The notes under the pieces are model-generated. The model had not been told where the DNA came from and did not search any database. It was given only the letters and a program-made list of their open reading frames with translations. A DNA stretch of 64,000 nucleotides from Dysgonomonas hofstadii (GTDB lineage: Bacteria > Bacteroidota > Bacteroidia > Bacteroidales > Dysgonomonadaceae): assembly GCF_014196915.1 (NCBI RefSeq), contig NZ_JACIEP010000005.1, positions 310,001 to 374,000 of the forward strand, given 5' to 3'. Shown here one piece after another: positions 1 through 64,000 of this stretch. Position 1 is the stretch's first letter. The number at the start of each line of letters is the position of its first letter. A program made the position numbers and the translations under genes.

Positions 1-495
1 TTCTTCAACTTCGGCTTCTGCGGCGGCAGCATTTTCTTCGGCTTTTTTCTGAGCTACGGCAGCGGCTTTAGCTTTGTTTGCAGCTTGTTCAGCTTCTAAA
101 CGGGCTTTGGCGTCGGCTTTAGCTTTAGTTTCGTTTTTGTTGATGACTGCCTGAGTTCCTTTTTCTTTCTCAGATTGCCATGCTTCAAATTTCTTGTCGG
201 CATCAGCTTCAGTGAAAGCACCTTTGGCAACACCACCTAAAAGGTGTTTCTTAAGTAGAACTCCTTCTTTAGAAAGTATGTTACGTGTAGTGTCGGTAGG
301 TTGAGCACCAACTTGTAACCAGTACAAAGCCCTGTCGAAGTTTAATGTTATTGTAGCAGGGTCGGTATTTGGATTGTATGTACCAACCTTTTCAATAAAT
401 CTTCCATCACGTGGAGCTCTGCTATCTGCAATGACGATATGGTAAAAAGGGTAACCTTTGCGTCCTCGTCTTTGTAAACGGATCTTTGTAGCCAT
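1..495 (-). CDS. rpsP: 30S ribosomal protein S16, 3' end beyond window
   Basis: Reading the minus strand from the ATG at 495-493 gives [20 protein letters not shown], the conserved start of ribosomal protein S16, a small-subunit assembly protein. The core occupies about residues 1-85. A low-complexity Ala/Lys/Glu-rich tail (about residues 105-165) follows and still continues at the window edge. Long S16 tails of this kind are common in Bacteroidota, whereas S16 of E. coli is only about 80 residues. The gene is incomplete at its 3' end. A promoter-like pair lies upstream on the same strand: TTG at 573-571, 19 nt, then TATCTTCG at 551-544. The rpsT terminator at 607-640 separates it from the preceding gene, so it is probably transcribed on its own. 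Confidence 0.97.
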
Positions 496-543
496 TTTCT
501 TTCTTTGTTAATTTTAATTATACATAATTGTTATTAGCGGGTG

Positions 544-573
544 CGAAGATAAGTATAAGTTCTGGTATAACAA
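544..573 (-). promoter_or_regulatory. Candidate promoter of rpsP
   Basis: On the minus strand TTG (573-571), a 19-nt spacer and TATCTTCG (551-544) match the Bacteroidota pattern TTTG-N19-21-TAnnTTTG with one mismatch in the -7 box. It lies about 50 nt before the rpsP start. Confidence 0.5.
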
Positions 574-606
574 GCGGATAATGATGAAAATTTAGATATT
601 TGTGCA

Positions 607-640
607 ATAAAAAAGACCAAGCATTTAAACCTGGCCTTTT
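607..640 (-). terminator. Intrinsic terminator after rpsT
   Basis: On the minus strand a 9-bp stem (632-640 with 611-619, one G-U pair) is followed by a T-rich run. It lies 36 nt past the rpsT stop and before the rpsP promoter. Confidence 0.7.
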
Positions 641-675
641 GTCGTTATATAATGTTTATATTAGTATCTTCTCTC

Positions 676-927
676 TTACAAAGAATTTACATGCGCGGCA
701 AGCTTCGATTTCAAGTTGCCCGCTTTGTTCTTATGAATAACGTTCTTCTTAGCTAGTCTGTCAAGCATAGAACATACAGAAGGATATAGTTTTTGAGCTT
801 CTGCTTTATCTGTTAGTGTACGAAACTTCCTAACAGCATTCCGTGTTGTTCTTGCTACATATCTATTTCTCAAGCGTCTAACTTCCGCTTGTCTGATTCT
901 TTTTTCTGCTGATTTATGATTTGCCAT
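676..927 (-). CDS. rpsT: 30S ribosomal protein S20
   Basis: This 83-residue, highly basic protein begins [13 protein letters not shown] and carries the three-helix S20 pattern (KSAxKRIRQ near the start, AAHVNSL at the end). S20 binds 16S rRNA early in 30S assembly. The length is normal for the family. The gene lies just downstream of tRNA-Glu on the same strand, with 38 bp between them, and no separate promoter is evident. The two are therefore probably cotranscribed from the promoter at 1091-1121. A clear terminator follows at 607-640. Confidence 0.98.
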
Positions 928-965
928 CTTGACTAATCCTTATGTTTTATATTTTATTACTTTTG

Positions 966-1037
966 TAGCCCATAGGGGAGTCGAACCCCTCTTTCAAGAA
1001 TGAAAATCTTGCGTCCTAACCGATAGACGAATGGGCC
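966..1037 (-). tRNA. tRNA-Glu (anticodon TTC)
   Basis: The minus strand folds as a 72-nt cloverleaf. The acceptor stem is GGCCCAT with ATGGGCT (first pair G-U), the anticodon stem is CAAGA/TCTTG around the loop TTTTCAT (anticodon TTC, reading GAA/GAG), and the T stem is GAGGGG/CCCCTA-like around TTCGACT. The discriminator base is A and CCA is not encoded, as is usual in Bacteroidota. It is the first gene behind a strong promoter and precedes rpsT. Confidence 0.96.
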
Positions 1038-1090
1038 ATCCTGTGGAGTTTCTCTGTATTTACAGTATCTTTCTCCTGCGATTGCGGATG

Positions 1091-1121
1091 CAAAGGTAAA
1101 TCATTTTTGATTATGTGCAAA
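1091..1121 (-). promoter_or_regulatory. Promoter of tRNA-Glu / rpsT
   Basis: On the minus strand TTTG (1121-1118), 19 nt and TACCTTTG (1098-1091) match the Bacteroidota sigma-ABfr consensus exactly. The expected transcript start is about 1085, some 48 nt before the tRNA. Confidence 0.8.
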
Positions 1122-1204
1122 TTTTTGATACTGTTTTTTTTGAAAATCTTTAACCTTTGTCGCTATGGTGTTGAAATTCAATGTTGTTTTCTTGTGAAAG
1201 AAAT

Positions 1205-2407
1205 TCATACGCCTTCTCCTTTCTCAATATAAACCGATGAAAACTGGGTTTCCGGCGCTTTCTTCATCTTCAATATTTGGTATATAAGGGTAAGCCATGT
1301 GATAAGAAATGGCAAGGATTTCAGAGCGTATTTTCTCACTATTTCTCTTTTCACATATGACGGTGCTAAGTCTGATGCACCTAATAGCGATAAGACGATC
1401 ATAAATACAAGTAGGAAAATCACATATTTGCTATAAGGTTTTTCCTGTATAATAAACCAGATACCAAACCCCGCAGTGGCTATTATATATGTGCATGATT
1501 CCGAACCGGAGCTGAATAATACGATGAACATCAGTGTTGAGGCCAGTAATGCCAACTGATATCTTGTATCATTGTACATATCTGTTCTTAAATATTGTAA
1601 TGCAAACAGGAGTATGGCAGGGACGATTATTGTAATACTGGAAATGTCATGTCCAAAAATCCTTTGTATCATACCCGAAGCCGATATATTTTGCATAATA
1701 GATGTGATATTATCACTGTTTTTACCTGTAAGGGATTCATACCAGTCAGCGTAACTTTGTATTACAAATTCAGGTGATGAAAACAACATGGGTAAGGCAA
1801 AGAAAACAGCGCACCAGAATAAGAAGTATCCTATGAACTTTATTTTTTGTTTCGAGAAGAAGAAGAATGCCAATCCTACTATCCCATATAATTTGATGAA
1901 GAATCCTAGAGCTATCAGACAGGTCGCCCAAAAATCATTCTCTTTTCTTATAAAGATAAAAGCACCTATAACAAAGGCGGCTATCATAGTATTTGTCTGG
2001 CTATTCAAGGCATTGGTATATAATGGCTCCATACAAATCCAAAAGATTATAACTTTTGCCATCCATTGTATAGGTAATTTATATATAGCAATAAATAGTG
2101 TTGTCGCAATGGCCAGTTCCCATAATAAACTACCTATGTTATCGGGTAGTAAAGCAAATGGAGCTATAACGAGGCTGAAAATAGGTCCGTAATGGTTCGA
2201 ATCGTTATGCTGGCCCGGATATTGGGCATACAGATTAACCTGTTCTATGAGGTGGTAATAAGAGTATTTGAATATATAATAATTATTGCCGATTCCTCTG
2301 GTTATATGTTTTATCCCCGCAAGTAATGGGATAAGGAACCAGATAGACATAATAAATCGTTTGTCCCTGAATATCGGTTTTTGAAAAAAGGTTAATATAG
2401 CATTCAT
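1205..2407 (-). CDS. Membrane glycosyltransferase, GT87/DUF2029-like
   Basis: A 400-residue integral membrane protein with about ten hydrophobic segments. The first periplasmic loop carries an Asn/Asp/His-rich stretch (QHNDSNHYGP, residues about 66-75) followed by a run like SLVIAPFALLP. This layout fits GT-C enzymes of the GT87/DUF2029 family, which use polyprenyl-phosphate sugars and act outside the inner membrane. It is the last gene of a three-gene minus-strand operon (GT2, then deacetylase, then this), 14 nt after the deacetylase stop. A polyprenyl-phosphate sugar made by the GT2 would be a plausible donor, but that is inference. The sugar and acceptor are unknown. Confidence 0.75.
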   Translation of the reverse strand: MNAILTFFQKPIFRDKRFIMSIWFLIPLLAGIKHITRGIGNNYYIFKYSYYHLIEQVNLYAQYPGQHNDSNHYGPIFSLVIAPFALLPDNIGSLLWELAIATTLFIAIYKLPIQWMAKVIIFWICMEPLYTNALNSQTNTMIAAFVIGAFIFIRKENDFWATCLIALGFFIKLYGIVGLAFFFFSKQKIKFIGYFLFWCAVFFALPMLFSSPEFVIQSYADWYESLTGKNSDNITSIMQNISASGMIQRIFGHDISSITIIVPAILLFALQYLRTDMYNDTRYQLALLASTLMFIVLFSSGSESCTYIIATAGFGIWFIIQEKPYSKYVIFLLVFMIVLSLLGASDLAPSYVKREIVRKYALKSLPFLITWLTLIYQILKMKKAPETQFSSVYIEKGEGV

Positions 2408-2421
2408 TATTAACAGGTTAA

Positions 2422-3213
2422 TTATTTATTGCTTATTGCCTGCACAAAATCGCATGTGCGTTCAAATTCATATCCTTTATGTTTACACCATATAATGAAA
2501 TCGTTCATCCTTTTAACCATTCTGTTGTCTGTATTGCGTGTAACATAAAAAGGAAAGTTGTATTTCTTCTTAGGACCTATGTCCATAAATTCCCACGGAT
2601 GAAAATAAGTATTCAGATATCCGTCTTTCTTCACTGTACGCTTTACAAAGCCACGGTATAACGATGCCGGTAAATTATGAAAAGATATCCAGAACAAAGG
2701 GAACCGTAATAATGGACTGACTGACGCAGGCAATTGCAGTACATTTTCCCTGTAAAAATAGGTTCGAGGCTCATTCAGCTTATTATATCTACCCGGCAAA
2801 TATGTAGGGTTAATAGACGAATTATATATATAGCCGGCTTTGTATACCTCTTCTTCAGGTACGGGCATCATCCGTGCCATGCGATAGCCATATACAGGAA
2901 TATTTCCTATTTCTTCCAGTATATCTTTTGATAGCTTCAGGTGATGAGGTTCGAAGTGATCATGTACATAACCGTGTGAAGCCAGTTCGTGCCCTTCTTT
3001 TACTATTCTGTGTACAATGTGTTTTGCATGTTGCGCAAAGTTGGCCGTAGTATAGAATGTTCCTTTTATATCATGCTGCTTTAGCAGATCTAATATACGT
3101 TCGGTTCCCTTTATTGATACTTCCATTTGCAGATCGAAAGGTATGGGATTGCCATATTCACGGGGCATTTCAAACTCTTCTATATCGAAACTTAGTAATA
3201 TTCTGGATGTCAT
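2422..3213 (-). CDS. Polysaccharide deacetylase (NodB-like)
   Basis: This 263-residue protein has the NodB homology fold pattern. An early acidic motif SFDIEEF (Asp10, Glu12) replaces the classical TFDDG. The metal-binding pair HGYVH (His80, His84) follows, with YGYRMARMM about residue 117 where the RxPxG motif normally lies and a late FHPWEF. The SFDIEE start resembles the branch of carbohydrate esterase 4-like proteins found in exopolysaccharide clusters. There is no signal peptide, so action on a cytoplasmic or lipid-linked sugar is likely. The start overlaps the upstream GT2 stop by 4 nt (ATGA), showing translational coupling. The substrate cannot be read from the sequence. Confidence 0.8.
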   Translation of the reverse strand: MTSRILLSFDIEEFEMPREYGNPIPFDLQMEVSIKGTERILDLLKQHDIKGTFYTTANFAQHAKHIVHRIVKEGHELASHGYVHDHFEPHHLKLSKDILEEIGNIPVYGYRMARMMPVPEEEVYKAGYIYNSSINPTYLPGRYNKLNEPRTYFYRENVLQLPASVSPLLRFPLFWISFHNLPASLYRGFVKRTVKKDGYLNTYFHPWEFMDIGPKKKYNFPFYVTRNTDNRMVKRMNDFIIWCKHKGYEFERTCDFVQAISNK

Positions 3214-4151
3214 TCTCTTTCTGTTAAATTTGTGCTGCGTACAATATATGGAGGATAACCTTTAGTCTGAGCAAAGATACGTCCGATATATAGTCCTATA
3301 ATACCTAAAATAAATAATTGTAATCCCCCGAGAAAAGATATAGTGAGTATCAATGAAACCCATCCGGCTTTGGCATGTCCAATAAAAAAACTGATGGCGG
3401 CATAAGGTATAAATAATAAAGATAACAATGCTATTATAAATCCCAGATACAAAGATATCTGTAAAGGTTTTGAACTAAATGAAATAACTCCGAGGGCTGC
3501 CATACGGAGCATTTTTTTTATGGTATATTTGGTTGATCCGGATAATCGTTTATCAGGCTGGTAATCTATTGCATATTGTTTAAACCCTATCCAGTTTACC
3601 AGCCCTCTGATGAAGAGATCGCCACCTTTTATATTGACTAAAACATCAGCTGCATGCCTGTCCATTAATCTGAAATCGGCTGCACCTTTCTCCATTTTTA
3701 TATCAGATACTGCATTCAGGAATTTATAGAAGTATTTGGATGATATTCTTTTGAATAATCCTAATGATGGATCACATTCCCTGCGGGTATATACAATATC
3801 GTACCCTTCTTCCCACTTTTGTATAAACTCAGGCAGTAAACGGGGTGGATGCTGCATATCTGCATCCATCGAGATGACGCAATCTCCACTCGCATGGTCT
3901 ATTCCCGCTTTTAATGCGTTTTGATGTCCAAAATTGCGTGAAAACTCGATATAAAAGAGATTTTCATCATTTTGTGATAATTCTTCCAGTAATTCCTGGC
4001 TTCCATCTACGCTTCCGTCGTTCACGGCGATTATTTCATACTGATAACCTGTCGGTTTTATATTCTCGTGAATGGCATTTATGACGGTAGGTAAATTCGT
4101 GTATTCATTATAGCAACAAATGACTATAGATATTTTACCGGGCATTCTCAT
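3210..4151 (-). CDS. Polyprenyl-phosphate glycosyltransferase, GT2 (DPM1/GtrB-like)
   Basis: This 313-residue protein has an N-terminal GT-A domain. It shows ISIVICCYNEYTNL at the start, VNDGSVDG near residue 44 and the DxD motif DAD at residues 96-98. Two C-terminal transmembrane helices (about 230-290) follow, as in GtrB/ArnC-type enzymes. Such enzymes load a sugar from a nucleotide donor onto polyprenyl phosphate on the cytoplasmic face. It is the first gene of a glycan operon with a deacetylase and a GT87. A second in-frame ATG lies two codons in, at 4145; either could be used. A promoter-like pair precedes it at 4217-4247. Confidence 0.85.
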   Translation of the reverse strand: MRMPGKISIVICCYNEYTNLPTVINAIHENIKPTGYQYEIIAVNDGSVDGSQELLEELSQNDENLFYIEFSRNFGHQNALKAGIDHASGDCVISMDADMQHPPRLLPEFIQKWEEGYDIVYTRRECDPSLGLFKRISSKYFYKFLNAVSDIKMEKGAADFRLMDRHAADVLVNIKGGDLFIRGLVNWIGFKQYAIDYQPDKRLSGSTKYTIKKMLRMAALGVISFSSKPLQISLYLGFIIALLSLLFIPYAAISFFIGHAKAGWVSLILTISFLGGLQLFILGIIGLYIGRIFAQTKGYPPYIVRSTNLTERE

Positions 4152-4216
4152 AAGAAAGTTTAAGATAATTGATGTTTAGTGTTACTCGAAAAAATATATG
4201 TTGTTCTATCAGTCTC

Positions 4217-4247
4217 CAAAAATATACTATTTAAGTGAAATACTCAA
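4217..4247 (-). promoter_or_regulatory. Candidate promoter of the GT2-deacetylase-GT87 operon
   Basis: On the minus strand TTG (4247-4245), 20 nt and TATTTTTG (4224-4217) fit the Bacteroidota consensus. The predicted start lies about 60 nt before the GT2 gene. Confidence 0.55.
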
Positions 4248-4323
4248 CAAATTGTTTTGTAAATATTTACCTATAGATAAATAAAGAATATTTTGATGAC
4301 AAACTCTTAACGGGGTGGCGCTT

Positions 4324-4355
4324 TTTGTTATAGTCGCTAATTTCCTCTACTTTTG
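4324..4355 (+). promoter_or_regulatory. Promoter of the M23 peptidase gene
   Basis: TTTG (4324-4327), 20 nt and TACTTTTG (4348-4355) match the Bacteroidota consensus. The transcript would start near 4362, about 23 nt before the ATG at 4385. Confidence 0.75.
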
Positions 4356-4384
4356 TGTGTCTTAAACGAACTTAAATACGAATA

Positions 4385-6073
4385 ATGAAAAAGATATATA
4401 TCCTCATAGTCACATATATTATAGTTATTGGCCTTGTTGCACAAAACCAATACCAGTCGCCACTCGATATACCAATTGTTCTCAGTGCCAATTTCGGGGA
4501 ATTGCGTCCCAATCATTTTCATTCGGGAATCGACCTGAAAACACAGGCTGTGGTTAATAAACCTGTTTATTCTATTGCCGACGGATATGTGTCCCGTATA
4601 TCGGTTTCGCCTTCAGGATATGGACTGGCACTTTATATAGATCATCCAGCAACAGGGCATACCAGTGTTTATGGTCACCTGAACAGCTATGCTCCCTCAA
4701 TCGCAAAATACCTCAAAGAAAAGCAATATGAAAAAGAGTCTTATCGCATAGATATTTCTTTAGATTCAGCTGCATTGCTTGTGAAAAAAGGCGAATTGAT
4801 CGCGTATAGTGGCAACACGGGATCTTCAGGTGGTCCACACGTACATTTCGAAATAAGGAATAGTGCCGATCAGCTGGCTCTTGATCCATTGGTTTATTAT
4901 AAAACGCAGATCAAGGATGCTGTACCTCCGCAACTGAAAGGTATTGCTATCTATCCTGTTGCGGGTGAGGGGGTGGTAAATAACAACCGGAATCCTTTCC
5001 GTGAAACAATTACTACCCTGAAAGACGGAAATTATTCTCAACCAAAGGATTCCATAAAGGCATGGGGCAGGATAGGGATTGGTGTATATGCAAACGACCG
5101 TATGACCGGTACTTCTAATATATATGGAGTAAAGAATGTCCGTTTATTGTTCGATGAAAAGGAGGTATTCTCATCGGACATCACTTCTGTCGATTTTAAC
5201 AATACCCGAATGATCAACAGTATGATAGATTATAACTATTGGTATAGTAAAAGAGCGTTTTATCAGAAGTCTTTTATAGAACCGGGAAACAAACTGCAGA
5301 TTTATAAAGCACAGAATGATGGCTATATAAATATAGATCAGGAGAAAGTATATAAACTACGATACGAATTGGAGGATTTATATGGCAACCGTACCAGTTA
5401 TACTTTTAATGTAATAGGGAAAAAACAGGATATTCCCGATGAAAAGAAACATACTCAAAAGATGAAATGGGATGAAGATAATCATTTCTCGGCAGACTTG
5501 TTTTCCATTACTATTCCTAAAGGCAATCTTTATAATGATCTGTCTTTTGCGTTTGAACGTAAACAGGCTCCCGGTCGTATCTCTTCCATGTATAAGGTCA
5601 ATGATGAATATGTGCCGCTACACGGCTTTTGCAATATAACCATAAAGCTGACCAAAGATTCCCTGCCCGATAAATCTCAATATGGTATTGTGCGTATCAA
5701 TGCTAAAGGTGATGAATCGTGGATTGGCGGAAAATATAACAATGGTGCTGTGACCGTCGGCATACGCGATCTGGGGCATACTTATGCTGTGAGCTCTGAT
5801 TGTAAGGCTCCGGTTATTACTCCCGAACAGCCTGCAAGGTGGGTTGCAAATCAAAGAATCGTAATACGGGTAACAGATGATAAGAGTGGAGTTGCTTCAT
5901 ATAAAGGTACTATCGATGGAGAATATGCACTGTTCGAGCATGATGTGAAGAAGCCACTCTACATTTATAAATTCGATCACGAAAGACTAAAGAAAGGCAA
6001 GGTGCATAAACTGGTATTTATTGCTACTGACGGTTGTGGTAACGAGAGTAGGTATGAATATGAACTTAAATAA
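4385..6073 (+). CDS. Secreted M23 (LytM-type) metallopeptidase
   Basis: A 562-residue protein with a signal peptide ending near residue 20 (GLVAQ). The LytM domain lies at about residues 35-165. Its zinc ligands are visible as HSGID (His46, Asp50) and PHVHFE (HxH at 152-154), with a conserved GHLNSY at 97-102. M23 peptidases cut peptide cross-links in peptidoglycan. A long C-terminal part (about 180-562) has no recognised catalytic motif and looks beta-rich; around 485-510 it has an Ig-like pattern (VIRVTDDKSGVASYKGTIDG). Location should be periplasmic or outer surface. It is a single-gene unit converging on the S9 peptidase gene across a perfect inverted repeat. Confidence 0.9.
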   Translation: MKKIYILIVTYIIVIGLVAQNQYQSPLDIPIVLSANFGELRPNHFHSGIDLKTQAVVNKPVYSIADGYVSRISVSPSGYGLALYIDHPATGHTSVYGHLNSYAPSIAKYLKEKQYEKESYRIDISLDSAALLVKKGELIAYSGNTGSSGGPHVHFEIRNSADQLALDPLVYYKTQIKDAVPPQLKGIAIYPVAGEGVVNNNRNPFRETITTLKDGNYSQPKDSIKAWGRIGIGVYANDRMTGTSNIYGVKNVRLLFDEKEVFSSDITSVDFNNTRMINSMIDYNYWYSKRAFYQKSFIEPGNKLQIYKAQNDGYINIDQEKVYKLRYELEDLYGNRTSYTFNVIGKKQDIPDEKKHTQKMKWDEDNHFSADLFSITIPKGNLYNDLSFAFERKQAPGRISSMYKVNDEYVPLHGFCNITIKLTKDSLPDKSQYGIVRINAKGDESWIGGKYNNGAVTVGIRDLGHTYAVSSDCKAPVITPEQPARWVANQRIVIRVTDDKSGVASYKGTIDGEYALFEHDVKKPLYIYKFDHERLKKGKVHKLVFIATDGCGNESRYEYELK

Positions 6074-6142
6074 TTGAAAGTGGAGAATTGAAAGTTGAAA
6101 ATTATTTGATATCACTTTCAACTTTCAATTCTCCACTTTCAA
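6074..6142. repeat. Perfect 27-bp inverted repeat between convergent genes
   Basis: Bases 6074-6100 and 6116-6142 are exact reverse complements, separated by 15 nt. The repeat lies directly after the M23 stop and just before the end of the S9 gene. Each arm contains two related GAAAGT-type submotifs. It probably ends transcription from both sides, although no long T tract follows, so it could instead be a dispersed palindromic repeat. Confidence 0.85.
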
Positions 6143-6149
6143 CGTTCCT

Positions 6150-8240
6150 CTATTTCAGATAGGTGTCGAACCAGCGTTTAAATTCTCTTTGGAAAAGAAT
6201 TGCGTTTTGCGGTTGCGCAATCCAATGGTTTTCACCGGGGAATACCAGCATACGGGCCGGGATTCCTCTCAGCTTGGCGGCATTGAATGCCTGCATACCT
6301 TGCGAGGCTAATATACGGTAATCCAGTTCACCGTGTGTTATCATAATAGGGGTATCCCATTTGTCAACAAACTTGTGAGGAGAATTGGCAAACGAATTTT
6401 GAGCGATTTTATTACCCTTGTCCCAGAATGGACCGCCTAAGTCCCAATTGGCAAACCACATCTCTTCAGTTTCAAGATATTGCGACTCTGTATTGAATAT
6501 ACCGGCATGAGCCAGGAACGCTTTAAATCGTTTATTGTGATTTCCTGCAAGCCAGTATACCGAAAATCCTCCATAGCTGGCACCAGTACAACCTAATTTG
6601 GTTTCGTCTACGAATGGTTCTTTGGTCATTGCATCGATTGCAGACAGATAGTCTTTCATGTTCTGGCCACCATAATCGCCACTGATCTGTTCAAGCCATT
6701 CCTGACCAAATCCCGGTAGTCCCCTGCGGTTTGGGGCAACAACAATATAACCGTTAGCTGCCATTATCTGCATATTCCAGCGGTACGACCAGAACTGGCT
6801 TACTGTATTTTGAGGCCCCCCCTGACAATATAAGAGTGCCGGATATTTTTTGTTGGGATCAAAATCAGGCGGATAAATCACCCATGTCAGCATTTTCTTG
6901 CCATCGGTAGTCGCTATCCATCTTTCTTCAACATTGCCCATTTTCAATTGGCTGAGGATCTCTTTATTTTCAAAAGAGAGTTCGGTAGCTTCTCCGTTAG
7001 CCGTATTCACCGCATATATCTCATTTGGTTGCGACATTGAGTGGCGAAGGGCGATCAGTTTATCGCCGGCAATGCCAAACGATTCATAGTCATACTGGCC
7101 TTTTGTTATCTGCGCAATCTCTTTGGTATGGATATAAGCCCTGAATAAATGTGTTTTAGCTTCTACGCAAGAAATAAAGTAGATGCTTTCATTATCTTCA
7201 TTCCAAGCCAGATAGTCGGTGTTATAGTCGAAATTCTCTGTTACATATATTTTTTCTTTCGAAGAAAGGTTCATGACGAACATTCTGTCTTTGTCAGATT
7301 CATATCCGTCCCTTTCTCTGCTTTGCCATGCAATATATTTGCCATCGGGAGAAAATACAGGATTCGTGTCATACCCCATCATTCCTTCGGTAAGGTTTAC
7401 CGTTTCTTTAGTTTCGATATTATATAGATATATATCCGAGTTGGTCGACAAGGCATATTCCATTCCGGTTTTCTTACGACAGGTGTATGCGATGGATTTA
7501 CTGTCGGGGCTCCATGCCAGTTGTTCAGTTCCTCCGAAAGGCATCATTGGGCACTCATATGGTTCACCTTCCAGTATGTCAACACCTGCTGTCATCTTTG
7601 AGCCGTCATAATCCGCAACAAATGTATGGGGTATTTCTTCTACCCACTGATCCCAGTGCTTATACATTAAATCGTCTTCAATACGTCCGGTAGCTTTCGG
7701 CAGGTCAGGATATTTATCGGCGGCGCGTTCCCCGTATTTTATATTTTTGATATACATTATTTTCTTTTCATCCGGTGAGTATGTAAAACCATCGATTCCA
7801 CCGTCTATATCGCTTACCTGTACACGTCCGGTTCCATCAGGATTCATTTCCCATATTTGCGACGAGCCGCTTTCGCTACTCAGAAAAGCAATTTTAGAAC
7901 CGCCTTTTATCCATTTGGCATTATTCTCACTTTTGGGAGTATTGGTGATCTGCTTTTTATCGGAACCGTCAATATTCATAACAAAAAGCTCACGATTAGA
8001 TTTGTTCTGTTCTATACTTATATAAGTTGTACCGTACAGAACTTTTGATTTATCAGGCGAAACCTGTACATCAGATACACGGCCGAAACTATATAGTATT
8101 TCGGGTGTCATAATGCCATCATCAGCTTTTATCGTCACTTTTCCTATGATAGGTGCCTGGTCTGTGTCTGTTTTCTTATCCGGAGATCCACATCCAACTA
8201 CAGTTGCACCAATAAGTAATGCCATAATTGATTTGTTCAT
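6150..8240 (-). CDS. S9 family prolyl oligopeptidase-like lipoprotein
   Basis: A 696-residue protein with a lipoprotein signal (GATVVGC, Cys17). Beta-propeller repeats follow, with TolB/WD40-like blades such as SPDKSKVLYG and WSPDSKSIAY between about residues 55 and 420. The C-terminal part is an alpha/beta hydrolase. The triad is visible: GASYGG (Ser555), HGELDY (Asp640) and GENHW (His672). This matches dipeptidyl/acylaminoacyl peptidases of family S9, which free short peptides in the periplasm of asaccharolytic or mixed feeders. The lipid anchor suggests the periplasmic side or surface of the outer membrane. Exact specificity is not readable. It has its own strong promoter at 8289-8319. Confidence 0.93.
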   Translation of the reverse strand: MNKSIMALLIGATVVGCGSPDKKTDTDQAPIIGKVTIKADDGIMTPEILYSFGRVSDVQVSPDKSKVLYGTTYISIEQNKSNRELFVMNIDGSDKKQITNTPKSENNAKWIKGGSKIAFLSSESGSSQIWEMNPDGTGRVQVSDIDGGIDGFTYSPDEKKIMYIKNIKYGERAADKYPDLPKATGRIEDDLMYKHWDQWVEEIPHTFVADYDGSKMTAGVDILEGEPYECPMMPFGGTEQLAWSPDSKSIAYTCRKKTGMEYALSTNSDIYLYNIETKETVNLTEGMMGYDTNPVFSPDGKYIAWQSRERDGYESDKDRMFVMNLSSKEKIYVTENFDYNTDYLAWNEDNESIYFISCVEAKTHLFRAYIHTKEIAQITKGQYDYESFGIAGDKLIALRHSMSQPNEIYAVNTANGEATELSFENKEILSQLKMGNVEERWIATTDGKKMLTWVIYPPDFDPNKKYPALLYCQGGPQNTVSQFWSYRWNMQIMAANGYIVVAPNRRGLPGFGQEWLEQISGDYGGQNMKDYLSAIDAMTKEPFVDETKLGCTGASYGGFSVYWLAGNHNKRFKAFLAHAGIFNTESQYLETEEMWFANWDLGGPFWDKGNKIAQNSFANSPHKFVDKWDTPIMITHGELDYRILASQGMQAFNAAKLRGIPARMLVFPGENHWIAQPQNAILFQREFKRWFDTYLK

Positions 8241-8288
8241 ATTAATTAATTTAGTGATATGTTTATCGTATATCAGTTTTTAAGTATT

Positions 8289-8319
8289 CAAAGGTATTTC
8301 TTTTTTAATATACATCAAA
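8289..8319 (-). promoter_or_regulatory. Promoter of the S9 peptidase gene
   Basis: On the minus strand TTTG (8319-8316), 19 nt and TACCTTTG (8296-8289) match the consensus exactly. The predicted start is near 8283, giving a leader of about 42 nt. Confidence 0.8.
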
Positions 8320-8398
8320 AAGCTATACGATAAACTTGTAGAAAAAACAGATAAAGTGTGTTGTTTGTAAATATTTGATTACCAGTGTATTGCTGTTT

Positions 8399-8473
8399 AA
8401 AAAGTTACAAAAGTTACACTTTTGTAATATTATAATTCTTTAATGTTTAGACGAAAACCTGACAAACCTGACA
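8399..8473. repeat. Dispersed intergenic modules (GTTACA and CCTGACA type)
   Basis: Bases 8399-8424 hold a doubled GTTACA module ending ACTTTTG. Bases 8454-8473 hold a doubled CCTGACA module. The same two modules recur in the gene-free stretches near 30.0 kb and 41.6 kb. No coding frame explains them. Confidence 0.7.
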
Positions 8474-8520
8474 AAATTTTTTACTAATAGGAGGGTGTGT
8501 CAAAAGTCTTCTATTGTGTA

Positions 8521-8599
8521 TTTTGTCATCCTGAACGGAGGTGAAGGATCTCCTGTATATCTTTGTGGAGATATTTCGCTATCGCTCAACATGACAAAA
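8521..8599. repeat. Palindromic repeat element with GTCAT ends, copy A
   Basis: A 79-bp element bounded by TTTTGTCAT and its reverse complement ATGACAAAA, with partly complementary arms (GAAGGATCTC near the left side, CGCTATCGCTCAACATGAC at the right). A second copy in the opposite orientation lies at 30192-30261. Short frames across it are not real genes. With the modules at 8399-8473 it fills most of the gene-free stretch 8241-8807. Confidence 0.8.
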
Positions 8600-8807
8600 G
8601 AAAGTAAGACCTTACTTTTTTGATACATCCTTGTTTTTAATAAAAATCTGACAGATTTTTTTACACTCTTTTTCAAAGATCTCCTTATCAATTTCTAATT
8701 AATATATTATAGATAAATAACTTTTCACATTATGCAGTTTTAGCTAACGAAATGATATTATTTTTTACCTTTGCTTATATCGCTTATTGCTAAAATTAGA
8801 AAAGGAG

Positions 8808-9110
8808 ATGGATGAAAACAGGAAAAAAGCTTACAGATATCTGCTCTACCGGGCCATCGTTTGGGGAAAGGCTAATAGAAGTACAAGGGTTTCATTAAAT
8901 CCTATTGAAATAAAAAAAGACGCTGATCGGCTTAAAATGTTGGGCGCACTAAACTATTGGTTACACAATCTGGCATATTATAATTATATGGACGATTGGG
9001 AAGGATTTAAAGAAGAATTGTTCTGGAAAGACTATGAGGAATTTTGGCTTAAGCAGTTTCCTGAACATAATTATTTTAAAGATATATTTGAGAAAGAATT
9101 ACATTTATAG
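8808..9110 (+). CDS. Small conserved-looking protein of unknown function
   Basis: A 100-residue protein beginning MDENRKKAYRYLLYRAIVW and rich in Trp, Tyr and Phe (for example YYNYMDDWEGF, FWKDYEEFW). It has no signal peptide or membrane segment. I do not recognise a family. A TTG seven codons upstream (8787) is in frame. The -7 box TACCTTTG at 8766-8773 would put the transcript start near 8780, so the ATG at 8808 is the better start. The gene ends 12 nt before the cobC-like gene, so the two probably form an operon. The protein looks helical and soluble. Confidence 0.75.
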   Translation: MDENRKKAYRYLLYRAIVWGKANRSTRVSLNPIEIKKDADRLKMLGALNYWLHNLAYYNYMDDWEGFKEELFWKDYEEFWLKQFPEHNYFKDIFEKELHL

Positions 9111-9122
9111 GATAGAAAACCG

Positions 9123-9638
9123 ATGAAAATTCACATTGTTCGCCATACTGCAGTCGATGTTGAAGGCCTTTGTTACGGTCAAACCGATGTCCCCCTAAAA
9201 GGTAGCTTCGAACAGGAAGCGGAAATAGTAAAACAAAAACTAAAAAATGTTCCTTACGATGCTGTTTTGTCCAGCCCCCTGAGTAGAGCAAAGAGGTTGG
9301 CTGAATATTGTGGATATACAGATATTCAATTGTTCGACCGCCTCAAAGAAATGCATATGGGCGATTGGGAAATGAAAGAGTGGAGTGAGATGGATGTCTC
9401 GGAATGGGAAAAGGATTGGGTGGATACTCCTACACCTAACGGGGAATCTTTTATGCAATTGTATTATCGTGTATCCTCCTTGTTAGATGAACTCAAGACA
9501 AAGGATTATTCCTCTGTAATCATTTTCGCACACGGCGGTGTCATCAATTGTTTTCGTATATATTTCGGAAAATCCGAGTTGACCGGTGCTTTTGAGAATA
9601 TGCCTGAATACGGTGAAGTCATGGAATTTGAATTATAA
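9123..9638 (+). CDS. cobC: Histidine phosphatase, alpha-ribazole phosphatase-like
   Basis: A 171-residue branch-1 histidine phosphatase. Catalytic residues are visible as RHT (Arg7, His8), SPLSRAKRLA (Arg55), Glu76 and AHGGVI (His137). Length and sequence fit CobC, which removes phosphate from alpha-ribazole 5'-phosphate in the late, nucleotide-loop part of cobalamin synthesis. RHT instead of the usual RHG is common in this subfamily. No other cobalamin gene and no cobalamin riboswitch is visible in the window, so the CobC role rests on family resemblance only; a general phosphatase remains possible. It follows the small gene at 8808 by 12 nt. Confidence 0.75.
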   Translation: MKIHIVRHTAVDVEGLCYGQTDVPLKGSFEQEAEIVKQKLKNVPYDAVLSSPLSRAKRLAEYCGYTDIQLFDRLKEMHMGDWEMKEWSEMDVSEWEKDWVDTPTPNGESFMQLYYRVSSLLDELKTKDYSSVIIFAHGGVINCFRIYFGKSELTGAFENMPEYGEVMEFEL

Positions 9639-9672
9639 TTTTTACATTTGTGTAGTATTATAATAAAAGTCC

Positions 9673-10449
9673 ATGATTATGAGAAAGATCAATTATCTAT
9701 TACTTATTCTTTTTGCTTTATCGTTTGCCGCATGTGATGACGATGATGAAGTGTCTTCCTTAACACTCTCCAGTACCGAATTAACTATGTATTCCCAAGG
9801 TACTACCAGTATTCTGGTTCAGGGCAACGGAGGATACACTGCTTCTTCATCCGATGAAGAAATAGCAACAGTAAGTATTGATGGAGATGCTGTTCTGATT
9901 AAAGGTAAAAAAGTAGGAAAAGCAACGATAACCGTAAAAGACAAGAAAGATAAAACCGCTGAAATAGAAGTTACTTTGTATGAAGAAAATTATACATATA
10001 AAATTCTGGGTTCTGATATTTTTCTGGTAAGGGGCGAGGTCGCAGATAATATTCTTAACGAAATAAAAGGTGATATCCAACAGTTTTATCCTGCAGAAAA
10101 CGGAAATCTATACCGTTTTGTACGTAATAACAGAATGGAAGGTATATTAACTATACATCCTTCCGGATCGGAACAAGTTCTTTATAAGGGTTCATTCATG
10201 GCCGGTAAGGCGTCTTATGATATAATGAGGATGGATATAAAAGAAAATGTCTATTATTATTTTGCCTATGAAGATGAAACAAAAGAAAAATCTGCGGCTA
10301 TAGGGGGTGGCTCTTCTTTGCCTTTTACCTTTTATGATAAACTGATACTGGTTTATAACTGTACCGACTATTATAAGGAAAAATATCCATCTGCGGGTAT
10401 TGAATATATGGCTTTCGGGCAGTATCTGGAATCCGTTGATATCGATTAA
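9673..10449 (+). CDS. Lipoprotein with Big2-like Ig domain
   Basis: A 258-residue lipoprotein: hydrophobic signal ending ALSFAAC (Cys21) followed by an Asp/Glu stretch (DDDDE), which resembles surface-export signals of Bacteroidota lipoproteins. Residues about 30-105 fit a bacterial Ig-like (Big2) domain, with the pattern LTLSSTELTMYSQGTTSI and later KVGKATITVKD. The remaining 150 residues are beta-rich with no family I recognise. Translation may begin at the ATG at 9673 or the one at 9679. A -7-like box TACATTTG lies at 9643-9650. The function is unknown; surface binding is a guess. A terminator follows at 10473. Confidence 0.8.
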   Translation: MIMRKINYLLLILFALSFAACDDDDEVSSLTLSSTELTMYSQGTTSILVQGNGGYTASSSDEEIATVSIDGDAVLIKGKKVGKATITVKDKKDKTAEIEVTLYEENYTYKILGSDIFLVRGEVADNILNEIKGDIQQFYPAENGNLYRFVRNNRMEGILTIHPSGSEQVLYKGSFMAGKASYDIMRMDIKENVYYYFAYEDETKEKSAAIGGGSSLPFTFYDKLILVYNCTDYYKEKYPSAGIEYMAFGQYLESVDID

Positions 10450-10472
10450 AAGGATTATACGATTTAATAGAT

Positions 10473-10505
10473 AAAAAGTGGGGAATTTATTTCTCACTTT
10501 TTTTG
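10473..10505 (+). terminator. Intrinsic terminator after the Big2 lipoprotein gene
   Basis: A stem AAAAAGTGGGGAA with TTTCTCACTTTTT (two G-U pairs) is followed by a T run. It lies 24 nt after the stop codon. Confidence 0.65.
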
Positions 10506-10592
10506 TTTAAAAAAATTGAATAATAATTTGGCGATTCTGAAAATTATAATTACTATTGTGATATCATTTTAATATCATAATAAATAGATAAT

Positions 10593-11492
10593 ATGGAAAC
10601 ACAGGAGAAGAAATTTGAAGGGACAAAGATTTCCGGATTTTTAGCATTGTTTTTAGGAGTAGCGCTTATTGCTTTGTTTGTGTGGATAATAATGTTTGAG
10701 CAAACCTGGTCTGTGGCATTAGGTATAATAGGAATAATACTTACCATACCGGCTGTATTTTACGGCCTGGTAATGATAGAGCCGAATGAAACAAGGGTAA
10801 TGATATTCTTTGGTAAATATAAAGGGACACTTACTGATAATGGTTTCTTTTGGGTGAATCCATTTTATGCTACCCGCAGAATTCCCATTCGTGCCCGTAA
10901 CCTTGATATAGAACCGGTAAAAGTGAATGACAAAGTAGGAAATCCCATTATGATAGGAGCGGTATTGGTTTGGCGGGTAAAGGATACCTATAAAGCTTCA
11001 TTCGATATAGATTCTGCCGGACGAAGTGTGATGACCGCAGCATCAAATTTTGTAAAAATACAGAGTGATGCGGCTCTTCGTCAGGTGGCAGGAATGTATG
11101 CTTACGACAATAACAATCATGAGGCAGACGCTATAACTCTTCGCTCTGATGGGGACGAGGTGAGTCAAAAGCTGGAAGATGAATTGAATAGCCGTCTTGC
11201 CATTGCCGGGATAGAAGTGATAGAAGCCCGTATAAACTATTTGGCTTATGCAGCTGAAATAGCCAGTGTGATGCTTCGTCGCCAACAGGCTGACGCTATT
11301 ATTGCCGCCCGTGAAAAAATTGTCGAAGGTGCGGTAAGTATGGTACAACTGGCATTAGACAAACTGCAAAAGGATGGAATAGTGGAACTGGATGAAGAGC
11401 GTAAGGCAGCGATGGTAAGCAATCTGCTGGTTGTATTATGCGCCGACGAAGCAGCACAGCCTATCGTAAATGCAGGCACATTGCATCATTGA
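10593..11492 (+). CDS. SPFH/Band 7 domain membrane protein
   Basis: A 299-residue protein with two N-terminal hydrophobic segments (about 14-35 and 40-62). An SPFH/Band 7 domain follows, starting near VMIEPNETRVMIFFGKYKG. It includes VGNPIMIGAVLVWRV and the late helical part with LRRQQADAIIAAREKIVEGAV. SPFH proteins form ring-like oligomers in membranes and often work with proteases or organise membrane patches. The partner here is unknown. A ribbon-helix-helix gene follows 42 nt downstream on the same strand before a shared terminator at 11733, so the two form a likely operon. The cytoplasmic side of the inner membrane is the likely site. Confidence 0.9.
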   Translation: METQEKKFEGTKISGFLALFLGVALIALFVWIIMFEQTWSVALGIIGIILTIPAVFYGLVMIEPNETRVMIFFGKYKGTLTDNGFFWVNPFYATRRIPIRARNLDIEPVKVNDKVGNPIMIGAVLVWRVKDTYKASFDIDSAGRSVMTAASNFVKIQSDAALRQVAGMYAYDNNNHEADAITLRSDGDEVSQKLEDELNSRLAIAGIEVIEARINYLAYAAEIASVMLRRQQADAIIAAREKIVEGAVSMVQLALDKLQKDGIVELDEERKAAMVSNLLVVLCADEAAQPIVNAGTLHH

Positions 11493-11534
11493 AAAAATAT
11501 AGAAGGAAATAAATCAAATTTGTTACAACTGCTT

Positions 11535-11726
11535 GTGGCTAAGAAAGAAAAAGAATCTAATGTAAAAAGTTTCGTTTTGCGTGTCGATCAGGAAATGATG
11601 GATGCCATCGAGAAATGGGCTGCCGATGAATTCCGCAGTACCAACGGGCAGATACAATATATTCTGGATCAGGCATTGCGCAAGGCGGGAAGGATTAAAA
11701 AAGGAAAAGACGAAAAAAAGGAATAA
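11535..11726 (+). CDS. Ribbon-helix-helix (Arc/MetJ-type) DNA-binding protein
   Basis: A 63-residue basic protein. The strand-helix-helix pattern is VKSFVLRVDQEMMDAIEKWA, then FRSTNGQIQYILDQALRKAG, typical of Arc-like repressors. An upstream TTG (11520) is in frame, but the GTG at 11535 gives the usual start M(V)AKKEKE before the first strand and is preferred. The gene sits 42 nt after the SPFH gene and shares its terminator. The pairing suggests either regulation of the SPFH operon or a structural partner role; both are inference. Confidence 0.8.
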   Translation: MAKKEKESNVKSFVLRVDQEMMDAIEKWAADEFRSTNGQIQYILDQALRKAGRIKKGKDEKKE

Positions 11727-11732
11727 AAGATT

Positions 11733-11762
11733 AAAAAACGGATAACATTATCCGTTTTTTCT
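11733..11762 (+). terminator. Terminator of the SPFH/RHH operon
   Basis: A perfect palindrome AAAAAACGGATAA / TTATCCGTTTTTT ends in a T run, seven nt after the RHH stop. Confidence 0.8.
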
Positions 11763-11897
11763 TGTTTATATAAGGGTAAAAGGAGTCTGTAAGGTAAAAA
11801 GATTTGGTATATATGGCTTATTTTATCTCATATTGTATTATCTTTGTGCCGTAGATATGTACAGAAACTTTGCAATTACAACTACGAATTTAGAAAA

Positions 11898-14405
11898 ATG
11901 AAAAAACTGGTTATTAAATTATTTTCACGGGTATCTATCTTATCCTTGTTGCCTCTATCCATCGTTATGGTAACAATAATGTTTTCATGTAAAACATCAA
12001 ATTCATCTGTTAAAGAAATACAAATACTTCGAGGCAAACAAGTCGACTTTGAATACGAGCAACAAAAGAAAATCAGCGTAAAAGTTCCTAAAGATAAAGG
12101 AGAGGCCATGACTAAGGATCTTTTCCTGCAGTCGAAGCGTCCAAATATAGAATTACCTCGTATTGAGGGAGCAGAAGGAGGAATAGCCGTAGTCTCGGAA
12201 CAGGTTACATTTACTAATCCCGAAGTGATAACAAGATCGACACCTGAGGGAAATAAAGTGACAAATCTGAACGAGGTTCAACACCTGAATGAAGTTGTGG
12301 TTACAGCAAAATCCCGCTTTACTCCGGAACAAAACGGGCGTGTGAATGTAGACTTTATAATAAAGGTTCCAAAAGAACTATTGTCTACTAACTGGCGTGT
12401 TACTTTGTCTCCAAAACTATTACATAACGACTCAGTTGTTCCTTTGAAAAATGTTGTTGTAAAAGGACAGAATTTTTATGATCAACAAAAGCAGTCGTAT
12501 GCCGATTATGATGAATACATGAAATCCATCATAAGAGAATCTGATTATGACAGTGTGTTTGTCGATTACAAAGGCGTAAGAGAAGATATCAGTTTCCAAC
12601 AGGAATTTTACTACGATCAATACCATAAGGAATGGCGCCGTCAGAAAAATTATGAGACATGGAAATCGGCAAAAGATGATGTTGAAGCTTTGTCGGAAGC
12701 TAAACAGGTCGGATATGACCGGAAAGTATATTACGAAAATGCACGCAAAGCCCGCCAAAGGGCGATGAAAGAATTGGCCAAAGGAAAAGATACCACAGGC
12801 CTTTTCGCTAAATATATGAAGAATTTCGTAAAACCAGAGGATATAGAAAAAGGTAGAATAAAAGTTGAGCAACGTGAAGACTATCGTCTCGACCTGTTCA
12901 AAGAGTATTCACGTAAGGCAAAAGAAATGACCCTTAAAGACTGGGTGAACGGAAAAGATACGGCAGGAGCATATATGCGCTATATAAGGAGCTTCGATAA
13001 GAACCTGAAAAATATGATGTTGGATGGTGAAGATATGAAAAATATTCCGCAGGAATTCCGTGATATATATAGATCAGGCCGTAGTATGGATCAGATCACA
13101 AATCAAAGCATATCCGATAAAGACTCTATAGAAATAGCAAAACATCGTTATCTGTTCGAAGATATCGCTTTGAATGATATGAAGCGTGAGCGACAAGATG
13201 CTAAAAAGAATGAAATGATCATATTCCCATACGAACAGAATACGCGTTTGGATACGGTTATTCAGACCGATAGAGACTTTGTTTTCTATTATAAGCAGGA
13301 TTACCCTGTGTCTCCGGGTATGAAGAGGTTGCGTCTCGTAATGAACAGCCAGGTTGATGCTGTGGACAGAAGCCGGTATATACAGCCACAATCCGATACA
13401 CTTTCATACTTTATATCATCTCTGTCTCAGTTGGTAGACTCTTCGTTGATTGTGAAAACAACGACTATTCATCGTGATGTATATAATACGATGGTGATAT
13501 ATCCTAAATTCCAGCTGGGAAGAACTAATTTTAATGTCAACTATAAGGACAATAAGGAGCAAACAAGCAAGCTGATAGATTCTTATAAGACATTTACGGG
13601 AGAAGGAAATCTATTGATGGACAGTATTGTGCTGAGGGTTTCAACATCGCTTGACGGAGAATATGAAAAGAATATAGAGTTATCAATGAAACGGGCAGAT
13701 GCCTTAAAAGCTTTCTTTGTTAAGGCACTTGGCGGCACTCCGGAAGTAGAGAATATATTCAAAACCCGCTATAGCGGTGAAGATTGGAATACATTGGCAC
13801 GCCTGATCGTTAGACGTACCGATATGCCAAATAAATCGCAGATTCTGGATATGCTTACACAAGCTGTAAATCCAGATCAGTGTGAGAAAGATATAAAGAA
13901 AGATTATCCTGCTGATTATAAAATTATAGTAGATTCCATCTATCCGATGTTGAATAAAGCGGAAGTAATAATCAACATGACACGTCCTGGTATGACTGAA
14001 GAAATTACAGTTAACAGGGAAGATCGTCCGGAATATGCTCAGGCTTTGAAATATCTTCAGGATAGGGAATACTGGAAGGCTTTGGATATATTGGGTAATT
14101 ATCCTGACTACAATACAGCACTATGTCTTGTATGTATGGGATACAACGCTAAAGCGCTTGAATTACTCGAAAGCCTGAAACAAACGGGAAATACAGAATA
14201 TTTACTTGCAATATTGTCAATTCGTTCAGGTAACGATGATGAAGCTATCAATCATTTGATAAAAGCTTGTGAATTGGACCCTTCCAAGGCATACCGTGCT
14301 CCGCTCGATCCTGAAGTTGCAACGCTTGTTAATAAGTATAATCTGCAAAACCGGTTGATATCCGCATCGTCTGCATCTGATATAGTTACTGGTGAAGAAG
14401 AATAG
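11898..14405 (+). CDS. Large lipoprotein with OmpA-like and TPR-like C-terminal regions
   Basis: A protein of 835 residues from the ATG at 11898. Earlier in-frame starts overlap the -7 box TATCTTTG at 11839-11846 and are unlikely. The signal ends VTIMFSC (Cys31), so it is a lipoprotein. Residues about 95-185 contain HLNEVVVTAKSRF and a beta-rich stretch. A Lys/Asp/Tyr-rich, probably helical part follows, in which a KGKDTTG/NGKDTAG motif recurs before runs like KYMKNF and RYIRSF. About residues 560-620 read like a divergent OmpA C-terminal domain (NIELSMKRADALKAFF), which would bind peptidoglycan. The last 120 residues look like TPR repeats (YWKALDIL, KALELLESL, AINHLIKACELDPSKAY). An envelope scaffold role is inferred; I do not recognise a named family. 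Confidence 0.75.
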   Translation: MKKLVIKLFSRVSILSLLPLSIVMVTIMFSCKTSNSSVKEIQILRGKQVDFEYEQQKKISVKVPKDKGEAMTKDLFLQSKRPNIELPRIEGAEGGIAVVSEQVTFTNPEVITRSTPEGNKVTNLNEVQHLNEVVVTAKSRFTPEQNGRVNVDFIIKVPKELLSTNWRVTLSPKLLHNDSVVPLKNVVVKGQNFYDQQKQSYADYDEYMKSIIRESDYDSVFVDYKGVREDISFQQEFYYDQYHKEWRRQKNYETWKSAKDDVEALSEAKQVGYDRKVYYENARKARQRAMKELAKGKDTTGLFAKYMKNFVKPEDIEKGRIKVEQREDYRLDLFKEYSRKAKEMTLKDWVNGKDTAGAYMRYIRSFDKNLKNMMLDGEDMKNIPQEFRDIYRSGRSMDQITNQSISDKDSIEIAKHRYLFEDIALNDMKRERQDAKKNEMIIFPYEQNTRLDTVIQTDRDFVFYYKQDYPVSPGMKRLRLVMNSQVDAVDRSRYIQPQSDTLSYFISSLSQLVDSSLIVKTTTIHRDVYNTMVIYPKFQLGRTNFNVNYKDNKEQTSKLIDSYKTFTGEGNLLMDSIVLRVSTSLDGEYEKNIELSMKRADALKAFFVKALGGTPEVENIFKTRYSGEDWNTLARLIVRRTDMPNKSQILDMLTQAVNPDQCEKDIKKDYPADYKIIVDSIYPMLNKAEVIINMTRPGMTEEITVNREDRPEYAQALKYLQDREYWKALDILGNYPDYNTALCLVCMGYNAKALELLESLKQTGNTEYLLAILSIRSGNDDEAINHLIKACELDPSKAYRAPLDPEVATLVNKYNLQNRLISASSASDIVTGEEE

Positions 14406-14432
14406 TGCAGATATGTACATTAATTAATACAG

Positions 14433-14465
14433 AAAAAGCCCTGATGGAAAAATCGGGGCTTTTTT
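14433..14465 (+). terminator. Intrinsic terminator
   Basis: A stem AAAAAGCCCTGAT with ATCGGGGCTTTTT (one G-U pair) and a T run lies 28 nt after the stop of the large lipoprotein gene. Confidence 0.8.
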
Positions 14466-14547
14466 GTGAATAAGTAAATCTCTGTTAATTAATTTTCTTA
14501 CTTTTGTTATCATTTTCCCTCTATTTATATTAAAATGGTATATCATA

Positions 14548-16533
14548 ATGAATTATAGAAACCTTACTTCAGAAGATATAGATGTGTTGAAAGCTCAGGG
14601 ATGTACTTCCGATAATTGGGCAGATATAGTAGTGGACGACGATTTCAGACCGGATTATATAAAGTATGTTCATTTTTCCGGCCAGGTAAAGTTAGGCGTA
14701 TTCGAGAAATGTTTTTCTCTTCCGGGCGGATTGAAGAAACATTCCGGTATGCATCATGCTTGTATTCATAACTGTGAAATAGGAAATAATGTGTTGATAG
14801 AGAACGTGCAGAATTACATAGCTAATTATAAGATAGGTAATGATGTGCGTATACAGAATATACATTATTTATATGTTGATGGAGAATCTACCTTCGGTAA
14901 TGGTATAGAAGTTTCGGTTCTGAATGAAACGGGTGGGAGAGAAGTAATGATCTACGATAAACTTAGTGCTCATTTTGCTTATATTTTATCGTTCTATCGC
15001 CATCGCCCCGAACTAATCCGTAAGTTACAGGATATTGTAAAAACATATACTCAGGGACAAGCTTCATCTATCGGGACAATTGGTGATAGTGTTGTCATAG
15101 TAAATGCCGGCGCTATTAAGAACGTAAAGATTGGAGATTATGCAGTAATAGAAGGAGCACGTCATCTGGAAAACGGGAGCATCAATAGTAATCAGCACGA
15201 TCCGGTACATATAGGATATAGTGTAATGGCCAATGATTTCATTATCTGCTCGGGCTCACATGTCGAAGATGGTACAATGCTTACCCGTTGCTTTGTTGGG
15301 CAGGCATGTCAATTGGGACATACTTATTCGGCAAGCGATTCTTTATTCTTTAGTAATTGCCAGGGAGAAAATGGAGAAGCCTGTGCCTTATTTGCCGGAC
15401 CTTATACTGTTACGCACCATAAATCTACGCTGTTGATAGCTGGTATGTTCTCATTTATGAATGCCGGATCTGGTTCTAACCAGAGTAACCATATGTATAA
15501 ACTCGGGCCTATTCATCAGGGAATTGTCGAACGGGGAGGAAAAACGACCAGTGATTCCTATATTCTGTGGCCTTCGCGTATAGGTGCTTTTTCTCTGATT
15601 ATGGGACGGCATTACCATAACACAGACACATCAAATATGCCGTTTTCATATCTGATAGAAGATAAGAATGAAACAGTATTGGTGCCTGGTGTCAATTTGC
15701 GCAGTGTAGGCACTATACGTGATGCTCAAAAATTCCCTAAGCGGGATAAACGGAAAGATGTAGTTAAACTCGATCAGATCAATTTTAATCTTTTGAGCCC
15801 TTATACCGTTCAGAAGATGTTCAAGGCTATCTGTATCCTTAGAGATATGCTTGATACCTGTGGCGAGGCCAGTGATTTTTATTCATATAAAGGATGCCGT
15901 ATAAAAAATTCTTCATTGAAGAATGGAATCAATCTTTATAATATGGCAATCAATAAATTCTTGGGAAATTCTATAATTTCCCGTTTGGCAGATTGCCCTT
16001 GTGCCACCAATGAAGAAATCAGGAGTTATCTGAAACCTGATACATCTGTAGGATTGTCTATATGGAGCGACATAGGAGGTTTGCTTGCTCCCCGTTCCGA
16101 AATAGATCAATTGATAAATGATATAGAATCGGGAAAAATATCCGATGTAGAGCAGATAAATAATGTATTTGTCCAGTTACATAAAGATTACTATTCACTT
16201 GAATGGACATGGGCATGGGATAAGATTAAGGAATACTATGGTCTGGCATTAGAGACTATAACAGCAACTGATATAATTGATATTGTACATCGCTGGAGAG
16301 ATGCTGTTATAGATCTGGATAAAATGATATATGCCGATGCGAAGAAGGAATTTTCTTTGTCGGCACAAACTAGTTTTGGAGTCGATGGAGACCGTTATCA
16401 GAAACAGGTGGATTTTGAACAGGTGCGTGGTATATTCGAAGAAAATACATTTGTTCAGACGGTACTAAAACATATTGATACAAAGACAAAATTAGGTAAT
16501 GATATGATAGAGAAACTAAAGAAAGCATTGTGA
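14548..16533 (+). CDS. DUF4954 family protein (left-handed beta-helix)
   Basis: A 661-residue cytoplasmic protein. Its first 400 residues carry repeated hexapeptide-like turns (IGNNVLIENV, IGNDVRIQNI, IGDSVVIVNAG, IGDYAVIEGA) of a left-handed beta-helix as in acyl- or nucleotidyl-sugar transferases. Conserved stretches such as CSGSHVEDGTMLTRCFVGQACQ, a potential His/Asn active site (NQSNHMYKLGP) and GRHYHNTDTSNMPFSYL fit DUF4954. The C-terminal third is helical. The family is widespread in Bacteroidota; its reaction is not established to my knowledge. The -7 box TACTTTTG at 14499-14506 supports transcription as a single gene, and a perfect 12-bp hairpin follows the stop. Confidence 0.88.
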   Translation: MNYRNLTSEDIDVLKAQGCTSDNWADIVVDDDFRPDYIKYVHFSGQVKLGVFEKCFSLPGGLKKHSGMHHACIHNCEIGNNVLIENVQNYIANYKIGNDVRIQNIHYLYVDGESTFGNGIEVSVLNETGGREVMIYDKLSAHFAYILSFYRHRPELIRKLQDIVKTYTQGQASSIGTIGDSVVIVNAGAIKNVKIGDYAVIEGARHLENGSINSNQHDPVHIGYSVMANDFIICSGSHVEDGTMLTRCFVGQACQLGHTYSASDSLFFSNCQGENGEACALFAGPYTVTHHKSTLLIAGMFSFMNAGSGSNQSNHMYKLGPIHQGIVERGGKTTSDSYILWPSRIGAFSLIMGRHYHNTDTSNMPFSYLIEDKNETVLVPGVNLRSVGTIRDAQKFPKRDKRKDVVKLDQINFNLLSPYTVQKMFKAICILRDMLDTCGEASDFYSYKGCRIKNSSLKNGINLYNMAINKFLGNSIISRLADCPCATNEEIRSYLKPDTSVGLSIWSDIGGLLAPRSEIDQLINDIESGKISDVEQINNVFVQLHKDYYSLEWTWAWDKIKEYYGLALETITATDIIDIVHRWRDAVIDLDKMIYADAKKEFSLSAQTSFGVDGDRYQKQVDFEQVRGIFEENTFVQTVLKHIDTKTKLGNDMIEKLKKAL

Positions 16534-16540
16534 AATAAGA

Positions 16541-16572
16541 AAGGGATTGAATATTATTCAATCCCTTTTTCG
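16541..16572. terminator. Bidirectional terminator between DUF4954 and barrel genes
   Basis: Perfect 12-bp stem (16541-16552 with 16556-16567) with a T run on the plus strand and an A run before it, placed between two convergent genes. Confidence 0.8.
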
Positions 16573-16589
16573 TATATATTGTAATCTGC

Positions 16590-17246
16590 TTAGAATCTGT
16601 ATCCCAGACTGAACCGGAAAATAGAGTTGTGTACCGAATTGTTTTTCTCTCCGTTAAGCAATCCATATTGATAGCTGAATCCTGCGTATATCTTTTCCAT
16701 TTCAACACCCAGCCCGGCATTTATACCAAAGTCAAGACGGTTAAAAGCGAATGTTTTGTCAGTACCGCCTTCAATAACCGTTTCAGCTTTGTAGCCATTG
16801 TTGAAAGAATGATCGAAAGCAGAGCCCTTAACTTCTGTTTTTCCGGCTACCACATTAGTCAGCCTTGCGTATTTGTCTCCGGCAAATCCATATTTGAAAT
16901 ATGGTCCGAAGTCTATCACCAGTTTTGTTTTATATAAATATGAGATCTGAGGACGGAACGAAACATTTACCGGAACCTCAACCGAGAACTTATTTACTTT
17001 ACCATTTACAATGAAATCTTTTTCTTTGAATCCGAAGCTATGAAGTGAGCCTAAGAGTCCCGGCTGAATGTAAAATTTTTCTGATAACTGAAAGTCATAG
17101 GTAAGCCCTGCGTGAAATCCCCAGCGATAAGTTGCAGCGTCATGTCCTGAAAGAGTTCCATAATCAGCTCCGGCTTTTATCCCGACCTGGGAGTATGCAG
17201 AGATGCTTAATGATGCTATTAAAATTAAGAAGCTAATTTTTTTCAT
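16590..17246 (-). CDS. Outer-membrane beta-barrel protein (PorT/OMP_b-brl-like)
   Basis: A 218-residue protein from the ATG at 17246; the longer frame to 17288 adds 14 non-signal residues and is unlikely. It has a signal peptide MKKISFLILIASLSISAYSQ, then VGIKAGADYGTL, alternating amphipathic strands (YDFQLSEKFYIQPGLLG; FGINAGLGVEMEKIYAGFSYQYGLL) and a terminal aromatic FSLGYRF. These are hallmarks of small PorT-like barrels in Bacteroidota. The function is unknown. It follows the rpmE terminator and is therefore likely its own unit. Confidence 0.85.
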   Translation of the reverse strand: MKKISFLILIASLSISAYSQVGIKAGADYGTLSGHDAATYRWGFHAGLTYDFQLSEKFYIQPGLLGSLHSFGFKEKDFIVNGKVNKFSVEVPVNVSFRPQISYLYKTKLVIDFGPYFKYGFAGDKYARLTNVVAGKTEVKGSAFDHSFNNGYKAETVIEGGTDKTFAFNRLDFGINAGLGVEMEKIYAGFSYQYGLLNGEKNNSVHNSIFRFSLGYRF

Positions 17247-17295
17247 TTCGTAGGTAGTTTTTAAAGTTTTACTTGAAATTTGCTGCAAGATATAA

Positions 17296-17335
17296 AAATA
17301 AATCCGCTCTGAGAATTCAGAGCGGATTTATTTTA
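17296..17335 (-). terminator. Terminator of rpmE2 (symmetrical)
   Basis: A 17-bp stem (17296-17312 with 17317-17333) around a 4-nt loop, with T-rich flanks on both strands, 28 nt past the rpmE2 stop. Confidence 0.85.
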
Positions 17336-17363
17336 TATGTGCAAGCAGGATTTTTACCTCCTC

Positions 17364-17624
17364 TTATTTTTTAGGTTGGTTACGTTTTGCGTAACGGCTC
17401 ATAAACTTATCTACACGCCCTGCTGTATCCACAAGTTTTTGTTTTCCTGTGTAGAACGGATGAGAAGAACTTGTGATCTCAAGCTTAACTAATGGATAAG
17501 TAACACCATCTATTTCAATAGTTTCTTTTGCATTGATAGTTGAACGGGAGATAAATACTTCATCATTCGACATATCTTTGAAAGCAACCGGACGGTAATT
17601 TTCTGGATGAATATCTTTCTTCAT
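17364..17624 (-). CDS. rpmE2: 50S ribosomal protein L31 type B
   Basis: An 86-residue protein starting [19 protein letters not shown] and containing [22 protein letters not shown]. It lacks the zinc-binding cysteines of the C+ form, so it is the type B (zinc-independent) L31, which sits at the central protuberance of the 50S subunit. The length is normal for the family. It is a single-gene unit: a consensus promoter lies at 17665-17696 and a strong hairpin terminator at 17296-17335. Confidence 0.97.
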
Positions 17625-17664
17625 TTTTATAGTGTTTTTTAGTTATTTCTTAATTTTCAGCCGA

Positions 17665-17696
17665 CAAAGATAGTGCTTTTATCCTATTAAAACAAA
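17665..17696 (-). promoter_or_regulatory. Promoter of rpmE2
   Basis: On the minus strand TTTG (17696-17693), 20 nt and TATCTTTG (17672-17665) match the Bacteroidota consensus. It gives a leader of about 35 nt. Confidence 0.8.
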
Positions 17697-17869
17697 ATAT
17701 TCCATTGAATTTTATCCTTAAAAATGATGCTGATGCTTATAATACTTATTTCCTTTCCGGCCTGTCCGATTGGTTTAACTTTCAGTTATGTATATTTCCC
17801 GGGACTGGATATAATTTCTATCTTTGATGTGCGTTAAAAGAAATTAAAGGTAAAAGAATATTTTAAACA

Positions 17870-18934
17870 ATGAATATACTGGTTACATCCCGCGAATTGG
17901 ATATGGTAGGCTATCATATGCTGGAACAATTGTCTTATCGCCAGTCGATGACGATTTATATTGCCGTATCGACAAAAGAAGAGCATAATAGTGTCAGAGG
18001 AAATTGCATTCCATTGACTATTCCTGTTTTGAAATCAAAACTTGTATGGGACGCTATCAAGGCGATAAGGAAAATTATAAAGGAAAAGAAGATCGATATT
18101 GTTTTTTCTCCCAGTAGTTCGGGCTTATCCAACAGTTTGTTCGCATCTATCGGCACTAAAGCAAAAAATGTCGCTTATCGCGGTACACAGGCCAAGGTAA
18201 GAAAAGGCGATCCCACTTACTATCTTGGTATACTCAATCCCAGGGTAAAATATGTGATCTGTGAAACGGAAGATATCAAGGAATATCTTTCTCAGTTTTT
18301 CCGGCCCGACCGGTTGTCGGTACATCTAAAGCCCTTTGATGTAGAGTGGGTGGAAGATGCCTGCCAACATCCTAAGCAGGCAGACGGAGTTCCCGAAGGA
18401 GCTTTTTCCCTGATTTATATTGCTGCTACGAAAGGGCGTCCTTTCAAGGGATTAACAACTCTTATTCAGGCGGTGAACCTGGTTGAAGACTCAAGGCTTC
18501 ATTTTGTCTTTGTCGGCGATTATGAGGATTCCGATTATAAACTGGCAATGAACGGCCCGGCTAAAGACCGCATTCATTTCCTCGGACGCCGAGGCGATGC
18601 TATCTCTTTTATCCCAAAACAGGATTTGTTTGTCCTGCCCTCTACCCGCGATGCATCTCCACGTGTGATACGTGAGGCTATGGCATGTGGATTACCTTGT
18701 ATAGTAACAGATATTCTTGGTGCCAGGGATCTGATCCTAAATGGTGAGACCGGGGTTTTGGTACCACCATCAGATCCAGAAAAGATGGCCGAAGCGATTA
18801 TTGGATTTATGAATGACAAGGAAAAATGTTTACAATTCGGCAAAGCAGGGCGTCAGCGTATTATTAACGATTTCTCGATGGAGAAATATGTAGATTATTT
18901 CGAACAAACCTTCACTGATATCGTTAATAAATAG
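17870..18934 (+). CDS. Glycosyltransferase family 4
   Basis: A 354-residue GT-B enzyme. The N-terminal half has a Rossmann start (MNILVTSRELDMVGYHML). The C-terminal half shows IYIAATKGRPFKGLTTLIQA, HFVFVGDY, FLGRRGDAISFIPKQDLFVLPSTRDA and the nucleotide-sugar binding EX7E region SPRVIREAMACGLPCIVTD. GT4 enzymes transfer sugars to envelope glycans; donor and acceptor are unknown. The -7 box TATCTTTG lies at 17819-17826. The next gene starts 23 nt after its stop, so the two are probably cotranscribed, although a lactonase has no obvious link to glycan synthesis. Confidence 0.88.
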   Translation: MNILVTSRELDMVGYHMLEQLSYRQSMTIYIAVSTKEEHNSVRGNCIPLTIPVLKSKLVWDAIKAIRKIIKEKKIDIVFSPSSSGLSNSLFASIGTKAKNVAYRGTQAKVRKGDPTYYLGILNPRVKYVICETEDIKEYLSQFFRPDRLSVHLKPFDVEWVEDACQHPKQADGVPEGAFSLIYIAATKGRPFKGLTTLIQAVNLVEDSRLHFVFVGDYEDSDYKLAMNGPAKDRIHFLGRRGDAISFIPKQDLFVLPSTRDASPRVIREAMACGLPCIVTDILGARDLILNGETGVLVPPSDPEKMAEAIIGFMNDKEKCLQFGKAGRQRIINDFSMEKYVDYFEQTFTDIVNK

Positions 18935-18957
18935 TTATTAATCTAAATCAACATATT

Positions 18958-20151
18958 ATGTATAGATATTTATCTGTTTTTTCTCTGATCGTTGTTCTAT
19001 TGTCGTGTAATATGAAGAATAAAAATACAAATGGTGTAACTATCTCTGATTCCGATACATTAAATGTAAATATGGAATCGGTTTCAGATAATAATAGCCT
19101 TTATCTCCTTGTAGGTACATATACACGGGGCGAAAGCAAAGGTATATATGTTTACCAGTTCGATACCGTATCAGGATATTCTGAATATAAAACTATGACA
19201 GAAATAACCAACCCATCTTATCTGGCTGTCAGCAAAGACGAACGATTTGTTTATGCCATCTCCGAAGAAGGGGAGAATAAAGGTTCAGCCAGTGCATTCT
19301 CCTTCGACAAGAAGGATGGTTCTTTGAAACATTTGAATACTGAACTTACAGGAGGCGACGCTCCCTGTTATGTTTCGGTTGATGATGCCAGTGAAAATGT
19401 AATAGTTGCAAATTATTCGGGTGGAAGTATCACCCATTTTCCCGTAAAGGAAGATGGTCGCCTCGATAAAGCTTCTCAGGTAGTTAGCTTTGCAGGTAGA
19501 GGGACTGATTCCGATCGTCAGAAAAAGCCGCACCTTCATTGTATCATATATTCGCCCGATGGCAAGTATATCTTTGCTGACGATTTGGGCACAGATAAGG
19601 TTTATAAATTTGAGCCGAATAAAGAGACCACAGGCAATTATTTCAGAGCCGGAACACCCGCGTTCGTAAAAGTTGCTGATGGGTCGGGACCACGTCATCT
19701 GACATTCCATCCTAACGGCAAATATGCTTATCTGATAAACGAATTGTCAGGGGCGGTGACAGGTTTTTCTTATGACAGCCAAAACGGTAATTTATCTGAA
19801 ATACAGTCAATACAGGCAGACACCCTCAATGCGAAAGGCAGCGGTGATATCCATATTACACCTGATGGTAAATTCCTGTACGCCTCTAACCGTCTGAAAG
19901 GTGATGGGCTTGCTATATTTTCGATTAATCAGGCGGATGGAAAATTGACAAAGGTAGGTTATCAGGAAACGGGCATTCATCCCCGTAATTTTGTGATTAC
20001 ACCTAACGGAAAATATTTACTGGTAGCCAGCCGCGATAGCGATATCATCCAGATATTCGAGATAGACAGAACTACCGGATTATTGGAAGATACAGCCAAA
20101 AGTATAGAACTGGATATGCCGGTCTGCCTTAAGTTTGCTTCTTTCAAATAA
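18958..20151 (+). CDS. Lactonase-family seven-bladed beta-propeller lipoprotein
   Basis: A 397-residue protein with a lipoprotein signal (IVVLLSC, Cys17). A YbhE/Pgl-type propeller follows: LVGTYTRGESKGIYVYQFD, NPSYLAVSKDERFVYAISE, GGDAPCYVSVD, KPHLHCIIYSPDGKYIFADDLG, GSGPRHLTFHPNGKYAYLINEL and GIHPRNFVITPNGKYLLVASRDSD. The family includes 6-phosphogluconolactonase and muconate-lactonizing enzymes. With a lipid anchor this member is periplasmic, so a role on cytoplasmic 6-phosphogluconolactone is unlikely; another sugar lactone is more plausible. Cotranscription with the upstream GT4 gene is likely. A terminator follows at 20171. Confidence 0.88.
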   Translation: MYRYLSVFSLIVVLLSCNMKNKNTNGVTISDSDTLNVNMESVSDNNSLYLLVGTYTRGESKGIYVYQFDTVSGYSEYKTMTEITNPSYLAVSKDERFVYAISEEGENKGSASAFSFDKKDGSLKHLNTELTGGDAPCYVSVDDASENVIVANYSGGSITHFPVKEDGRLDKASQVVSFAGRGTDSDRQKKPHLHCIIYSPDGKYIFADDLGTDKVYKFEPNKETTGNYFRAGTPAFVKVADGSGPRHLTFHPNGKYAYLINELSGAVTGFSYDSQNGNLSEIQSIQADTLNAKGSGDIHITPDGKFLYASNRLKGDGLAIFSINQADGKLTKVGYQETGIHPRNFVITPNGKYLLVASRDSDIIQIFEIDRTTGLLEDTAKSIELDMPVCLKFASFK

Positions 20152-20170
20152 AAAATATTTTCATATAATG

Positions 20171-20215
20171 AAAAAGCCTGTTATTTTTCAAAATAGAAGA
20201 ATGACAGGTTTTTTA
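20171..20215 (+). terminator. Intrinsic terminator
   Basis: An imperfect long hairpin (20171-20189 with 20197-20215) ends in a T run, about 20 nt after the lactonase stop. Confidence 0.65.
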
Positions 20216-20241
20216 TAACACAAACTTGCAATACCTTAATT

Positions 20242-21096
20242 ATGAAAAGAATCGCAATATTACTTATTCTTATCCCGATAGTCTTGATTTCGGTAGCACA
20301 GGGAAACGATAAGTACACCGGAGTTTATTCGCAAAAGAAAAGAGGTGGCGATATGCTCAGTTTTTTATTCCTTTATCTGACTCCGGAAAATACTTATGCT
20401 TTTGCTTTTTTCGGAGGTATGGAGATGGGTAAATGGAAAGCTGTGGATGAATACATAATTTTGGAGCCGGATAATGCTATGGATGAATATTTTTATGTAT
20501 ATGCCAGACACAATCCCGGACTTAAAGATACTTCTGTTCAATTCGATGGATTTACCAATATAAAAGGACTATATGCCTTCGACGATGAAGTAATGATGCA
20601 TCCTGTATTCAATGACAATCCCAACTGCTTTAATTATCCCTATACAGCGCATCTGAAGAAAGGAAATCATAAGGCTATCCATCTGACATCTTTTGCCGGA
20701 GTCTGGAGATCTCCCGGTTCCGATACTATTACTGCACCTGTATACACATACCCCCTGGATGAAATGTATAATGACTTTAAGATTGTGCTAAACGAACGTA
20801 AGGCTATGGACGTAAAACCTATGCTTGGTGTTTTTGGAGAAGATGGAATGCTTAGGCTGGATAAGTCAGAATTTGTAAAGAACAGTTCCTGGGAAGAAGC
20901 TAAAGAAGAAGATAAGAATGCTATAGCAATACTTACAGCCTCACTTGGCAAAGCCCCCCAAAGCCGTGAGTTTGGAGAGGATGTTGCCGGAGAATGGACA
21001 AAAACTGAATACCCTGCCATTCCATATTCGAAAAAGGAAATGCGAACAGTTATTTTTGATAAGAACTATTTGTTTGAAGCTCGCTGCGAAGAGTAG
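20242..21096 (+). CDS. Secreted protein of unknown function
   Basis: A 284-residue protein with a clear signal peptide (MKRIAILLILIPIVLISVAQ) and no lipobox. The mature part has a repeated-looking beta layout with many aromatic residues (YTGVYSQKKRGGDMLSFLFLYL, YAFAFFGGMEMGKWKAVDEYIILEPDN). The C-terminal segment reads GEWTKTEYPAIPYSKKEMRTV. I do not recognise a family. The protein is likely periplasmic. It begins 27 nt after the hairpin at 20171-20215. The 241-bp spacer to ligA holds only a weak hairpin near 21133-21152 and the ligA -7 box. Confidence 0.7.
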   Translation: MKRIAILLILIPIVLISVAQGNDKYTGVYSQKKRGGDMLSFLFLYLTPENTYAFAFFGGMEMGKWKAVDEYIILEPDNAMDEYFYVYARHNPGLKDTSVQFDGFTNIKGLYAFDDEVMMHPVFNDNPNCFNYPYTAHLKKGNHKAIHLTSFAGVWRSPGSDTITAPVYTYPLDEMYNDFKIVLNERKAMDVKPMLGVFGEDGMLRLDKSEFVKNSSWEEAKEEDKNAIAILTASLGKAPQSREFGEDVAGEWTKTEYPAIPYSKKEMRTVIFDKNYLFEARCEE

Positions 21097-21334
21097 CTGT
21101 TAGTGTTGTTTTTTTGTACTTCTGCTCTTATGGAAAGCTTAGGGGCTTTTCGTAGTTTTACCTGTTGGTATTAGGTTCTTGGGTGACGGATACTGTTATA
21201 ATCTAATAATTAATCAATTAGTCAGAAAAAAACAAATAAAAGACAAAGTGTGTAAAACGAATTCTGAAAAATATCTAATTTTACACATACTAAACCTATT
21301 TCTTCCTATATTTGTATATAAGCTTTTAACATAA

Positions 21335-23335
<2,001 letters not shown>

Positions 23336-23436
23336 TAAACGAAAAGTGAAAAGTGAAAAATTAATTCATAACTCATAATTTATAATTCATAACTGATATA
23401 ACAACCTTTTTATTAACCTAAACAATTGAAAGAACC

Positions 23437-24582
23437 ATGGATTTGAACAAAATCAAAGAAAAATTTAAAGCTCTTTACGGGACAGAAGGTGTAATGTATA
23501 CTTCACCCGGACGTATTAACCTAATTGGAGAACACACAGATTACAATGGTGGATTCGTTCTGCCAGGGGCAATCGACAAAGGTATGTATTGCGAGATCAA
23601 ACCGAACGGAACAGATAAAGTCAGAGCTTTTGCTCTCGACCTAGAAGAATCCGCTGAATTTGGCTTGGGAGAGAATGATCTTCCGGCAAAACAATGGGCG
23701 AAATACATCTATGGAGTTTGTCGCGAAATGATCAAGAAAGGAAAGGCTGTACCGGGATTCGATACTGTATTTTCCGGCGATGTGCCTTTAGGAGCTGGTA
23801 TGTCTTCTTCTGCAGCGCTTGAAAGCTGCTTCGGATTCGCTATCAACGATCAGTTTAAGCTGGGATTGGATCGTTTCGAATTAGCTCTTATCGGACAAGC
23901 TACAGAGCACAACTATGTAGGTGTAATGTGCGGTATTATGGACCAGTTCGCGTCCTGCTTCGGAAAAGAGGGTTCATTGATCCGTCTCGATTGCCGTTCA
24001 TTGGAATATGAATATATACCATTCCATCCGGAAGGATACCGTCTGGTACTGATCAATACGTGTGTTTCGCATAACTTGGCTGAAGGAGCGTATAACAAAC
24101 GCCGCCAGTCATGCGAGAGAGTAGCTGCTACCATCAGAAAATATCATCCTGAAGTAGAACTGCTTCGTGACGCTAACCTCGATATGCTTCGTGAAGTAGC
24201 AAATGAAGTAAGCGCAGAAGACTATATCCGCGCTGAGTTTGTTATCGAAGAGATCAAACGGATGGATGAGGCTTGCGATGCATTGAAAGCGGATGACTAC
24301 GAAACAGTTGGTAAAAAAATGTATGAAACTCATATCGGCCTTAGCCGCAAGTACGAAGTTAGCTGCGAAGAACTTGATTATCTTAACGATATTGCCCGTG
24401 AATGTGGCGTTGCCGGATCACGTGTAATGGGAGGCGGTTTCGGTGGTTGTACTATCAACCTTGTGAAGAGTGAACTATACGACGGTTTCATTAAACGAGC
24501 GACCGAAAGCTACGAACAGAAATTCAAGATCAAACCTAAAGTATACGATGTTGTGATCAAGGACGGGGCAAGAAAATTGTAA
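23437..24582 (+). CDS. galK: Galactokinase
   Basis: A 381-residue GHMP kinase. Signature motifs are GRINLIGEHTDYNGGFVLP (galactokinase signature, about residues 24-42), the ATP-binding PLGAGMSSSAALE (about 115-127) and GGGFGGCTINLV (about 335-346). It phosphorylates galactose at C1 in the Leloir pathway. No galT, galE, galM or sugar transporter is adjacent; ligA lies upstream, 101 bp away, and a DUF6913-like gene downstream. The spacer before it (23336-23436) holds AT-rich short repeats of the CATAACTCATAA kind, also present near 30.56 and 42.28 kb. Confidence 0.97.
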   Translation: MDLNKIKEKFKALYGTEGVMYTSPGRINLIGEHTDYNGGFVLPGAIDKGMYCEIKPNGTDKVRAFALDLEESAEFGLGENDLPAKQWAKYIYGVCREMIKKGKAVPGFDTVFSGDVPLGAGMSSSAALESCFGFAINDQFKLGLDRFELALIGQATEHNYVGVMCGIMDQFASCFGKEGSLIRLDCRSLEYEYIPFHPEGYRLVLINTCVSHNLAEGAYNKRRQSCERVAATIRKYHPEVELLRDANLDMLREVANEVSAEDYIRAEFVIEEIKRMDEACDALKADDYETVGKKMYETHIGLSRKYEVSCEELDYLNDIARECGVAGSRVMGGGFGGCTINLVKSELYDGFIKRATESYEQKFKIKPKVYDVVIKDGARKL

Positions 24583-24641
24583 TTGTCACTGAACATTTAA
24601 CAGCCGGGTAGAGTTTATATAATATATAAAGATCAAAGAAT

Positions 24642-25166
24642 ATGCTCATTAATTTATTTGGTTTTAAAATTAAAAGAGGTATAGACTCTACCTTGAAACA
24701 GAATAACCGGCGCTGTATTTTTCATAATTTGGAAAATATGAACCGGGTTCTGCTCCTTTTCTCGTATGATGATTGGGATGAAATATATCCTATAAGCCGG
24801 GAACTGGAAAGCAAAGGAAAAACTGTTCTCCTATGGACTGTTGAACCGAAAAAAAAATCGGAGAATAACACTGTATTTCCACAGAATGTCAGGGTGGTTT
24901 CGACAAGGGAATCTTCGAAAATAAACGGATTATCAACATCGGTGGTAGAAGAATTCGAAAAACTGTCGTACGATACGCTTATCGATCTGACATCATCGGC
25001 CAGTTCTATTTTATTGTATCTTCTTGCAGGTAATAAATCGGAGTTTTGCATCGGTATAAAAGAATCTGATTATAAAATGTATGATTTTGCTGTATTGAGA
25101 CAGGATAATATGACCGTGTCGGATGCATATGAGCAAATAAAATATTATCTTAATAATATTAATTAG
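24642..25166 (+). CDS. DUF6913-like protein
   Basis: A 174-residue soluble protein. It begins with a basic segment (FGFKIKRGIDSTLKQNNRRCIFHNL), then an alternating strand/helix pattern (VLLLFSYDDWDEIYPISREL, GKTVLLWTV, YDTLIDLTSSASSILLYLLAG, SEFCIGIKE, YDFAVLRQDNMTVSDAYEQIKYYL). This resembles a Bacteroidota-specific family I associate with DUF6913, of unknown function; the assignment is from memory of the pattern. The long start is kept because family members begin with the basic stretch. It lies 59 bp after galK and ends at a bidirectional terminator. Confidence 0.65.
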   Translation: MLINLFGFKIKRGIDSTLKQNNRRCIFHNLENMNRVLLLFSYDDWDEIYPISRELESKGKTVLLWTVEPKKKSENNTVFPQNVRVVSTRESSKINGLSTSVVEEFEKLSYDTLIDLTSSASSILLYLLAGNKSEFCIGIKESDYKMYDFAVLRQDNMTVSDAYEQIKYYLNNIN

Positions 25167-25184
25167 TAGAAAGATTATCACAAT

Positions 25185-25224
25185 AAAAAAACCTCGCTTA
25201 ATAATTTAAGCGAGGTTTTTTTAT
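25185..25224. terminator. Bidirectional terminator
   Basis: A 16-bp perfect stem (25185-25200 with 25207-25222) with A and T runs on either side, between convergent genes. Confidence 0.88.
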
Positions 25225-25238
25225 TATATCCTTATCAA

Positions 25239-26792
25239 TTATTTAGTTATTCTTTCCAGCCATTTCAGCATGAATAACATGGTGAACATCGAGATACAAC
25301 AAGCGGCAACAAATACTACCCATGTAGCCCAAATTGGAATGTGTTCATACAATATAGCACCAATAAATAGTAACTGGTTACCTAATGCGGTTGCTCCTAA
25401 CCAACATCCCTGCATAATACCCTGATATTGCGGAGGTGCTACCTTCGATACGAAAGATATACCAAGAGGGCTGATGAATAATTCAGCAATAGTCAATATC
25501 AGGTAAGTACCAATAAGCAAGAACGGTGTTACACGAGCCGAATAAGCCAATCCACCTATTGCCTTTACATCAGCATTCAGCGGTAACCCTACCGAACCGA
25601 TTGTCATCACAATATATGCCAATGCAGCGATACCCATACCTATAGCAATCTTTTTAGGAGCAGATGGCTCTTTTCCTTTTGCCCTTAGCCATCCAAATAC
25701 AGCCAGCACAATAGGAGTGAGCAACACAACAAATAAAGGATTGAACGACTGGAATAATTCTGCACCTTCAAGTGTAACTAATCCGAATATATTAAGCTTC
25801 ATCGCACTGAGGTCAGTATAATCATTGGCAAAATATGTCAGCGTCAAACCATTCTGATGGAAAGAGAACCAGAAGAAAATAACAACAGCAAACACAGCAA
25901 ACAAAGCATAAAGACGTTGTTTAACTTCTGCCGGATCCATTACTTTTTCTTCAATATCCGATCCTACAGAATCAACTTTAGCAGCAGCTTTTTTCAGAGC
26001 CGGATCAGGGAAGCGTTTCTTGTTTATTGAATAAACTATAAACGAAATCAGCATTGCTACAATTGCAACCCCAAATGCATAGTGGAAACCTGTGTTGAAT
26101 ACACCCAGATAATCATTTGCAAATGAAGCTAAATCAACTGTTCCTCCATTGAGGCTTACTTCTTTAGCTAGTTGTTCGTATCTGATTGCGGCATCACCCG
26201 AAAGGGTTCCCCCGATATATTGATGACAAAGTGCCGGTAGATCGGAATTATAGATGAATCCGTTGGTCTTCAGCCACCAGTTACGGACACCCACGGCAAT
26301 AAGCGGTGCAAAAATAGCACCTATATTAATGAACATGTAAAACAAAGAAAATCCGGAATCACGCATTTTTCCGTACTGCTCATTATCATACATCTGACCT
26401 ACCAGTGCCTGTAAATTTCCTTTAAATAAACCATTCCCAAAAGCAATGACAAACAGACCGAAACAAGTAAGAGTAAGATACAACCCTAAATTAGGCACGG
26501 GAGTAGGAGTTGGTATCGCTATAAGCAGATAACCTACTGCCATCAGAACAATTCCCACCTGGATCGTACTCTTATACTTCTTTGTTTTATCGGCAATAAG
26601 CCCTCCTACCAAAGCTAACGCATAAATAGAAAAGTAGAATACCGAATATATTATACCGGCATTCGATTTATCCAAGCCAAACTTAGACATCAAGAAAAGA
26701 GACAGGATAGCCATCATAATATAGAAGCCAAAGCGTTCTCCCATATTAGATAATGAGGCGGCTAACAAACCTTTAGGATGATTTTTAAACAT
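25239..26792 (-). CDS. POT-family peptide/proton symporter (MFS)
   Basis: A 517-residue protein with about 14 membrane segments. Near the start MGERFGFYIMMAIL corresponds to the ERFxYY helix-1 motif of proton-coupled oligopeptide transporters, and GGLIADKTKKYKSTIQVG is the MFS loop 2-3 motif. FNPLFVVLLTPI and a late AELFISPLGISFVSKVAPPQ match the PTR2 signatures. It should import di- and tripeptides with protons across the inner membrane, a plausible partner for the secreted S9 peptidase, though the two are not linked on the DNA. A soluble stretch of about 60 residues (about 170-230) interrupts two membrane segments. The -7 box TACTTTTG lies at 26864-26857. Confidence 0.92.
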   Translation of the reverse strand: MFKNHPKGLLAASLSNMGERFGFYIMMAILSLFLMSKFGLDKSNAGIIYSVFYFSIYALALVGGLIADKTKKYKSTIQVGIVLMAVGYLLIAIPTPTPVPNLGLYLTLTCFGLFVIAFGNGLFKGNLQALVGQMYDNEQYGKMRDSGFSLFYMFINIGAIFAPLIAVGVRNWWLKTNGFIYNSDLPALCHQYIGGTLSGDAAIRYEQLAKEVSLNGGTVDLASFANDYLGVFNTGFHYAFGVAIVAMLISFIVYSINKKRFPDPALKKAAAKVDSVGSDIEEKVMDPAEVKQRLYALFAVFAVVIFFWFSFHQNGLTLTYFANDYTDLSAMKLNIFGLVTLEGAELFQSFNPLFVVLLTPIVLAVFGWLRAKGKEPSAPKKIAIGMGIAALAYIVMTIGSVGLPLNADVKAIGGLAYSARVTPFLLIGTYLILTIAELFISPLGISFVSKVAPPQYQGIMQGCWLGATALGNQLLFIGAILYEHIPIWATWVVFVAACCISMFTMLFMLKWLERITK

Positions 26793-26933
26793 AAAGTTAC
26801 ATTTAAGATTAATATTTTTATTTGTTTTCTTTCATACACCCTGTTTTTCAACTATACAAAAGTAAGAAAACACACCAGAAAATAACTATTCAACAATATA
26901 TTTTAGAACATAAAATCAAAAAATATCATCCTT

Positions 26934-27794
26934 TTATGAAAATAAGATAGTTTTATTCTTATAAACCAGTACCCGGCGGTTGAGATGATACTCTATGGCA
27001 TGCGATAAAACGATCTTTTCCAGATCCTGTCCTTTCCGTACAAGGTTCTCTATACTGTCACGATGAGTGATGCGGGTAATATCCTGCTCTATAATGGGGC
27101 CCGCATCCAGTTCGGTAGTTACATAGTGACTGGTGGCGCCAATTATCTTTACTCCCCGTTCGTATGCTGCATGGTATGGTTTTGCTCCGACGAATGCAGG
27201 GAGGAATGAGTGGTGTATATTAATTACCTTATTTGGATAAGATTCTATAAACTTATCAGTAAGTATTTGCATATATCGTGCAAGAACGATAAAATCTATC
27301 TCCTTTTCTTTCAGTAGCGCCAATTGCTTTGCTTCTGTTTCGTCCTTATTTTCCTTGTTTATTTTGAGTACATGATATTCGATGCCGAATTTGTCGGCTA
27401 CCCATCGCATATCTTCGTGGTTGCTGACAATAAGAGGTATCTCCACATTCCATTCTCCGGCTGTGAAACGGGCCAGTATATCGAACAGGCAATGTGACAT
27501 CCTGGAAACAAAAACGGCCATACGCGGGGTATAGTCGTTAAAGTAAAGACGGAACGTCATATCGTACTTGTTGGCATACATTGTCTGAAAATAGTCACTG
27601 ATCTTCTCTCGGGGAATAATGAAATTTGTCAGGTCCCATTCGATACGCATAAAAAACGTATCCTGATCTTTGTCAACATGTTGTTCGAGGTTGATGATAT
27701 TACCTCCATTCACATTTATGAAGTCAGTAACGGCAGCAACCAGTCCCGGCCTATCGGGCGACGATATAAGAATAATGGCGTGTGCGTTGTTCAT
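26934..27794 (-). CDS. purU: Formyltetrahydrofolate deformylase
   Basis: A 286-residue protein. An N-terminal ACT domain (ILISSPDRPGLVAAVTDFI) precedes a formyltransferase-fold catalytic domain. Catalytic residues are visible: Asn192 and His194 in INIHHSFLPAF, and Asp230 in ELDAGPI. PurU releases formate from 10-formyl-THF, balancing one-carbon pools and supplying formate for PurT. The length matches the family (about 280). The -7-like box TATTTTTG lies at 27831-27824. It is flanked by spacers and appears monocistronic. Confidence 0.97.
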   Translation of the reverse strand: MNNAHAIILISSPDRPGLVAAVTDFINVNGGNIINLEQHVDKDQDTFFMRIEWDLTNFIIPREKISDYFQTMYANKYDMTFRLYFNDYTPRMAVFVSRMSHCLFDILARFTAGEWNVEIPLIVSNHEDMRWVADKFGIEYHVLKINKENKDETEAKQLALLKEKEIDFIVLARYMQILTDKFIESYPNKVINIHHSFLPAFVGAKPYHAAYERGVKIIGATSHYVTTELDAGPIIEQDITRITHRDSIENLVRKGQDLEKIVLSHAIEYHLNRRVLVYKNKTILFS

Positions 27795-27943
27795 TTTAAG
27801 TTTATCAATTTGCTATTTTATTGCAAAAATAGCAAATTCCCTGATTTTTTTAGTATAAAAAACGAATTGTCGGAATATATTCTCTTGTATTAGTCGTTTG
27901 TTTATATATTTGCTTGAATGGTAGCTTTTTGAAAAAGCGACTG

Positions 27944-29803
27944 TCAGATTTCATCTTCTTCCACAACCAGATTGTCTATAATAAATTCTTGTCTGTCTGG
28001 TGTATTCTTACCCATATAGAAGTTAAGCATATTGCTGACAGAATCTTCTTTTTTCATCGAAACCCTGTCAAGCCGGATGTCTTTACCGATGAAATTACGG
28101 AACTCATCAGGTGAAATTTCACCCAAGCCTTTGAATCGTGTAATTTCCGGATTCGGCTTCAATTTTTCTATTGCGGCAAGCCGTTCTTCCTCGGTGTAGC
28201 AATAGAACGTCTCCCTTTTATTACGCACACGGAAAAGTGGTGTCTGCAAAATGTAGACATGATTCTTTTTGATCAGATCGGGGAAGAATTGCAGGAAAAA
28301 AGTCAACAATAACAAGCGGATGTGCATACCATCGGTATCAGCATCGGTGGCGATTATTATTTTGTTGTAACGTAGTCCGTCCAATCCGTCTTCTATATTC
28401 AGAGCTGCCTGTAAAAGATTGAATTCTTCGTTCTCATAAACGATCTTTTTAGTCAGGCCAAAGCTGTTCAATGGCTTTCCTCGAAGACTGAATACCGCTT
28501 GCAGATTTGGATTCCGGCTTTTTGTTATAGATCCGCTGGCCGAGTCACCCTCTGTGATGAATATGCTGGTTTCATCCAGATTATCGCCTTTACTGTCATT
28601 GTAATGAATGCGGCAATCGCGAAGTTTTTTATTATGAAGGTTTGCCTTTTTAGCTCTTTCGCGAGCCAGCTTGGTAACTCCGGCAATGGCTTTACGCTCT
28701 TTTTCCGAATCCAGTATTTTCTTTAACAGGATATCGGAGGTTTCAGCATTTTTATGCAGATAGTTATCAAGCTCTTTTTTCAGGAAATCTCCGATAAACT
28801 TCTGCACCGACGGGCCACCGGGCCCCATATCTTTTGATCCTAGTTTTGTTTTTGTCTGCGATTCGAATACGGGTTCTTCAACCTTAACACTGATAGCTGC
28901 AACTATTCCGCTGCGGATATCAGCATAGTCGAAGTTTTTCGTATAATATTCTTTTATGACGCGAGAGAGGGATTCACGGAAAGCCGACTGGTGCGTTCCC
29001 CCTTGTGTAGTGTGTTGCCCGTTCACAAATGAATAGTATTCCTCTCCATACTGGTCGGTATGTGTGATAACCACTTCTATATCCGCATCTTTAAGATGAA
29101 TGATAGGATAGAGCGGTTCGGAGGTCATATTCTCATTCAAGAGATCTACAAGTCCGTTTTTAGAGAAGAACCTTTTGCCATTATAGATGATAGAAAGCCC
29201 TGTGTTGAGAAATACATAATTTTTCAGGAGGCTTTCTACATATTCGTCCCTGAAATTATAACTGGTGAATATGGTATTGTCGGGGATAAACTCGATAAGC
29301 GTTCCATTATCTTCGGTAGTAGACTGAGGACTGTCCTCTTTTGTTACAATGGCCTTGCTGTATTCGACAGCAACAGTTTGTCCGTCGCGAAAGCTTTGGA
29401 TATGAAAGAATGAAGATAATGCATTCACGGCCTTGATCCCTACGCCATTCAGTCCCACAGATTTTTTAAATGCCTTGGAATCATATTTGGCTCCGGTATT
29501 CATTTTAGAGGAAACATCTTTCACTTTACCCAAAGGAACACCACGTCCATGGTCGCGAACTCTGACTACTCCTTCTTCGATGGAAACATCGATTACTTTA
29601 CCGAATCCCATCATATATTCATCGATAGAGTTGTCCAGTACTTCTTTGAGCAGCACATAGATACCATCGTCGGCCGATGTGCCGTCACCCAGTTTGCCTA
29701 TATACATCCCCGGACGGCGACGGATGTGCTCCTGCCAATCGAGGGTCTTTATATCGTCATCAGAATAATTTACATCTGGTAGTTTGATATCCTCTTCTTC
29801 CAT
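27944..29803 (-). CDS. parE: DNA topoisomerase IV subunit B
   Basis: A 619-residue type IIA topoisomerase B subunit. The GHKL ATPase motifs are [12 protein letters not shown] (Glu54, Asn58), DHGRGVPLG and [12 protein letters not shown]. The transducer domain is followed by the TOPRIM motifs EGDSASGS and [12 protein letters not shown]. Together with ParC it decatenates daughter chromosomes. The length and the early region ([16 protein letters not shown]) fit the Bacteroidota ParE rather than GyrB (about 650). parC is not in the window. The gene start abuts a repeat-rich gene-free spacer, and no convincing promoter with both boxes was found for it. Confidence 0.9.
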
Positions 29804-29822
29804 TCTAATAATCTCTCTTTTT

Positions 29823-29940
29823 AAAGCCTGTTTAAATTTTTGCGATGTAAAAATATAAAAAAAATCCCGTAAGCAAAAGTAGGAATAGTTAACTGTTGTG
29901 GCGGAAGAGGATATTTTCGCTAAAGTTTAAACAGGCTCTT
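29823..29940. repeat. MITE-like element with AGCCTGTTTAAA inverted ends
   Basis: The left end (29823-29836) and right end (29926-29940) carry AGCCTGTTTAAA and its exact reverse complement, about 90 bp apart. The intervening sequence is non-coding and AT-rich. Small size and matched ends resemble a non-autonomous repeat. It lies directly upstream of the parE start. Confidence 0.65.
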
Positions 29941-30191
29941 AAGCTAATCAGTAGTTCAATTTTGTTAAAACCTGACAAACCTGACACTTTATTTAGCCTT
30001 TAGCTGTTAGCTCATAGCCGATAGCCTTTTTAATCAAAACCTGACACTTCTTTAGCCATTAGCCATTAGTTCTTTAGAAAAAAAGTTACAATCAACGATC
30101 GCCGAAGCGAAGGCGAGGCAAATGTTACACTTTTGCAGTAAACGAGCCACCCCAAAAGGGCAGAGCTGTTAAGTTCTGATTCTTTAGTCTC

Positions 30192-30261
30192 TTTGTCATG
30201 TTGAACGATAGTGAAACATCTATTTTATTATACGAGATCCTTCGTTCCTCAGGATGACAAA
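30192..30261. repeat. Palindromic repeat element with GTCAT ends, copy B
   Basis: A 70-bp element bounded by TTTGTCAT and ATGACAAA. Read in reverse it matches copy A at 8521-8599 at both ends (GTCATCCTGA and a GAAGGATCTC core on one side, CTATCGTTCAACATGAC on the other). It is itself framed by a 10-bp inverted repeat, GTTAAGTTCT (30168-30177) and AGAACTTAAC (30289-30298), suggesting nesting. Confidence 0.8.
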
Positions 30262-30363
30262 TCGAGGAGAAAAAAGGGATAAAAACATAGAACTTAACAA
30301 CCCGACCCCAAAAGGGAGGAGAACTAAAGAGTGTTTTTTTCTTTTTTTTGTAGCTTTGCTACC

Positions 30364-30395
30364 CCCTCTCCCGTTGGAGAGGGCGGGCTGAGGTG
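30364..30395. repeat. GC-rich hairpin repeat
   Basis: CCCTCTCC (30364-30371) and GGAGAGGG (30376-30383) form a perfect 8-bp stem with a 4-nt loop, followed by CGGGCTGAGGTG. It stands out in GC content from its AT-rich surroundings. A similar style of hairpin occurs between carA and carB. Confidence 0.7.
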
Positions 30396-30663
30396 TAAAA
30401 CCTGACAAACAGCGTTCGGCAGAGCAAAGCGGAGCCAATTAAAAATCGACGAAGCGAAGGCAAGTCAAAAGGAACATAAGCAATTTTCGATTGCGCGTAG
30501 CACAAAAAAACGAACGATTCTTTTTTACAATCATAATAATTTTAACTACTGATTGGCATAACTCATAACTATATAGCTAATATTTAACCTCGATATATAG
30601 ATAATCTTTTTCATTTCTGATTTTTCCTTACCTTTGCACCTTCAAAAATAAAAAAAGTATTTA

Positions 30664-32280
30664 ATGCTAATTGTAGACGCTTTAAAGGTAGAATTGGGTG
30701 ACAGGGTACTGTTCGATAATATCAGTTACATAATAAACGAAAAAGATAAAATTGCTCTTGTCGGTAAAAATGGTGCCGGAAAAAGTACCATGCTTAAAAT
30801 TCTGGCAGGAGTAAATACGCATTATAAAGGTACGGTAACAAGTCCCGATGGTTCAACGGTAGGTTACTTACCCCAGGTAATGAAAATTGTTGACGGAAGG
30901 ACGGTCAGGGAAGAGGCTTCTTTGGCATTTGCTCATATATTCGAACTTGAAGCAAAAATAGAGGAAATGAACCGGCAATTGGAAACACGTACCGACTACG
31001 AATCAGACGATTATGCCAAACTGATCGACGATTTCACTCAGGCACATGAGCGATTGGCAACAGTAGAGGGCATTAGTTTCGAGGGAGAAGTCGAAAAAAC
31101 GCTTTTAGGCCTTGGTTTCAAACGTTCCGACCTGGAGCGGCAGACCAACGAATTCAGCGGAGGTTGGCGTATGCGTATCGAATTAGCGAAACTCCTCCTC
31201 CTCAATCCGGATGTGATGTTGCTCGATGAACCTACCAACCATTTAGATATTGAATCTATAGGCTGGCTCGAAGATTTTATCAATACACAGGCTAAGGCTG
31301 TGGTATTGATCTCGCACGACAGGGCTTTTATCGATGCTGTCACTACCCGCACCATCGAACTGACGATGGGACGCATTTATGATTATAAGGTTAATTATAC
31401 TAAATATGTGGAATTGCGTCAGGAACGTCGTCAGCAGCAGATACATGCATGGGAAGCTCAGCAAAAGCAAATAGCCGAAATAGAAGAGTTTATCGAGCGT
31501 TTCCGTGCTCAGGCAGCTAAGGCGGTATTAGTACAGAGCCGTATCCGCCAGTTAGAAAAAATGGAACGTGTGGAAATAGACGAAGAAGATAAGTCACAGG
31601 TACGTATCCGTTTTCAGCCTGCTACCCGTTCGGGTAACTATCCGCTGACAGTGGACATGGTTACTAAAAAATATGATGATTACCTAGTCTTCGAGAATGC
31701 GAATCTGATGATCGAGCGAGGTGAAAAAATTGCTCTTGCCGGAAAGAATGGGGAAGGAAAATCCACTTTCGTTAAATGTGTAATGGGTGAAACTCCCTTC
31801 GAAGGCAATATTATGTTAGGGCATAATGTAGAGGTTGGTTATTTTGCGCAAAATCAGGCGGATCTGCTCGATGAGGATCTCACTGTTTTTGAAACAATAG
31901 ACCGTGTGGCAGAAGGAGATATCCGTACACAGATAAGGAATATACTGGGTGCATTTATGTTCAATCGCGACGATTCAGAGAAAAAAGTGAAAGTGCTTTC
32001 AGGAGGTGAGCGTACACGTTTGGCTATGATTAAGTTATTACTTGAACCTGTTAATCTGCTTATTCTCGATGAACCTACCAATCATCTGGATCTGAAAACA
32101 AAAGAGGTATTGAAGAATGCTCTTTTAGATTATGACGGAACAGTAATTCTTGTTTCGCACGACCGTGATTTTCTGGATGGTCTTGTAACTAAAGTCTTTG
32201 AATTCTCGGATAAGAAGGTCAGAGAACACATTGGAGGGATAAAAGATTTTCTGGCAAAGAAACGGGCGTTATCTTCATAA
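30664..32280 (+). CDS. ABC-F family ATPase (ribosome-associated)
   Basis: A 538-residue protein with two ABC cassettes and no membrane segment. The first has GKNGAGKST, FSGGWRMRIELAKLLL and LDEPTNHLD; the second has GKNGEGKST, LSGGERTRLAMIKLLL and LDEPTNHLD. Between them lies the charged P-site tRNA-interaction linker (EEFIERFRAQAAKAVLVQSRIRQLEKM). ABC-F proteins act on the ribosomal E site, easing stalled translation or protecting from antibiotics. The linker resembles housekeeping YheS/YkpA/Uup-type members; resistance members usually have a longer loop. The -7 box TACCTTTG lies at 30629-30636, giving a leader of about 20 nt. Confidence 0.93.
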   Translation: MLIVDALKVELGDRVLFDNISYIINEKDKIALVGKNGAGKSTMLKILAGVNTHYKGTVTSPDGSTVGYLPQVMKIVDGRTVREEASLAFAHIFELEAKIEEMNRQLETRTDYESDDYAKLIDDFTQAHERLATVEGISFEGEVEKTLLGLGFKRSDLERQTNEFSGGWRMRIELAKLLLLNPDVMLLDEPTNHLDIESIGWLEDFINTQAKAVVLISHDRAFIDAVTTRTIELTMGRIYDYKVNYTKYVELRQERRQQQIHAWEAQQKQIAEIEEFIERFRAQAAKAVLVQSRIRQLEKMERVEIDEEDKSQVRIRFQPATRSGNYPLTVDMVTKKYDDYLVFENANLMIERGEKIALAGKNGEGKSTFVKCVMGETPFEGNIMLGHNVEVGYFAQNQADLLDEDLTVFETIDRVAEGDIRTQIRNILGAFMFNRDDSEKKVKVLSGGERTRLAMIKLLLEPVNLLILDEPTNHLDLKTKEVLKNALLDYDGTVILVSHDRDFLDGLVTKVFEFSDKKVREHIGGIKDFLAKKRALSS

Positions 32281-32284
32281 GAGA

Positions 32285-32314
32285 TTGTTTGAGTGATATT
32301 TTTATTTATATTTG
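32285..32314 (+). promoter_or_regulatory. Promoter of the small lipoprotein gene
   Basis: TTG (32285-32287), 19 nt and TATATTTG (32307-32314) fit the Bacteroidota consensus. Transcription would start near 32321, 36 nt before the ATG at 32357. Confidence 0.65.
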
Positions 32315-32356
32315 TGATGTAATAAAGTATAATAAAAACTACAAAATTTACTTAAC

Positions 32357-32839
32357 ATGAAAAAAGTATTATTTTCTCTATTTGCGGTAATGATGGTTTT
32401 TGCGTCGTGTGGTGGCCCCGATCCGGTAAAATTTAATGATGCTCTTTCTAAAGCAAACACTGAAATTACCAATGTAAGCACAGAATATCAGGATGCGATT
32501 GCAAAGTTAATCGAAGATACCAATTTCTCAGCTATTACGGCTCAAACAGATAGCGCATTGGCTAAAATCAATAAAGAGATTGATATAGTAAAAGCGTTGG
32601 AGGCTCCAAAAGGAGGAGACGCATTTAAAGAAGCTGCTATTAAAACATATGAAGGTCTTAGGAGTGTTGTTGAAACAGGTAAGAAGTTTTCTTCATTAAC
32701 AGCAGAATCTACTGATGTGGATTTGGAGAATATCACCAATGAATACGATGCAAAAATAGATGAATATTCAAAATTATTCGATGCATTGGTAAATGCTCAG
32801 GCAGAATATGCCAAAGAAGCAGGATACGATGTAAGATAA
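32357..32839 (+). CDS. Small helical lipoprotein of unknown function
   Basis: A 160-residue lipoprotein: the signal MKKVLFSLFAVMMVFASC (Cys18) is followed by Gly-Gly-Pro-Asp. The mature protein is acidic and almost wholly helical (NDALSKANTEITNVSTEYQD, SALAKINKEIDIVKALEA, EYDAKIDEYSKLFDALVNAQ), like coiled-coil or four-helix DUF4296/PilF-type small lipoproteins, but I cannot name a family. It is a single-gene unit with its own promoter at 32285-32314 and a clear terminator at 32858. Outer-membrane or periplasmic anchoring is expected. Confidence 0.75.
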   Translation: MKKVLFSLFAVMMVFASCGGPDPVKFNDALSKANTEITNVSTEYQDAIAKLIEDTNFSAITAQTDSALAKINKEIDIVKALEAPKGGDAFKEAAIKTYEGLRSVVETGKKFSSLTAESTDVDLENITNEYDAKIDEYSKLFDALVNAQAEYAKEAGYDVR

Positions 32840-32857
32840 ACAGATAATATAATATAA

Positions 32858-32900
32858 AAGCCTGGCTGAACATTATATTTAGCCAGGCTTCTTATTTTAT
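32858..32900 (+). terminator. Intrinsic terminator
   Basis: A 10-bp perfect stem AAGCCTGGCT (32858-32867) with AGCCAGGCTT (32881-32890), followed by a T-rich stretch, 18 nt after the stop. Confidence 0.75.
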
Positions 32901-33190
32901 ATTGAGTATATTATTGTTTTAAATAAATTCTTGAAAACTTTTTGAACGTAGCAAAAAAATAACTTTTTTGTTATATTATTTTAAATTATTATAACCTATA
33001 TTTGTACTGAGGTAAAATAATATGAAAAAGACTTGTTAAATAGCATTTTGTAAATGGTAATCACTTCATATTCATATGTATACAGGAGTTATGTAATAAA
33101 ACGTCAATCTTCAGACGAATAAACATAGTATATCAGTATATCAATGTATATCAGTATATCAATCAACTTTAATTTCTTAATTATTAAAAC
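32901..33190 (+). other. AT-rich leader of the TonB receptor gene
   Basis: No gene is visible here. TATATTTG at 32997-33004 could be a -7 box, but a TTTG at the right spacing is missing. It would leave a leader of about 180 nt before the ATG at 33191. A short tandem repeat (33129-33164) lies within the leader. Confidence 0.4.
33129..33164. repeat. 18-bp tandem repeat, two copies
   Basis: The unit TATATCAGTATATCAATG/C occurs twice head to tail, the copies differing only in the last base. Each unit itself holds two TATATCA half-units. It lies 27 nt before the TonB receptor ATG. Confidence 0.85.
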
Positions 33191-35806
33191 ATGAGAAAAA
33201 AATTATCTTTTCTGTTGGTAGGTATTTTATTTTGTTCCATTACAGCTTTTGCCCAAACCGTGGTAAAAGGCGTGGTGCTGGATAAAGATACCAAAGAGCC
33301 TTTAATTGGGGTAACTGTATTTTCAGAGGATGAAAAGAAAGGGACAGCGACCGATCTCGACGGGAGCTTTACATTAAGTTTATCATCATCTAAAGGCAAA
33401 TTGAAATTCACATATGTAGGATACAAAGCCCAGGAGCTCGATGTAAGAGCAAATATGGGTAATGTCGAAATGGAATCTGATGCTTTCGGACTAAATGATG
33501 TTATTATTACATCTACTATAGGGGTAGACCGTAAAACACCGGTAGCCATGTCTTCTATCGATGCAGAGATTATCATGCTGAAGACAGGTACAAAAGAATT
33601 CCCGGAATTACTTAAATCCACGCCAAGTGTATACGCAACAAAAACAGGAGGGGGATATGGAGACTCTCAGGTAAGGGTACGTGGTTTTGATTCGCCAAAC
33701 GTAGCTGTGATGATAAATGGGGTGCCGATGAATGATATGGAGTGGGGTGGACTTTACTGGTCTAATTGGGCCGGATTAGGTGATGTGACACGTGTGATGC
33801 AGGTACAGCGTGGGCTAGGAGCATCAAAAATATCATCACCATCAGTTGGAGGTTCTATCAATATTATTACCAAATCTACAGATGCAGAAAAAGGTGGTTC
33901 TGTGTATTACGGAATGGGTAACGATGGTTACAATAAAGTTTCGTTCAATGTATCCACAGGTCTGATGGATAATGGTTGGGCCGTAACTTTGTTAGGCGCA
34001 AAAACATGGAGCGACGGTTACATTCAGGGTACAGACTTTGAGGCCTATTCTTATTTCCTGAATATATCCAAGCAATTGGGAACAAATCAGGTATTGTCAT
34101 TAACCGCATTTGGTGCACCTCAGTGGCATAATCAACGGAAGGACCAATTATTAATATCAGAATGGGCCAAACTGCCTAAGAATGATAGATATCAATACAA
34201 CGCCGGCTATGGATACGATTCGTCTGGACAGTTTAAGACATTTAATTACAATGAATATCACAAACCGCAAATATCATTGAACCATATTTGGGATATTAAT
34301 TTGAAATCAAGTTTATCAACAGCCCTTTACTTGTCTCTTGGTTCGGGAGGTGGATATTCGGGAGTAGGAAATAACAGAACAGCTGCATACGGATCAACTA
34401 ACGGGTTGGTTAATCAGGACTATAGAGCAGGTGATGGAAAAGTTGCCGGATTCGGGACTTATGATTTTGCTAAATTAATGGCTGAAAATGCTGAAAACCC
34501 GAATGGATCGCAGCTGGCTATCCAGAATGCTATAAACAACCATGTTTGGGTGGGCTTACTTTCTACATACAGTAATAAGATTACCGATGAAATAGAGCTA
34601 CAGGGTGGTGTAGACTTCCGTTATTATAAAGGAATCCATAAAACAGAGATAGTAGATTTGCTCGGAGGTAAATTTTTGGTAGACCCGCAAAGGGTTATTG
34701 ATGGTAAATACAAAGATAATGCAGACTGGGTAAATGAGAAACTGACAGTCGGTGATATCGTATATCGTAACTATGATGGATTTGTAATGCAGGAAGGAGT
34801 ATTCGGACAAGCTGAATATTCAAAAGATAAATTGAGTGCTTTTGTATCAGGATCTTTCAATGTTTCGAATTACTGGCGTGTAGAAAAATTTGCAGCTGAT
34901 AATGAAAAATCAGATACAAAAAATAAAGCAGGTTTTGGTATTAAAGGAGGTGCGAATTATAACTTCAATATAAATCATAATGCTTTTGCCAATATCGGTT
35001 ATTTCTCTCGTACACCATTTTATTCTGCCGGTATCTTTACAAGCAATCAGAAAAGTAATGCGATGAACCCTAACGGTAGAAACGAAAAAGTATTCTCAGT
35101 GGAAGCCGGATATGGATTTGTCAATAGTTTTATGAATGCCAAAGTTAATATCTATCGCACAGAGTGGAATGATAAGACAATGGTAAGGTCTTTAGATTCA
35201 AGCAGGCCCGAAGAAGGTACTCTTAATTTATCAGGAGTAAATGCTTTACATCAGGGTATTGAGTTTGAAGTGAATGTGCGTCCGACAAGAAATCTGAATC
35301 TGAAAGCTATGGCGGCGTTTAATAACTGGAAATGGAATAGTAATGCTTCAGGATATGCTGTCAAACAAGATGGTAGTGTCGTTGAACAAAATGGTGCTCC
35401 CGTAGAAGCGCAGGTAAATCTGAAGGGTATCCATGTGGGTAACTCTCCTCAAACGTTTGTCGCTGTTGGTGCCGATTATCAGATATTTAAAGATATGCGA
35501 ATAGGTCTCGACTTTAATCACTATGCGAGAATTTTTGCCGACTTTACAGTAACTATAAACCGTTGGGGTGCAAATGATTTTGCTCAACCATGGCAGATAC
35601 CTAATTACCAAACATTTGATTTGTTCTATAATTACAAATTTAATATTATGGGACTAAAAACAACATTGACAGCGAACATCGATAACCTGTTCGATGCGGT
35701 TTATATTGCTGATGCAAAGGATGGCGGTGATGGAAAAGCAGAATCTGCTCAGGTGTACTATGGCTTTGGACGCACATGGAGTGTAGGATTAAAAGTACAT
35801 TTCTAA
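33191..35806 (+). CDS. TonB-dependent outer-membrane receptor
   Basis: An 871-residue receptor. It has a signal peptide (MRKKLSFLLVGILFCSITAFAQ), then a carboxypeptidase-regulatory-like domain (about 23-105: VVKGVVLDKDTKEPLIGVTV, GTATDLDGSFTLSL). A plug domain follows (about 120-235: GDSQVRVRGFDSPNVAVMINGVPMN), then a 22-strand barrel ending in a terminal Phe (LKVHF). TonB-dependent receptors import bulky ligands such as glycans, metal chelates or cobalamin. The ligand is not readable. It is followed after 29 bp by a choice-of-anchor-J-like lipoprotein, so the pair probably works together at the surface. It does not show the SusC/SusD gene arrangement. Confidence 0.93.
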   Translation: MRKKLSFLLVGILFCSITAFAQTVVKGVVLDKDTKEPLIGVTVFSEDEKKGTATDLDGSFTLSLSSSKGKLKFTYVGYKAQELDVRANMGNVEMESDAFGLNDVIITSTIGVDRKTPVAMSSIDAEIIMLKTGTKEFPELLKSTPSVYATKTGGGYGDSQVRVRGFDSPNVAVMINGVPMNDMEWGGLYWSNWAGLGDVTRVMQVQRGLGASKISSPSVGGSINIITKSTDAEKGGSVYYGMGNDGYNKVSFNVSTGLMDNGWAVTLLGAKTWSDGYIQGTDFEAYSYFLNISKQLGTNQVLSLTAFGAPQWHNQRKDQLLISEWAKLPKNDRYQYNAGYGYDSSGQFKTFNYNEYHKPQISLNHIWDINLKSSLSTALYLSLGSGGGYSGVGNNRTAAYGSTNGLVNQDYRAGDGKVAGFGTYDFAKLMAENAENPNGSQLAIQNAINNHVWVGLLSTYSNKITDEIELQGGVDFRYYKGIHKTEIVDLLGGKFLVDPQRVIDGKYKDNADWVNEKLTVGDIVYRNYDGFVMQEGVFGQAEYSKDKLSAFVSGSFNVSNYWRVEKFAADNEKSDTKNKAGFGIKGGANYNFNINHNAFANIGYFSRTPFYSAGIFTSNQKSNAMNPNGRNEKVFSVEAGYGFVNSFMNAKVNIYRTEWNDKTMVRSLDSSRPEEGTLNLSGVNALHQGIEFEVNVRPTRNLNLKAMAAFNNWKWNSNASGYAVKQDGSVVEQNGAPVEAQVNLKGIHVGNSPQTFVAVGADYQIFKDMRIGLDFNHYARIFADFTVTINRWGANDFAQPWQIPNYQTFDLFYNYKFNIMGLKTTLTANIDNLFDAVYIADAKDGGDGKAESAQVYYGFGRTWSVGLKVHF

Positions 35807-35835
35807 ACCTAAAAAAACAAAATAAGAACAACAAT

Positions 35836-37755
35836 ATGAAAAAAATAATATTTATACTGTTTACTGTTTTTATTGCTTTCTCTTGTAAAGATTTCAATGA
35901 GGACAATTTTGATTGGTATGAAGATGCTGAAAGACCTACAAATCTGGCGAACTACCAATATACAATGACAGATGCTGATTATACGATAATTGTAAATGCT
36001 CTGAAAGCAACTGGTACAGACGAAAATACAGCATTGGCAAATAAGTTGAGTTCGGCCAAGAAGTTTTCACCTGAACTCGATCCTGCACAGTTGATTCCAT
36101 ACCTGCTCGAAAACAAGTATTATACAGCAGACGTTAAGTCGTCGGCCATGATTACTTATATGTATGATGATGCACGTGATGAGGTGTTGAGCGGATTGAG
36201 CACTACGGGATACACTATGGTGAGTGACGATTATAAGTCGGTGTGGGGAACAAGCCCGCTGGTATTATCTCTTACCCCGGCTAAATCTGCAAATTCGCAG
36301 ATTCCGAATATTTTGAAAACCCGTTTTACTGATGCGGTAGCAGGCGATTATAAGACTGTAGAATATTATTATTCGGATGAAGAACCTGTGACAACTACAG
36401 TTGAAAGCGTATTCTTTGAACAAAAATTCGAAGGCTATACTGCGGGCTCGGGTGTGGCTGTAAATATTGACGGATGGATTAATAAAGATGTAACCGGTGG
36501 TTCAATATTCTGGCAAATGCGTACATATAGTAGCAATAACTATGCACAGGTGTCATCGTATCAATCTGCTGCAAAAAATGAGGTTTGGTTGATTACGCCA
36601 AATGTTGATTTGACTAACTCAACAACAACGCCTAAATTCTCTTTCGATATAATTACAGGGAACTATACTGCTGCCGGCTTGAGGATTATGATATCGGAAG
36701 ATTTTGACGGAACGGTAGGTGATATTGCTACTGCAAACTGGACAGATGTAACTTCAAGCTTTACCATTCCTGCTCCAGCAAGTGGATATAGTACATGGGC
36801 TACTGCCGGCACATTAGATCTTACTGCTTACAAAGGGAAAAAGATATATATTGGATTTAAATATATGGGCGATGATACTTCAACACCTAAGGTTACGACT
36901 ACTTATCAACTGGATAACGTAAAGGTATGGGAAGAAGTTTCAGGTACGGATGTGGAAAGTAAGTATACACAGTATGCAACATATACATACAATGGTAGTG
37001 CATGGTCTGCCGTAGGCAGCGGTATCCTTACTTTGCAGCCGGAAGATTATACTAAACTAACCCTTTCTTCGGGAACAATGACTACAGCACAGGCTCAAAC
37101 CTTATTGCCTCAATATCTGGGTCAGAATTTTATAGGAACTGAAAAAGTAGTCGTTTATCGCACAAGTGCCGGGGTTTACTATGCTGACCGGGTAGTTTAT
37201 GATAACCAATGGACAGTACAAAGTACTCTTTCAGAAGAGTCCTCGCAATTTGTACGGGCGGAAGTAAATAATTCTAAAGTCTGGATTTTCGATCCGACTA
37301 TCATTGTTTCTTTAGCTAAGTCTGATTACCAGATAGTGGTAGATTATGTTATCGATCATTATAAGGCAGGTGACGATGATGTTGTTCATGCTAATAGTAA
37401 TGCTGAATACTATTATGGATTTAGCACATACTATGGCAATGTTTCTTACCGTGAGGTAGATAGAGGTAAAGATGATACTTACCCTATGGATGCTTCCCAG
37501 GATGAGAAAGTTACCTTTATGAACCAACGTACTGTCGAAGGGCTTATCATAGTACTTAATTCCAAATATCCGAACGCTACTCCTATAGTAAGTGGGGTAG
37601 ATCAGTATGCACGGGTCGACAATGTGCTGATATATTCCGAACCGGGAGCCGGAACCAATGTGTATTGGTCTTATACGCTACAATGCACAGGCGATAAGGA
37701 ATGGAAATTCGTAAGCCGCGAGGCTTCTGACGGACGTACGGAAACGGCTGAATAA
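35836..37755 (+). CDS. Surface lipoprotein with choice-of-anchor J-like domain
   Basis: A 639-residue lipoprotein from the ATG at 35836 (signal FIAFSC, Cys17); the longer frame from 35776 overlaps the end of the receptor gene and is less likely. After about 180 residues of unknown type, about residues 190-375 show a jelly-roll domain (FFEQKFEGYTAGSGVAVNIDGW, EVWLITPNVDLTNST, PKFSFDIITGNYTAAGLRIMISED, GKKIYIGFKYMG, TTYQLDNVKVWEE). This fits the DUF5017/choice-of-anchor J class of carbohydrate-binding-like folds. The C-terminal 250 residues are not assigned. Cotranscription with the TonB receptor suggests it captures that receptor's ligand. Confidence 0.8.
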   Translation: MKKIIFILFTVFIAFSCKDFNEDNFDWYEDAERPTNLANYQYTMTDADYTIIVNALKATGTDENTALANKLSSAKKFSPELDPAQLIPYLLENKYYTADVKSSAMITYMYDDARDEVLSGLSTTGYTMVSDDYKSVWGTSPLVLSLTPAKSANSQIPNILKTRFTDAVAGDYKTVEYYYSDEEPVTTTVESVFFEQKFEGYTAGSGVAVNIDGWINKDVTGGSIFWQMRTYSSNNYAQVSSYQSAAKNEVWLITPNVDLTNSTTTPKFSFDIITGNYTAAGLRIMISEDFDGTVGDIATANWTDVTSSFTIPAPASGYSTWATAGTLDLTAYKGKKIYIGFKYMGDDTSTPKVTTTYQLDNVKVWEEVSGTDVESKYTQYATYTYNGSAWSAVGSGILTLQPEDYTKLTLSSGTMTTAQAQTLLPQYLGQNFIGTEKVVVYRTSAGVYYADRVVYDNQWTVQSTLSEESSQFVRAEVNNSKVWIFDPTIIVSLAKSDYQIVVDYVIDHYKAGDDDVVHANSNAEYYYGFSTYYGNVSYREVDRGKDDTYPMDASQDEKVTFMNQRTVEGLIIVLNSKYPNATPIVSGVDQYARVDNVLIYSEPGAGTNVYWSYTLQCTGDKEWKFVSREASDGRTETAE

Positions 37756-37774
37756 GAAACTGTATTATGTAATA

Positions 37775-37812
37775 AAAGCCGATGGAGATTTCTTCATCGG
37801 CTTTGTTTTTTA
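37775..37812. terminator. Bidirectional terminator
   Basis: AAAGCCGATG (37775-37784) and CATCGGCTTT (37795-37804) form a perfect 10-bp stem with a T run, between convergent genes. Confidence 0.82.
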
Positions 37813-37822
37813 TTTAGATGTG

Positions 37823-38971
37823 TTATTTTCTCAATGTGAGGATTTCTCTTACCACATCGGCGGTTATGTTTTCACATTCACCCAGCTTCCATCCCCGTTG
37901 AGAAAGACGGCTAACTACTTTCTCGATAGCTTCGTCTCCCAGTCCGTAATCGGAAAGATGGGTTTTTACTCCTACCGATTCAAAAAAGTTTTCTACAGCT
38001 TTTATTGTTCTGTTTGTAGCGTCATTATCATTTATTCCGAAAACTTCTCTTCCAAGGCGGGTGATTTTTTTGCTCTTCTGTTCTTTCAGTACAGTCATCA
38101 CACCCGGAAGTACAATAGCTAGCGTTTGCCCGTGATCCAATCCATAGAAAGCAGTCAGCTCGTGTCCTATCATGTGTGTAGCCCAGTCCTCAGGTACTCC
38201 GGCGGCTATCCAGCCATTAAGAGCCCATGTAGAAGCCCACATCAGATTCGCACGCACACCATAATTTTCTGGAGTTTTTAGAGCTTTAGGCCCATCTGCT
38301 ACTAATGTTTTTACAATCGCTTCTGCCATATTATCCTGTAACAATGAGTCCCCTTCATTATATGTCAGGTATTGCTCCATTACATGTACAAACGCATCTA
38401 CAACACCATTCCCTATCTGGCGTGGAGGCATACTGTATGTCGTAGTAGGGTCGAGTACCGAAAATTTAGGGAATGTAAACGGGGAACCGAAGGCCAGCTT
38501 TTCTTGTGTTTCCGCTTTGGTGATAACAGCACCGCTGTTCATCTCCGAGCCTGTTGCTGGCAGGGTAATTACGTCTCCGAATGGTAAGGCCTTTTTTACT
38601 TCTGCATGTTTAGATAAGATGAGCCACGGATCACCGTCTTCGAAACAAGCCGCTGCCGCTATGAATTTTGTGGCATCAAGTACTGAACCGCCGCCTACAG
38701 CCAGAAGAAAATCAATGCTTTTTTCCTTTATCAGAGCCACAGCTTTCATGCAGGTCTCATAATGAGGATTCGGCTCGATTCCCGAAAATTCATACCATTC
38801 AAAACCATCAATAGCTTTAACTACCTGATCGTATACTCCATTCTTTTTTATACTGCCTCCGCCATATGTTATCAACACCTTGCTTCCTTTAGGTATTTCG
38901 TTGGCCACTTCTTTTATCATTCCTTCCCCGAATATGATTTTTACGGGATTTACCATTGAAAAGTTTTCCAT
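37823..38971 (-). CDS. Iron-containing alcohol dehydrogenase (YqhD/butanol dehydrogenase-like)
   Basis: A 382-residue group III alcohol dehydrogenase. The N-terminal nucleotide-binding part shows YGGGSIKKNGVYDQV and AVGGGSVLDATKFIA. The metal site lies in DAFVHVMEQYLT and GHELTAFYGLDHGQTLAIVLP. These enzymes reduce aldehydes with NAD(P)H; YqhD-type members clear toxic aldehydes such as those from lipid peroxidation. The motif GGGS at the cofactor site is compatible with NADPH, but that is not certain. It is a single-gene unit; the -7 box TACCTTTG lies at 39002-38995, about 25 nt before the ATG. Confidence 0.93.
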   Translation of the reverse strand: MENFSMVNPVKIIFGEGMIKEVANEIPKGSKVLITYGGGSIKKNGVYDQVVKAIDGFEWYEFSGIEPNPHYETCMKAVALIKEKSIDFLLAVGGGSVLDATKFIAAAACFEDGDPWLILSKHAEVKKALPFGDVITLPATGSEMNSGAVITKAETQEKLAFGSPFTFPKFSVLDPTTTYSMPPRQIGNGVVDAFVHVMEQYLTYNEGDSLLQDNMAEAIVKTLVADGPKALKTPENYGVRANLMWASTWALNGWIAAGVPEDWATHMIGHELTAFYGLDHGQTLAIVLPGVMTVLKEQKSKKITRLGREVFGINDNDATNRTIKAVENFFESVGVKTHLSDYGLGDEAIEKVVSRLSQRGWKLGECENITADVVREILTLRK

Positions 38972-39045
38972 AATCTACTCTTTTATGTTTGAAGCAAAGG
39001 TATATTTTTTAGAAATAGGAATAGATGAAAGGAGTCTTAAAGAAG

Positions 39046-41469
39046 TTAAAACTCGGCTACCAGCTTTATATTGAGTTGACGACCAGTAAGATAGTTTGGC
39101 ACAGCATATTGTTGGCTATGTATATCTGTTATCCAGTAATAAGTATTTACGTTTTCCATATCGAACAGATTGAAGATATCGAATCCCAACCAGATATTTT
39201 TGAAAGCCCGGCAAAACGAATTTCTATTCCTTATAGCAAAATCTTCTCCCAATGCCAGCCATGAAAACCCTATATCTACCCGTTTATATGATGATGTGCG
39301 GAAATAACCGTTTTCATAACCTTTGTATGGTGCAGATACTGGCAGACCTCCCGACCAAAGTCCTCTGAGGCTCATTCGTAAACGTTCATACCCCGGAATA
39401 TAGTCCTGATAGAAAATGGCGAAGTTAAAGCGTTGATCAGTAGGAAGAGGAACTTCCGTTCCGTTGATATCCTGTTGGGCTTTCATCAGGCCAAGACTGA
39501 TCCAGCTATCGGCTCCCGGGATAAATTCACCATAAAGCTTGAAGTCTATACCCGTGGAATATCCTTTCGATGTGTTTTCTCCTGTGTACCTTATTTTTAC
39601 ATTATTTACAGTGTATGGTATCAGGTCTGATAATTTCTTATAATATATCTCGCCTGACAGCTTAAATGCGGGAATATTCCTGCTTTCGTCCCTTCCGAAA
39701 AAATAATCAGCCCCCAAAACAATATGATATGATTTCTGCGACTTAATATCTTTGTTCAACTCTATGGTATTATTTCCGTCGATATCGACAATCCGTTGCA
39801 TCTCTTTGTAGAACGGAGCCTGATAATAGACACCTCCGGCAATGCGTAAAGAAAGATTATCTGTATTTTTAGGTACAAAAGCCAGAGCACCACGTGGACT
39901 GATTATTAACTCCTCATTAAAAGTCCAGTAACTGGCTCTTACACCGGCATTTAATATAAACAAGCCCTTGTCTGTATCGAATGAATACGTATCCTGTACA
40001 AATCCTGAAAAACGGGACGGATTGATCTTATTATCTGATTTCAGATTCGAAAACACATTTACATCAACGCCTGTACTGGGTATGGAATAGCCTGCCGAAT
40101 CGCGCATTTCCCATTCCTTGATCTTATCTTTTATATTTTCATTCTGATAAGTGATTCCCCACTTGATAAGATGTTTGTCCAGTTTCAGATTTCCGAAGTG
40201 GGAGATAGTATATACTTCCGATTCCAGCTTATTCCGGGCATGTTCATGGTAAGTTCCGATCCCAAGATTTTCACTCTCATCCGGATTCTCTTCTCCTGTA
40301 ACATCCGTCTCTTTTAATAGGTAGCGGCCTGTAATATCGTATCTTTCCTGTTCGTCAGAGGCGAATGTCGACGCAGTAAGGCCAATGGTTAGCTTGTCGT
40401 TTATTTTCCCTTTTAGGGTAAATGCGGCCTGATAAGTCAGGAATTTGTCTTTTTCCTGTCCGTCGAACTCAACCAGAAATGTACGGGGTGTCAGTAATGT
40501 GCCGAACTTGGTTTCGCGCGAAGTAGGTGTGAATTTAAATCTGTTGTATGAGTAATTTCCAAGGAGATCGATTTCCCATTTTGGAGAAAATTCATAGGTC
40601 ATATATGTCTGAAAATCTAAAAAATCAGGATCATATTCGGCCTTAGTATCTGTTTTGCTAAGGAGCGAGCGTGTTGTTTTATATCTGGCTCCTGTTATTT
40701 GCGAAAAACGGCCGGATGAGCTGCCAATATATACTTCTCCTCCCATCAGGCTGGCAGATATAGCACCCTCTAATTCTTTAGGTTTTTTATATGTAATGTC
40801 GAGGACTGAGGACATACGGTCGCCATATTCGGCACTGAATCCTCCGGCAGAGAAACCGATAGTCTTTACCATATTGGGATTGATAAAACTTAATCCTTCC
40901 TGCTGTGCCGATCGGACTAATAAAGGACGATAAATCTCTACTCCGTTCACATATACGATGTTTTCATCAAAGTTGCCTCCCCTTACTGAATATTGCTGGC
41001 TAAGTTCATTGGTCGAACTTACGCCGCCCATTGTGGCTAATAATGATTCTATACTGCTCCATGGATTGGAAGGGCGTCTTGTTGCCAGATAATCAACCCG
41101 TTCAATAACAGTGGTAATGGTTCGTTCCCCTTCTATTGTTACAGGGGCCAGTTCTTTGTCTTCTTCCTGTAACACAGCATTCAATACCATTCCTTCGTTC
41201 AGTTTAGGCATGAGATACAGATGCTTTTTATAGCCGATAAGAGAGAATAATATTTTAATAGTGTCTTTTGGCGATACGGTAAGAAAGTATTCTCCGTTTT
41301 TATCGGTTGTAGCTATATTTTGTGTCTTTTCCTGCGCAACCAGTACATATTCGACCGGCTGTCCTTTTTCGTTTTTTACCGTTCCGGCAATCCTTATGGT
41401 TTGCTGGGAATATAAGGAGGTGGAAACCAGAATAGAGACGAATAGGAATAAGAGATTTCTTTTTGACAT
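39046..41469 (-). CDS. TonB-dependent outer-membrane receptor
   Basis: An 807-residue receptor from the ATG at 41469. The longer frame to 41541 is excluded because it would cover the promoter at 41487-41517. It has a signal peptide (NLLFLFVSILVSTSLYSQ), a carboxypeptidase-regulatory-like domain (about 22-105), and a plug with SQQYSVRGGNFDENIVYVNGVEIYRP. The barrel ends in IKLVAEF with a terminal Phe. The plug region around EIYRPLLVRSAQQEGLSFINP is characteristic of a broadly conserved Bacteroidota receptor group that is not SusC. The ligand is unknown. It is a stand-alone gene, with no SusD-like partner. Confidence 0.92.
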   Translation of the reverse strand: MSKRNLLFLFVSILVSTSLYSQQTIRIAGTVKNEKGQPVEYVLVAQEKTQNIATTDKNGEYFLTVSPKDTIKILFSLIGYKKHLYLMPKLNEGMVLNAVLQEEDKELAPVTIEGERTITTVIERVDYLATRRPSNPWSSIESLLATMGGVSSTNELSQQYSVRGGNFDENIVYVNGVEIYRPLLVRSAQQEGLSFINPNMVKTIGFSAGGFSAEYGDRMSSVLDITYKKPKELEGAISASLMGGEVYIGSSSGRFSQITGARYKTTRSLLSKTDTKAEYDPDFLDFQTYMTYEFSPKWEIDLLGNYSYNRFKFTPTSRETKFGTLLTPRTFLVEFDGQEKDKFLTYQAAFTLKGKINDKLTIGLTASTFASDEQERYDITGRYLLKETDVTGEENPDESENLGIGTYHEHARNKLESEVYTISHFGNLKLDKHLIKWGITYQNENIKDKIKEWEMRDSAGYSIPSTGVDVNVFSNLKSDNKINPSRFSGFVQDTYSFDTDKGLFILNAGVRASYWTFNEELIISPRGALAFVPKNTDNLSLRIAGGVYYQAPFYKEMQRIVDIDGNNTIELNKDIKSQKSYHIVLGADYFFGRDESRNIPAFKLSGEIYYKKLSDLIPYTVNNVKIRYTGENTSKGYSTGIDFKLYGEFIPGADSWISLGLMKAQQDINGTEVPLPTDQRFNFAIFYQDYIPGYERLRMSLRGLWSGGLPVSAPYKGYENGYFRTSSYKRVDIGFSWLALGEDFAIRNRNSFCRAFKNIWLGFDIFNLFDMENVNTYYWITDIHSQQYAVPNYLTGRQLNIKLVAEF

Positions 41470-41486
41470 AGAATTTATATAAAGCA

Positions 41487-41517
41487 CAAATTTATGGATA
41501 TATTTTCTGAGTACAAA
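41487..41517 (-). promoter_or_regulatory. Promoter of the stand-alone TonB receptor gene
   Basis: On the minus strand TTTG (41517-41514), 19 nt and TAAATTTG (41494-41487) match the consensus exactly. The start would lie near 41480, leaving a very short leader of about 11 nt before the ATG at 41469. Confidence 0.75.
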
Positions 41518-41571
41518 TAAAAGATGCTGATATATATGCATTTATCAGGTAAAATAAAAGAGTGATGAATA

Positions 41572-41643
41572 AAAACCTGACACATCTGACAATTTTAGCT
41601 GTTAGCTATTTTACTAAAAAGTTACAAAAGTTACACTTTTGCA
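41572..41643. repeat. Dispersed modules (CCTGACA and GTTACA type)
   Basis: A doubled CCTGACA module (41572-41591), the string TTAGCTGTTAGCT (41594-41606) and a doubled GTTACA module (41616-41643) occur in this order. The same modules are found near 8.4 and 30.0 kb. Confidence 0.75.
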
Positions 41644-41701
41644 ATATTTTTCTCGCAAAGATGCTAAGTATAATCAATATTCTTTTGAGCCTTATATTCA
41701 T

Positions 41702-42285
41702 AATTTATGCCAATCAGTAGTTATATTTAATAGTTCAATTCTTTTTTACTACGTGCAATTGAAGATTGCTTGTGTTCCTTTTGCCCAAAGCCGCAAAAGG
41801 AACCAAAAACGCTTTGGTGGCTCGTCCTTCGTGCGATCCGTTACAGGTTCACGGGCTAAACCAAATAAACTCGCCTGCGGCTCAGACAGTATTTGGTTTC
41901 ATGCCCCTTTCACCTGACGGGTGCCCGCACTGCAGACTAATGCCACCGGGCGGACGCCTGACAAAGCAGAGTCTTTTTTGTCGTCGCTTTGCGACTCCGG
42001 CATACGTTCCGCAGGCGGGGCACCCAATCCGGCAGTGGAGGCGTAGAACAAAAAGCTGTTCGAGCTTACACGTAAGATTCGTATTTAGCCCTGCTGATGA
42101 GCGAGTTCTTTTTGTTCAGCCGCAACGCCGGTTTTGGGTCGCCGGAGGAATGAAGCCTTGATTTTTTGTAACTTTTTTATCAAGAAAAAAGTTGAAAGAA
42201 AACAAGCCGACAAGCGCGTTAGTGAAATTGAACAATTATTTTTTACAATCATAATAATTTCAACTGCTGGTTCGCATAATTTATA
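41702..42285. repeat. GC-rich non-coding block with inverted ends
   Basis: The left end (TAATTTATGCCAATCAGTAG, from 41701) and the right end (42262-42284) are imperfect inverted repeats of each other, and match the ends of the block at 29946-30554. The core (about 41770-42160) is much richer in G+C than its surroundings. It holds strong hairpins: 41774-41784 with 41793-41803 (11 bp, perfect), 41983-41987 with 41991-41995, and 42046-42055 with 42108-42117. Frames inside it (for example 41766-42161) lack protein-like composition. The stretch 41470-42468 contains no gene. Confidence 0.65.
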
Positions 42286-42468
42286 ACTCATAACTCCTTT
42301 ACTTACATAGATAAATTAGTTGAAAAAAATGCAAAGCAAAATATATGTTCATTTTGTTGGTGTTAGAATAAAAACATTTAAATGTTGAAAACTGCTAATA
42401 GAAAATTTTTAGCATCGTATCTATTTGTTGTAACTTTACATAATTGAGAGAAAAGGAAAAGTAAAATT

Positions 42469-45400
42469 ATGAGCAATTTTATACATCTACACGTTCACTC
42501 CCAGTATTCCCTGCTCGATGGCCAAGCCAGTATACCAAGCCTTGTGGACAAGGCCATTGGTGATGGAATGAAAGCTATTGCGCTGACTGACCATGGGGCT
42601 ATGTTTGGGGTTAAGGAATTCTATAATTATGTTAAGAAGAAAAACTCGGGTTACAACAATAAGATAAAGGAACTAAAAGCCGAAATTAAGCAACTACAGG
42701 CTGATGAGTCGGGCAATAATTCTGAGAAAATAGGAGAATTAAAAAACCAGATACATAAAGAAGAGGCAAAACGCTTTAAACCGATTATCGGCTGCGAATG
42801 CTATGTTGCTCGCAGGGGGCGCAAACTGAAAGAAGGAAAACCTGACATGAGCGGCTGGCACCTGGTGGTGCTGGCAAAGAACGAAACAGGATATAAAAAT
42901 CTTATTAAAATGGTTTCTTATGGCTGGACAGAAGGTTATTATATGCGTCCACGTATCGATAAGGAATTATTGGAGAAATACCATGAAGGTCTGATTGTTT
43001 CCACTGCATGTCTTGGGGGTGAGGTGCCTAAAAAAATCACAGCCGGAGATATAAAAGAGGCTGAAGCAGCAGCTTTGTGGTTCAAGGATATTTTTGGTGA
43101 AGACTTTTACTTCGAACTTCAGCGCCATAAAACAAATCGCCCCGATGCCAATACCGAAGCTTATCCATTACAGGAAAAAGTTAATACAGAGCTTGTCCAA
43201 ATGGGGCAAAGGCTTGGTATTAAGGTGATAGCTACCAACGATGTGCATTTTACAAATGAAGAAGATGCCGACGCGCACGACCGCCTGATCTGTCTGAGTA
43301 CAGGGAAAGATTTCGACGATCCCAAGCGTATGCGATATACTAAGCAGGAATGGCTGAAAACTACGGCTGAAATGCGACAAATATTTTCTGATCATCCAGA
43401 AGTCTTGGAAAATACACTCGAAATAGCAAATAAAGTTGAGTTTTATTCCATTGATTCCGACGCCTTGATGCCGTTCTTCCCTATTGATGTCTCATTTGGG
43501 ACGGAAGAAGGATATCGGATCATGTATTCGGCAGAAGACCTTATAAAAGAATTTGGAGAGAAAGAATATAAGCGTTTGGGTGGATATGATAAGGTTATAC
43601 GTATCAAGTTAGAATCCGACTATCTTCGTCATTTAACCATGATCGGAGCAGAGAAACGCTATGGAAAAGATATGGATGAGGAGGTCGCCGAACGTCTCGA
43701 ATTTGAATTGAACACAATGAAGACGATGGGTTTTCCGGGCTACTTCCTCATAGTGCAGGACTTTATCTCGGCCGCCCGGAAAATGGGTGTCGCCGTAGGT
43801 CCGGGACGTGGTTCTGCTGCAGGATCGGCTGTGGCTTATTGTCTGGGAATTACTGATATCGACCCGATTAAATATGATTTGCTGTTTGAGCGTTTCCTTA
43901 ATCCCGATCGTATATCTATGCCCGATATCGATATTGATTTCGATGATGACGGACGTGGAAAGGTTTTGAAATGGGTAACGGAAAAATACGGACAGGAACG
44001 GGTCGCACATATTATTACTTATGGAACAATGGCTACTAAATCGGCGATAAAAGATGTTGCCCGTGTACAGAAATTGCCATTGTCTGAATCGAACCGGTTG
44101 GCAAAATTTGTTCCCGACCGTATTCCCGATAAGAAAAAAGTTACGCTGAAAGATGCGATAGACTATGTTCCCGAACTGAAAGAAGCAGCCAACAGCCATG
44201 ACCCCGTGATGCGCGATACCCTGAAGTACGCACAAATGCTCGAGGGTAATGTGCGTAATACCGGTGTGCATGCCTGTGGTATCATTATCGGCCAGCAGGA
44301 TATTTCGGACATTGTGCCTGTAAGTACGGCAGAGGATAAAGAAACCGGTGAAAGTATTCTTGTGACGCAGTATGAAGGTACGGTGATCGAAGAAACCGGA
44401 TTGATAAAAATGGACTTCCTGGGGTTGAAAACACTCTCTATCATTAAGGAAGCCCTCGACAATATCAAGCATACTACAGGTGAAAAAGTAGATATAGATA
44501 ATATATCCCTTGAAGATCCGAAGACATACGAATTATACAGTCAGGGCAAAACGACCGGTACATTCCAGTTCGAGTCTGCCGGAATGCAGAAATACCTGAA
44601 AGCGCTGCAACCGTCCAAATTTGAAGACCTGATAGCCATGAATGCCCTGTATCGCCCGGGACCAATGGATTATATACCATCCTTTATTGCCCGTAAACAT
44701 GGAGAGGAAGAGATAACCTATGATATTCCTGTCATGGAGCGGTATCTGAATGATACGTATGGTATTACGGTCTATCAGGAACAGGTCATGTTACTTTCCC
44801 GTTTGCTGGCTAACTTCACCAGAGGTCAGTCTGACGAACTTCGGAAAGCGATGGGTAAGAAGCTGATAGACAAAATGAATGCCCTGAAGGAAAAATTCCT
44901 TGATGGCGGAACGAAAAACGGACATGATAAGAAAACGCTGGAAAAAATATGGGCCGATTGGGAAAAATTTGCCTCCTATGCATTCAATAAATCGCATGCA
45001 ACCTGTTATTCGTGGGTGGCCTACCAGACAGCGTGGCTGAAAGCCAATTATCCGCCGGAATACATGGCGGCCGTGCTTTCCCGTAATTTATCCAATATAA
45101 CTGAAATCACGAAATTCATGGATGAATGTAAGGCCATGAATATGAATGTGCTTGGCCCGGATGTAAACGAGTCTTACCTCAAATTTTCGGTAAATAAGGC
45201 CGGGGATATCCGTTTCGGACTTGCCGCTGTAAAAGGAGTGGGAGAGGGTGCCGTAATGAGTATTGTGAATGAGAGGGATAAAAACGGTGCATTTAAAGAT
45301 ATCTTCGATTTCGTAGAACGGGTAAACCTGAGTGCATGTAATAAGAAAAATATAGAGTCTTTGGCTTTAGCCGGAGCTTTCGATGCTTTCACAGAAATTA

Positions 45401-46218
45401 GCCGCGAACAGTTCTTTGAGTTGAATGGCAAAGGAGAAACTTTTATTGATCTGCTCATCCGGTATGGAAATAAATATCAGGCAGATAAAAACCAGGCGGT
45501 CAATTCTCTTTTTGGTGATGATACTTCCTTCGATATTGCTCATCCCGATATTCCATCTGCAGAAAAATGGTCCGATCTGGAGCGGTTGAATAAGGAGCGG
45601 GAGTTAATTGGTATATATCTTTCGGCTCATCCCTTGGATGAGTATAAGATCGTCCTTAACTATGTCTGCAATGTAGGTATGGCCGATTTTGAGGATAAAG
45701 ATGCACTGAAAAATAAGGAGATTTCTATCGGAGGAATGGTTACAGGTAACCGAGAGGGTATGACCCGAAATGGGAAGCCTTATATGATACTGCGTATCGA
45801 AGACTTTACGGGAAGTGGAGAGATTCCTTTGTTTGGAGATAATTATATTAATTTCGGTAAATATGGCCGTCCGGGGCTATACCTTTATATAAAAGGGCGG
45901 GTGCAAGGTACCCGCTTTGATGAAAACAGGCTGGAGTTTAAGATAAATTCTATTCAGCTTTTGCCCGATGTGAAAGATTCTCTGATAGAAAAAATCACCA
46001 TAACTTTACCATTACATGAGATGAATAGCCAGATGGTAGAAGAATTATCTGTTTTAACTAAAAACAATCCGGGCAATTCATTGTTATATTTTCAGGTAGT
46101 TGATGGAGAGAAAAATATGAAGGTCGATCTTTTTTCCCGAAATATAAAAATAAATGTAAAACAGGAACTTGTTGATTATCTGATAGAAAATGAGAATATA
46201 ATATTCAAGGTCAACTGA
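42469..46218 (+). CDS. dnaE: DNA polymerase III alpha subunit
   Basis: A 1249-residue replicative polymerase (C family). The PHP domain starts with FIHLHVHSQYSLLDG and ALTDHGAMFG. Between residues about 57 and 104 it has a charged coiled insertion (NNKIKELKAEIKQLQADE), typical of Bacteroidota DnaE. The polymerase core shows GPGRGSAAGSAVAYCLGI and the catalytic acidic motif MPDIDIDFDDDGR. Further along come the beta-clamp and OB-fold parts (MILRIEDFTGSGEIPLFGD). It copies the chromosome as part of the holoenzyme. trxA follows 96 bp later with its own -7 box. Confidence 0.98.
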   Translation: MSNFIHLHVHSQYSLLDGQASIPSLVDKAIGDGMKAIALTDHGAMFGVKEFYNYVKKKNSGYNNKIKELKAEIKQLQADESGNNSEKIGELKNQIHKEEAKRFKPIIGCECYVARRGRKLKEGKPDMSGWHLVVLAKNETGYKNLIKMVSYGWTEGYYMRPRIDKELLEKYHEGLIVSTACLGGEVPKKITAGDIKEAEAAALWFKDIFGEDFYFELQRHKTNRPDANTEAYPLQEKVNTELVQMGQRLGIKVIATNDVHFTNEEDADAHDRLICLSTGKDFDDPKRMRYTKQEWLKTTAEMRQIFSDHPEVLENTLEIANKVEFYSIDSDALMPFFPIDVSFGTEEGYRIMYSAEDLIKEFGEKEYKRLGGYDKVIRIKLESDYLRHLTMIGAEKRYGKDMDEEVAERLEFELNTMKTMGFPGYFLIVQDFISAARKMGVAVGPGRGSAAGSAVAYCLGITDIDPIKYDLLFERFLNPDRISMPDIDIDFDDDGRGKVLKWVTEKYGQERVAHIITYGTMATKSAIKDVARVQKLPLSESNRLAKFVPDRIPDKKKVTLKDAIDYVPELKEAANSHDPVMRDTLKYAQMLEGNVRNTGVHACGIIIGQQDISDIVPVSTAEDKETGESILVTQYEGTVIEETGLIKMDFLGLKTLSIIKEALDNIKHTTGEKVDIDNISLEDPKTYELYSQGKTTGTFQFESAGMQKYLKALQPSKFEDLIAMNALYRPGPMDYIPSFIARKHGEEEITYDIPVMERYLNDTYGITVYQEQVMLLSRLLANFTRGQSDELRKAMGKKLIDKMNALKEKFLDGGTKNGHDKKTLEKIWADWEKFASYAFNKSHATCYSWVAYQTAWLKANYPPEYMAAVLSRNLSNITEITKFMDECKAMNMNVLGPDVNESYLKFSVNKAGDIRFGLAAVKGVGEGAVMSIVNERDKNGAFKDIFDFVERVNLSACNKKNIESLALAGAFDAFTEISREQFFELNGKGETFIDLLIRYGNKYQADKNQAVNSLFGDDTSFDIAHPDIPSAEKWSDLERLNKERELIGIYLSAHPLDEYKIVLNYVCNVGMADFEDKDALKNKEISIGGMVTGNREGMTRNGKPYMILRIEDFTGSGEIPLFGDNYINFGKYGRPGLYLYIKGRVQGTRFDENRLEFKINSIQLLPDVKDSLIEKITITLPLHEMNSQMVEELSVLTKNNPGNSLLYFQVVDGEKNMKVDLFSRNIKINVKQELVDYLIENENIIFKVN

Positions 46219-46314
46219 AAAATTTTTATATTATAAATAGAATAACTACCTTTGCACAATAGATAATTTAAATAGAAAATATAAATAATTTAAATAAGCA
46301 TATAAATAAAAGTT

Positions 46315-46632
46315 ATGGCATTAGAAATTACAGACGCAGGCTTTGAAGAACTGTTAAAATCAGAAAAACCAATTGTGATTGATTTTTGGGCAGAATGGTG
46401 TGGACCGTGCCGCATGGTAGGCCCTCTTGTTGAAGAATTGGCAGAAGAATATGCCGATAAAGTGATTATCGGTAAAGTAGATGTGGATAATAACGATGAA
46501 ATTACATCTAAATATGGTATCCGCAATATACCTACTATTCTTTTTATTAAGAATGGAGAGGTAGTAGACAAACAAGTGGGTGCTGCTCAAAAGTCATTAT
46601 TGACCGAAAAAGTTGAGAATTTATTGAAATAA
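46315..46632 (+). CDS. trxA: Thioredoxin
   Basis: A 105-residue thioredoxin with the active site WCGPC (Cys29, Cys32), the preceding VIDFWAEW, and the cis-proline region IRNIPTILFIKNGE. It reduces protein disulfides using electrons from thioredoxin reductase (not in the window). The -7 box TACCTTTG lies at 46247-46254, giving a leader of about 55 nt. A perfect bidirectional hairpin follows. Confidence 0.97.
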   Translation: MALEITDAGFEELLKSEKPIVIDFWAEWCGPCRMVGPLVEELAEEYADKVIIGKVDVDNNDEITSKYGIRNIPTILFIKNGEVVDKQVGAAQKSLLTEKVENLLK

Positions 46633-46654
46633 GATAAGCTTTCAATATATGTAG

Positions 46655-46690
46655 ACAGGGATTGTTATTATAACAATCCCTGTTTTTATT
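46655..46690. terminator. Bidirectional terminator
   Basis: A perfect 13-bp stem (46655-46667 with 46671-46683), 3-nt loop and T run, between the convergent trxA and tilS. Confidence 0.88.
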
Positions 46691-48002
46691 AATACATTGT
46701 TATTTTTAAAATTTCAGTAGTATTCTTTGTTATCTTGAACCGGTCATCAGCACGTTCTCCTACTATCCATACAATATTGTCCCCAGAACACAAAAGCCAT
46801 GTATCTTCTTTATCGAAAAGATTGAATTTGTTATCGGTGAAATAATCACTGACCTTCTTTTTACCTTTCATGCCGAAAGGGATGAACCAGTCTCCTTTTT
46901 CCCATTTTCTGATCGTCAATGGAAAGTTTATTGTATTAAAATCTGCATATAGAATAGCTGGATTTTTCTCTATAAAGAAATTATCATCCGGCAATATTTT
47001 CTCTATTTTAAGTTTTATCGGATAATTTATTGTTTCATTATCATGACGAATCGTAAAACTATCGATAGACATATTTCCTTTCTTTTTCAGGATGAAAAAA
47101 GTACGGTCTTTTAGCAGACTATACCTTTCTGAATGAAAAATTTTACCTGACTGGCTGATTATCGATTCAAAGATCTGCCTTACAGAAGCAGAATTGAAAC
47201 CATATGGAGATAGTATTTCGAATAAAACAGCTTCAGGCTCCGCATACCTGATAAGTTTGTTTATATCTATGGTCTTGTTTTCAAAAATATCTTTCTTAAC
47301 CTGTTCGATGTAAAGCTGATATATAGTATTCACTTGTGATAAATGCTCGGCTGTCCGTATTATCGATTCTTTGGCCGAAGGATTGATCGTTTCCAATAGA
47401 GGAATTATATTCAGCCTTATTTTATTTCTTGTATACAGGTCTTCGTTGTTTGTGCTATCATCTACATAAGTTAGTTTCCGGTCATTCAGGTATTCGATTA
47501 TTTCATCGCGGCTCATACAAAGTAGCGGGCGTATAATATTCCCATTCATTGGTGCAATTCCTGTAACGCCTCTTATCCCAGTGCCTCTTATCAGATTTAG
47601 CAGGATTGTTTCAACCGAGTCATCACGATGATGAGCTACAGCTATTTTGTCAGCCAGATGTACGATCCTGATTTGTTCAAACCAATTGTAACGGAGTTCC
47701 CGTGCAGCCATTTCAATAGAAATACCGTTTATTTCGGCATGAGCTTCGGTATCGAAGTCAATTCGTTCATATTTCAGATTATACTTTTTACACAATTCTT
47801 CCACAAAGAAAGCATCACGATTCGATTCTTCGCCTCTCAGGTGAAAATTGCAATGAGCTACGATACATTCTATCTTAAAGCTGTGCAGAATGTCTAGCAA
47901 GGCGACAGAGTCCGCTCCCCCGCTTACTCCCACAATTACTTTTTCTCCACCCTGAAGCAGATTATTTGCTACTATATAATGTTCTATTTTCCTGATATCC
48001 AT
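46689..48002 (-). CDS. tilS: tRNA(Ile)-lysidine synthase
   Basis: A 437-residue PP-loop ATPase. The signature SGGADS (residues 27-32) is followed by AHCNFHLRGEESNRDAFFVEELC, and by AVAHHRDDSVETILLNLIRGTG with RPLL. The C-terminal substrate-binding domain shows FPLTIRKWEKGDWFIPFGMKGKKKVSDYFTDNKF. It changes C34 of the CAU-anticodon tRNA-Ile to lysidine and is usually essential. Its ATG overlaps the stop of the upstream HD gene by one base (TAATG), so the two genes are translationally coupled. Confidence 0.96.
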   Translation of the reverse strand: MDIRKIEHYIVANNLLQGGEKVIVGVSGGADSVALLDILHSFKIECIVAHCNFHLRGEESNRDAFFVEELCKKYNLKYERIDFDTEAHAEINGISIEMAARELRYNWFEQIRIVHLADKIAVAHHRDDSVETILLNLIRGTGIRGVTGIAPMNGNIIRPLLCMSRDEIIEYLNDRKLTYVDDSTNNEDLYTRNKIRLNIIPLLETINPSAKESIIRTAEHLSQVNTIYQLYIEQVKKDIFENKTIDINKLIRYAEPEAVLFEILSPYGFNSASVRQIFESIISQSGKIFHSERYSLLKDRTFFILKKKGNMSIDSFTIRHDNETINYPIKLKIEKILPDDNFFIEKNPAILYADFNTINFPLTIRKWEKGDWFIPFGMKGKKKVSDYFTDNKFNLFDKEDTWLLCSGDNIVWIVGERADDRFKITKNTTEILKITMY

Positions 48003-49228
48003 TATAGTTTCATATAAGAGAAATAATGTTTTTTTACCTTTTTCGATAACAATTCTATATTTAACATATCCGAAGCTTTCGATATATCTTTAATCGTGCC
48101 GTCGTTGTAAAGTATGGAAATGCTGTCGTCCTCTTCGTTGTACATATTAGTATATATTATATCCGAAGAATAAAAATAGGTTGCTTCTACTTCATTTACA
48201 CCCAGTTTTTCCATATATTTTTTTACATGATATCCGATCTTTTCTTCACTTTGCGGCTCTTCGGTAATCTCTATTTTGAAAATGTTGCGGTTTATAAGGC
48301 ACGAGCTTAATTTGGAAAGAACAATATCCTCATGGTTTGTCCATACTTTAAGGGCACACCAGATATCATTATCGTCAAGATTTGTAAAATGATATAATAC
48401 TTCTTCTGTATAATTTTCAAAGAATATTTTATCTACATTATTCATTAAAAAATACTCAAGAGCGGGAGGTGTAAATAATTTTATTCCTTTATCGGTAAGA
48501 TGTTTTGCGCGGGTAAGTGCTTTTATCAGTATTTTTTCGGCAGCTACGGATGTTTTATGCAGATATACCTGCCAATACATAAGACGACGGGACATCAGGA
48601 AGTTTTCTATCGAATAGATCCCTTTTGCTTCGACAACAAGATTATCATTTCTTACATCGAGCATTTTTATAATCCGTGCCGAACCTATATTCCCTTCCGT
48701 TACTCCCGTAAAGAAACTATCCCGTCTCAGGTAATCCAGACGATCGACGTCCAATTGTCCACTCACTAACTGATGCAGGAATTTCTTTGGATATTCATTT
48801 TTAAAAATCGATATGCAGATATCCAACTCCCCGTTTCGTTCCCGGTTTAATTTTTCCATTAAAGAAAGCGACAGTTCTTCATGATGTATACCATGTGTAA
48901 GTGTATGTTCCAGAACATGAGAAAACGGTCCGTGGCCCACATCGTGCAGCAATATACAGGCTAATGCGCCATTTGCTTCTTCAGCGGTAATATCCTGTCC
49001 TTTAGACCGTAAATTGTTTATGGCTTCGTTCATCAGATACATGGCACCTATAGAATGATGCAGGCGGGTGTGCTGAGCCCCCGGATATACAAATGAAGCA
49101 AGTCCGAGCTGTTTGATACGGTTCAGCCTTTGTAAATAGGGATGTTGTATCAGGTTGTAAACAAAATCGTTTGGTATGGTGATAAATCCGAATACAGGGT
49201 CATTTATTATTTTTTTCTTATTGTTCAT
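48002..49228 (-). CDS. HD-domain phosphohydrolase (dGTPase/SAMHD1-like)
   Basis: A 408-residue protein with the HD metal-binding signature. TRLHHSIGAMYL (His58) is followed by LLHDVGHGPFSHVLEHTL (His95, Asp96) and GQLDVDRLDYLRRD (the later Asp). This order fits dNTP triphosphohydrolases of the SAMHD1/dGTPase type, which may adjust dNTP pools or degrade other nucleotides. The substrate is not readable. The stop codon overlaps the tilS start by one base, so they form an operon. The -7 box TATCTTTG lies at 49264-49257. Confidence 0.85.
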   Translation of the reverse strand: MNNKKKIINDPVFGFITIPNDFVYNLIQHPYLQRLNRIKQLGLASFVYPGAQHTRLHHSIGAMYLMNEAINNLRSKGQDITAEEANGALACILLHDVGHGPFSHVLEHTLTHGIHHEELSLSLMEKLNRERNGELDICISIFKNEYPKKFLHQLVSGQLDVDRLDYLRRDSFFTGVTEGNIGSARIIKMLDVRNDNLVVEAKGIYSIENFLMSRRLMYWQVYLHKTSVAAEKILIKALTRAKHLTDKGIKLFTPPALEYFLMNNVDKIFFENYTEEVLYHFTNLDDNDIWCALKVWTNHEDIVLSKLSSCLINRNIFKIEITEEPQSEEKIGYHVKKYMEKLGVNEVEATYFYSSDIIYTNMYNEEDDSISILYNDGTIKDISKASDMLNIELLSKKVKKHYFSYMKL

Positions 49229-49381
49229 CTGCAGATATTAATATTTATTAATGAACCAAAGATACACAGAATTTGTTTAAATTCGTTTTGATATAATTTA
49301 TTTGAAATATCTATCAGTTTTTTCGTTTTCTGAAAAAAATGTCTATTTTTGTCTTTGACTGAAGACGAACATTTAAAGGGG

Positions 49382-49480
49382 ATGCTAAAAAAAATCTTAA
49401 TCAAGATCAGGCTATTTTTCAGGCTTGAAAAGACTGATAGAAATAGCGTTATTAAGGAATATCTGGAAAAGGCTAAGTAA
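49382..49480 (+). CDS. Candidate 32-residue small protein
   Basis: A short frame starts ATG at 49382 right after AAAGGGG, an unusually good ribosome-binding site for this genome, and reads MLKKILIKIRLFFRLEKTDR then NSVIKEYLEKAK. It is basic and amphipathic. A -7-like TATTTTTG lies at 49344-49351, without a clear -33 box. TerC begins 48 nt after its stop. It could be a small membrane-associated peptide, or just a leader frame. I do not recognise it and conservation is unknown. Confidence 0.3.
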   Translation: MLKKILIKIRLFFRLEKTDRNSVIKEYLEKAK

Positions 49481-49527
49481 TCGGCCATATAAGACAAATT
49501 CTTTATTAAATTTGTCGAAAAAATTAT

Positions 49528-50355
49528 ATGGAGATATTAGAAACTTTTCTTTTACCAAGTGCCTGGGTCGCTTTGTTAACATTAGCGTTCCTTGAGATTG
49601 TGCTTGGGATAGACAATATTGTGTTTTTGTCTATCATGTCATCAAAATTACCAGCAAAAGATCAACCAAGAGCACGCACAGTAGGATTACTGTTAGCTAT
49701 GCTATTCCGCATTCTTCTTCTTTTTTGCATATCGTGGTTGATGAAGCTTACCAAACCTATTTTTTCATTTGATACAGCCTGGTTCGATGGTTCCATATCG
49801 GGACAAAGTATTATTATCGGCTTGGGAGGTTTATTCCTCCTATATAAGAGCGTTACTGAGATTCACCATAAATTAGAGGGAGAGAGCGATACAGCTAAGG
49901 GTAAAGTAAGTACTGCCTTTGCTGGTGTAATTGTTCAAATAGTAGCATTAGATATAGTCTTCTCCTTCGATAGTGTCCTTACTGCTGTGGGGCTTGTTAG
50001 TTTCAGCGAGTTCGGTTACGCCGGAGCTATGACAATTATGGTTACTGCTGTCGTCATTGCTGTCATGGTGATGCTGCTGTTTTCGGGGCCGGTAAGTAGG
50101 TTTGTAAATGAACATCCGACTATACAAATGCTTGGACTATCATTCCTCATATTAATAGGGGTGATGCTGCTTGTTGAATCTGCCCATTTATCACAAATAT
50201 CGATATTTGGATCAACCGTGGGTGAAATACCGAAGGGTTATATTTATTTCGCAATCGCATTCTCCTTACTGGTAGAATTTCTGAATATGAAATTGCGAAA
50301 GAAAGCAGAACCTGTGAAATTAAAAGATTCTGAATTGATTGAGAAGGATAAATAA
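49528..50355 (+). CDS. TerC family membrane protein
   Basis: A 275-residue protein with about seven membrane helices. Family motifs include the acidic FLEIVLGIDNIVFLSIMSSKLP in the first helix pair and ALDIVFSFDSVLTAVGLV around residue 145. TerC proteins are linked to metal-ion (manganese) export and to metal loading of exported proteins. No yybP-ykoY-like element is visible upstream. A possible -7 box TAAATTTG lies at 49507-49514, very close to the ATG. The Asp pairs inside the membrane (IDN, FDS) support an ion-handling role. A strong hairpin follows. Confidence 0.92.
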   Translation: MEILETFLLPSAWVALLTLAFLEIVLGIDNIVFLSIMSSKLPAKDQPRARTVGLLLAMLFRILLLFCISWLMKLTKPIFSFDTAWFDGSISGQSIIIGLGGLFLLYKSVTEIHHKLEGESDTAKGKVSTAFAGVIVQIVALDIVFSFDSVLTAVGLVSFSEFGYAGAMTIMVTAVVIAVMVMLLFSGPVSRFVNEHPTIQMLGLSFLILIGVMLLVESAHLSQISIFGSTVGEIPKGYIYFAIAFSLLVEFLNMKLRKKAEPVKLKDSELIEKDK

Positions 50356-50373
50356 AAATCAGAAAAAAATGAG

Positions 50374-50407
50374 AAAGCCCGGAAAATATTATTTTCCGGG
50401 CTTTTCT
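50374..50407. terminator. Bidirectional terminator
   Basis: A perfect 14-bp stem (50374-50387 with 50391-50404), 3-nt loop, and T run, between convergent genes. Confidence 0.9.
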
Positions 50408-50419
50408 GCACTTTCTATT

Positions 50420-51184
50420 TTATTTAATCACTTTATATTTAAATTCTTTCACAAGCTCGCCGTTATAATATTGTTTTGTTGGATATCCTTCACTGTCATA
50501 GTCGTATGTAACTTCTGTTACTGTTGTGCCGAATCTTGGATCAACAACAGTGGATTCTTTCAGATTGTTTTTTCCTGCAAAATCACTGCACCATCTCATA
50601 TTATTCATGTGCAGCGCCCAAAACCATGCAGGAATATTATCAATATTTAGGAATGCTGATTTTTCGTTATTATAAATATTTGTGGAAATAACATCATTAT
50701 CGCCTAAAGCTGAATGTTGCGTATATTTTATGATATTGTTGTTGTTGTCGTATTCAAACTCTTCCCATAGTTTACCATCGTCAAAGGCAGTTTTTGTCAG
50801 TCTGCCATTTACATCTATATGAATTTTATCTTGTTCTGTTGTTTTTATATTGATCTTTTTTCCACTGGTTTTGATTTCTTCTGCTACATAGTCGGGATTA
50901 TTGTAAGTAAACTTGGAACTTGCGATAAATTCCCCTCTGTCCTGATTGATTATGCACTCAGAGAGCTTTCCACTGTTTTTATCATACTTAAATGTGAATT
51001 CCCGGTATGTAGCAACTCCTTTTTCATCAAAGTAAGTAAGTTGATTCATCTTATTATAACTGAACCCTATTATTTCATTTGTCTTTAGGGAGTTGATCTC
51101 TATCAATAACTTTTTATCTTGCGCAGATATTAAAAGACTACAGACCGGTAACACAGAAAATAGAAAAAAGAAAAATCTTTTCAT
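50420..51184 (-). CDS. Secreted protein with YD-repeat-like strands
   Basis: A 254-residue protein with a signal peptide (MKRFFFFLFSVLPVCSLLISAQ) ending in AQD. It has short beta-hairpin-like segments similar to YD/RHS or MORN-like repeats (YDKNSGKLSECIINQD, FEYDNNNNIIKYTQHSALG, YDYDSEGYPTKQYYNG). This resembles DUF4595/DUF4292-type secreted Bacteroidota proteins, but I cannot name the family with certainty. It is likely periplasmic or on the surface and its function is unknown. It is a single-gene unit after the TerC terminator. Confidence 0.7.
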   Translation of the reverse strand: MKRFFFFLFSVLPVCSLLISAQDKKLLIEINSLKTNEIIGFSYNKMNQLTYFDEKGVATYREFTFKYDKNSGKLSECIINQDRGEFIASSKFTYNNPDYVAEEIKTSGKKINIKTTEQDKIHIDVNGRLTKTAFDDGKLWEEFEYDNNNNIIKYTQHSALGDNDVISTNIYNNEKSAFLNIDNIPAWFWALHMNNMRWCSDFAGKNNLKESTVVDPRFGTTVTEVTYDYDSEGYPTKQYYNGELVKEFKYKVIK

Positions 51185-51303
51185 ATATTATATTATTGTA
51201 AGGTGAAATCATAACAACGATTAAAGAAATAACGCTTTGTTGTATAAATTATTATATCATGTTAGTTTATTTATTGGAACAGATTATATGACAGCCAAAA
51301 ATA

Positions 51304-51336
51304 CAAAAACCATCCGATTATCGGATGGTTTTTGTG
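51304..51336 (-). terminator. Terminator after carB
   Basis: A perfect 14-bp stem (51304-51317 with 51321-51334), 3-nt loop and T run on the minus strand, 23 nt past the carB stop. Confidence 0.88.
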
Positions 51337-51358
51337 CTCTTAAATTCTATGACGAAAA

Positions 51359-54300
51359 TTATTCGTATTCGTTCCAAGCCTTTATTTCCAGCTCATCTAC
51401 GCTCATTTTACAGAATGCTTGTATGAAAGCAGATGCTAAGCGTGAATTCGTTAGTAAAGGCACATTGAAGTCGATAGCCGCGCGGCGTATTTTATATCCG
51501 TTATCAAGCTCGTTGGTAGTAAAGTTTTTAGGAATATTTACTACAAGGTCAATCTTCTTGTCGTGGATCATTTCCAAGGCATTCGGTTGCTGGTTATCAT
51601 TTGGCCAGTAAACACGAGTCGCAGGTACACCGTTATCCTCGAGAAATTTTTGCGAACCACCGGTGGCGTATAGTTCATATCCTTTTTTATGTAGGAGACG
51701 GGCTGCTTCAAGCAATTCCACTTTCGATTTTGCAGGTCCGGTAGAGAACAATACAGTTTTTTTAGGTATGCGGTATCCTACCGATAACATCGATTTCAAC
51801 ATGGCATCGTAGAAGTTGTCACCGATACATCCGACCTCGCCCGTTGAAGCCATATCAACTCCCAGTACAGGGTCGGCTTTTTGCAGACGCGAGAATGAGA
51901 ATTGAGATGCTTTGATTCCTACATAATCAAGGTCGAAATCGTTCTTGTTTGGTTTTACCACGTCTTTACCAAGCATCACTTGTGTAGCGAGTTCGATAAA
52001 GTTTATTTTTAGAACCTTAGATACGAACGGGAATGAACGCGATGCTCTTAGATTACATTCTATCACCCTTATCGAGTTGTCTTTGGCCAGGAACTGCATA
52101 TTGAAAGGCCCTGATATCTGTAATTCATGAGCGACCTGACGGGCGACTTTTTTGATTCGTCTAACAGTTTCTATATAGAGGCGTTGTGCAGGGAACTGTA
52201 TTGTTGCGTCACCTGAGTGTACTCCGGCAAACTCAACGTGCTCTGATATAGCATACATCACTATTTCTCCTTTGTTGGCAACAGCATCAATCTCTATTTC
52301 TTTCGCATTTTCAATGAAGTCGCTTACTACTACCGGATGTTTCTTTGAAACCTCTGCTGCCAGACCTAAGAAGTTTTCCAGTTCCTCGTCATTCGAGCAT
52401 ACATTCATTGCCGCACCCGAAAGTACATAAGACGGACGGATAAGCACCGGATAACCCACTTCGTCCACAAAGCCCTTGATGTCGTCAAGTGAGGTAAGCT
52501 CTTTCCAGCGTGGCTGGTCTACGCCGATGCGGTCGAGCATACTCGAGAATTTGTGGCGGTCTTCGGCATTATCAATGCTTTTAGCGGTTGTTCCAAGGAT
52601 ATTTACTTTGGCTTCATCCAAGCGGATGGCTAAGTTGTTAGGAATTTGTCCACCGACCGAAAGGATTACCCCATGAGGATTTTCCAGTTCGATAATGTCC
52701 ATTACACGTTCGTATGTCAATTCATCGAAGTAAAGTCGGTCGCACATATCATAGTCGGTAGACACTGTCTCGGGATTGTAATTTATCATCACCGAGCGGT
52801 AACCTTCTTTGCGGATAGTTTGCAGTGCGTTTACCGAACACCAGTCGAACTCAACCGAAGATCCTATACGGTATGCTCCCGAACCAAGTACTATGACAGA
52901 TTTGTGGTCTCCCAGGTATTTCACATCGTTTTCCCTACCATTGTATGTGATGTACAGATAGTTGGTTTGCGCAGGATATTCTGCAGCAAGGGTGTCTATC
53001 TGTTTCACGCAAGGCACTATGCCGTTTGCTTTACGGATACGGCGTACTTCGTGCTGGATAGATTCTATCAAGCTGGGTTCTTTACATACGATTTTGGCAA
53101 TCTGGAAATCAGAGAACCCTTTTTGTTTTGCTATAAGTAACAAGTCGAGAGGAAGAGATTGTATGTCATCATATTTTTTCAACTCTTCCGAGCATTCGAA
53201 TATATATTTCAGTTTTTGTAAGAACCAGCGGTCGATTTTAGTAAGGTCGTATATCTGATCTACTGTATAGCCTCTTTTGAAAGCTTCTTCGATACAGAAT
53301 ATACGTTTATCGGTCGGATTGCTCAGGGCCTCGTCAAGGTTATCCACAGCTAGCGGTTTGTTTGCCGCAAATCCATGCATACCGATGTTGATCATACGAA
53401 GTCCTTTCTGTATGGCTTCTTCGAACGAACGTCCGATAGCCATGATCTCACCTACAGACTTCATGCTTGACCCGATCTCTTTCGATACTCCGTGGAATTT
53501 ACCTAAATCCCAACGAGGTATTTTTACTACGATGTAATCAAGAGCAGGTTCGAAGAAGGCACAAGTAGATTTGGTAACAGAGTTTTTGAGCTCAAATAAT
53601 CCGTATCCAAGTCCTAATTTTGCGGCAACAAATGCCAGCGGATAACCTGTGGCTTTCGATGCGAGTGCTGACGAACGGCTTAGACGAGCATTTACTTCGA
53701 TCACACGGTAATCTTCCGATTCGGTGTCGAATGCGAATTGTACGTTACATTCACCTACGATACCGATGTGTTTTACAATGCGGATCGATAGTTCGCGCAG
53801 TTTATGGAATTCGTCATTTGTAAGCGTTTGTGAAGGAGCAACTACAATACTTTCTCCGGTGTGGATTCCAAGTGGGTCGAAGTTTTCCATGTTACACACG
53901 GTCATACAGTTGCCGTATTTGTCACGTACGACTTCGTATTCTATTTCTTTCCATCCTTTCAGTGATTTCTCTACCAAAAGCTGGGAAGAGTAGGAGAGTG
54001 CTTTTTCTGCAAGTGTTCTTAACTCCTGTTCATTGTCACAGAATCCAGAACCCAGTCCTCCGAGTGCATAAGCCGCACGGATAATGATCGGATAACCAAG
54101 ATCGGCAGCTGCCTTTACAGCATCCTCTATTGTTCCTACCGCCATGCTTTTGATGGTTTTTACATCTATCTGGTCGAGTTTTTTTACGAACAGTTCGCGG
54201 TCTTCGGTATCCATTATAGCCTGTACTGGTGTTCCCAGGACTTGTAGGTTATATTTCTCAAGGATGCCTGCCTGGTAGAGCTGAACGCCGCAATTAAGTG

Positions 54301-54583
54301 CAGTTTGCCCACCAAAAGCCAGTAATATACCTTGTGGCTTTTCCTTTTGTATGACTTTTTCTACAAAATACGGAGTGATCGGCAAGAAGTATATTTTGTC
54401 GGCACTACCTTCTGATGTTTGTATCGTTGCTATATTGGGGTTGATAAGTACTGTTTCTATTCCTTCTTCTTTCAGGGCTTTCAAGGCTTGTGAACCTGAA
54501 TAATCGAATTCTCCGGCTTCACCTATTTTTAGCGCTCCCGAACCCAGTACCAATACTTTTTTTATGTCTGTATTTATATCCAT
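51359..54583 (-). CDS. carB: Carbamoyl-phosphate synthase large subunit
   Basis: A 1074-residue protein from the ATG at 54583. The frame extends nine codons further, to 54610, but that part is translated repeat DNA. It has two homologous ATP-grasp halves. The N-half starts VLVLGSGALKIGEAGEFDYSG and the C-half VIVLGSGAYRIGSSVEFDW. A C-terminal MGS-like regulatory domain (VLFSTGPAKSKVELLEAARLL) ends the protein. With CarA it makes carbamoyl phosphate for pyrimidine and arginine synthesis. The length is normal. It lies 78 bp after carA, and that spacer holds two GC-rich hairpins. Confidence 0.97.
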   Translation of the reverse strand: MDINTDIKKVLVLGSGALKIGEAGEFDYSGSQALKALKEEGIETVLINPNIATIQTSEGSADKIYFLPITPYFVEKVIQKEKPQGILLAFGGQTALNCGVQLYQAGILEKYNLQVLGTPVQAIMDTEDRELFVKKLDQIDVKTIKSMAVGTIEDAVKAAADLGYPIIIRAAYALGGLGSGFCDNEQELRTLAEKALSYSSQLLVEKSLKGWKEIEYEVVRDKYGNCMTVCNMENFDPLGIHTGESIVVAPSQTLTNDEFHKLRELSIRIVKHIGIVGECNVQFAFDTESEDYRVIEVNARLSRSSALASKATGYPLAFVAAKLGLGYGLFELKNSVTKSTCAFFEPALDYIVVKIPRWDLGKFHGVSKEIGSSMKSVGEIMAIGRSFEEAIQKGLRMINIGMHGFAANKPLAVDNLDEALSNPTDKRIFCIEEAFKRGYTVDQIYDLTKIDRWFLQKLKYIFECSEELKKYDDIQSLPLDLLLIAKQKGFSDFQIAKIVCKEPSLIESIQHEVRRIRKANGIVPCVKQIDTLAAEYPAQTNYLYITYNGRENDVKYLGDHKSVIVLGSGAYRIGSSVEFDWCSVNALQTIRKEGYRSVMINYNPETVSTDYDMCDRLYFDELTYERVMDIIELENPHGVILSVGGQIPNNLAIRLDEAKVNILGTTAKSIDNAEDRHKFSSMLDRIGVDQPRWKELTSLDDIKGFVDEVGYPVLIRPSYVLSGAAMNVCSNDEELENFLGLAAEVSKKHPVVVSDFIENAKEIEIDAVANKGEIVMYAISEHVEFAGVHSGDATIQFPAQRLYIETVRRIKKVARQVAHELQISGPFNMQFLAKDNSIRVIECNLRASRSFPFVSKVLKINFIELATQVMLGKDVVKPNKNDFDLDYVGIKASQFSFSRLQKADPVLGVDMASTGEVGCIGDNFYDAMLKSMLSVGYRIPKKTVLFSTGPAKSKVELLEAARLLHKKGYELYATGGSQKFLEDNGVPATRVYWPNDNQQPNALEMIHDKKIDLVVNIPKNFTTNELDNGYKIRRAAIDFNVPLLTNSRLASAFIQAFCKMSVDELEIKAWNEYE

Positions 54584-54607
54584 TTTGTTATTATGTTGTG
54601 GCCTCTC

Positions 54608-54660
54608 CAACCTCCCCGAAGGGGAGGCTCAAGTCCCCCCTGGGGGATTTAGGGGGCTTG
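54608..54660. repeat. GC-rich double hairpin between carA and carB
   Basis: CCTCCCC (54611-54617) with GGGGAGG (54621-54627) makes a perfect 7-bp stem. A second palindromic stretch follows at 54629-54660, rich in CCCCC and GGGGG. It fills most of the 78-bp spacer between the two cotranscribed subunit genes. No T run follows the hairpins in the minus direction, so it does not look like a standard terminator. Confidence 0.8.
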
Positions 54661-54661
54661 T

Positions 54662-55732
54662 TTAAAGTTGTTCTACAAATAAGTCGAATAAGAAACCTGT
54701 GTCTGTCGGTCCGCTGGCCGCTTCAGGATGAAATTGTGCCGAGAAGAAAGGTTTTGTTTTGTGCTTAATACCTTCGTTCGTTCCATCATTCAGGTTTATG
54801 AACAGTGGCTCCCAGTCACTTCCCAGAGAGGCATTTGCTACGGCAAATCCGTGATTTTGAGATGTAATAAAACATCTTGTATCATCTACCATCTTTACGG
54901 GTTGATTGTGACTGCGGTGTCCGTATTTCAATTTATAGATAGATGCGCCTCCAGCTTTTGACAGTAATTGGTTACCCATACATATCCCGCAAATCGGCTT
55001 ATTTCCATCCATTGCCTTGCGTATGTTTTTTACTGTCTCTTCACAGAATTCAGGGTTTCCGGGACCATTGGATATGAAAAGTCCGTCCCATTCCAATTGA
55101 TTGAAGTCGTAGTCCCAAGGCACACGTATGATCGTTACGTTTCTTTTGAGTAAGCTGCGGATGATGTTGTGTTTTACACCACAGTCTACGAGCAGTACTT
55201 TCTTTTCTCCGTTTCCGTACGTAAGCACTTCTTTACAGCTGACTTTTGCAACCTGATTTTCTAAGTTAGGATCGTAGAAATCCACTTCATTTTCGTTATT
55301 GAAAACGATTTTTCCTTTCATCGAGCCTTTTTCGCGTAGTATTTTAGTGAGTTCGCGAGTGTCGATTCCGTAAATTCCCGGAACATCGTGTTCTTTTAGC
55401 CAGTCACCCAGGCTTTTTTTCGCATTCCAGTGTGAGTATTCGTGAGAGTAGTCAGATACGATAAGTCCGGTTACCTGTACTTTTTCCGATTCGTAGAAGT
55501 CCGAAATTCCATTCGTAAATGTATCATCGGGAACCCCGTAGTTTCCTACAAGAGGAAATGTTACAACGAGTATTTGCCCAAGGTAAGAAGGGTCGGTAAG
55601 GCTTTCGGTGTACCCCACCATAGCGGTGCTAAACACTACTTCGCCGGCTTTTGCTGTTTCCGATCCGAAAGATTTCCCTTCGAAAACTGTTCCGTCGTCA
55701 AGAATTAGTTGAACTTTTTTGTCTGAATGCAT
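54662..55732 (-). CDS. carA: Carbamoyl-phosphate synthase small subunit
   Basis: A 356-residue glutaminase subunit. It has an N-terminal CarA domain (VQLILDDGTVFEGKSFGSETAKAGEVVFSTAMVGY) and a class I glutamine amidotransferase domain with the nucleophile in CGICMGNQLL and the catalytic His-Glu in FHPEAASGP. It supplies ammonia to CarB. The order carA-carB is the usual operon. A hairpin with a T tract lies in the leader at 55776-55818, between one possible -7 box (55905-55898) and the start. Confidence 0.97.
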   Translation of the reverse strand: MHSDKKVQLILDDGTVFEGKSFGSETAKAGEVVFSTAMVGYTESLTDPSYLGQILVVTFPLVGNYGVPDDTFTNGISDFYESEKVQVTGLIVSDYSHEYSHWNAKKSLGDWLKEHDVPGIYGIDTRELTKILREKGSMKGKIVFNNENEVDFYDPNLENQVAKVSCKEVLTYGNGEKKVLLVDCGVKHNIIRSLLKRNVTIIRVPWDYDFNQLEWDGLFISNGPGNPEFCEETVKNIRKAMDGNKPICGICMGNQLLSKAGGASIYKLKYGHRSHNQPVKMVDDTRCFITSQNHGFAVANASLGSDWEPLFINLNDGTNEGIKHKTKPFFSAQFHPEAASGPTDTGFLFDLFVEQL

Positions 55733-55775
55733 TTTTAGATGGAAATATAAATGTGATTAATAACGATTTACAAAA

Positions 55776-55818
55776 CTAAAAAAAAAGGAACGGGATATTT
55801 ACATATCAGTTCCTTTTT
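55776..55818 (-). terminator. Hairpin with T tract upstream of carA
   Basis: On the minus strand the sequence forms a long stem (GGAAC and ATATC/GATAT pairs, one mismatch) ending in nine T residues. It may end the GH20 transcript, 158 nt after that stop, or act as an attenuator of carAB. TAGTTTTG (55778-55771) just after it could be the carA -7 box; TAACTTTG (55905-55898) before it is the alternative. Confidence 0.6.
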
Positions 55819-55975
55819 AGTTTATAATATAAATATTGTATCTTTTTCTTTTTCATTCTCAAATACTCATAAATATCTCTTGTGAATATCTGAGGTGCAA
55901 AGTTAAGAATAAAATAATGAAAAACTAATACTTTAAGTTTTTTTTGTTATAAATATGCAATATACAGTTTAGTAT

Positions 55976-58309
55976 CTAGAATATCCTTATTTCATCTATC
56001 ATGAGATAGGCTTCCTTTTCGCTTTTCTCATGCCATTCGGGCAAAGTCTTTATTGATTCGGCTACCACTTTTACATACCTGGCTTTTACCGTTTCCATAA
56101 GGTTGGCCGATAAACTGAGTATCATTGGGCCAATATGCTCTTTTCTTGTTGCGTACTCTTCTTTATATATTTCTTCGAAATTTTTTCCGTCTTGTGATAC
56201 ATATATATAGAGGGCTTTAGGATCGAAAAGATTTCCCCGTGTATTGACATAAGAGTTAAAACTAATAGAAGATACTCCAGTCTCTTCTTTCAGGTCGATA
56301 GTTGCATCGAGATCTGTACCCAGAAAGCCTATCCATAAACCAGTACGGTAGCTGGCCACGGAGCCTATCTGTCCGCTAACCAGTGACTCGGCTCCTTTGA
56401 ATGTATATTTATTGTCAGGCTCATTTTTCAGTTTAATGGGGTGGGCGCATGCCTTATGATAGATAAAATCTTTAGAGTATACGTCACTTTTGATATTGTC
56501 ACGGTAAACCACAGCTTTAAATAAAGTGTTCTCTTTTATTATTATAGGTTCATTCACATTATATAATGTTGATTCTGTCGTGGGATCTTTCTCTCCCATT
56601 GTATAATAGATAGGACTATTATCGAATGTAGATAAGTATATACATATTTCATTTCTTATAGTATCTATAAATATAGAGTCCTGAATACCATATGCATATT
56701 TACAATTATCATATCCTAGTTTATCAAATTGCGGGGATAGTTTGTAGAGTCTTGAAACAAAGTCATTATAATCCTTCGTTCTCGGATTACGCCATAATGT
56801 TTCAGCCAGTGCACACATACGTGGTAAAAGCATATATTCTACATTCTGTGACGATGGCATATATTCTGTCCAGATATTAACCTGTGCTCCCAATATGTGT
56901 TTTTGTTTGTTTTCGTCCAGGTTCGCTGGCATCGGGTCGAATGAGTAAATTTTCTTTAACTCGGTGAGCCATCCATAGGTGAATGGTTCATTATCTACAT
57001 CAGGCGACTGATAATAGTCGAGATTGGTAAATTGTTCGGGGGTCATAATTACATTGTGCCCTTTGCTGGCAGCATCAGTGCCACTTTCTATCCCATGCCA
57101 TGCCATAATAGTTGCATTTGGCGCTATATCACTTTCCTGTATATTGTCCCATCCTATAACACTCCTGCCTTTATCGTTAACTATTTTTTCTACACGCTTG
57201 ATAAAATAGCTTTGCAGCTGTTCGCCTTTGGTGTGTTCTTTATTTTCTTTAAGCCTTAATTGTTGCATTCTTTTTTGACATTTGGGACATGCATCCCATC
57301 TGTTTTTCAGACATTTGTCTCCGCCAATATGGATATACTCCGACGGAAATAGTTTTGTTATTTCGGTAAATACATCATCGAGAAAACTGAAAACATCTTC
57401 ATTTCCGGCACAGAGTACATCTTCGTAAATACCCCATTCGCACCCTACCTCGTAAGGGCCTCCTGTACAACCTAACTCGGGGTATGATGCTAATAGGGCG
57501 AGTGTATGTCCCGGTATATCGATTTCGGGTATGATGGTAATAAAGCGTTCCTGTGCATATTTTATGATGTCTTTTATTTCTTCCTGTGTGTAGAATCCCT
57601 CGTGGGGTTTGTCATCGAATTCGCCCGTATGCCTGTCTATAACGGTTTTTTCCCTTTTCGATCCTATTTCAGTGAGTTTTGGATATTTTTTTATTTCGAT
57701 GCGCCACCCCTGATCGTCAGTCAAATGCCAGTGGAAAACATTCATTTTGCACATAGCCAGTACGTCGATATATTTCTTAACAAATGACACAGGAAAGAAA
57801 TGGCGTGAAACATCTAATGAGACGCCACGGTACTTGTATGCAGGATAATCGGTAATATCTATCCCCGGAAATTCTATACTGCCTGATGCATTAGTAGGAA
57901 TAGCATTTCTCAGTGTTTGCACACCATAAAATGTTCCGGCTTCGCTGGCTCCATTTATGCTGATAAGAGAATCATTTACTTCAATATTATAGGCTTCGGA
58001 ATTGTCATTTGTGAAATTTGTAGTCAGTGAAATGATGTTTTCCTGTTCGCTATTACTGCTTACTTCAAGTCTGTATCCGGTTGAGAATTCTATATATTCG
58101 GCCAATAGTCCGGCAATTCCGGCTAAGGATTTATTATCAGAAGGATATACGATTTTTGTTGTATTGTCAATAAGGAAACTTTTGTCATTTACATAGTTTA
58201 TCTCCTGAACCATGGGCACGATATTATAATCAACAACAGAGTAATCATTGTTGGATGAACAAGCCGCAAGAAAAGTTAAAGTTAGAAAGTAACAAAAACG
58301 CTTAAACAT
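55976..58309 (-). CDS. GH20 beta-N-acetylhexosaminidase-like lipoprotein, catalytic Glu replaced
   Basis: A 777-residue lipoprotein from the ATG at 58309 (LTFLAAC, Cys17); the 13 extra residues of the longer frame lack signal character. A GH20b domain (about 30-155) precedes the GH20 barrel (about 157-510). Barrel motifs are RGVSLDVSRHF, VFHWHLTDDQGWRIEIKKYP, PEIDIPGHT and the late WTEYMPSSQNVEYMLLPRMCALAETLWR. A fibronectin/discoidin-like C-terminus follows. The key motif reads HIGGDKC (Asp331, Lys332) instead of HIGGDE. Lys replaces the glutamate acid/base of the Asp-Glu pair, by GAA to AAA at 57316-57314. Another conserved spot reads GWDN rather than GWDE. The enzyme is probably catalytically weak or inactive, unless this is a sequencing error. 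Confidence 0.85.
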   Translation of the reverse strand: MFKRFCYFLTLTFLAACSSNNDYSVVDYNIVPMVQEINYVNDKSFLIDNTTKIVYPSDNKSLAGIAGLLAEYIEFSTGYRLEVSSNSEQENIISLTTNFTNDNSEAYNIEVNDSLISINGASEAGTFYGVQTLRNAIPTNASGSIEFPGIDITDYPAYKYRGVSLDVSRHFFPVSFVKKYIDVLAMCKMNVFHWHLTDDQGWRIEIKKYPKLTEIGSKREKTVIDRHTGEFDDKPHEGFYTQEEIKDIIKYAQERFITIIPEIDIPGHTLALLASYPELGCTGGPYEVGCEWGIYEDVLCAGNEDVFSFLDDVFTEITKLFPSEYIHIGGDKCLKNRWDACPKCQKRMQQLRLKENKEHTKGEQLQSYFIKRVEKIVNDKGRSVIGWDNIQESDIAPNATIMAWHGIESGTDAASKGHNVIMTPEQFTNLDYYQSPDVDNEPFTYGWLTELKKIYSFDPMPANLDENKQKHILGAQVNIWTEYMPSSQNVEYMLLPRMCALAETLWRNPRTKDYNDFVSRLYKLSPQFDKLGYDNCKYAYGIQDSIFIDTIRNEICIYLSTFDNSPIYYTMGEKDPTTESTLYNVNEPIIIKENTLFKAVVYRDNIKSDVYSKDFIYHKACAHPIKLKNEPDNKYTFKGAESLVSGQIGSVASYRTGLWIGFLGTDLDATIDLKEETGVSSISFNSYVNTRGNLFDPKALYIYVSQDGKNFEEIYKEEYATRKEHIGPMILSLSANLMETVKARYVKVVAESIKTLPEWHEKSEKEAYLMIDEIRIF

Positions 58310-58398
58310 AAATATATGATTTTGTGTTTCATAGTGTAAAATGATCATCTAAATTCAAATATATAGTTTATTCTGAAATTAATGCTCAAAATTTTTTA

Positions 58399-58406
58399 TA
58401 ATTTTG
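58399..58406 (+). promoter_or_regulatory. Probable -7 box of the lysC-lysA operon
   Basis: TAATTTTG at 58399-58406 matches TAnnTTTG, about 41 nt before the lysC ATG. No clear -33 TTTG is seen at the right spacing. Confidence 0.45.
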
Positions 58407-58447
58407 CAACTTCGAGATAAGATTGAAAAACTAAAAAAGGATTGGCT

Positions 58448-59764
58448 ATGAAAATTCTGAAATTTGGGAGTGCTTCTATCGCTACAGCTGAAAAGATAAA
58501 AAATGTAGCGAAAATTATAGCTAAGGGACAGAATAATAATTTGATTGTTTTGTCATCAATGCGTGGAACTGCTGAGGCATTGACCGAAATTTCGGATTAT
58601 CTTTATAAAAAAAATCAGGAAGGTGCCATTGAGATTATCAATAAGCTTGAGAAGCAATATTATGATTTGTCGGCATCCCTTTTTGATAGCCCGGAAATAA
58701 AAAAGCAAGCCGACGAAGCAGTCTTATCAAGGTTTGACTATATTCGCACTTTTACAAAGGACTTGTTTACATTGTTCGAAGAGCGTGTCATTATGGCTCA
58801 GGGAGAATTGATTTGTTCGGAACTGATCTGGTTGTATCTCAAAGAAAAAGGTTTGAATATAGCTTTGATTCCGGCTTTGGATTTTATGCGTACAGATAAA
58901 AATTCAGTCCCGGATCCGGTATACATAAAAGATAAATTGATGGCTTTATTGGAACAAGCCAAAGATGCGGATATTTTTATAACACAAGGATATATTTGCC
59001 GGAATGCTTATGGCGAAATAGACGATCTGCGTAAAGGTGGCAGTGACTATACAGCATCGTTGACCGGTGTGGCTGTCGGAGCCGAAGAGGTACAGATTTG
59101 GGCTGATGTAGATGCTATGCAGAATAATGATCCCCGCTATGTGAAAGGTACTAAGGCAATCCCGCATCTTAATTTTGATGAAGCGGCCGAACTGGCCTAT
59201 TTTGGACTGAAAATATTACATCCGTCAAGTGTTTTGCCTGCTAAGCTGGCGAATATTCCGGTACGGTTGAAAAATATAGAATGCCCGGAAGCTGAAGGAA
59301 CTTTAATTTCGAACGAGACAGAGGCAAGGGCAATTAAAGCTGTGGCAGCAAAGGATAATATTACAGCCGTGAAAATCAAGTCGGGTAAAATGTTGCTGGC
59401 ACATGGTTTCCTTCGTCGTGTGGCAGAAGTTTTTGAAAATTATCAAACTTCGATAGATATGCTGGCTACATCAGAAATAGGTGTATCTTTGACAATCGAT
59501 GATGGGCGGAATCTGCAACTGATAATAGATGATCTGAAAAAATATGGCACGGTTTCTGTCGATAATGATATGGTAATAATATCTGTAATAGGGGATTTGG
59601 AATCGGATGATACAAGTTTTTCTTCCAATATACTGAATGCAGTAAAAGGTATTCCTGTAAGGATGATCTCATATGGTGGAAGCAAATATAACTTCTCTTT
59701 TTTAGTGAGTAGGGGAGACAAGGAGAAGACATTACAAATATTAAATGATAAATTGTTTAATTAA
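58448..59764 (+). CDS. lysC: Aspartate kinase
   Basis: A 438-residue aspartokinase from the ATG at 58448; a TTG two codons earlier is in frame but less likely. The kinase domain shows LIVLSSMRG, AQGELICSEL, the segment DLRKGGSDYTASL and VDAMQNNDPR. Two ACT domains at the C-terminus (about 300-438: LLAHGFLRRVAEVFENYQTSIDMLATSE) would bind lysine or threonine. The opening motif is KFGSAS rather than the usual KFGGTS. lysA follows after 11 nt, so this isozyme most likely serves diaminopimelate/lysine synthesis. The loss of the conserved Gly-Thr in the N-terminal motif is unusual, but the rest is intact. Confidence 0.92.
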   Translation: MKILKFGSASIATAEKIKNVAKIIAKGQNNNLIVLSSMRGTAEALTEISDYLYKKNQEGAIEIINKLEKQYYDLSASLFDSPEIKKQADEAVLSRFDYIRTFTKDLFTLFEERVIMAQGELICSELIWLYLKEKGLNIALIPALDFMRTDKNSVPDPVYIKDKLMALLEQAKDADIFITQGYICRNAYGEIDDLRKGGSDYTASLTGVAVGAEEVQIWADVDAMQNNDPRYVKGTKAIPHLNFDEAAELAYFGLKILHPSSVLPAKLANIPVRLKNIECPEAEGTLISNETEARAIKAVAAKDNITAVKIKSGKMLLAHGFLRRVAEVFENYQTSIDMLATSEIGVSLTIDDGRNLQLIIDDLKKYGTVSVDNDMVIISVIGDLESDDTSFSSNILNAVKGIPVRMISYGGSKYNFSFLVSRGDKEKTLQILNDKLFN

Positions 59765-59775
59765 TTTTTATATAG

Positions 59776-60933
59776 ATGACACAAGGAAATTTTCCTGTTG
59801 ATAAAATGAAAGGGATTGAGACCCCCTATTATTATTACGACATGGATTTACTGAAGAAGACACTGAAGGTCGTAAAAGAAGAGACAAAAAAACGCGGATT
59901 CACTCAACATTATGCAGTAAAAGCTAACGCAAACAGGCGGATTTTAGAACTCATAGCATCGGATGGCTTTGGTGCCGACTGTGTGAGTGGAAATGAGATA
60001 AAAGCAGCAGTAAATGCAGGGTTTCCCGCTTCGAAAATAGTTTTTGCCGGAGTCGGTAAGACTGATAAAGAAATAAATCTGGCTTTAGACCTTAATATTT
60101 TCTGCTTCAATGCGGAATCTTTGCCTGAACTGGAAGTAATAAACGAACTTGCAAATAAAAAGGGTAAAATAGCGCAGGTCGCACTACGGATTAATCCGAA
60201 TGTGGATGCGCATACACACGAATATATCACAACTGGGCTTAACGAAAATAAGTTTGGTTTTGCATTATCTCACCTGGAATCTGCAATAGAGAAACTAAAT
60301 GAGTTGAAAAGCCTTAAACTGATAGGGATACATTTTCATATAGGTTCACAAATCGAAGATATTAACATATTTGAACCACTTTGCCAAAAGGTAAATGAAC
60401 TACAGGACTTTTTTGAAAGTAAAGGCATAAAGTTGGAAAACATAAATCTGGGAGGAGGTTTAGGTATAGACTATGAGAACCCTGATAAAAATCCAATTTC
60501 TGATTTCGAAGGATATTTTGAAGTATTTAAGAATAATCTCAAAGTGAGAGATGGTCAGCAGGTACATTTCGAATTAGGGCGTGCAATTGTATGCCAGTGT
60601 GGGGCTTTGGTAACACGTACTGTTTATGTAAAGCACGGTGAAAGTAAAACCTTTGTGATTGTTGATGCTGGAATGACCGACCTGATTCGTCCGGCTTTGT
60701 ACCAGGCATATCATAAGGTGGAAAATATATCGTCGAACCTGCCATCTCAGCAGTATGATGTAGTGGGTCCTATATGTGAATCTTCTGATGTGTTTGTGAA
60801 AGATTACGACCTGAACGAAACACAAAGAGGAGATATCCTTGTTCTGCGTTCGGCAGGAGCATACGGAGAGATAATGGCTTCGCAATATAATTGCAGAGAC
60901 CTGCCTAAGGCATATTATTCTGATAAAATTTAA
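59776..60933 (+). CDS. lysA: Diaminopimelate decarboxylase
   Basis: A 385-residue PLP enzyme of the alanine-racemase-fold class. The PLP lysine is Lys49 in HYAVKANANRRIL. Later parts include IHFHIGSQIED, INLGGGLGIDYE, FELGRAIVCQCGALVTRTVYVK and the catalytic cysteine in GPICESSDVF. It converts meso-diaminopimelate to lysine, the last step of the pathway begun by LysC. The gene starts 11 nt after lysC, so they form an operon. A hairpin terminator follows at 60953. The ORF is full length. Confidence 0.96.
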   Translation: MTQGNFPVDKMKGIETPYYYYDMDLLKKTLKVVKEETKKRGFTQHYAVKANANRRILELIASDGFGADCVSGNEIKAAVNAGFPASKIVFAGVGKTDKEINLALDLNIFCFNAESLPELEVINELANKKGKIAQVALRINPNVDAHTHEYITTGLNENKFGFALSHLESAIEKLNELKSLKLIGIHFHIGSQIEDINIFEPLCQKVNELQDFFESKGIKLENINLGGGLGIDYENPDKNPISDFEGYFEVFKNNLKVRDGQQVHFELGRAIVCQCGALVTRTVYVKHGESKTFVIVDAGMTDLIRPALYQAYHKVENISSNLPSQQYDVVGPICESSDVFVKDYDLNETQRGDILVLRSAGAYGEIMASQYNCRDLPKAYYSDKI

Positions 60934-60952
60934 TTTATGTATCATACTCCGG

Positions 60953-60986
60953 GAGCCGTATCGATATATGGCTCTTGTTTTTTTAT
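60953..60986 (+). terminator. Terminator of the lysC-lysA operon
   Basis: GAGCCGTAT (60953-60961) pairs with ATATGGCTC (60966-60974, one G-U pair) and is followed by a T run. Confidence 0.78.
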
Positions 60987-61013
60987 AGTATCCAGACTAT
61001 TTAATTTGTAATA

Positions 61014-62177
61014 ATGATTGAGCAAATATTGTCTTATTTTATTTTTAATGAAGTAGAAATAATCGCATTGTCTTTATTTTTCCTATTCCTTTTGGTTCAG
61101 CTTTTTTTCTACTTTAATTATTATAAGAAGCCATATTCGTATGCAAGGAAAATAGATGGAGATAACTATCAGGTTTTACAATCGAATCCTAAAGTATCAG
61201 TTATTATTTCATCAGAAAACGAGGCTGTCGAGTTGTCAAAGAACTTGCCGGCTATCCTTTCGCAGGATTATCCCGATTTTGAGGTAATCGTTGTAAATGA
61301 CGGCTCAACAGATGAGACTGAAGAGTTGCTGTTGTCTCTTAAATTACATAATCCTCATCTATATCATACTTATCTGCCTTATTCACCCGATAAGAAATTT
61401 GGACGAAAAAAACTGGCATATACTATAGGTATTAAGGCAGCCAAAGGAGACGTATTGTTATTTACCGAACCTCATTCCAGGCCAATATCCGATAAATGGA
61501 TATCATCTATGGTCAATGAGCTGTCAGATACAAAAGAAATTGTTCTGGGTTATTCTTTCTATAAAAAAACAAAGAATTTCTTTAACAGAATAGCCCGTTT
61601 CGACAATTTATTATTTAGCATGCAATATCTGTCGATGGCTATCAAAAAGAAACCATATACAGGCACATATCGTAATCTGGCATTTAAGAAACATCTGTTT
61701 TTTGATAATAAAGGCTTTGCTTCACATCTGGCATTGGAAAATGGCGAAGATGTCTTTATTAATCAGATTGTAAATGAAAATAACACTGCAATTGCAATAT
61801 CACAAGACAGCTTTATAGAGATGTCTATTGACCGTTTTTCGTTATGGAAACAGATAAAAAAATCATATTCCATAGCTAAAAGCCACTTTAAAAATTCAGC
61901 GTCTGTTCTATTCGGTTTTGAAATATTTTCCAGATATCTTTTTTATTTGTTAACGATCGGTTTGATTGTTTATGCAGTACTTGCCCAGAATTGGGTAATA
62001 CTTGGTATTGCTGCATTCCTCTTTTTATTCCGACTAATAGTACAACTGGTTATAATAAACAAGTGTGCGGAGCATTTTCATTCCGGAAAATTTCATTTTT
62101 CATTACTTCTTATGGATATGTTTCAGCCTGTTTATAACGCCCGGTTTCGTACAAGGCACAGGAGAGGTATAAGATGA
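61014..62177 (+). CDS. Membrane glycosyltransferase, GT2
   Basis: A 387-residue protein with one N-terminal membrane helix (about 12-36). A GT-A domain (about 58-290) follows, with VSVIISSENEAVELSKNLPAIL, VIVVNDGSTDETEEL, an LLFTEPHSRP segment in the place of DxD, and a GEDVFIN acceptor motif. Two further helices lie near the C-terminus (about 300-345). It resembles processive or membrane-bound family 2 enzymes. The DxD position reads EPHS, so the metal site is atypical. It comes after the lysA terminator and converges on the exosortase-like gene, only 10 bp apart; a functional link is possible but unproven. Confidence 0.8.
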   Translation: MIEQILSYFIFNEVEIIALSLFFLFLLVQLFFYFNYYKKPYSYARKIDGDNYQVLQSNPKVSVIISSENEAVELSKNLPAILSQDYPDFEVIVVNDGSTDETEELLLSLKLHNPHLYHTYLPYSPDKKFGRKKLAYTIGIKAAKGDVLLFTEPHSRPISDKWISSMVNELSDTKEIVLGYSFYKKTKNFFNRIARFDNLLFSMQYLSMAIKKKPYTGTYRNLAFKKHLFFDNKGFASHLALENGEDVFINQIVNENNTAIAISQDSFIEMSIDRFSLWKQIKKSYSIAKSHFKNSASVLFGFEIFSRYLFYLLTIGLIVYAVLAQNWVILGIAAFLFLFRLIVQLVIINKCAEHFHSGKFHFSLLLMDMFQPVYNARFRTRHRRGIR

Positions 62178-62187
62178 AAGAGTAGTT

Positions 62188-62886
62188 TTAACCAATATTC
62201 TTGACGGCAGATTTTCTCAATGGCCTTCTTATTTTCTCTTCCCATATCAGCCATAAGATGAAGATTACACCATCATAATATATCCATGTGAATATATCCC
62301 GGTGAAATACATTGAACCAGTCTTTATAAAACAAGAGATAACATTCTCTGGTGTTTATCCATTCACGATGGTTATACCATTCGTTCACTGCAATAAACCA
62401 CTCTGGAAAAGGATTCTTTATAATCAGGAATATAATGGATAGGCGTAGTATATTAATAAGTACCAGAATAAGCAGGGATAACGGGATATACCATAATTTT
62501 CTCTTTATTGGACCAAAATAGAACATAAGGATAAAAGCAAACATAAAGAGTTGCTTAAGTCCTGTACATCCCCAAATTATATCGATAGGGATAGATCCTT
62601 TAAAATAAAGGGTAATGCCGTTTATGAGATAAAAATCCTTATATCCCAGTATGTCGTGTACAAACCAATATACAGATTCGGCAGTCCATCTGTTTATGCC
62701 TTCAGTATATATAGTAAGATCTTTCCCCAGAACAAGAAGGATTCTTTCATCTTCTCCCTGGTGTACACATATTTTCCAGATAAATTCGAAAATAAGAAAC
62801 AAACTAAGAAACCATATAATATTTTTAAATGGTTTTAAATGTTTCAATAGATTATTTCCTATGTAGTTTTTTTCTTTACTATCCAT
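62188..62886 (-). CDS. Exosortase/archaeosortase-family protein
   Basis: A 232-residue protein with about six membrane helices. The transpeptidase-like triad of the exosortase/archaeosortase class is visible: IWGCTG (Cys107), INILRLS (Arg148) and VFHRDIF (His195). Such enzymes cut a C-terminal tripartite signal (short motif, membrane helix, basic tail) and attach or release surface proteins. The subfamily is not certain; Bacteroidota have several (XrtF, XrtN, XrtY and others). No neighbouring protein has an obvious tripartite signal. The -7 box TACCTTTG lies at 62913-62906. Confidence 0.85.
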   Translation of the reverse strand: MDSKEKNYIGNNLLKHLKPFKNIIWFLSLFLIFEFIWKICVHQGEDERILLVLGKDLTIYTEGINRWTAESVYWFVHDILGYKDFYLINGITLYFKGSIPIDIIWGCTGLKQLFMFAFILMFYFGPIKRKLWYIPLSLLILVLINILRLSIIFLIIKNPFPEWFIAVNEWYNHREWINTRECYLLFYKDWFNVFHRDIFTWIYYDGVIFILWLIWEEKIRRPLRKSAVKNIG

Positions 62887-63278
62887 TATCCAAATAAAGG
62901 AAATGCAAAGGTACTAAAATAAGGAGAATTAACCTTTTTAAGGGAAAAAAAATATGACATTTTATATAAAAAGTCGGTTAACTGATTTTTTTTAATTTAC
63001 TTTGCACAAATTTCATCTGAATTCAGACTAAACATGATGGAATAAGCTAGAGTGTGTTCTTTATTTAAATGTTTGTTTTTTAACTATATGTGTAATGCAT
63101 TCTGTTCGAAGATATATACATGCTCGTAAGCAAAGGAGAGATTTTATTACTTTTTGTGAATAATAATTCTCCATTTTTTTTGTTATAGTCAAGTAAACCA
63201 AAGTTTAGGAATAGATTTAGTTAATGCTGATTCCGGATTTATTAGTAACTAAAAAGGCTTAAACACTATTAAAAAATA
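62887..63278. other. Gene-free stretch with a candidate terminator
   Basis: No gene is visible. On the plus strand GGAGAG (63135-63140) and TCTCC (63168-63172), extended by partly paired AT bases, make a hairpin followed by eight T residues (63174-63181). This looks like a terminator without a gene before it. The exosortase -7 box lies at its left end. The leader of the next gene lies at its right end. Confidence 0.4.
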
Positions 63279-64000
63279 ATGATTAAAAGCAAGAAACTTT
63301 TTTTGGTAGCCCTGTTGGCATGTATTATAGGTTCTCTTAATGCCCAAACAGATTCGCCATACAGTAGGTATGGTTATGGTATATTAAGAGACCAGGCTGT
63401 AGGGCCATCTAAGGCTATGGGTGGAATTGGATACGGACTTCGCAGTACACAAAGCGCCAATCCTATGAACCCGGCTTCTTACTCAAGTGTCGATTCATTG
63501 ACTTTCCTTTTTGATATAGGAGTAAATGTCAGTTTTGGAAAATTGGATGACGGAACAACTTCGGAAAATAAGACAAACGGGGGACTTGATTATATTACGA
63601 TATTAGTTCCTTTGAAGAAAGGGTTAGGGCTTAGTTTTGGCGTCATCCCTTTTTCTTCAATTGGTTATAAATTAGGAACTACAGAAACAAATGGATCAGT
63701 ATCATACACAAAGACCTTTTCTGGTTCGGGTGGAATTAGCCAGGTATATGCCGGGCTAGGATATAACACACCACTTAAAGGCTTGTCGGTGGGAGCAAAT
63801 GCTTCGTTCTTGTTCGGTACACTCGACCATTATCGTGCATTACCTGCCCTATCGGGAACATCTACTAATACATCGCTTGAATATTCAGAGCTATCTGTAA
63901 AAGCCGCTAAATTCGATATTGGTATTCAATATCAAATTCCAGTAGCGAAAGACAGGTTGTTGACTCTCGGAGCTGTCTATTCCCCAAAGATAAGTATGAA
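63279..64000 (+). CDS. Outer-membrane protein, FadL/OMP-like, cut by right edge
   Basis: The frame opens at 63279 (MIKSKKLFLVALLACIIGSL then NAQ) with a signal peptide, and runs off the window after about 240 residues. The mature part begins TDSPYSRYGYGILRDQ. It carries repeated Gly-rich beta strands (GGIGYGLRSTQSANPMNPASYSSVDSL, LGLSFGVIPFSSIGYK, GGISQVYAGLGYN, KGLSVGANASFLFG). This is the pattern of Bacteroidota FadL-like outer-membrane barrels. The short start and Gly/Tyr content agree. Its role is unknown; hydrophobic-compound transport is one option. Confidence 0.8.
   Translation, partial: MIKSKKLFLVALLACIIGSLNAQTDSPYSRYGYGILRDQAVGPSKAMGGIGYGLRSTQSANPMNPASYSSVDSLTFLFDIGVNVSFGKLDDGTTSENKTNGGLDYITILVPLKKGLGLSFGVIPFSSIGYKLGTTETNGSVSYTKTFSGSGGISQVYAGLGYNTPLKGLSVGANASFLFGTLDHYRALPALSGTSTNTSLEYSELSVKAAKFDIGIQYQIPVAKDRLLTLGAVYSPKISM

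Follow-up and report, generated by a model that had tools for sequence, protein, structure and literature searches.

A GH20-family lipoprotein of Dysgonomonas hofstadii with lysine at the acid/base position is probably a lineage-specific pseudo-enzyme

The gene at positions 55976 to 58348 (minus strand) of a 64,000-nucleotide stretch of the Dysgonomonas hofstadii genome, referred to here as the window, encodes a GH20-family lipoprotein in which the acid/base glutamate is replaced by lysine. The protein is best explained, with a probability of roughly 0.7, as a lineage-specific GH20 pseudo-enzyme that would have lost hydrolysis and been kept as a non-cutting surface lipoprotein, probably one that binds glycans. 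On the best reading of the sequence comparisons this pseudo-enzyme is young and lineage-restricted, and it was seen in one genome of one species. Its ancestor would have been a GH20 enzyme at a single-copy locus, where the orthologues in other Dysgonomonas look active. In this species Lys has replaced the acid/base Glu, Asn has replaced the Tyr that contacts the acetamido group, and the β5-β7 face of the active site is remodelled, whereas the fold, the lipid anchor, the accessory domains, a promoter-like box and seven of the nine subsite -1 contacts remain under purifying selection.

The coding sequence was identified by ORF calling and Pfam and encodes 790 amino acids counted from the first ATG. 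The likely start is M14 (ATG at 58309), from which the protein is 777 amino acids long. This start is followed by an intact lipoprotein signal, MFKRFCYFLTLTFLAACSS, with the lipobox LAAC before S, as had been claimed in the original prediction, and a surface location is inferred for the lipoprotein. Residues are numbered below from the first ATG, so that D344-K345 here is D331-K332 in numbering from M14. The catalytic domain (PF00728, Glyco_hydro_20) matched over 347 of 348 positions (E 9.5e-120, 400.5 bits against a cut-off of 22.3) and the Glyco_hydro_20b domain (PF02838) was complete at 78.6 bits, which is the full-length domain content of the GH20 family. Fn3_assoc and CHB_HEX_C_1 (chitobiase C-terminal/Fn3-associated) also exceeded the Pfam cut-off, and a weak match to F5_F8_type_C (F5/8 type C) fell just below it. 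The best solved relative was PDB 6q63, a Bacteroides-type GH20 β-hexosaminidase, which aligned over residues 27-789 with the same domain order. An AlphaFold2 model of the protein, built from only four input sequences, had a pLDDT of 44; viral contigs were scanned for further sequences and none were found.

The plus strand reads TTT at 57314-57316, giving the minus-strand codon AAA (Lys345, or 332 from M14) in the motif HIGGDKC. The adjacent catalytic partner, Asp344 (331; codon GAC, 57317..57319, minus), is retained. Relatives were compared in an alignment panel of 30 proteins, made up of nine one-to-one orthologues at 54-71% identity, of which six are from within the genus and three from a sister genus, together with 21 other GH20s, including five from the same genome. 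All 30 had Glu at the position of Lys345, which rules out Lys as a trait common to relatives (0 of 30) and leaves it unique to this protein. Asn402 in GWDN (codon AAT, 57143..57145, minus) likewise replaces a Glu found in all 30 relatives, and Asn442 (codon AAT, 57023..57025, minus), the equivalent of SpHex Tyr393 and HexB Tyr450, replaces a Tyr that is invariant in all 30. At the same places 6q63 has HVGGDEC, GWDEI and Tyr, in contrast to the HIGGDKC, GWDNI and Asn seen here. Across all other sequences 76 sites are invariant, and this protein departs from them at three, through E345K, E402N and Y442N. All three departures map within the active site or next to it, and each orthologue breaks none or one of the 76. 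The Lys, the retained Asp and the GWDE-to-GWDN change therefore stand as first described. The Lys had also been attributed to a single-base change from GAA to AAA, which is possible but uncertain because the orthologues use both GAA and GAG at this codon and the nearest of them, L008, has GAG.

In the Streptomyces plicatus enzyme SpHex, subsite -1 is formed by Arg162, Asp313, Glu314, Trp344, Trp361, Tyr393, Asp395, Trp442 and Glu444 (PMC8098473). By motifs and alignments, the equivalents in this protein are R174, D344, K345, W400, W417, N442, D444, W493 and E495. Seven of the nine contacts are thus retained and identical to those of SpHex, and the two that are lost are the proton donor (Glu314, here Lys345) and the Tyr on the side of the C2-acetamido group (Tyr393, here Asn442; mapping via PMC8098473). 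Apart from Asp344, the retained contacts are R174, W400, W417, W493, D444 and E495, which are all those expected of an active enzyme outside the two lost positions. The Asp-Glu catalytic pair of an active β-N-acetylhexosaminidase is incomplete, with Asp344 kept and Lys345 in place of Glu. In VhGlcNAcase, changing the equivalent Glu to Ala or Gln nearly abolishes activity, and formate gave no significant rescue of these mutants (PMC8098473, PMC4752478). By extension from these other GH20 mutants, loss of both the Glu and the Tyr should abolish canonical substrate-assisted hydrolysis, and canonical hydrolysis should therefore be dead in a protein that is homologous to enzymes and has lost residues that catalysis requires.

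The changes at conserved sites were concentrated in one part of the protein. There were 292 sites identical across the nine orthologues, and 21 of these were altered here, 11 of them in residues 396-445 (57014..57163, minus), which we take, from general knowledge of the barrel, to be the β5-β7 side of its active site. In this segment 11 of 40 conserved sites were altered, compared with 10 of the 252 in the rest of the protein (Fisher p 1.1e-5). To allow for the choice of window in the protein, permutation scans were made for the densest 50-residue window, and the observed value was attained in 1 of 20000. Residues 396-445 are the most conserved segment among the orthologues, with L008 86-96% identical there to the others tested, whereas this protein is only 60-70% identical there to L008 and the other orthologues. 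In all remaining segments this protein and L008 diverge alike. The original prediction had described the rest of the barrel as intact; this holds outside the segment, where the protein evolves like its orthologues, but not within it, where Y442 has become Asn and 11 of 40 conserved sites are altered.

A codon model gave the same picture, with omega in residues 396-445 of 0.110 on this branch versus 0.018 on the others (2dlnL 25.5) and a whole-gene omega on this branch of 0.05, values that are rough since synonymous sites are saturated, this branch carrying about 6 substitutions for each codon. In the remaining segments omega was not significantly raised on this branch, and on three control branches there was no rise in residues 396-445. 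Because of the synonymous saturation, the identity and Fisher results are firmer than the omega values.

The order of genes around this locus was conserved. The downstream neighbour is carA (54662..55732, minus) and the divergent neighbour is the aspartokinase gene lysC (58442..59764, plus). The order exosortase-like gene - glycosyltransferase - lysA - lysC - GH20 - carA - carB was shared with the loci of two orthologues (L051 and L053), and the named relatives at the locus were Dysgonomonas. This conservation indicates that the gene is the same gene as in those genomes and not a diverged additional copy. A promoter-like Bacteroidetes-type -7 box, TATATTTG, was found at 58356..58363 (minus), 54 nt upstream of M14, and was kept at equal spacing (53-54 nt) in four orthologues (L009-L012).

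The genome, which is 99.7% complete with 0.08% contamination, carries six GH20 genes, and the other five (L002-L006) retain the Glu. Loss of activity in this protein could be tolerated because of these five. Among them, L002 (C10) is short, at 549 amino acids, and stops after the barrel without C-terminal modules. L005 and L006 are divergent, with 5 and 12 unique breaks at invariant sites, and retain the Asp-Glu pair and the Tyr.

The presence of five Glu-bearing paralogues is also what would be expected in early decay, in which a redundant gene loses its active site first and the remainder is still undegraded. The restriction to a single species fits this explanation, as does the nature of the changes, which resemble loss and not a conserved new motif. 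However, if constraint had been lifted across the gene, about 69 conserved-site changes would be expected outside the segment at the segment's rate, and only 10 were observed, within the range of 4 to 17 seen in the orthologues. In these between-species data the constraint outside the segment equals that on the orthologues, so that selection must have continued to act on the fold during the rebuilding or dismantling of the active site. The reading frame, lipobox, promoter-like box and accessory domains are also intact. Early decay is accordingly considered unlikely, and the earlier statement that this is not a decayed gene is supported.

A retained protein might also have acquired a new function within this one Dysgonomonas lineage. 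The Lys and the remodelled β5-β7 face could have turned the barrel into a lectin-like receptor whose ligands would be anionic HexNAc glycans, sulfated or acidic, or could have given it a novel reaction other than hydrolysis, though this can be offered only tentatively, as an outside chance. The new residues on the remodelled face are Lys345, His418, Asp407 and Asp425, and none of them is common to any aligned relative.

These residues, together with the retention of Asp344, Trp400, Trp417, Asp444, Trp493, Glu495 and Arg174, would also be compatible with an enzyme that is still active by an altered mechanism or with altered specificity. Such an enzyme might use a substitute acid. Alternatively, Lys and the other new residues might accommodate an anionic substrate or take part in transglycosylation or phosphorolysis. 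A precedent for charge swaps that can shift mechanism is found in GH130, where exchanging basic phosphate-binding residues for acidic ones made hydrolases out of phosphorylases (PMC4599007). Against this, the protein lacks both its proton donor and the Tyr that contacts the acetamido group, the VhGlcNAcase Glu mutants were nearly inactive with no significant rescue by formate, and the absence of the new residues from every relative means that there is no conserved new motif. Continued activity of this kind is improbable.

A sequencing or assembly error, one of the three options first put forward, might be suspected from a Lys codon one base away from GAA in a single genome, but is very improbable and was rejected on the linked multi-base changes. 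E402N cannot arise from GAR to AAT with fewer than two base changes (Y442N requires one), eleven conserved sites are changed in frame within 50 codons without a frameshift, and the genome is nearly complete with little contamination. Local gene conversion, by which the segment would have been imported from another, already inactive GH20, could account for changes packed into one 50-codon stretch, but it is hardly credible and was rejected for want of a donor: the best matches of the segment were the orthologues (70-72% identity) with no paralogue closer, no inactive donor was found in this genome or in the family, and K345 lies outside the stretch.

Taken with the intact gene order, lipobox, promoter-like box and domains, the clustering of the changes argues against both sequencing error and general decay. 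The co-occurrence of E402N, Y442N and the cluster of 11 sites shows that the Lys did not arise as a stand-alone error but belongs to an active-site remodelling specific to this lineage, and it makes the pseudo-enzyme the best supported of the three options. Glu in the relatives had been named beforehand as a finding that would count against the proposal; all of the relatives do have Glu, but the additional linked changes still favour a pseudo-enzyme. The role of this pseudo-enzyme is probably the binding of GlcNAc/GalNAc-type or related glycans, which is plausible because Arg, Trp, Asp and Glu contacts are retained and other families offer a precedent (PMC7828330). It is just as possible that binding was lost as well, since the remodelling affects the lining of the sugar pocket.

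The rarity of the change was assessed by surveys that detect only the HxGGD-x6-W form of the motif, so that variant motifs escape them. Among 393 Bacteroidales genomes, searched with H-[IVM]-G-G-D-[codon not starting with G]-x5-W, the only GH20 to match was this gene, and the other four matches were unrelated or out-of-frame. The motif with a codon starting with G was present in 216 of the 393 genomes, and among the matches listed all such codons were GAA or GAG (Glu). A survey of the family (101 genomes) found no other GH20 with a non-G-starting codon at the motif. In a survey of the phylum (296 genomes), limited to codons starting with A or C and with A second, this gene was alone among the GH20s; the three other matches had one motif in common and the one that was read was SusD-like. 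Across order, family and phylum, the matches that were read as candidates for further non-Glu GH20s comprised a SusC-like receptor and a SusD-like protein, together with further unrelated proteins and matches out of frame, and none was a GH20.

Pseudoglycosidases are known from few families, and in the literature searched, outside subscription journals, no GH20 pseudo-enzyme was described. Human YKL-39 (GH18-like) and CyRPA (GH33-like) likewise have a glycosidase fold without catalysis, and some such proteins retain glycan binding (PMC7828330). They belong to other GH families, however, and in the present case the loss is confined to one species and glycan binding is only putative. NGS1 of Trichoderma reesei, a homologue of GH3-type NAGases, also lacks catalytic residues and has been proposed to be a GlcNAc sensor (PMC12954445), but it is a fungal GH3 protein and is not known to be a surface lipoprotein carrying this set of accessory domains. 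The single-copy syntenic locus, with its comparable orthologues, would provide a natural before-and-after pair for the transition from an exo-hexosaminidase to a non-catalytic protein. It also serves as a warning, as family-level annotation would mislabel this protein as a β-hexosaminidase.

Several other genes in the window were noted. The exosortase/archaeosortase-family membrane protein encoded at 62188-62886 (minus) matched TIGR04178 at 55.7 bits and matched XrtX/XrtF weakly, under their cut-offs. The family 2 glycosyltransferase gene at 61014-62177 (plus) adjoins it, and the order of this pair is kept in L051 and L053. A TonB-dependent receptor-like gene followed by a gene for a DUF5017 protein (33191-37755, plus) is possibly a SusC-like uptake pair, and an 853-amino-acid ORF at 11844-14405 (plus) was without a Pfam match at E 1e-5.
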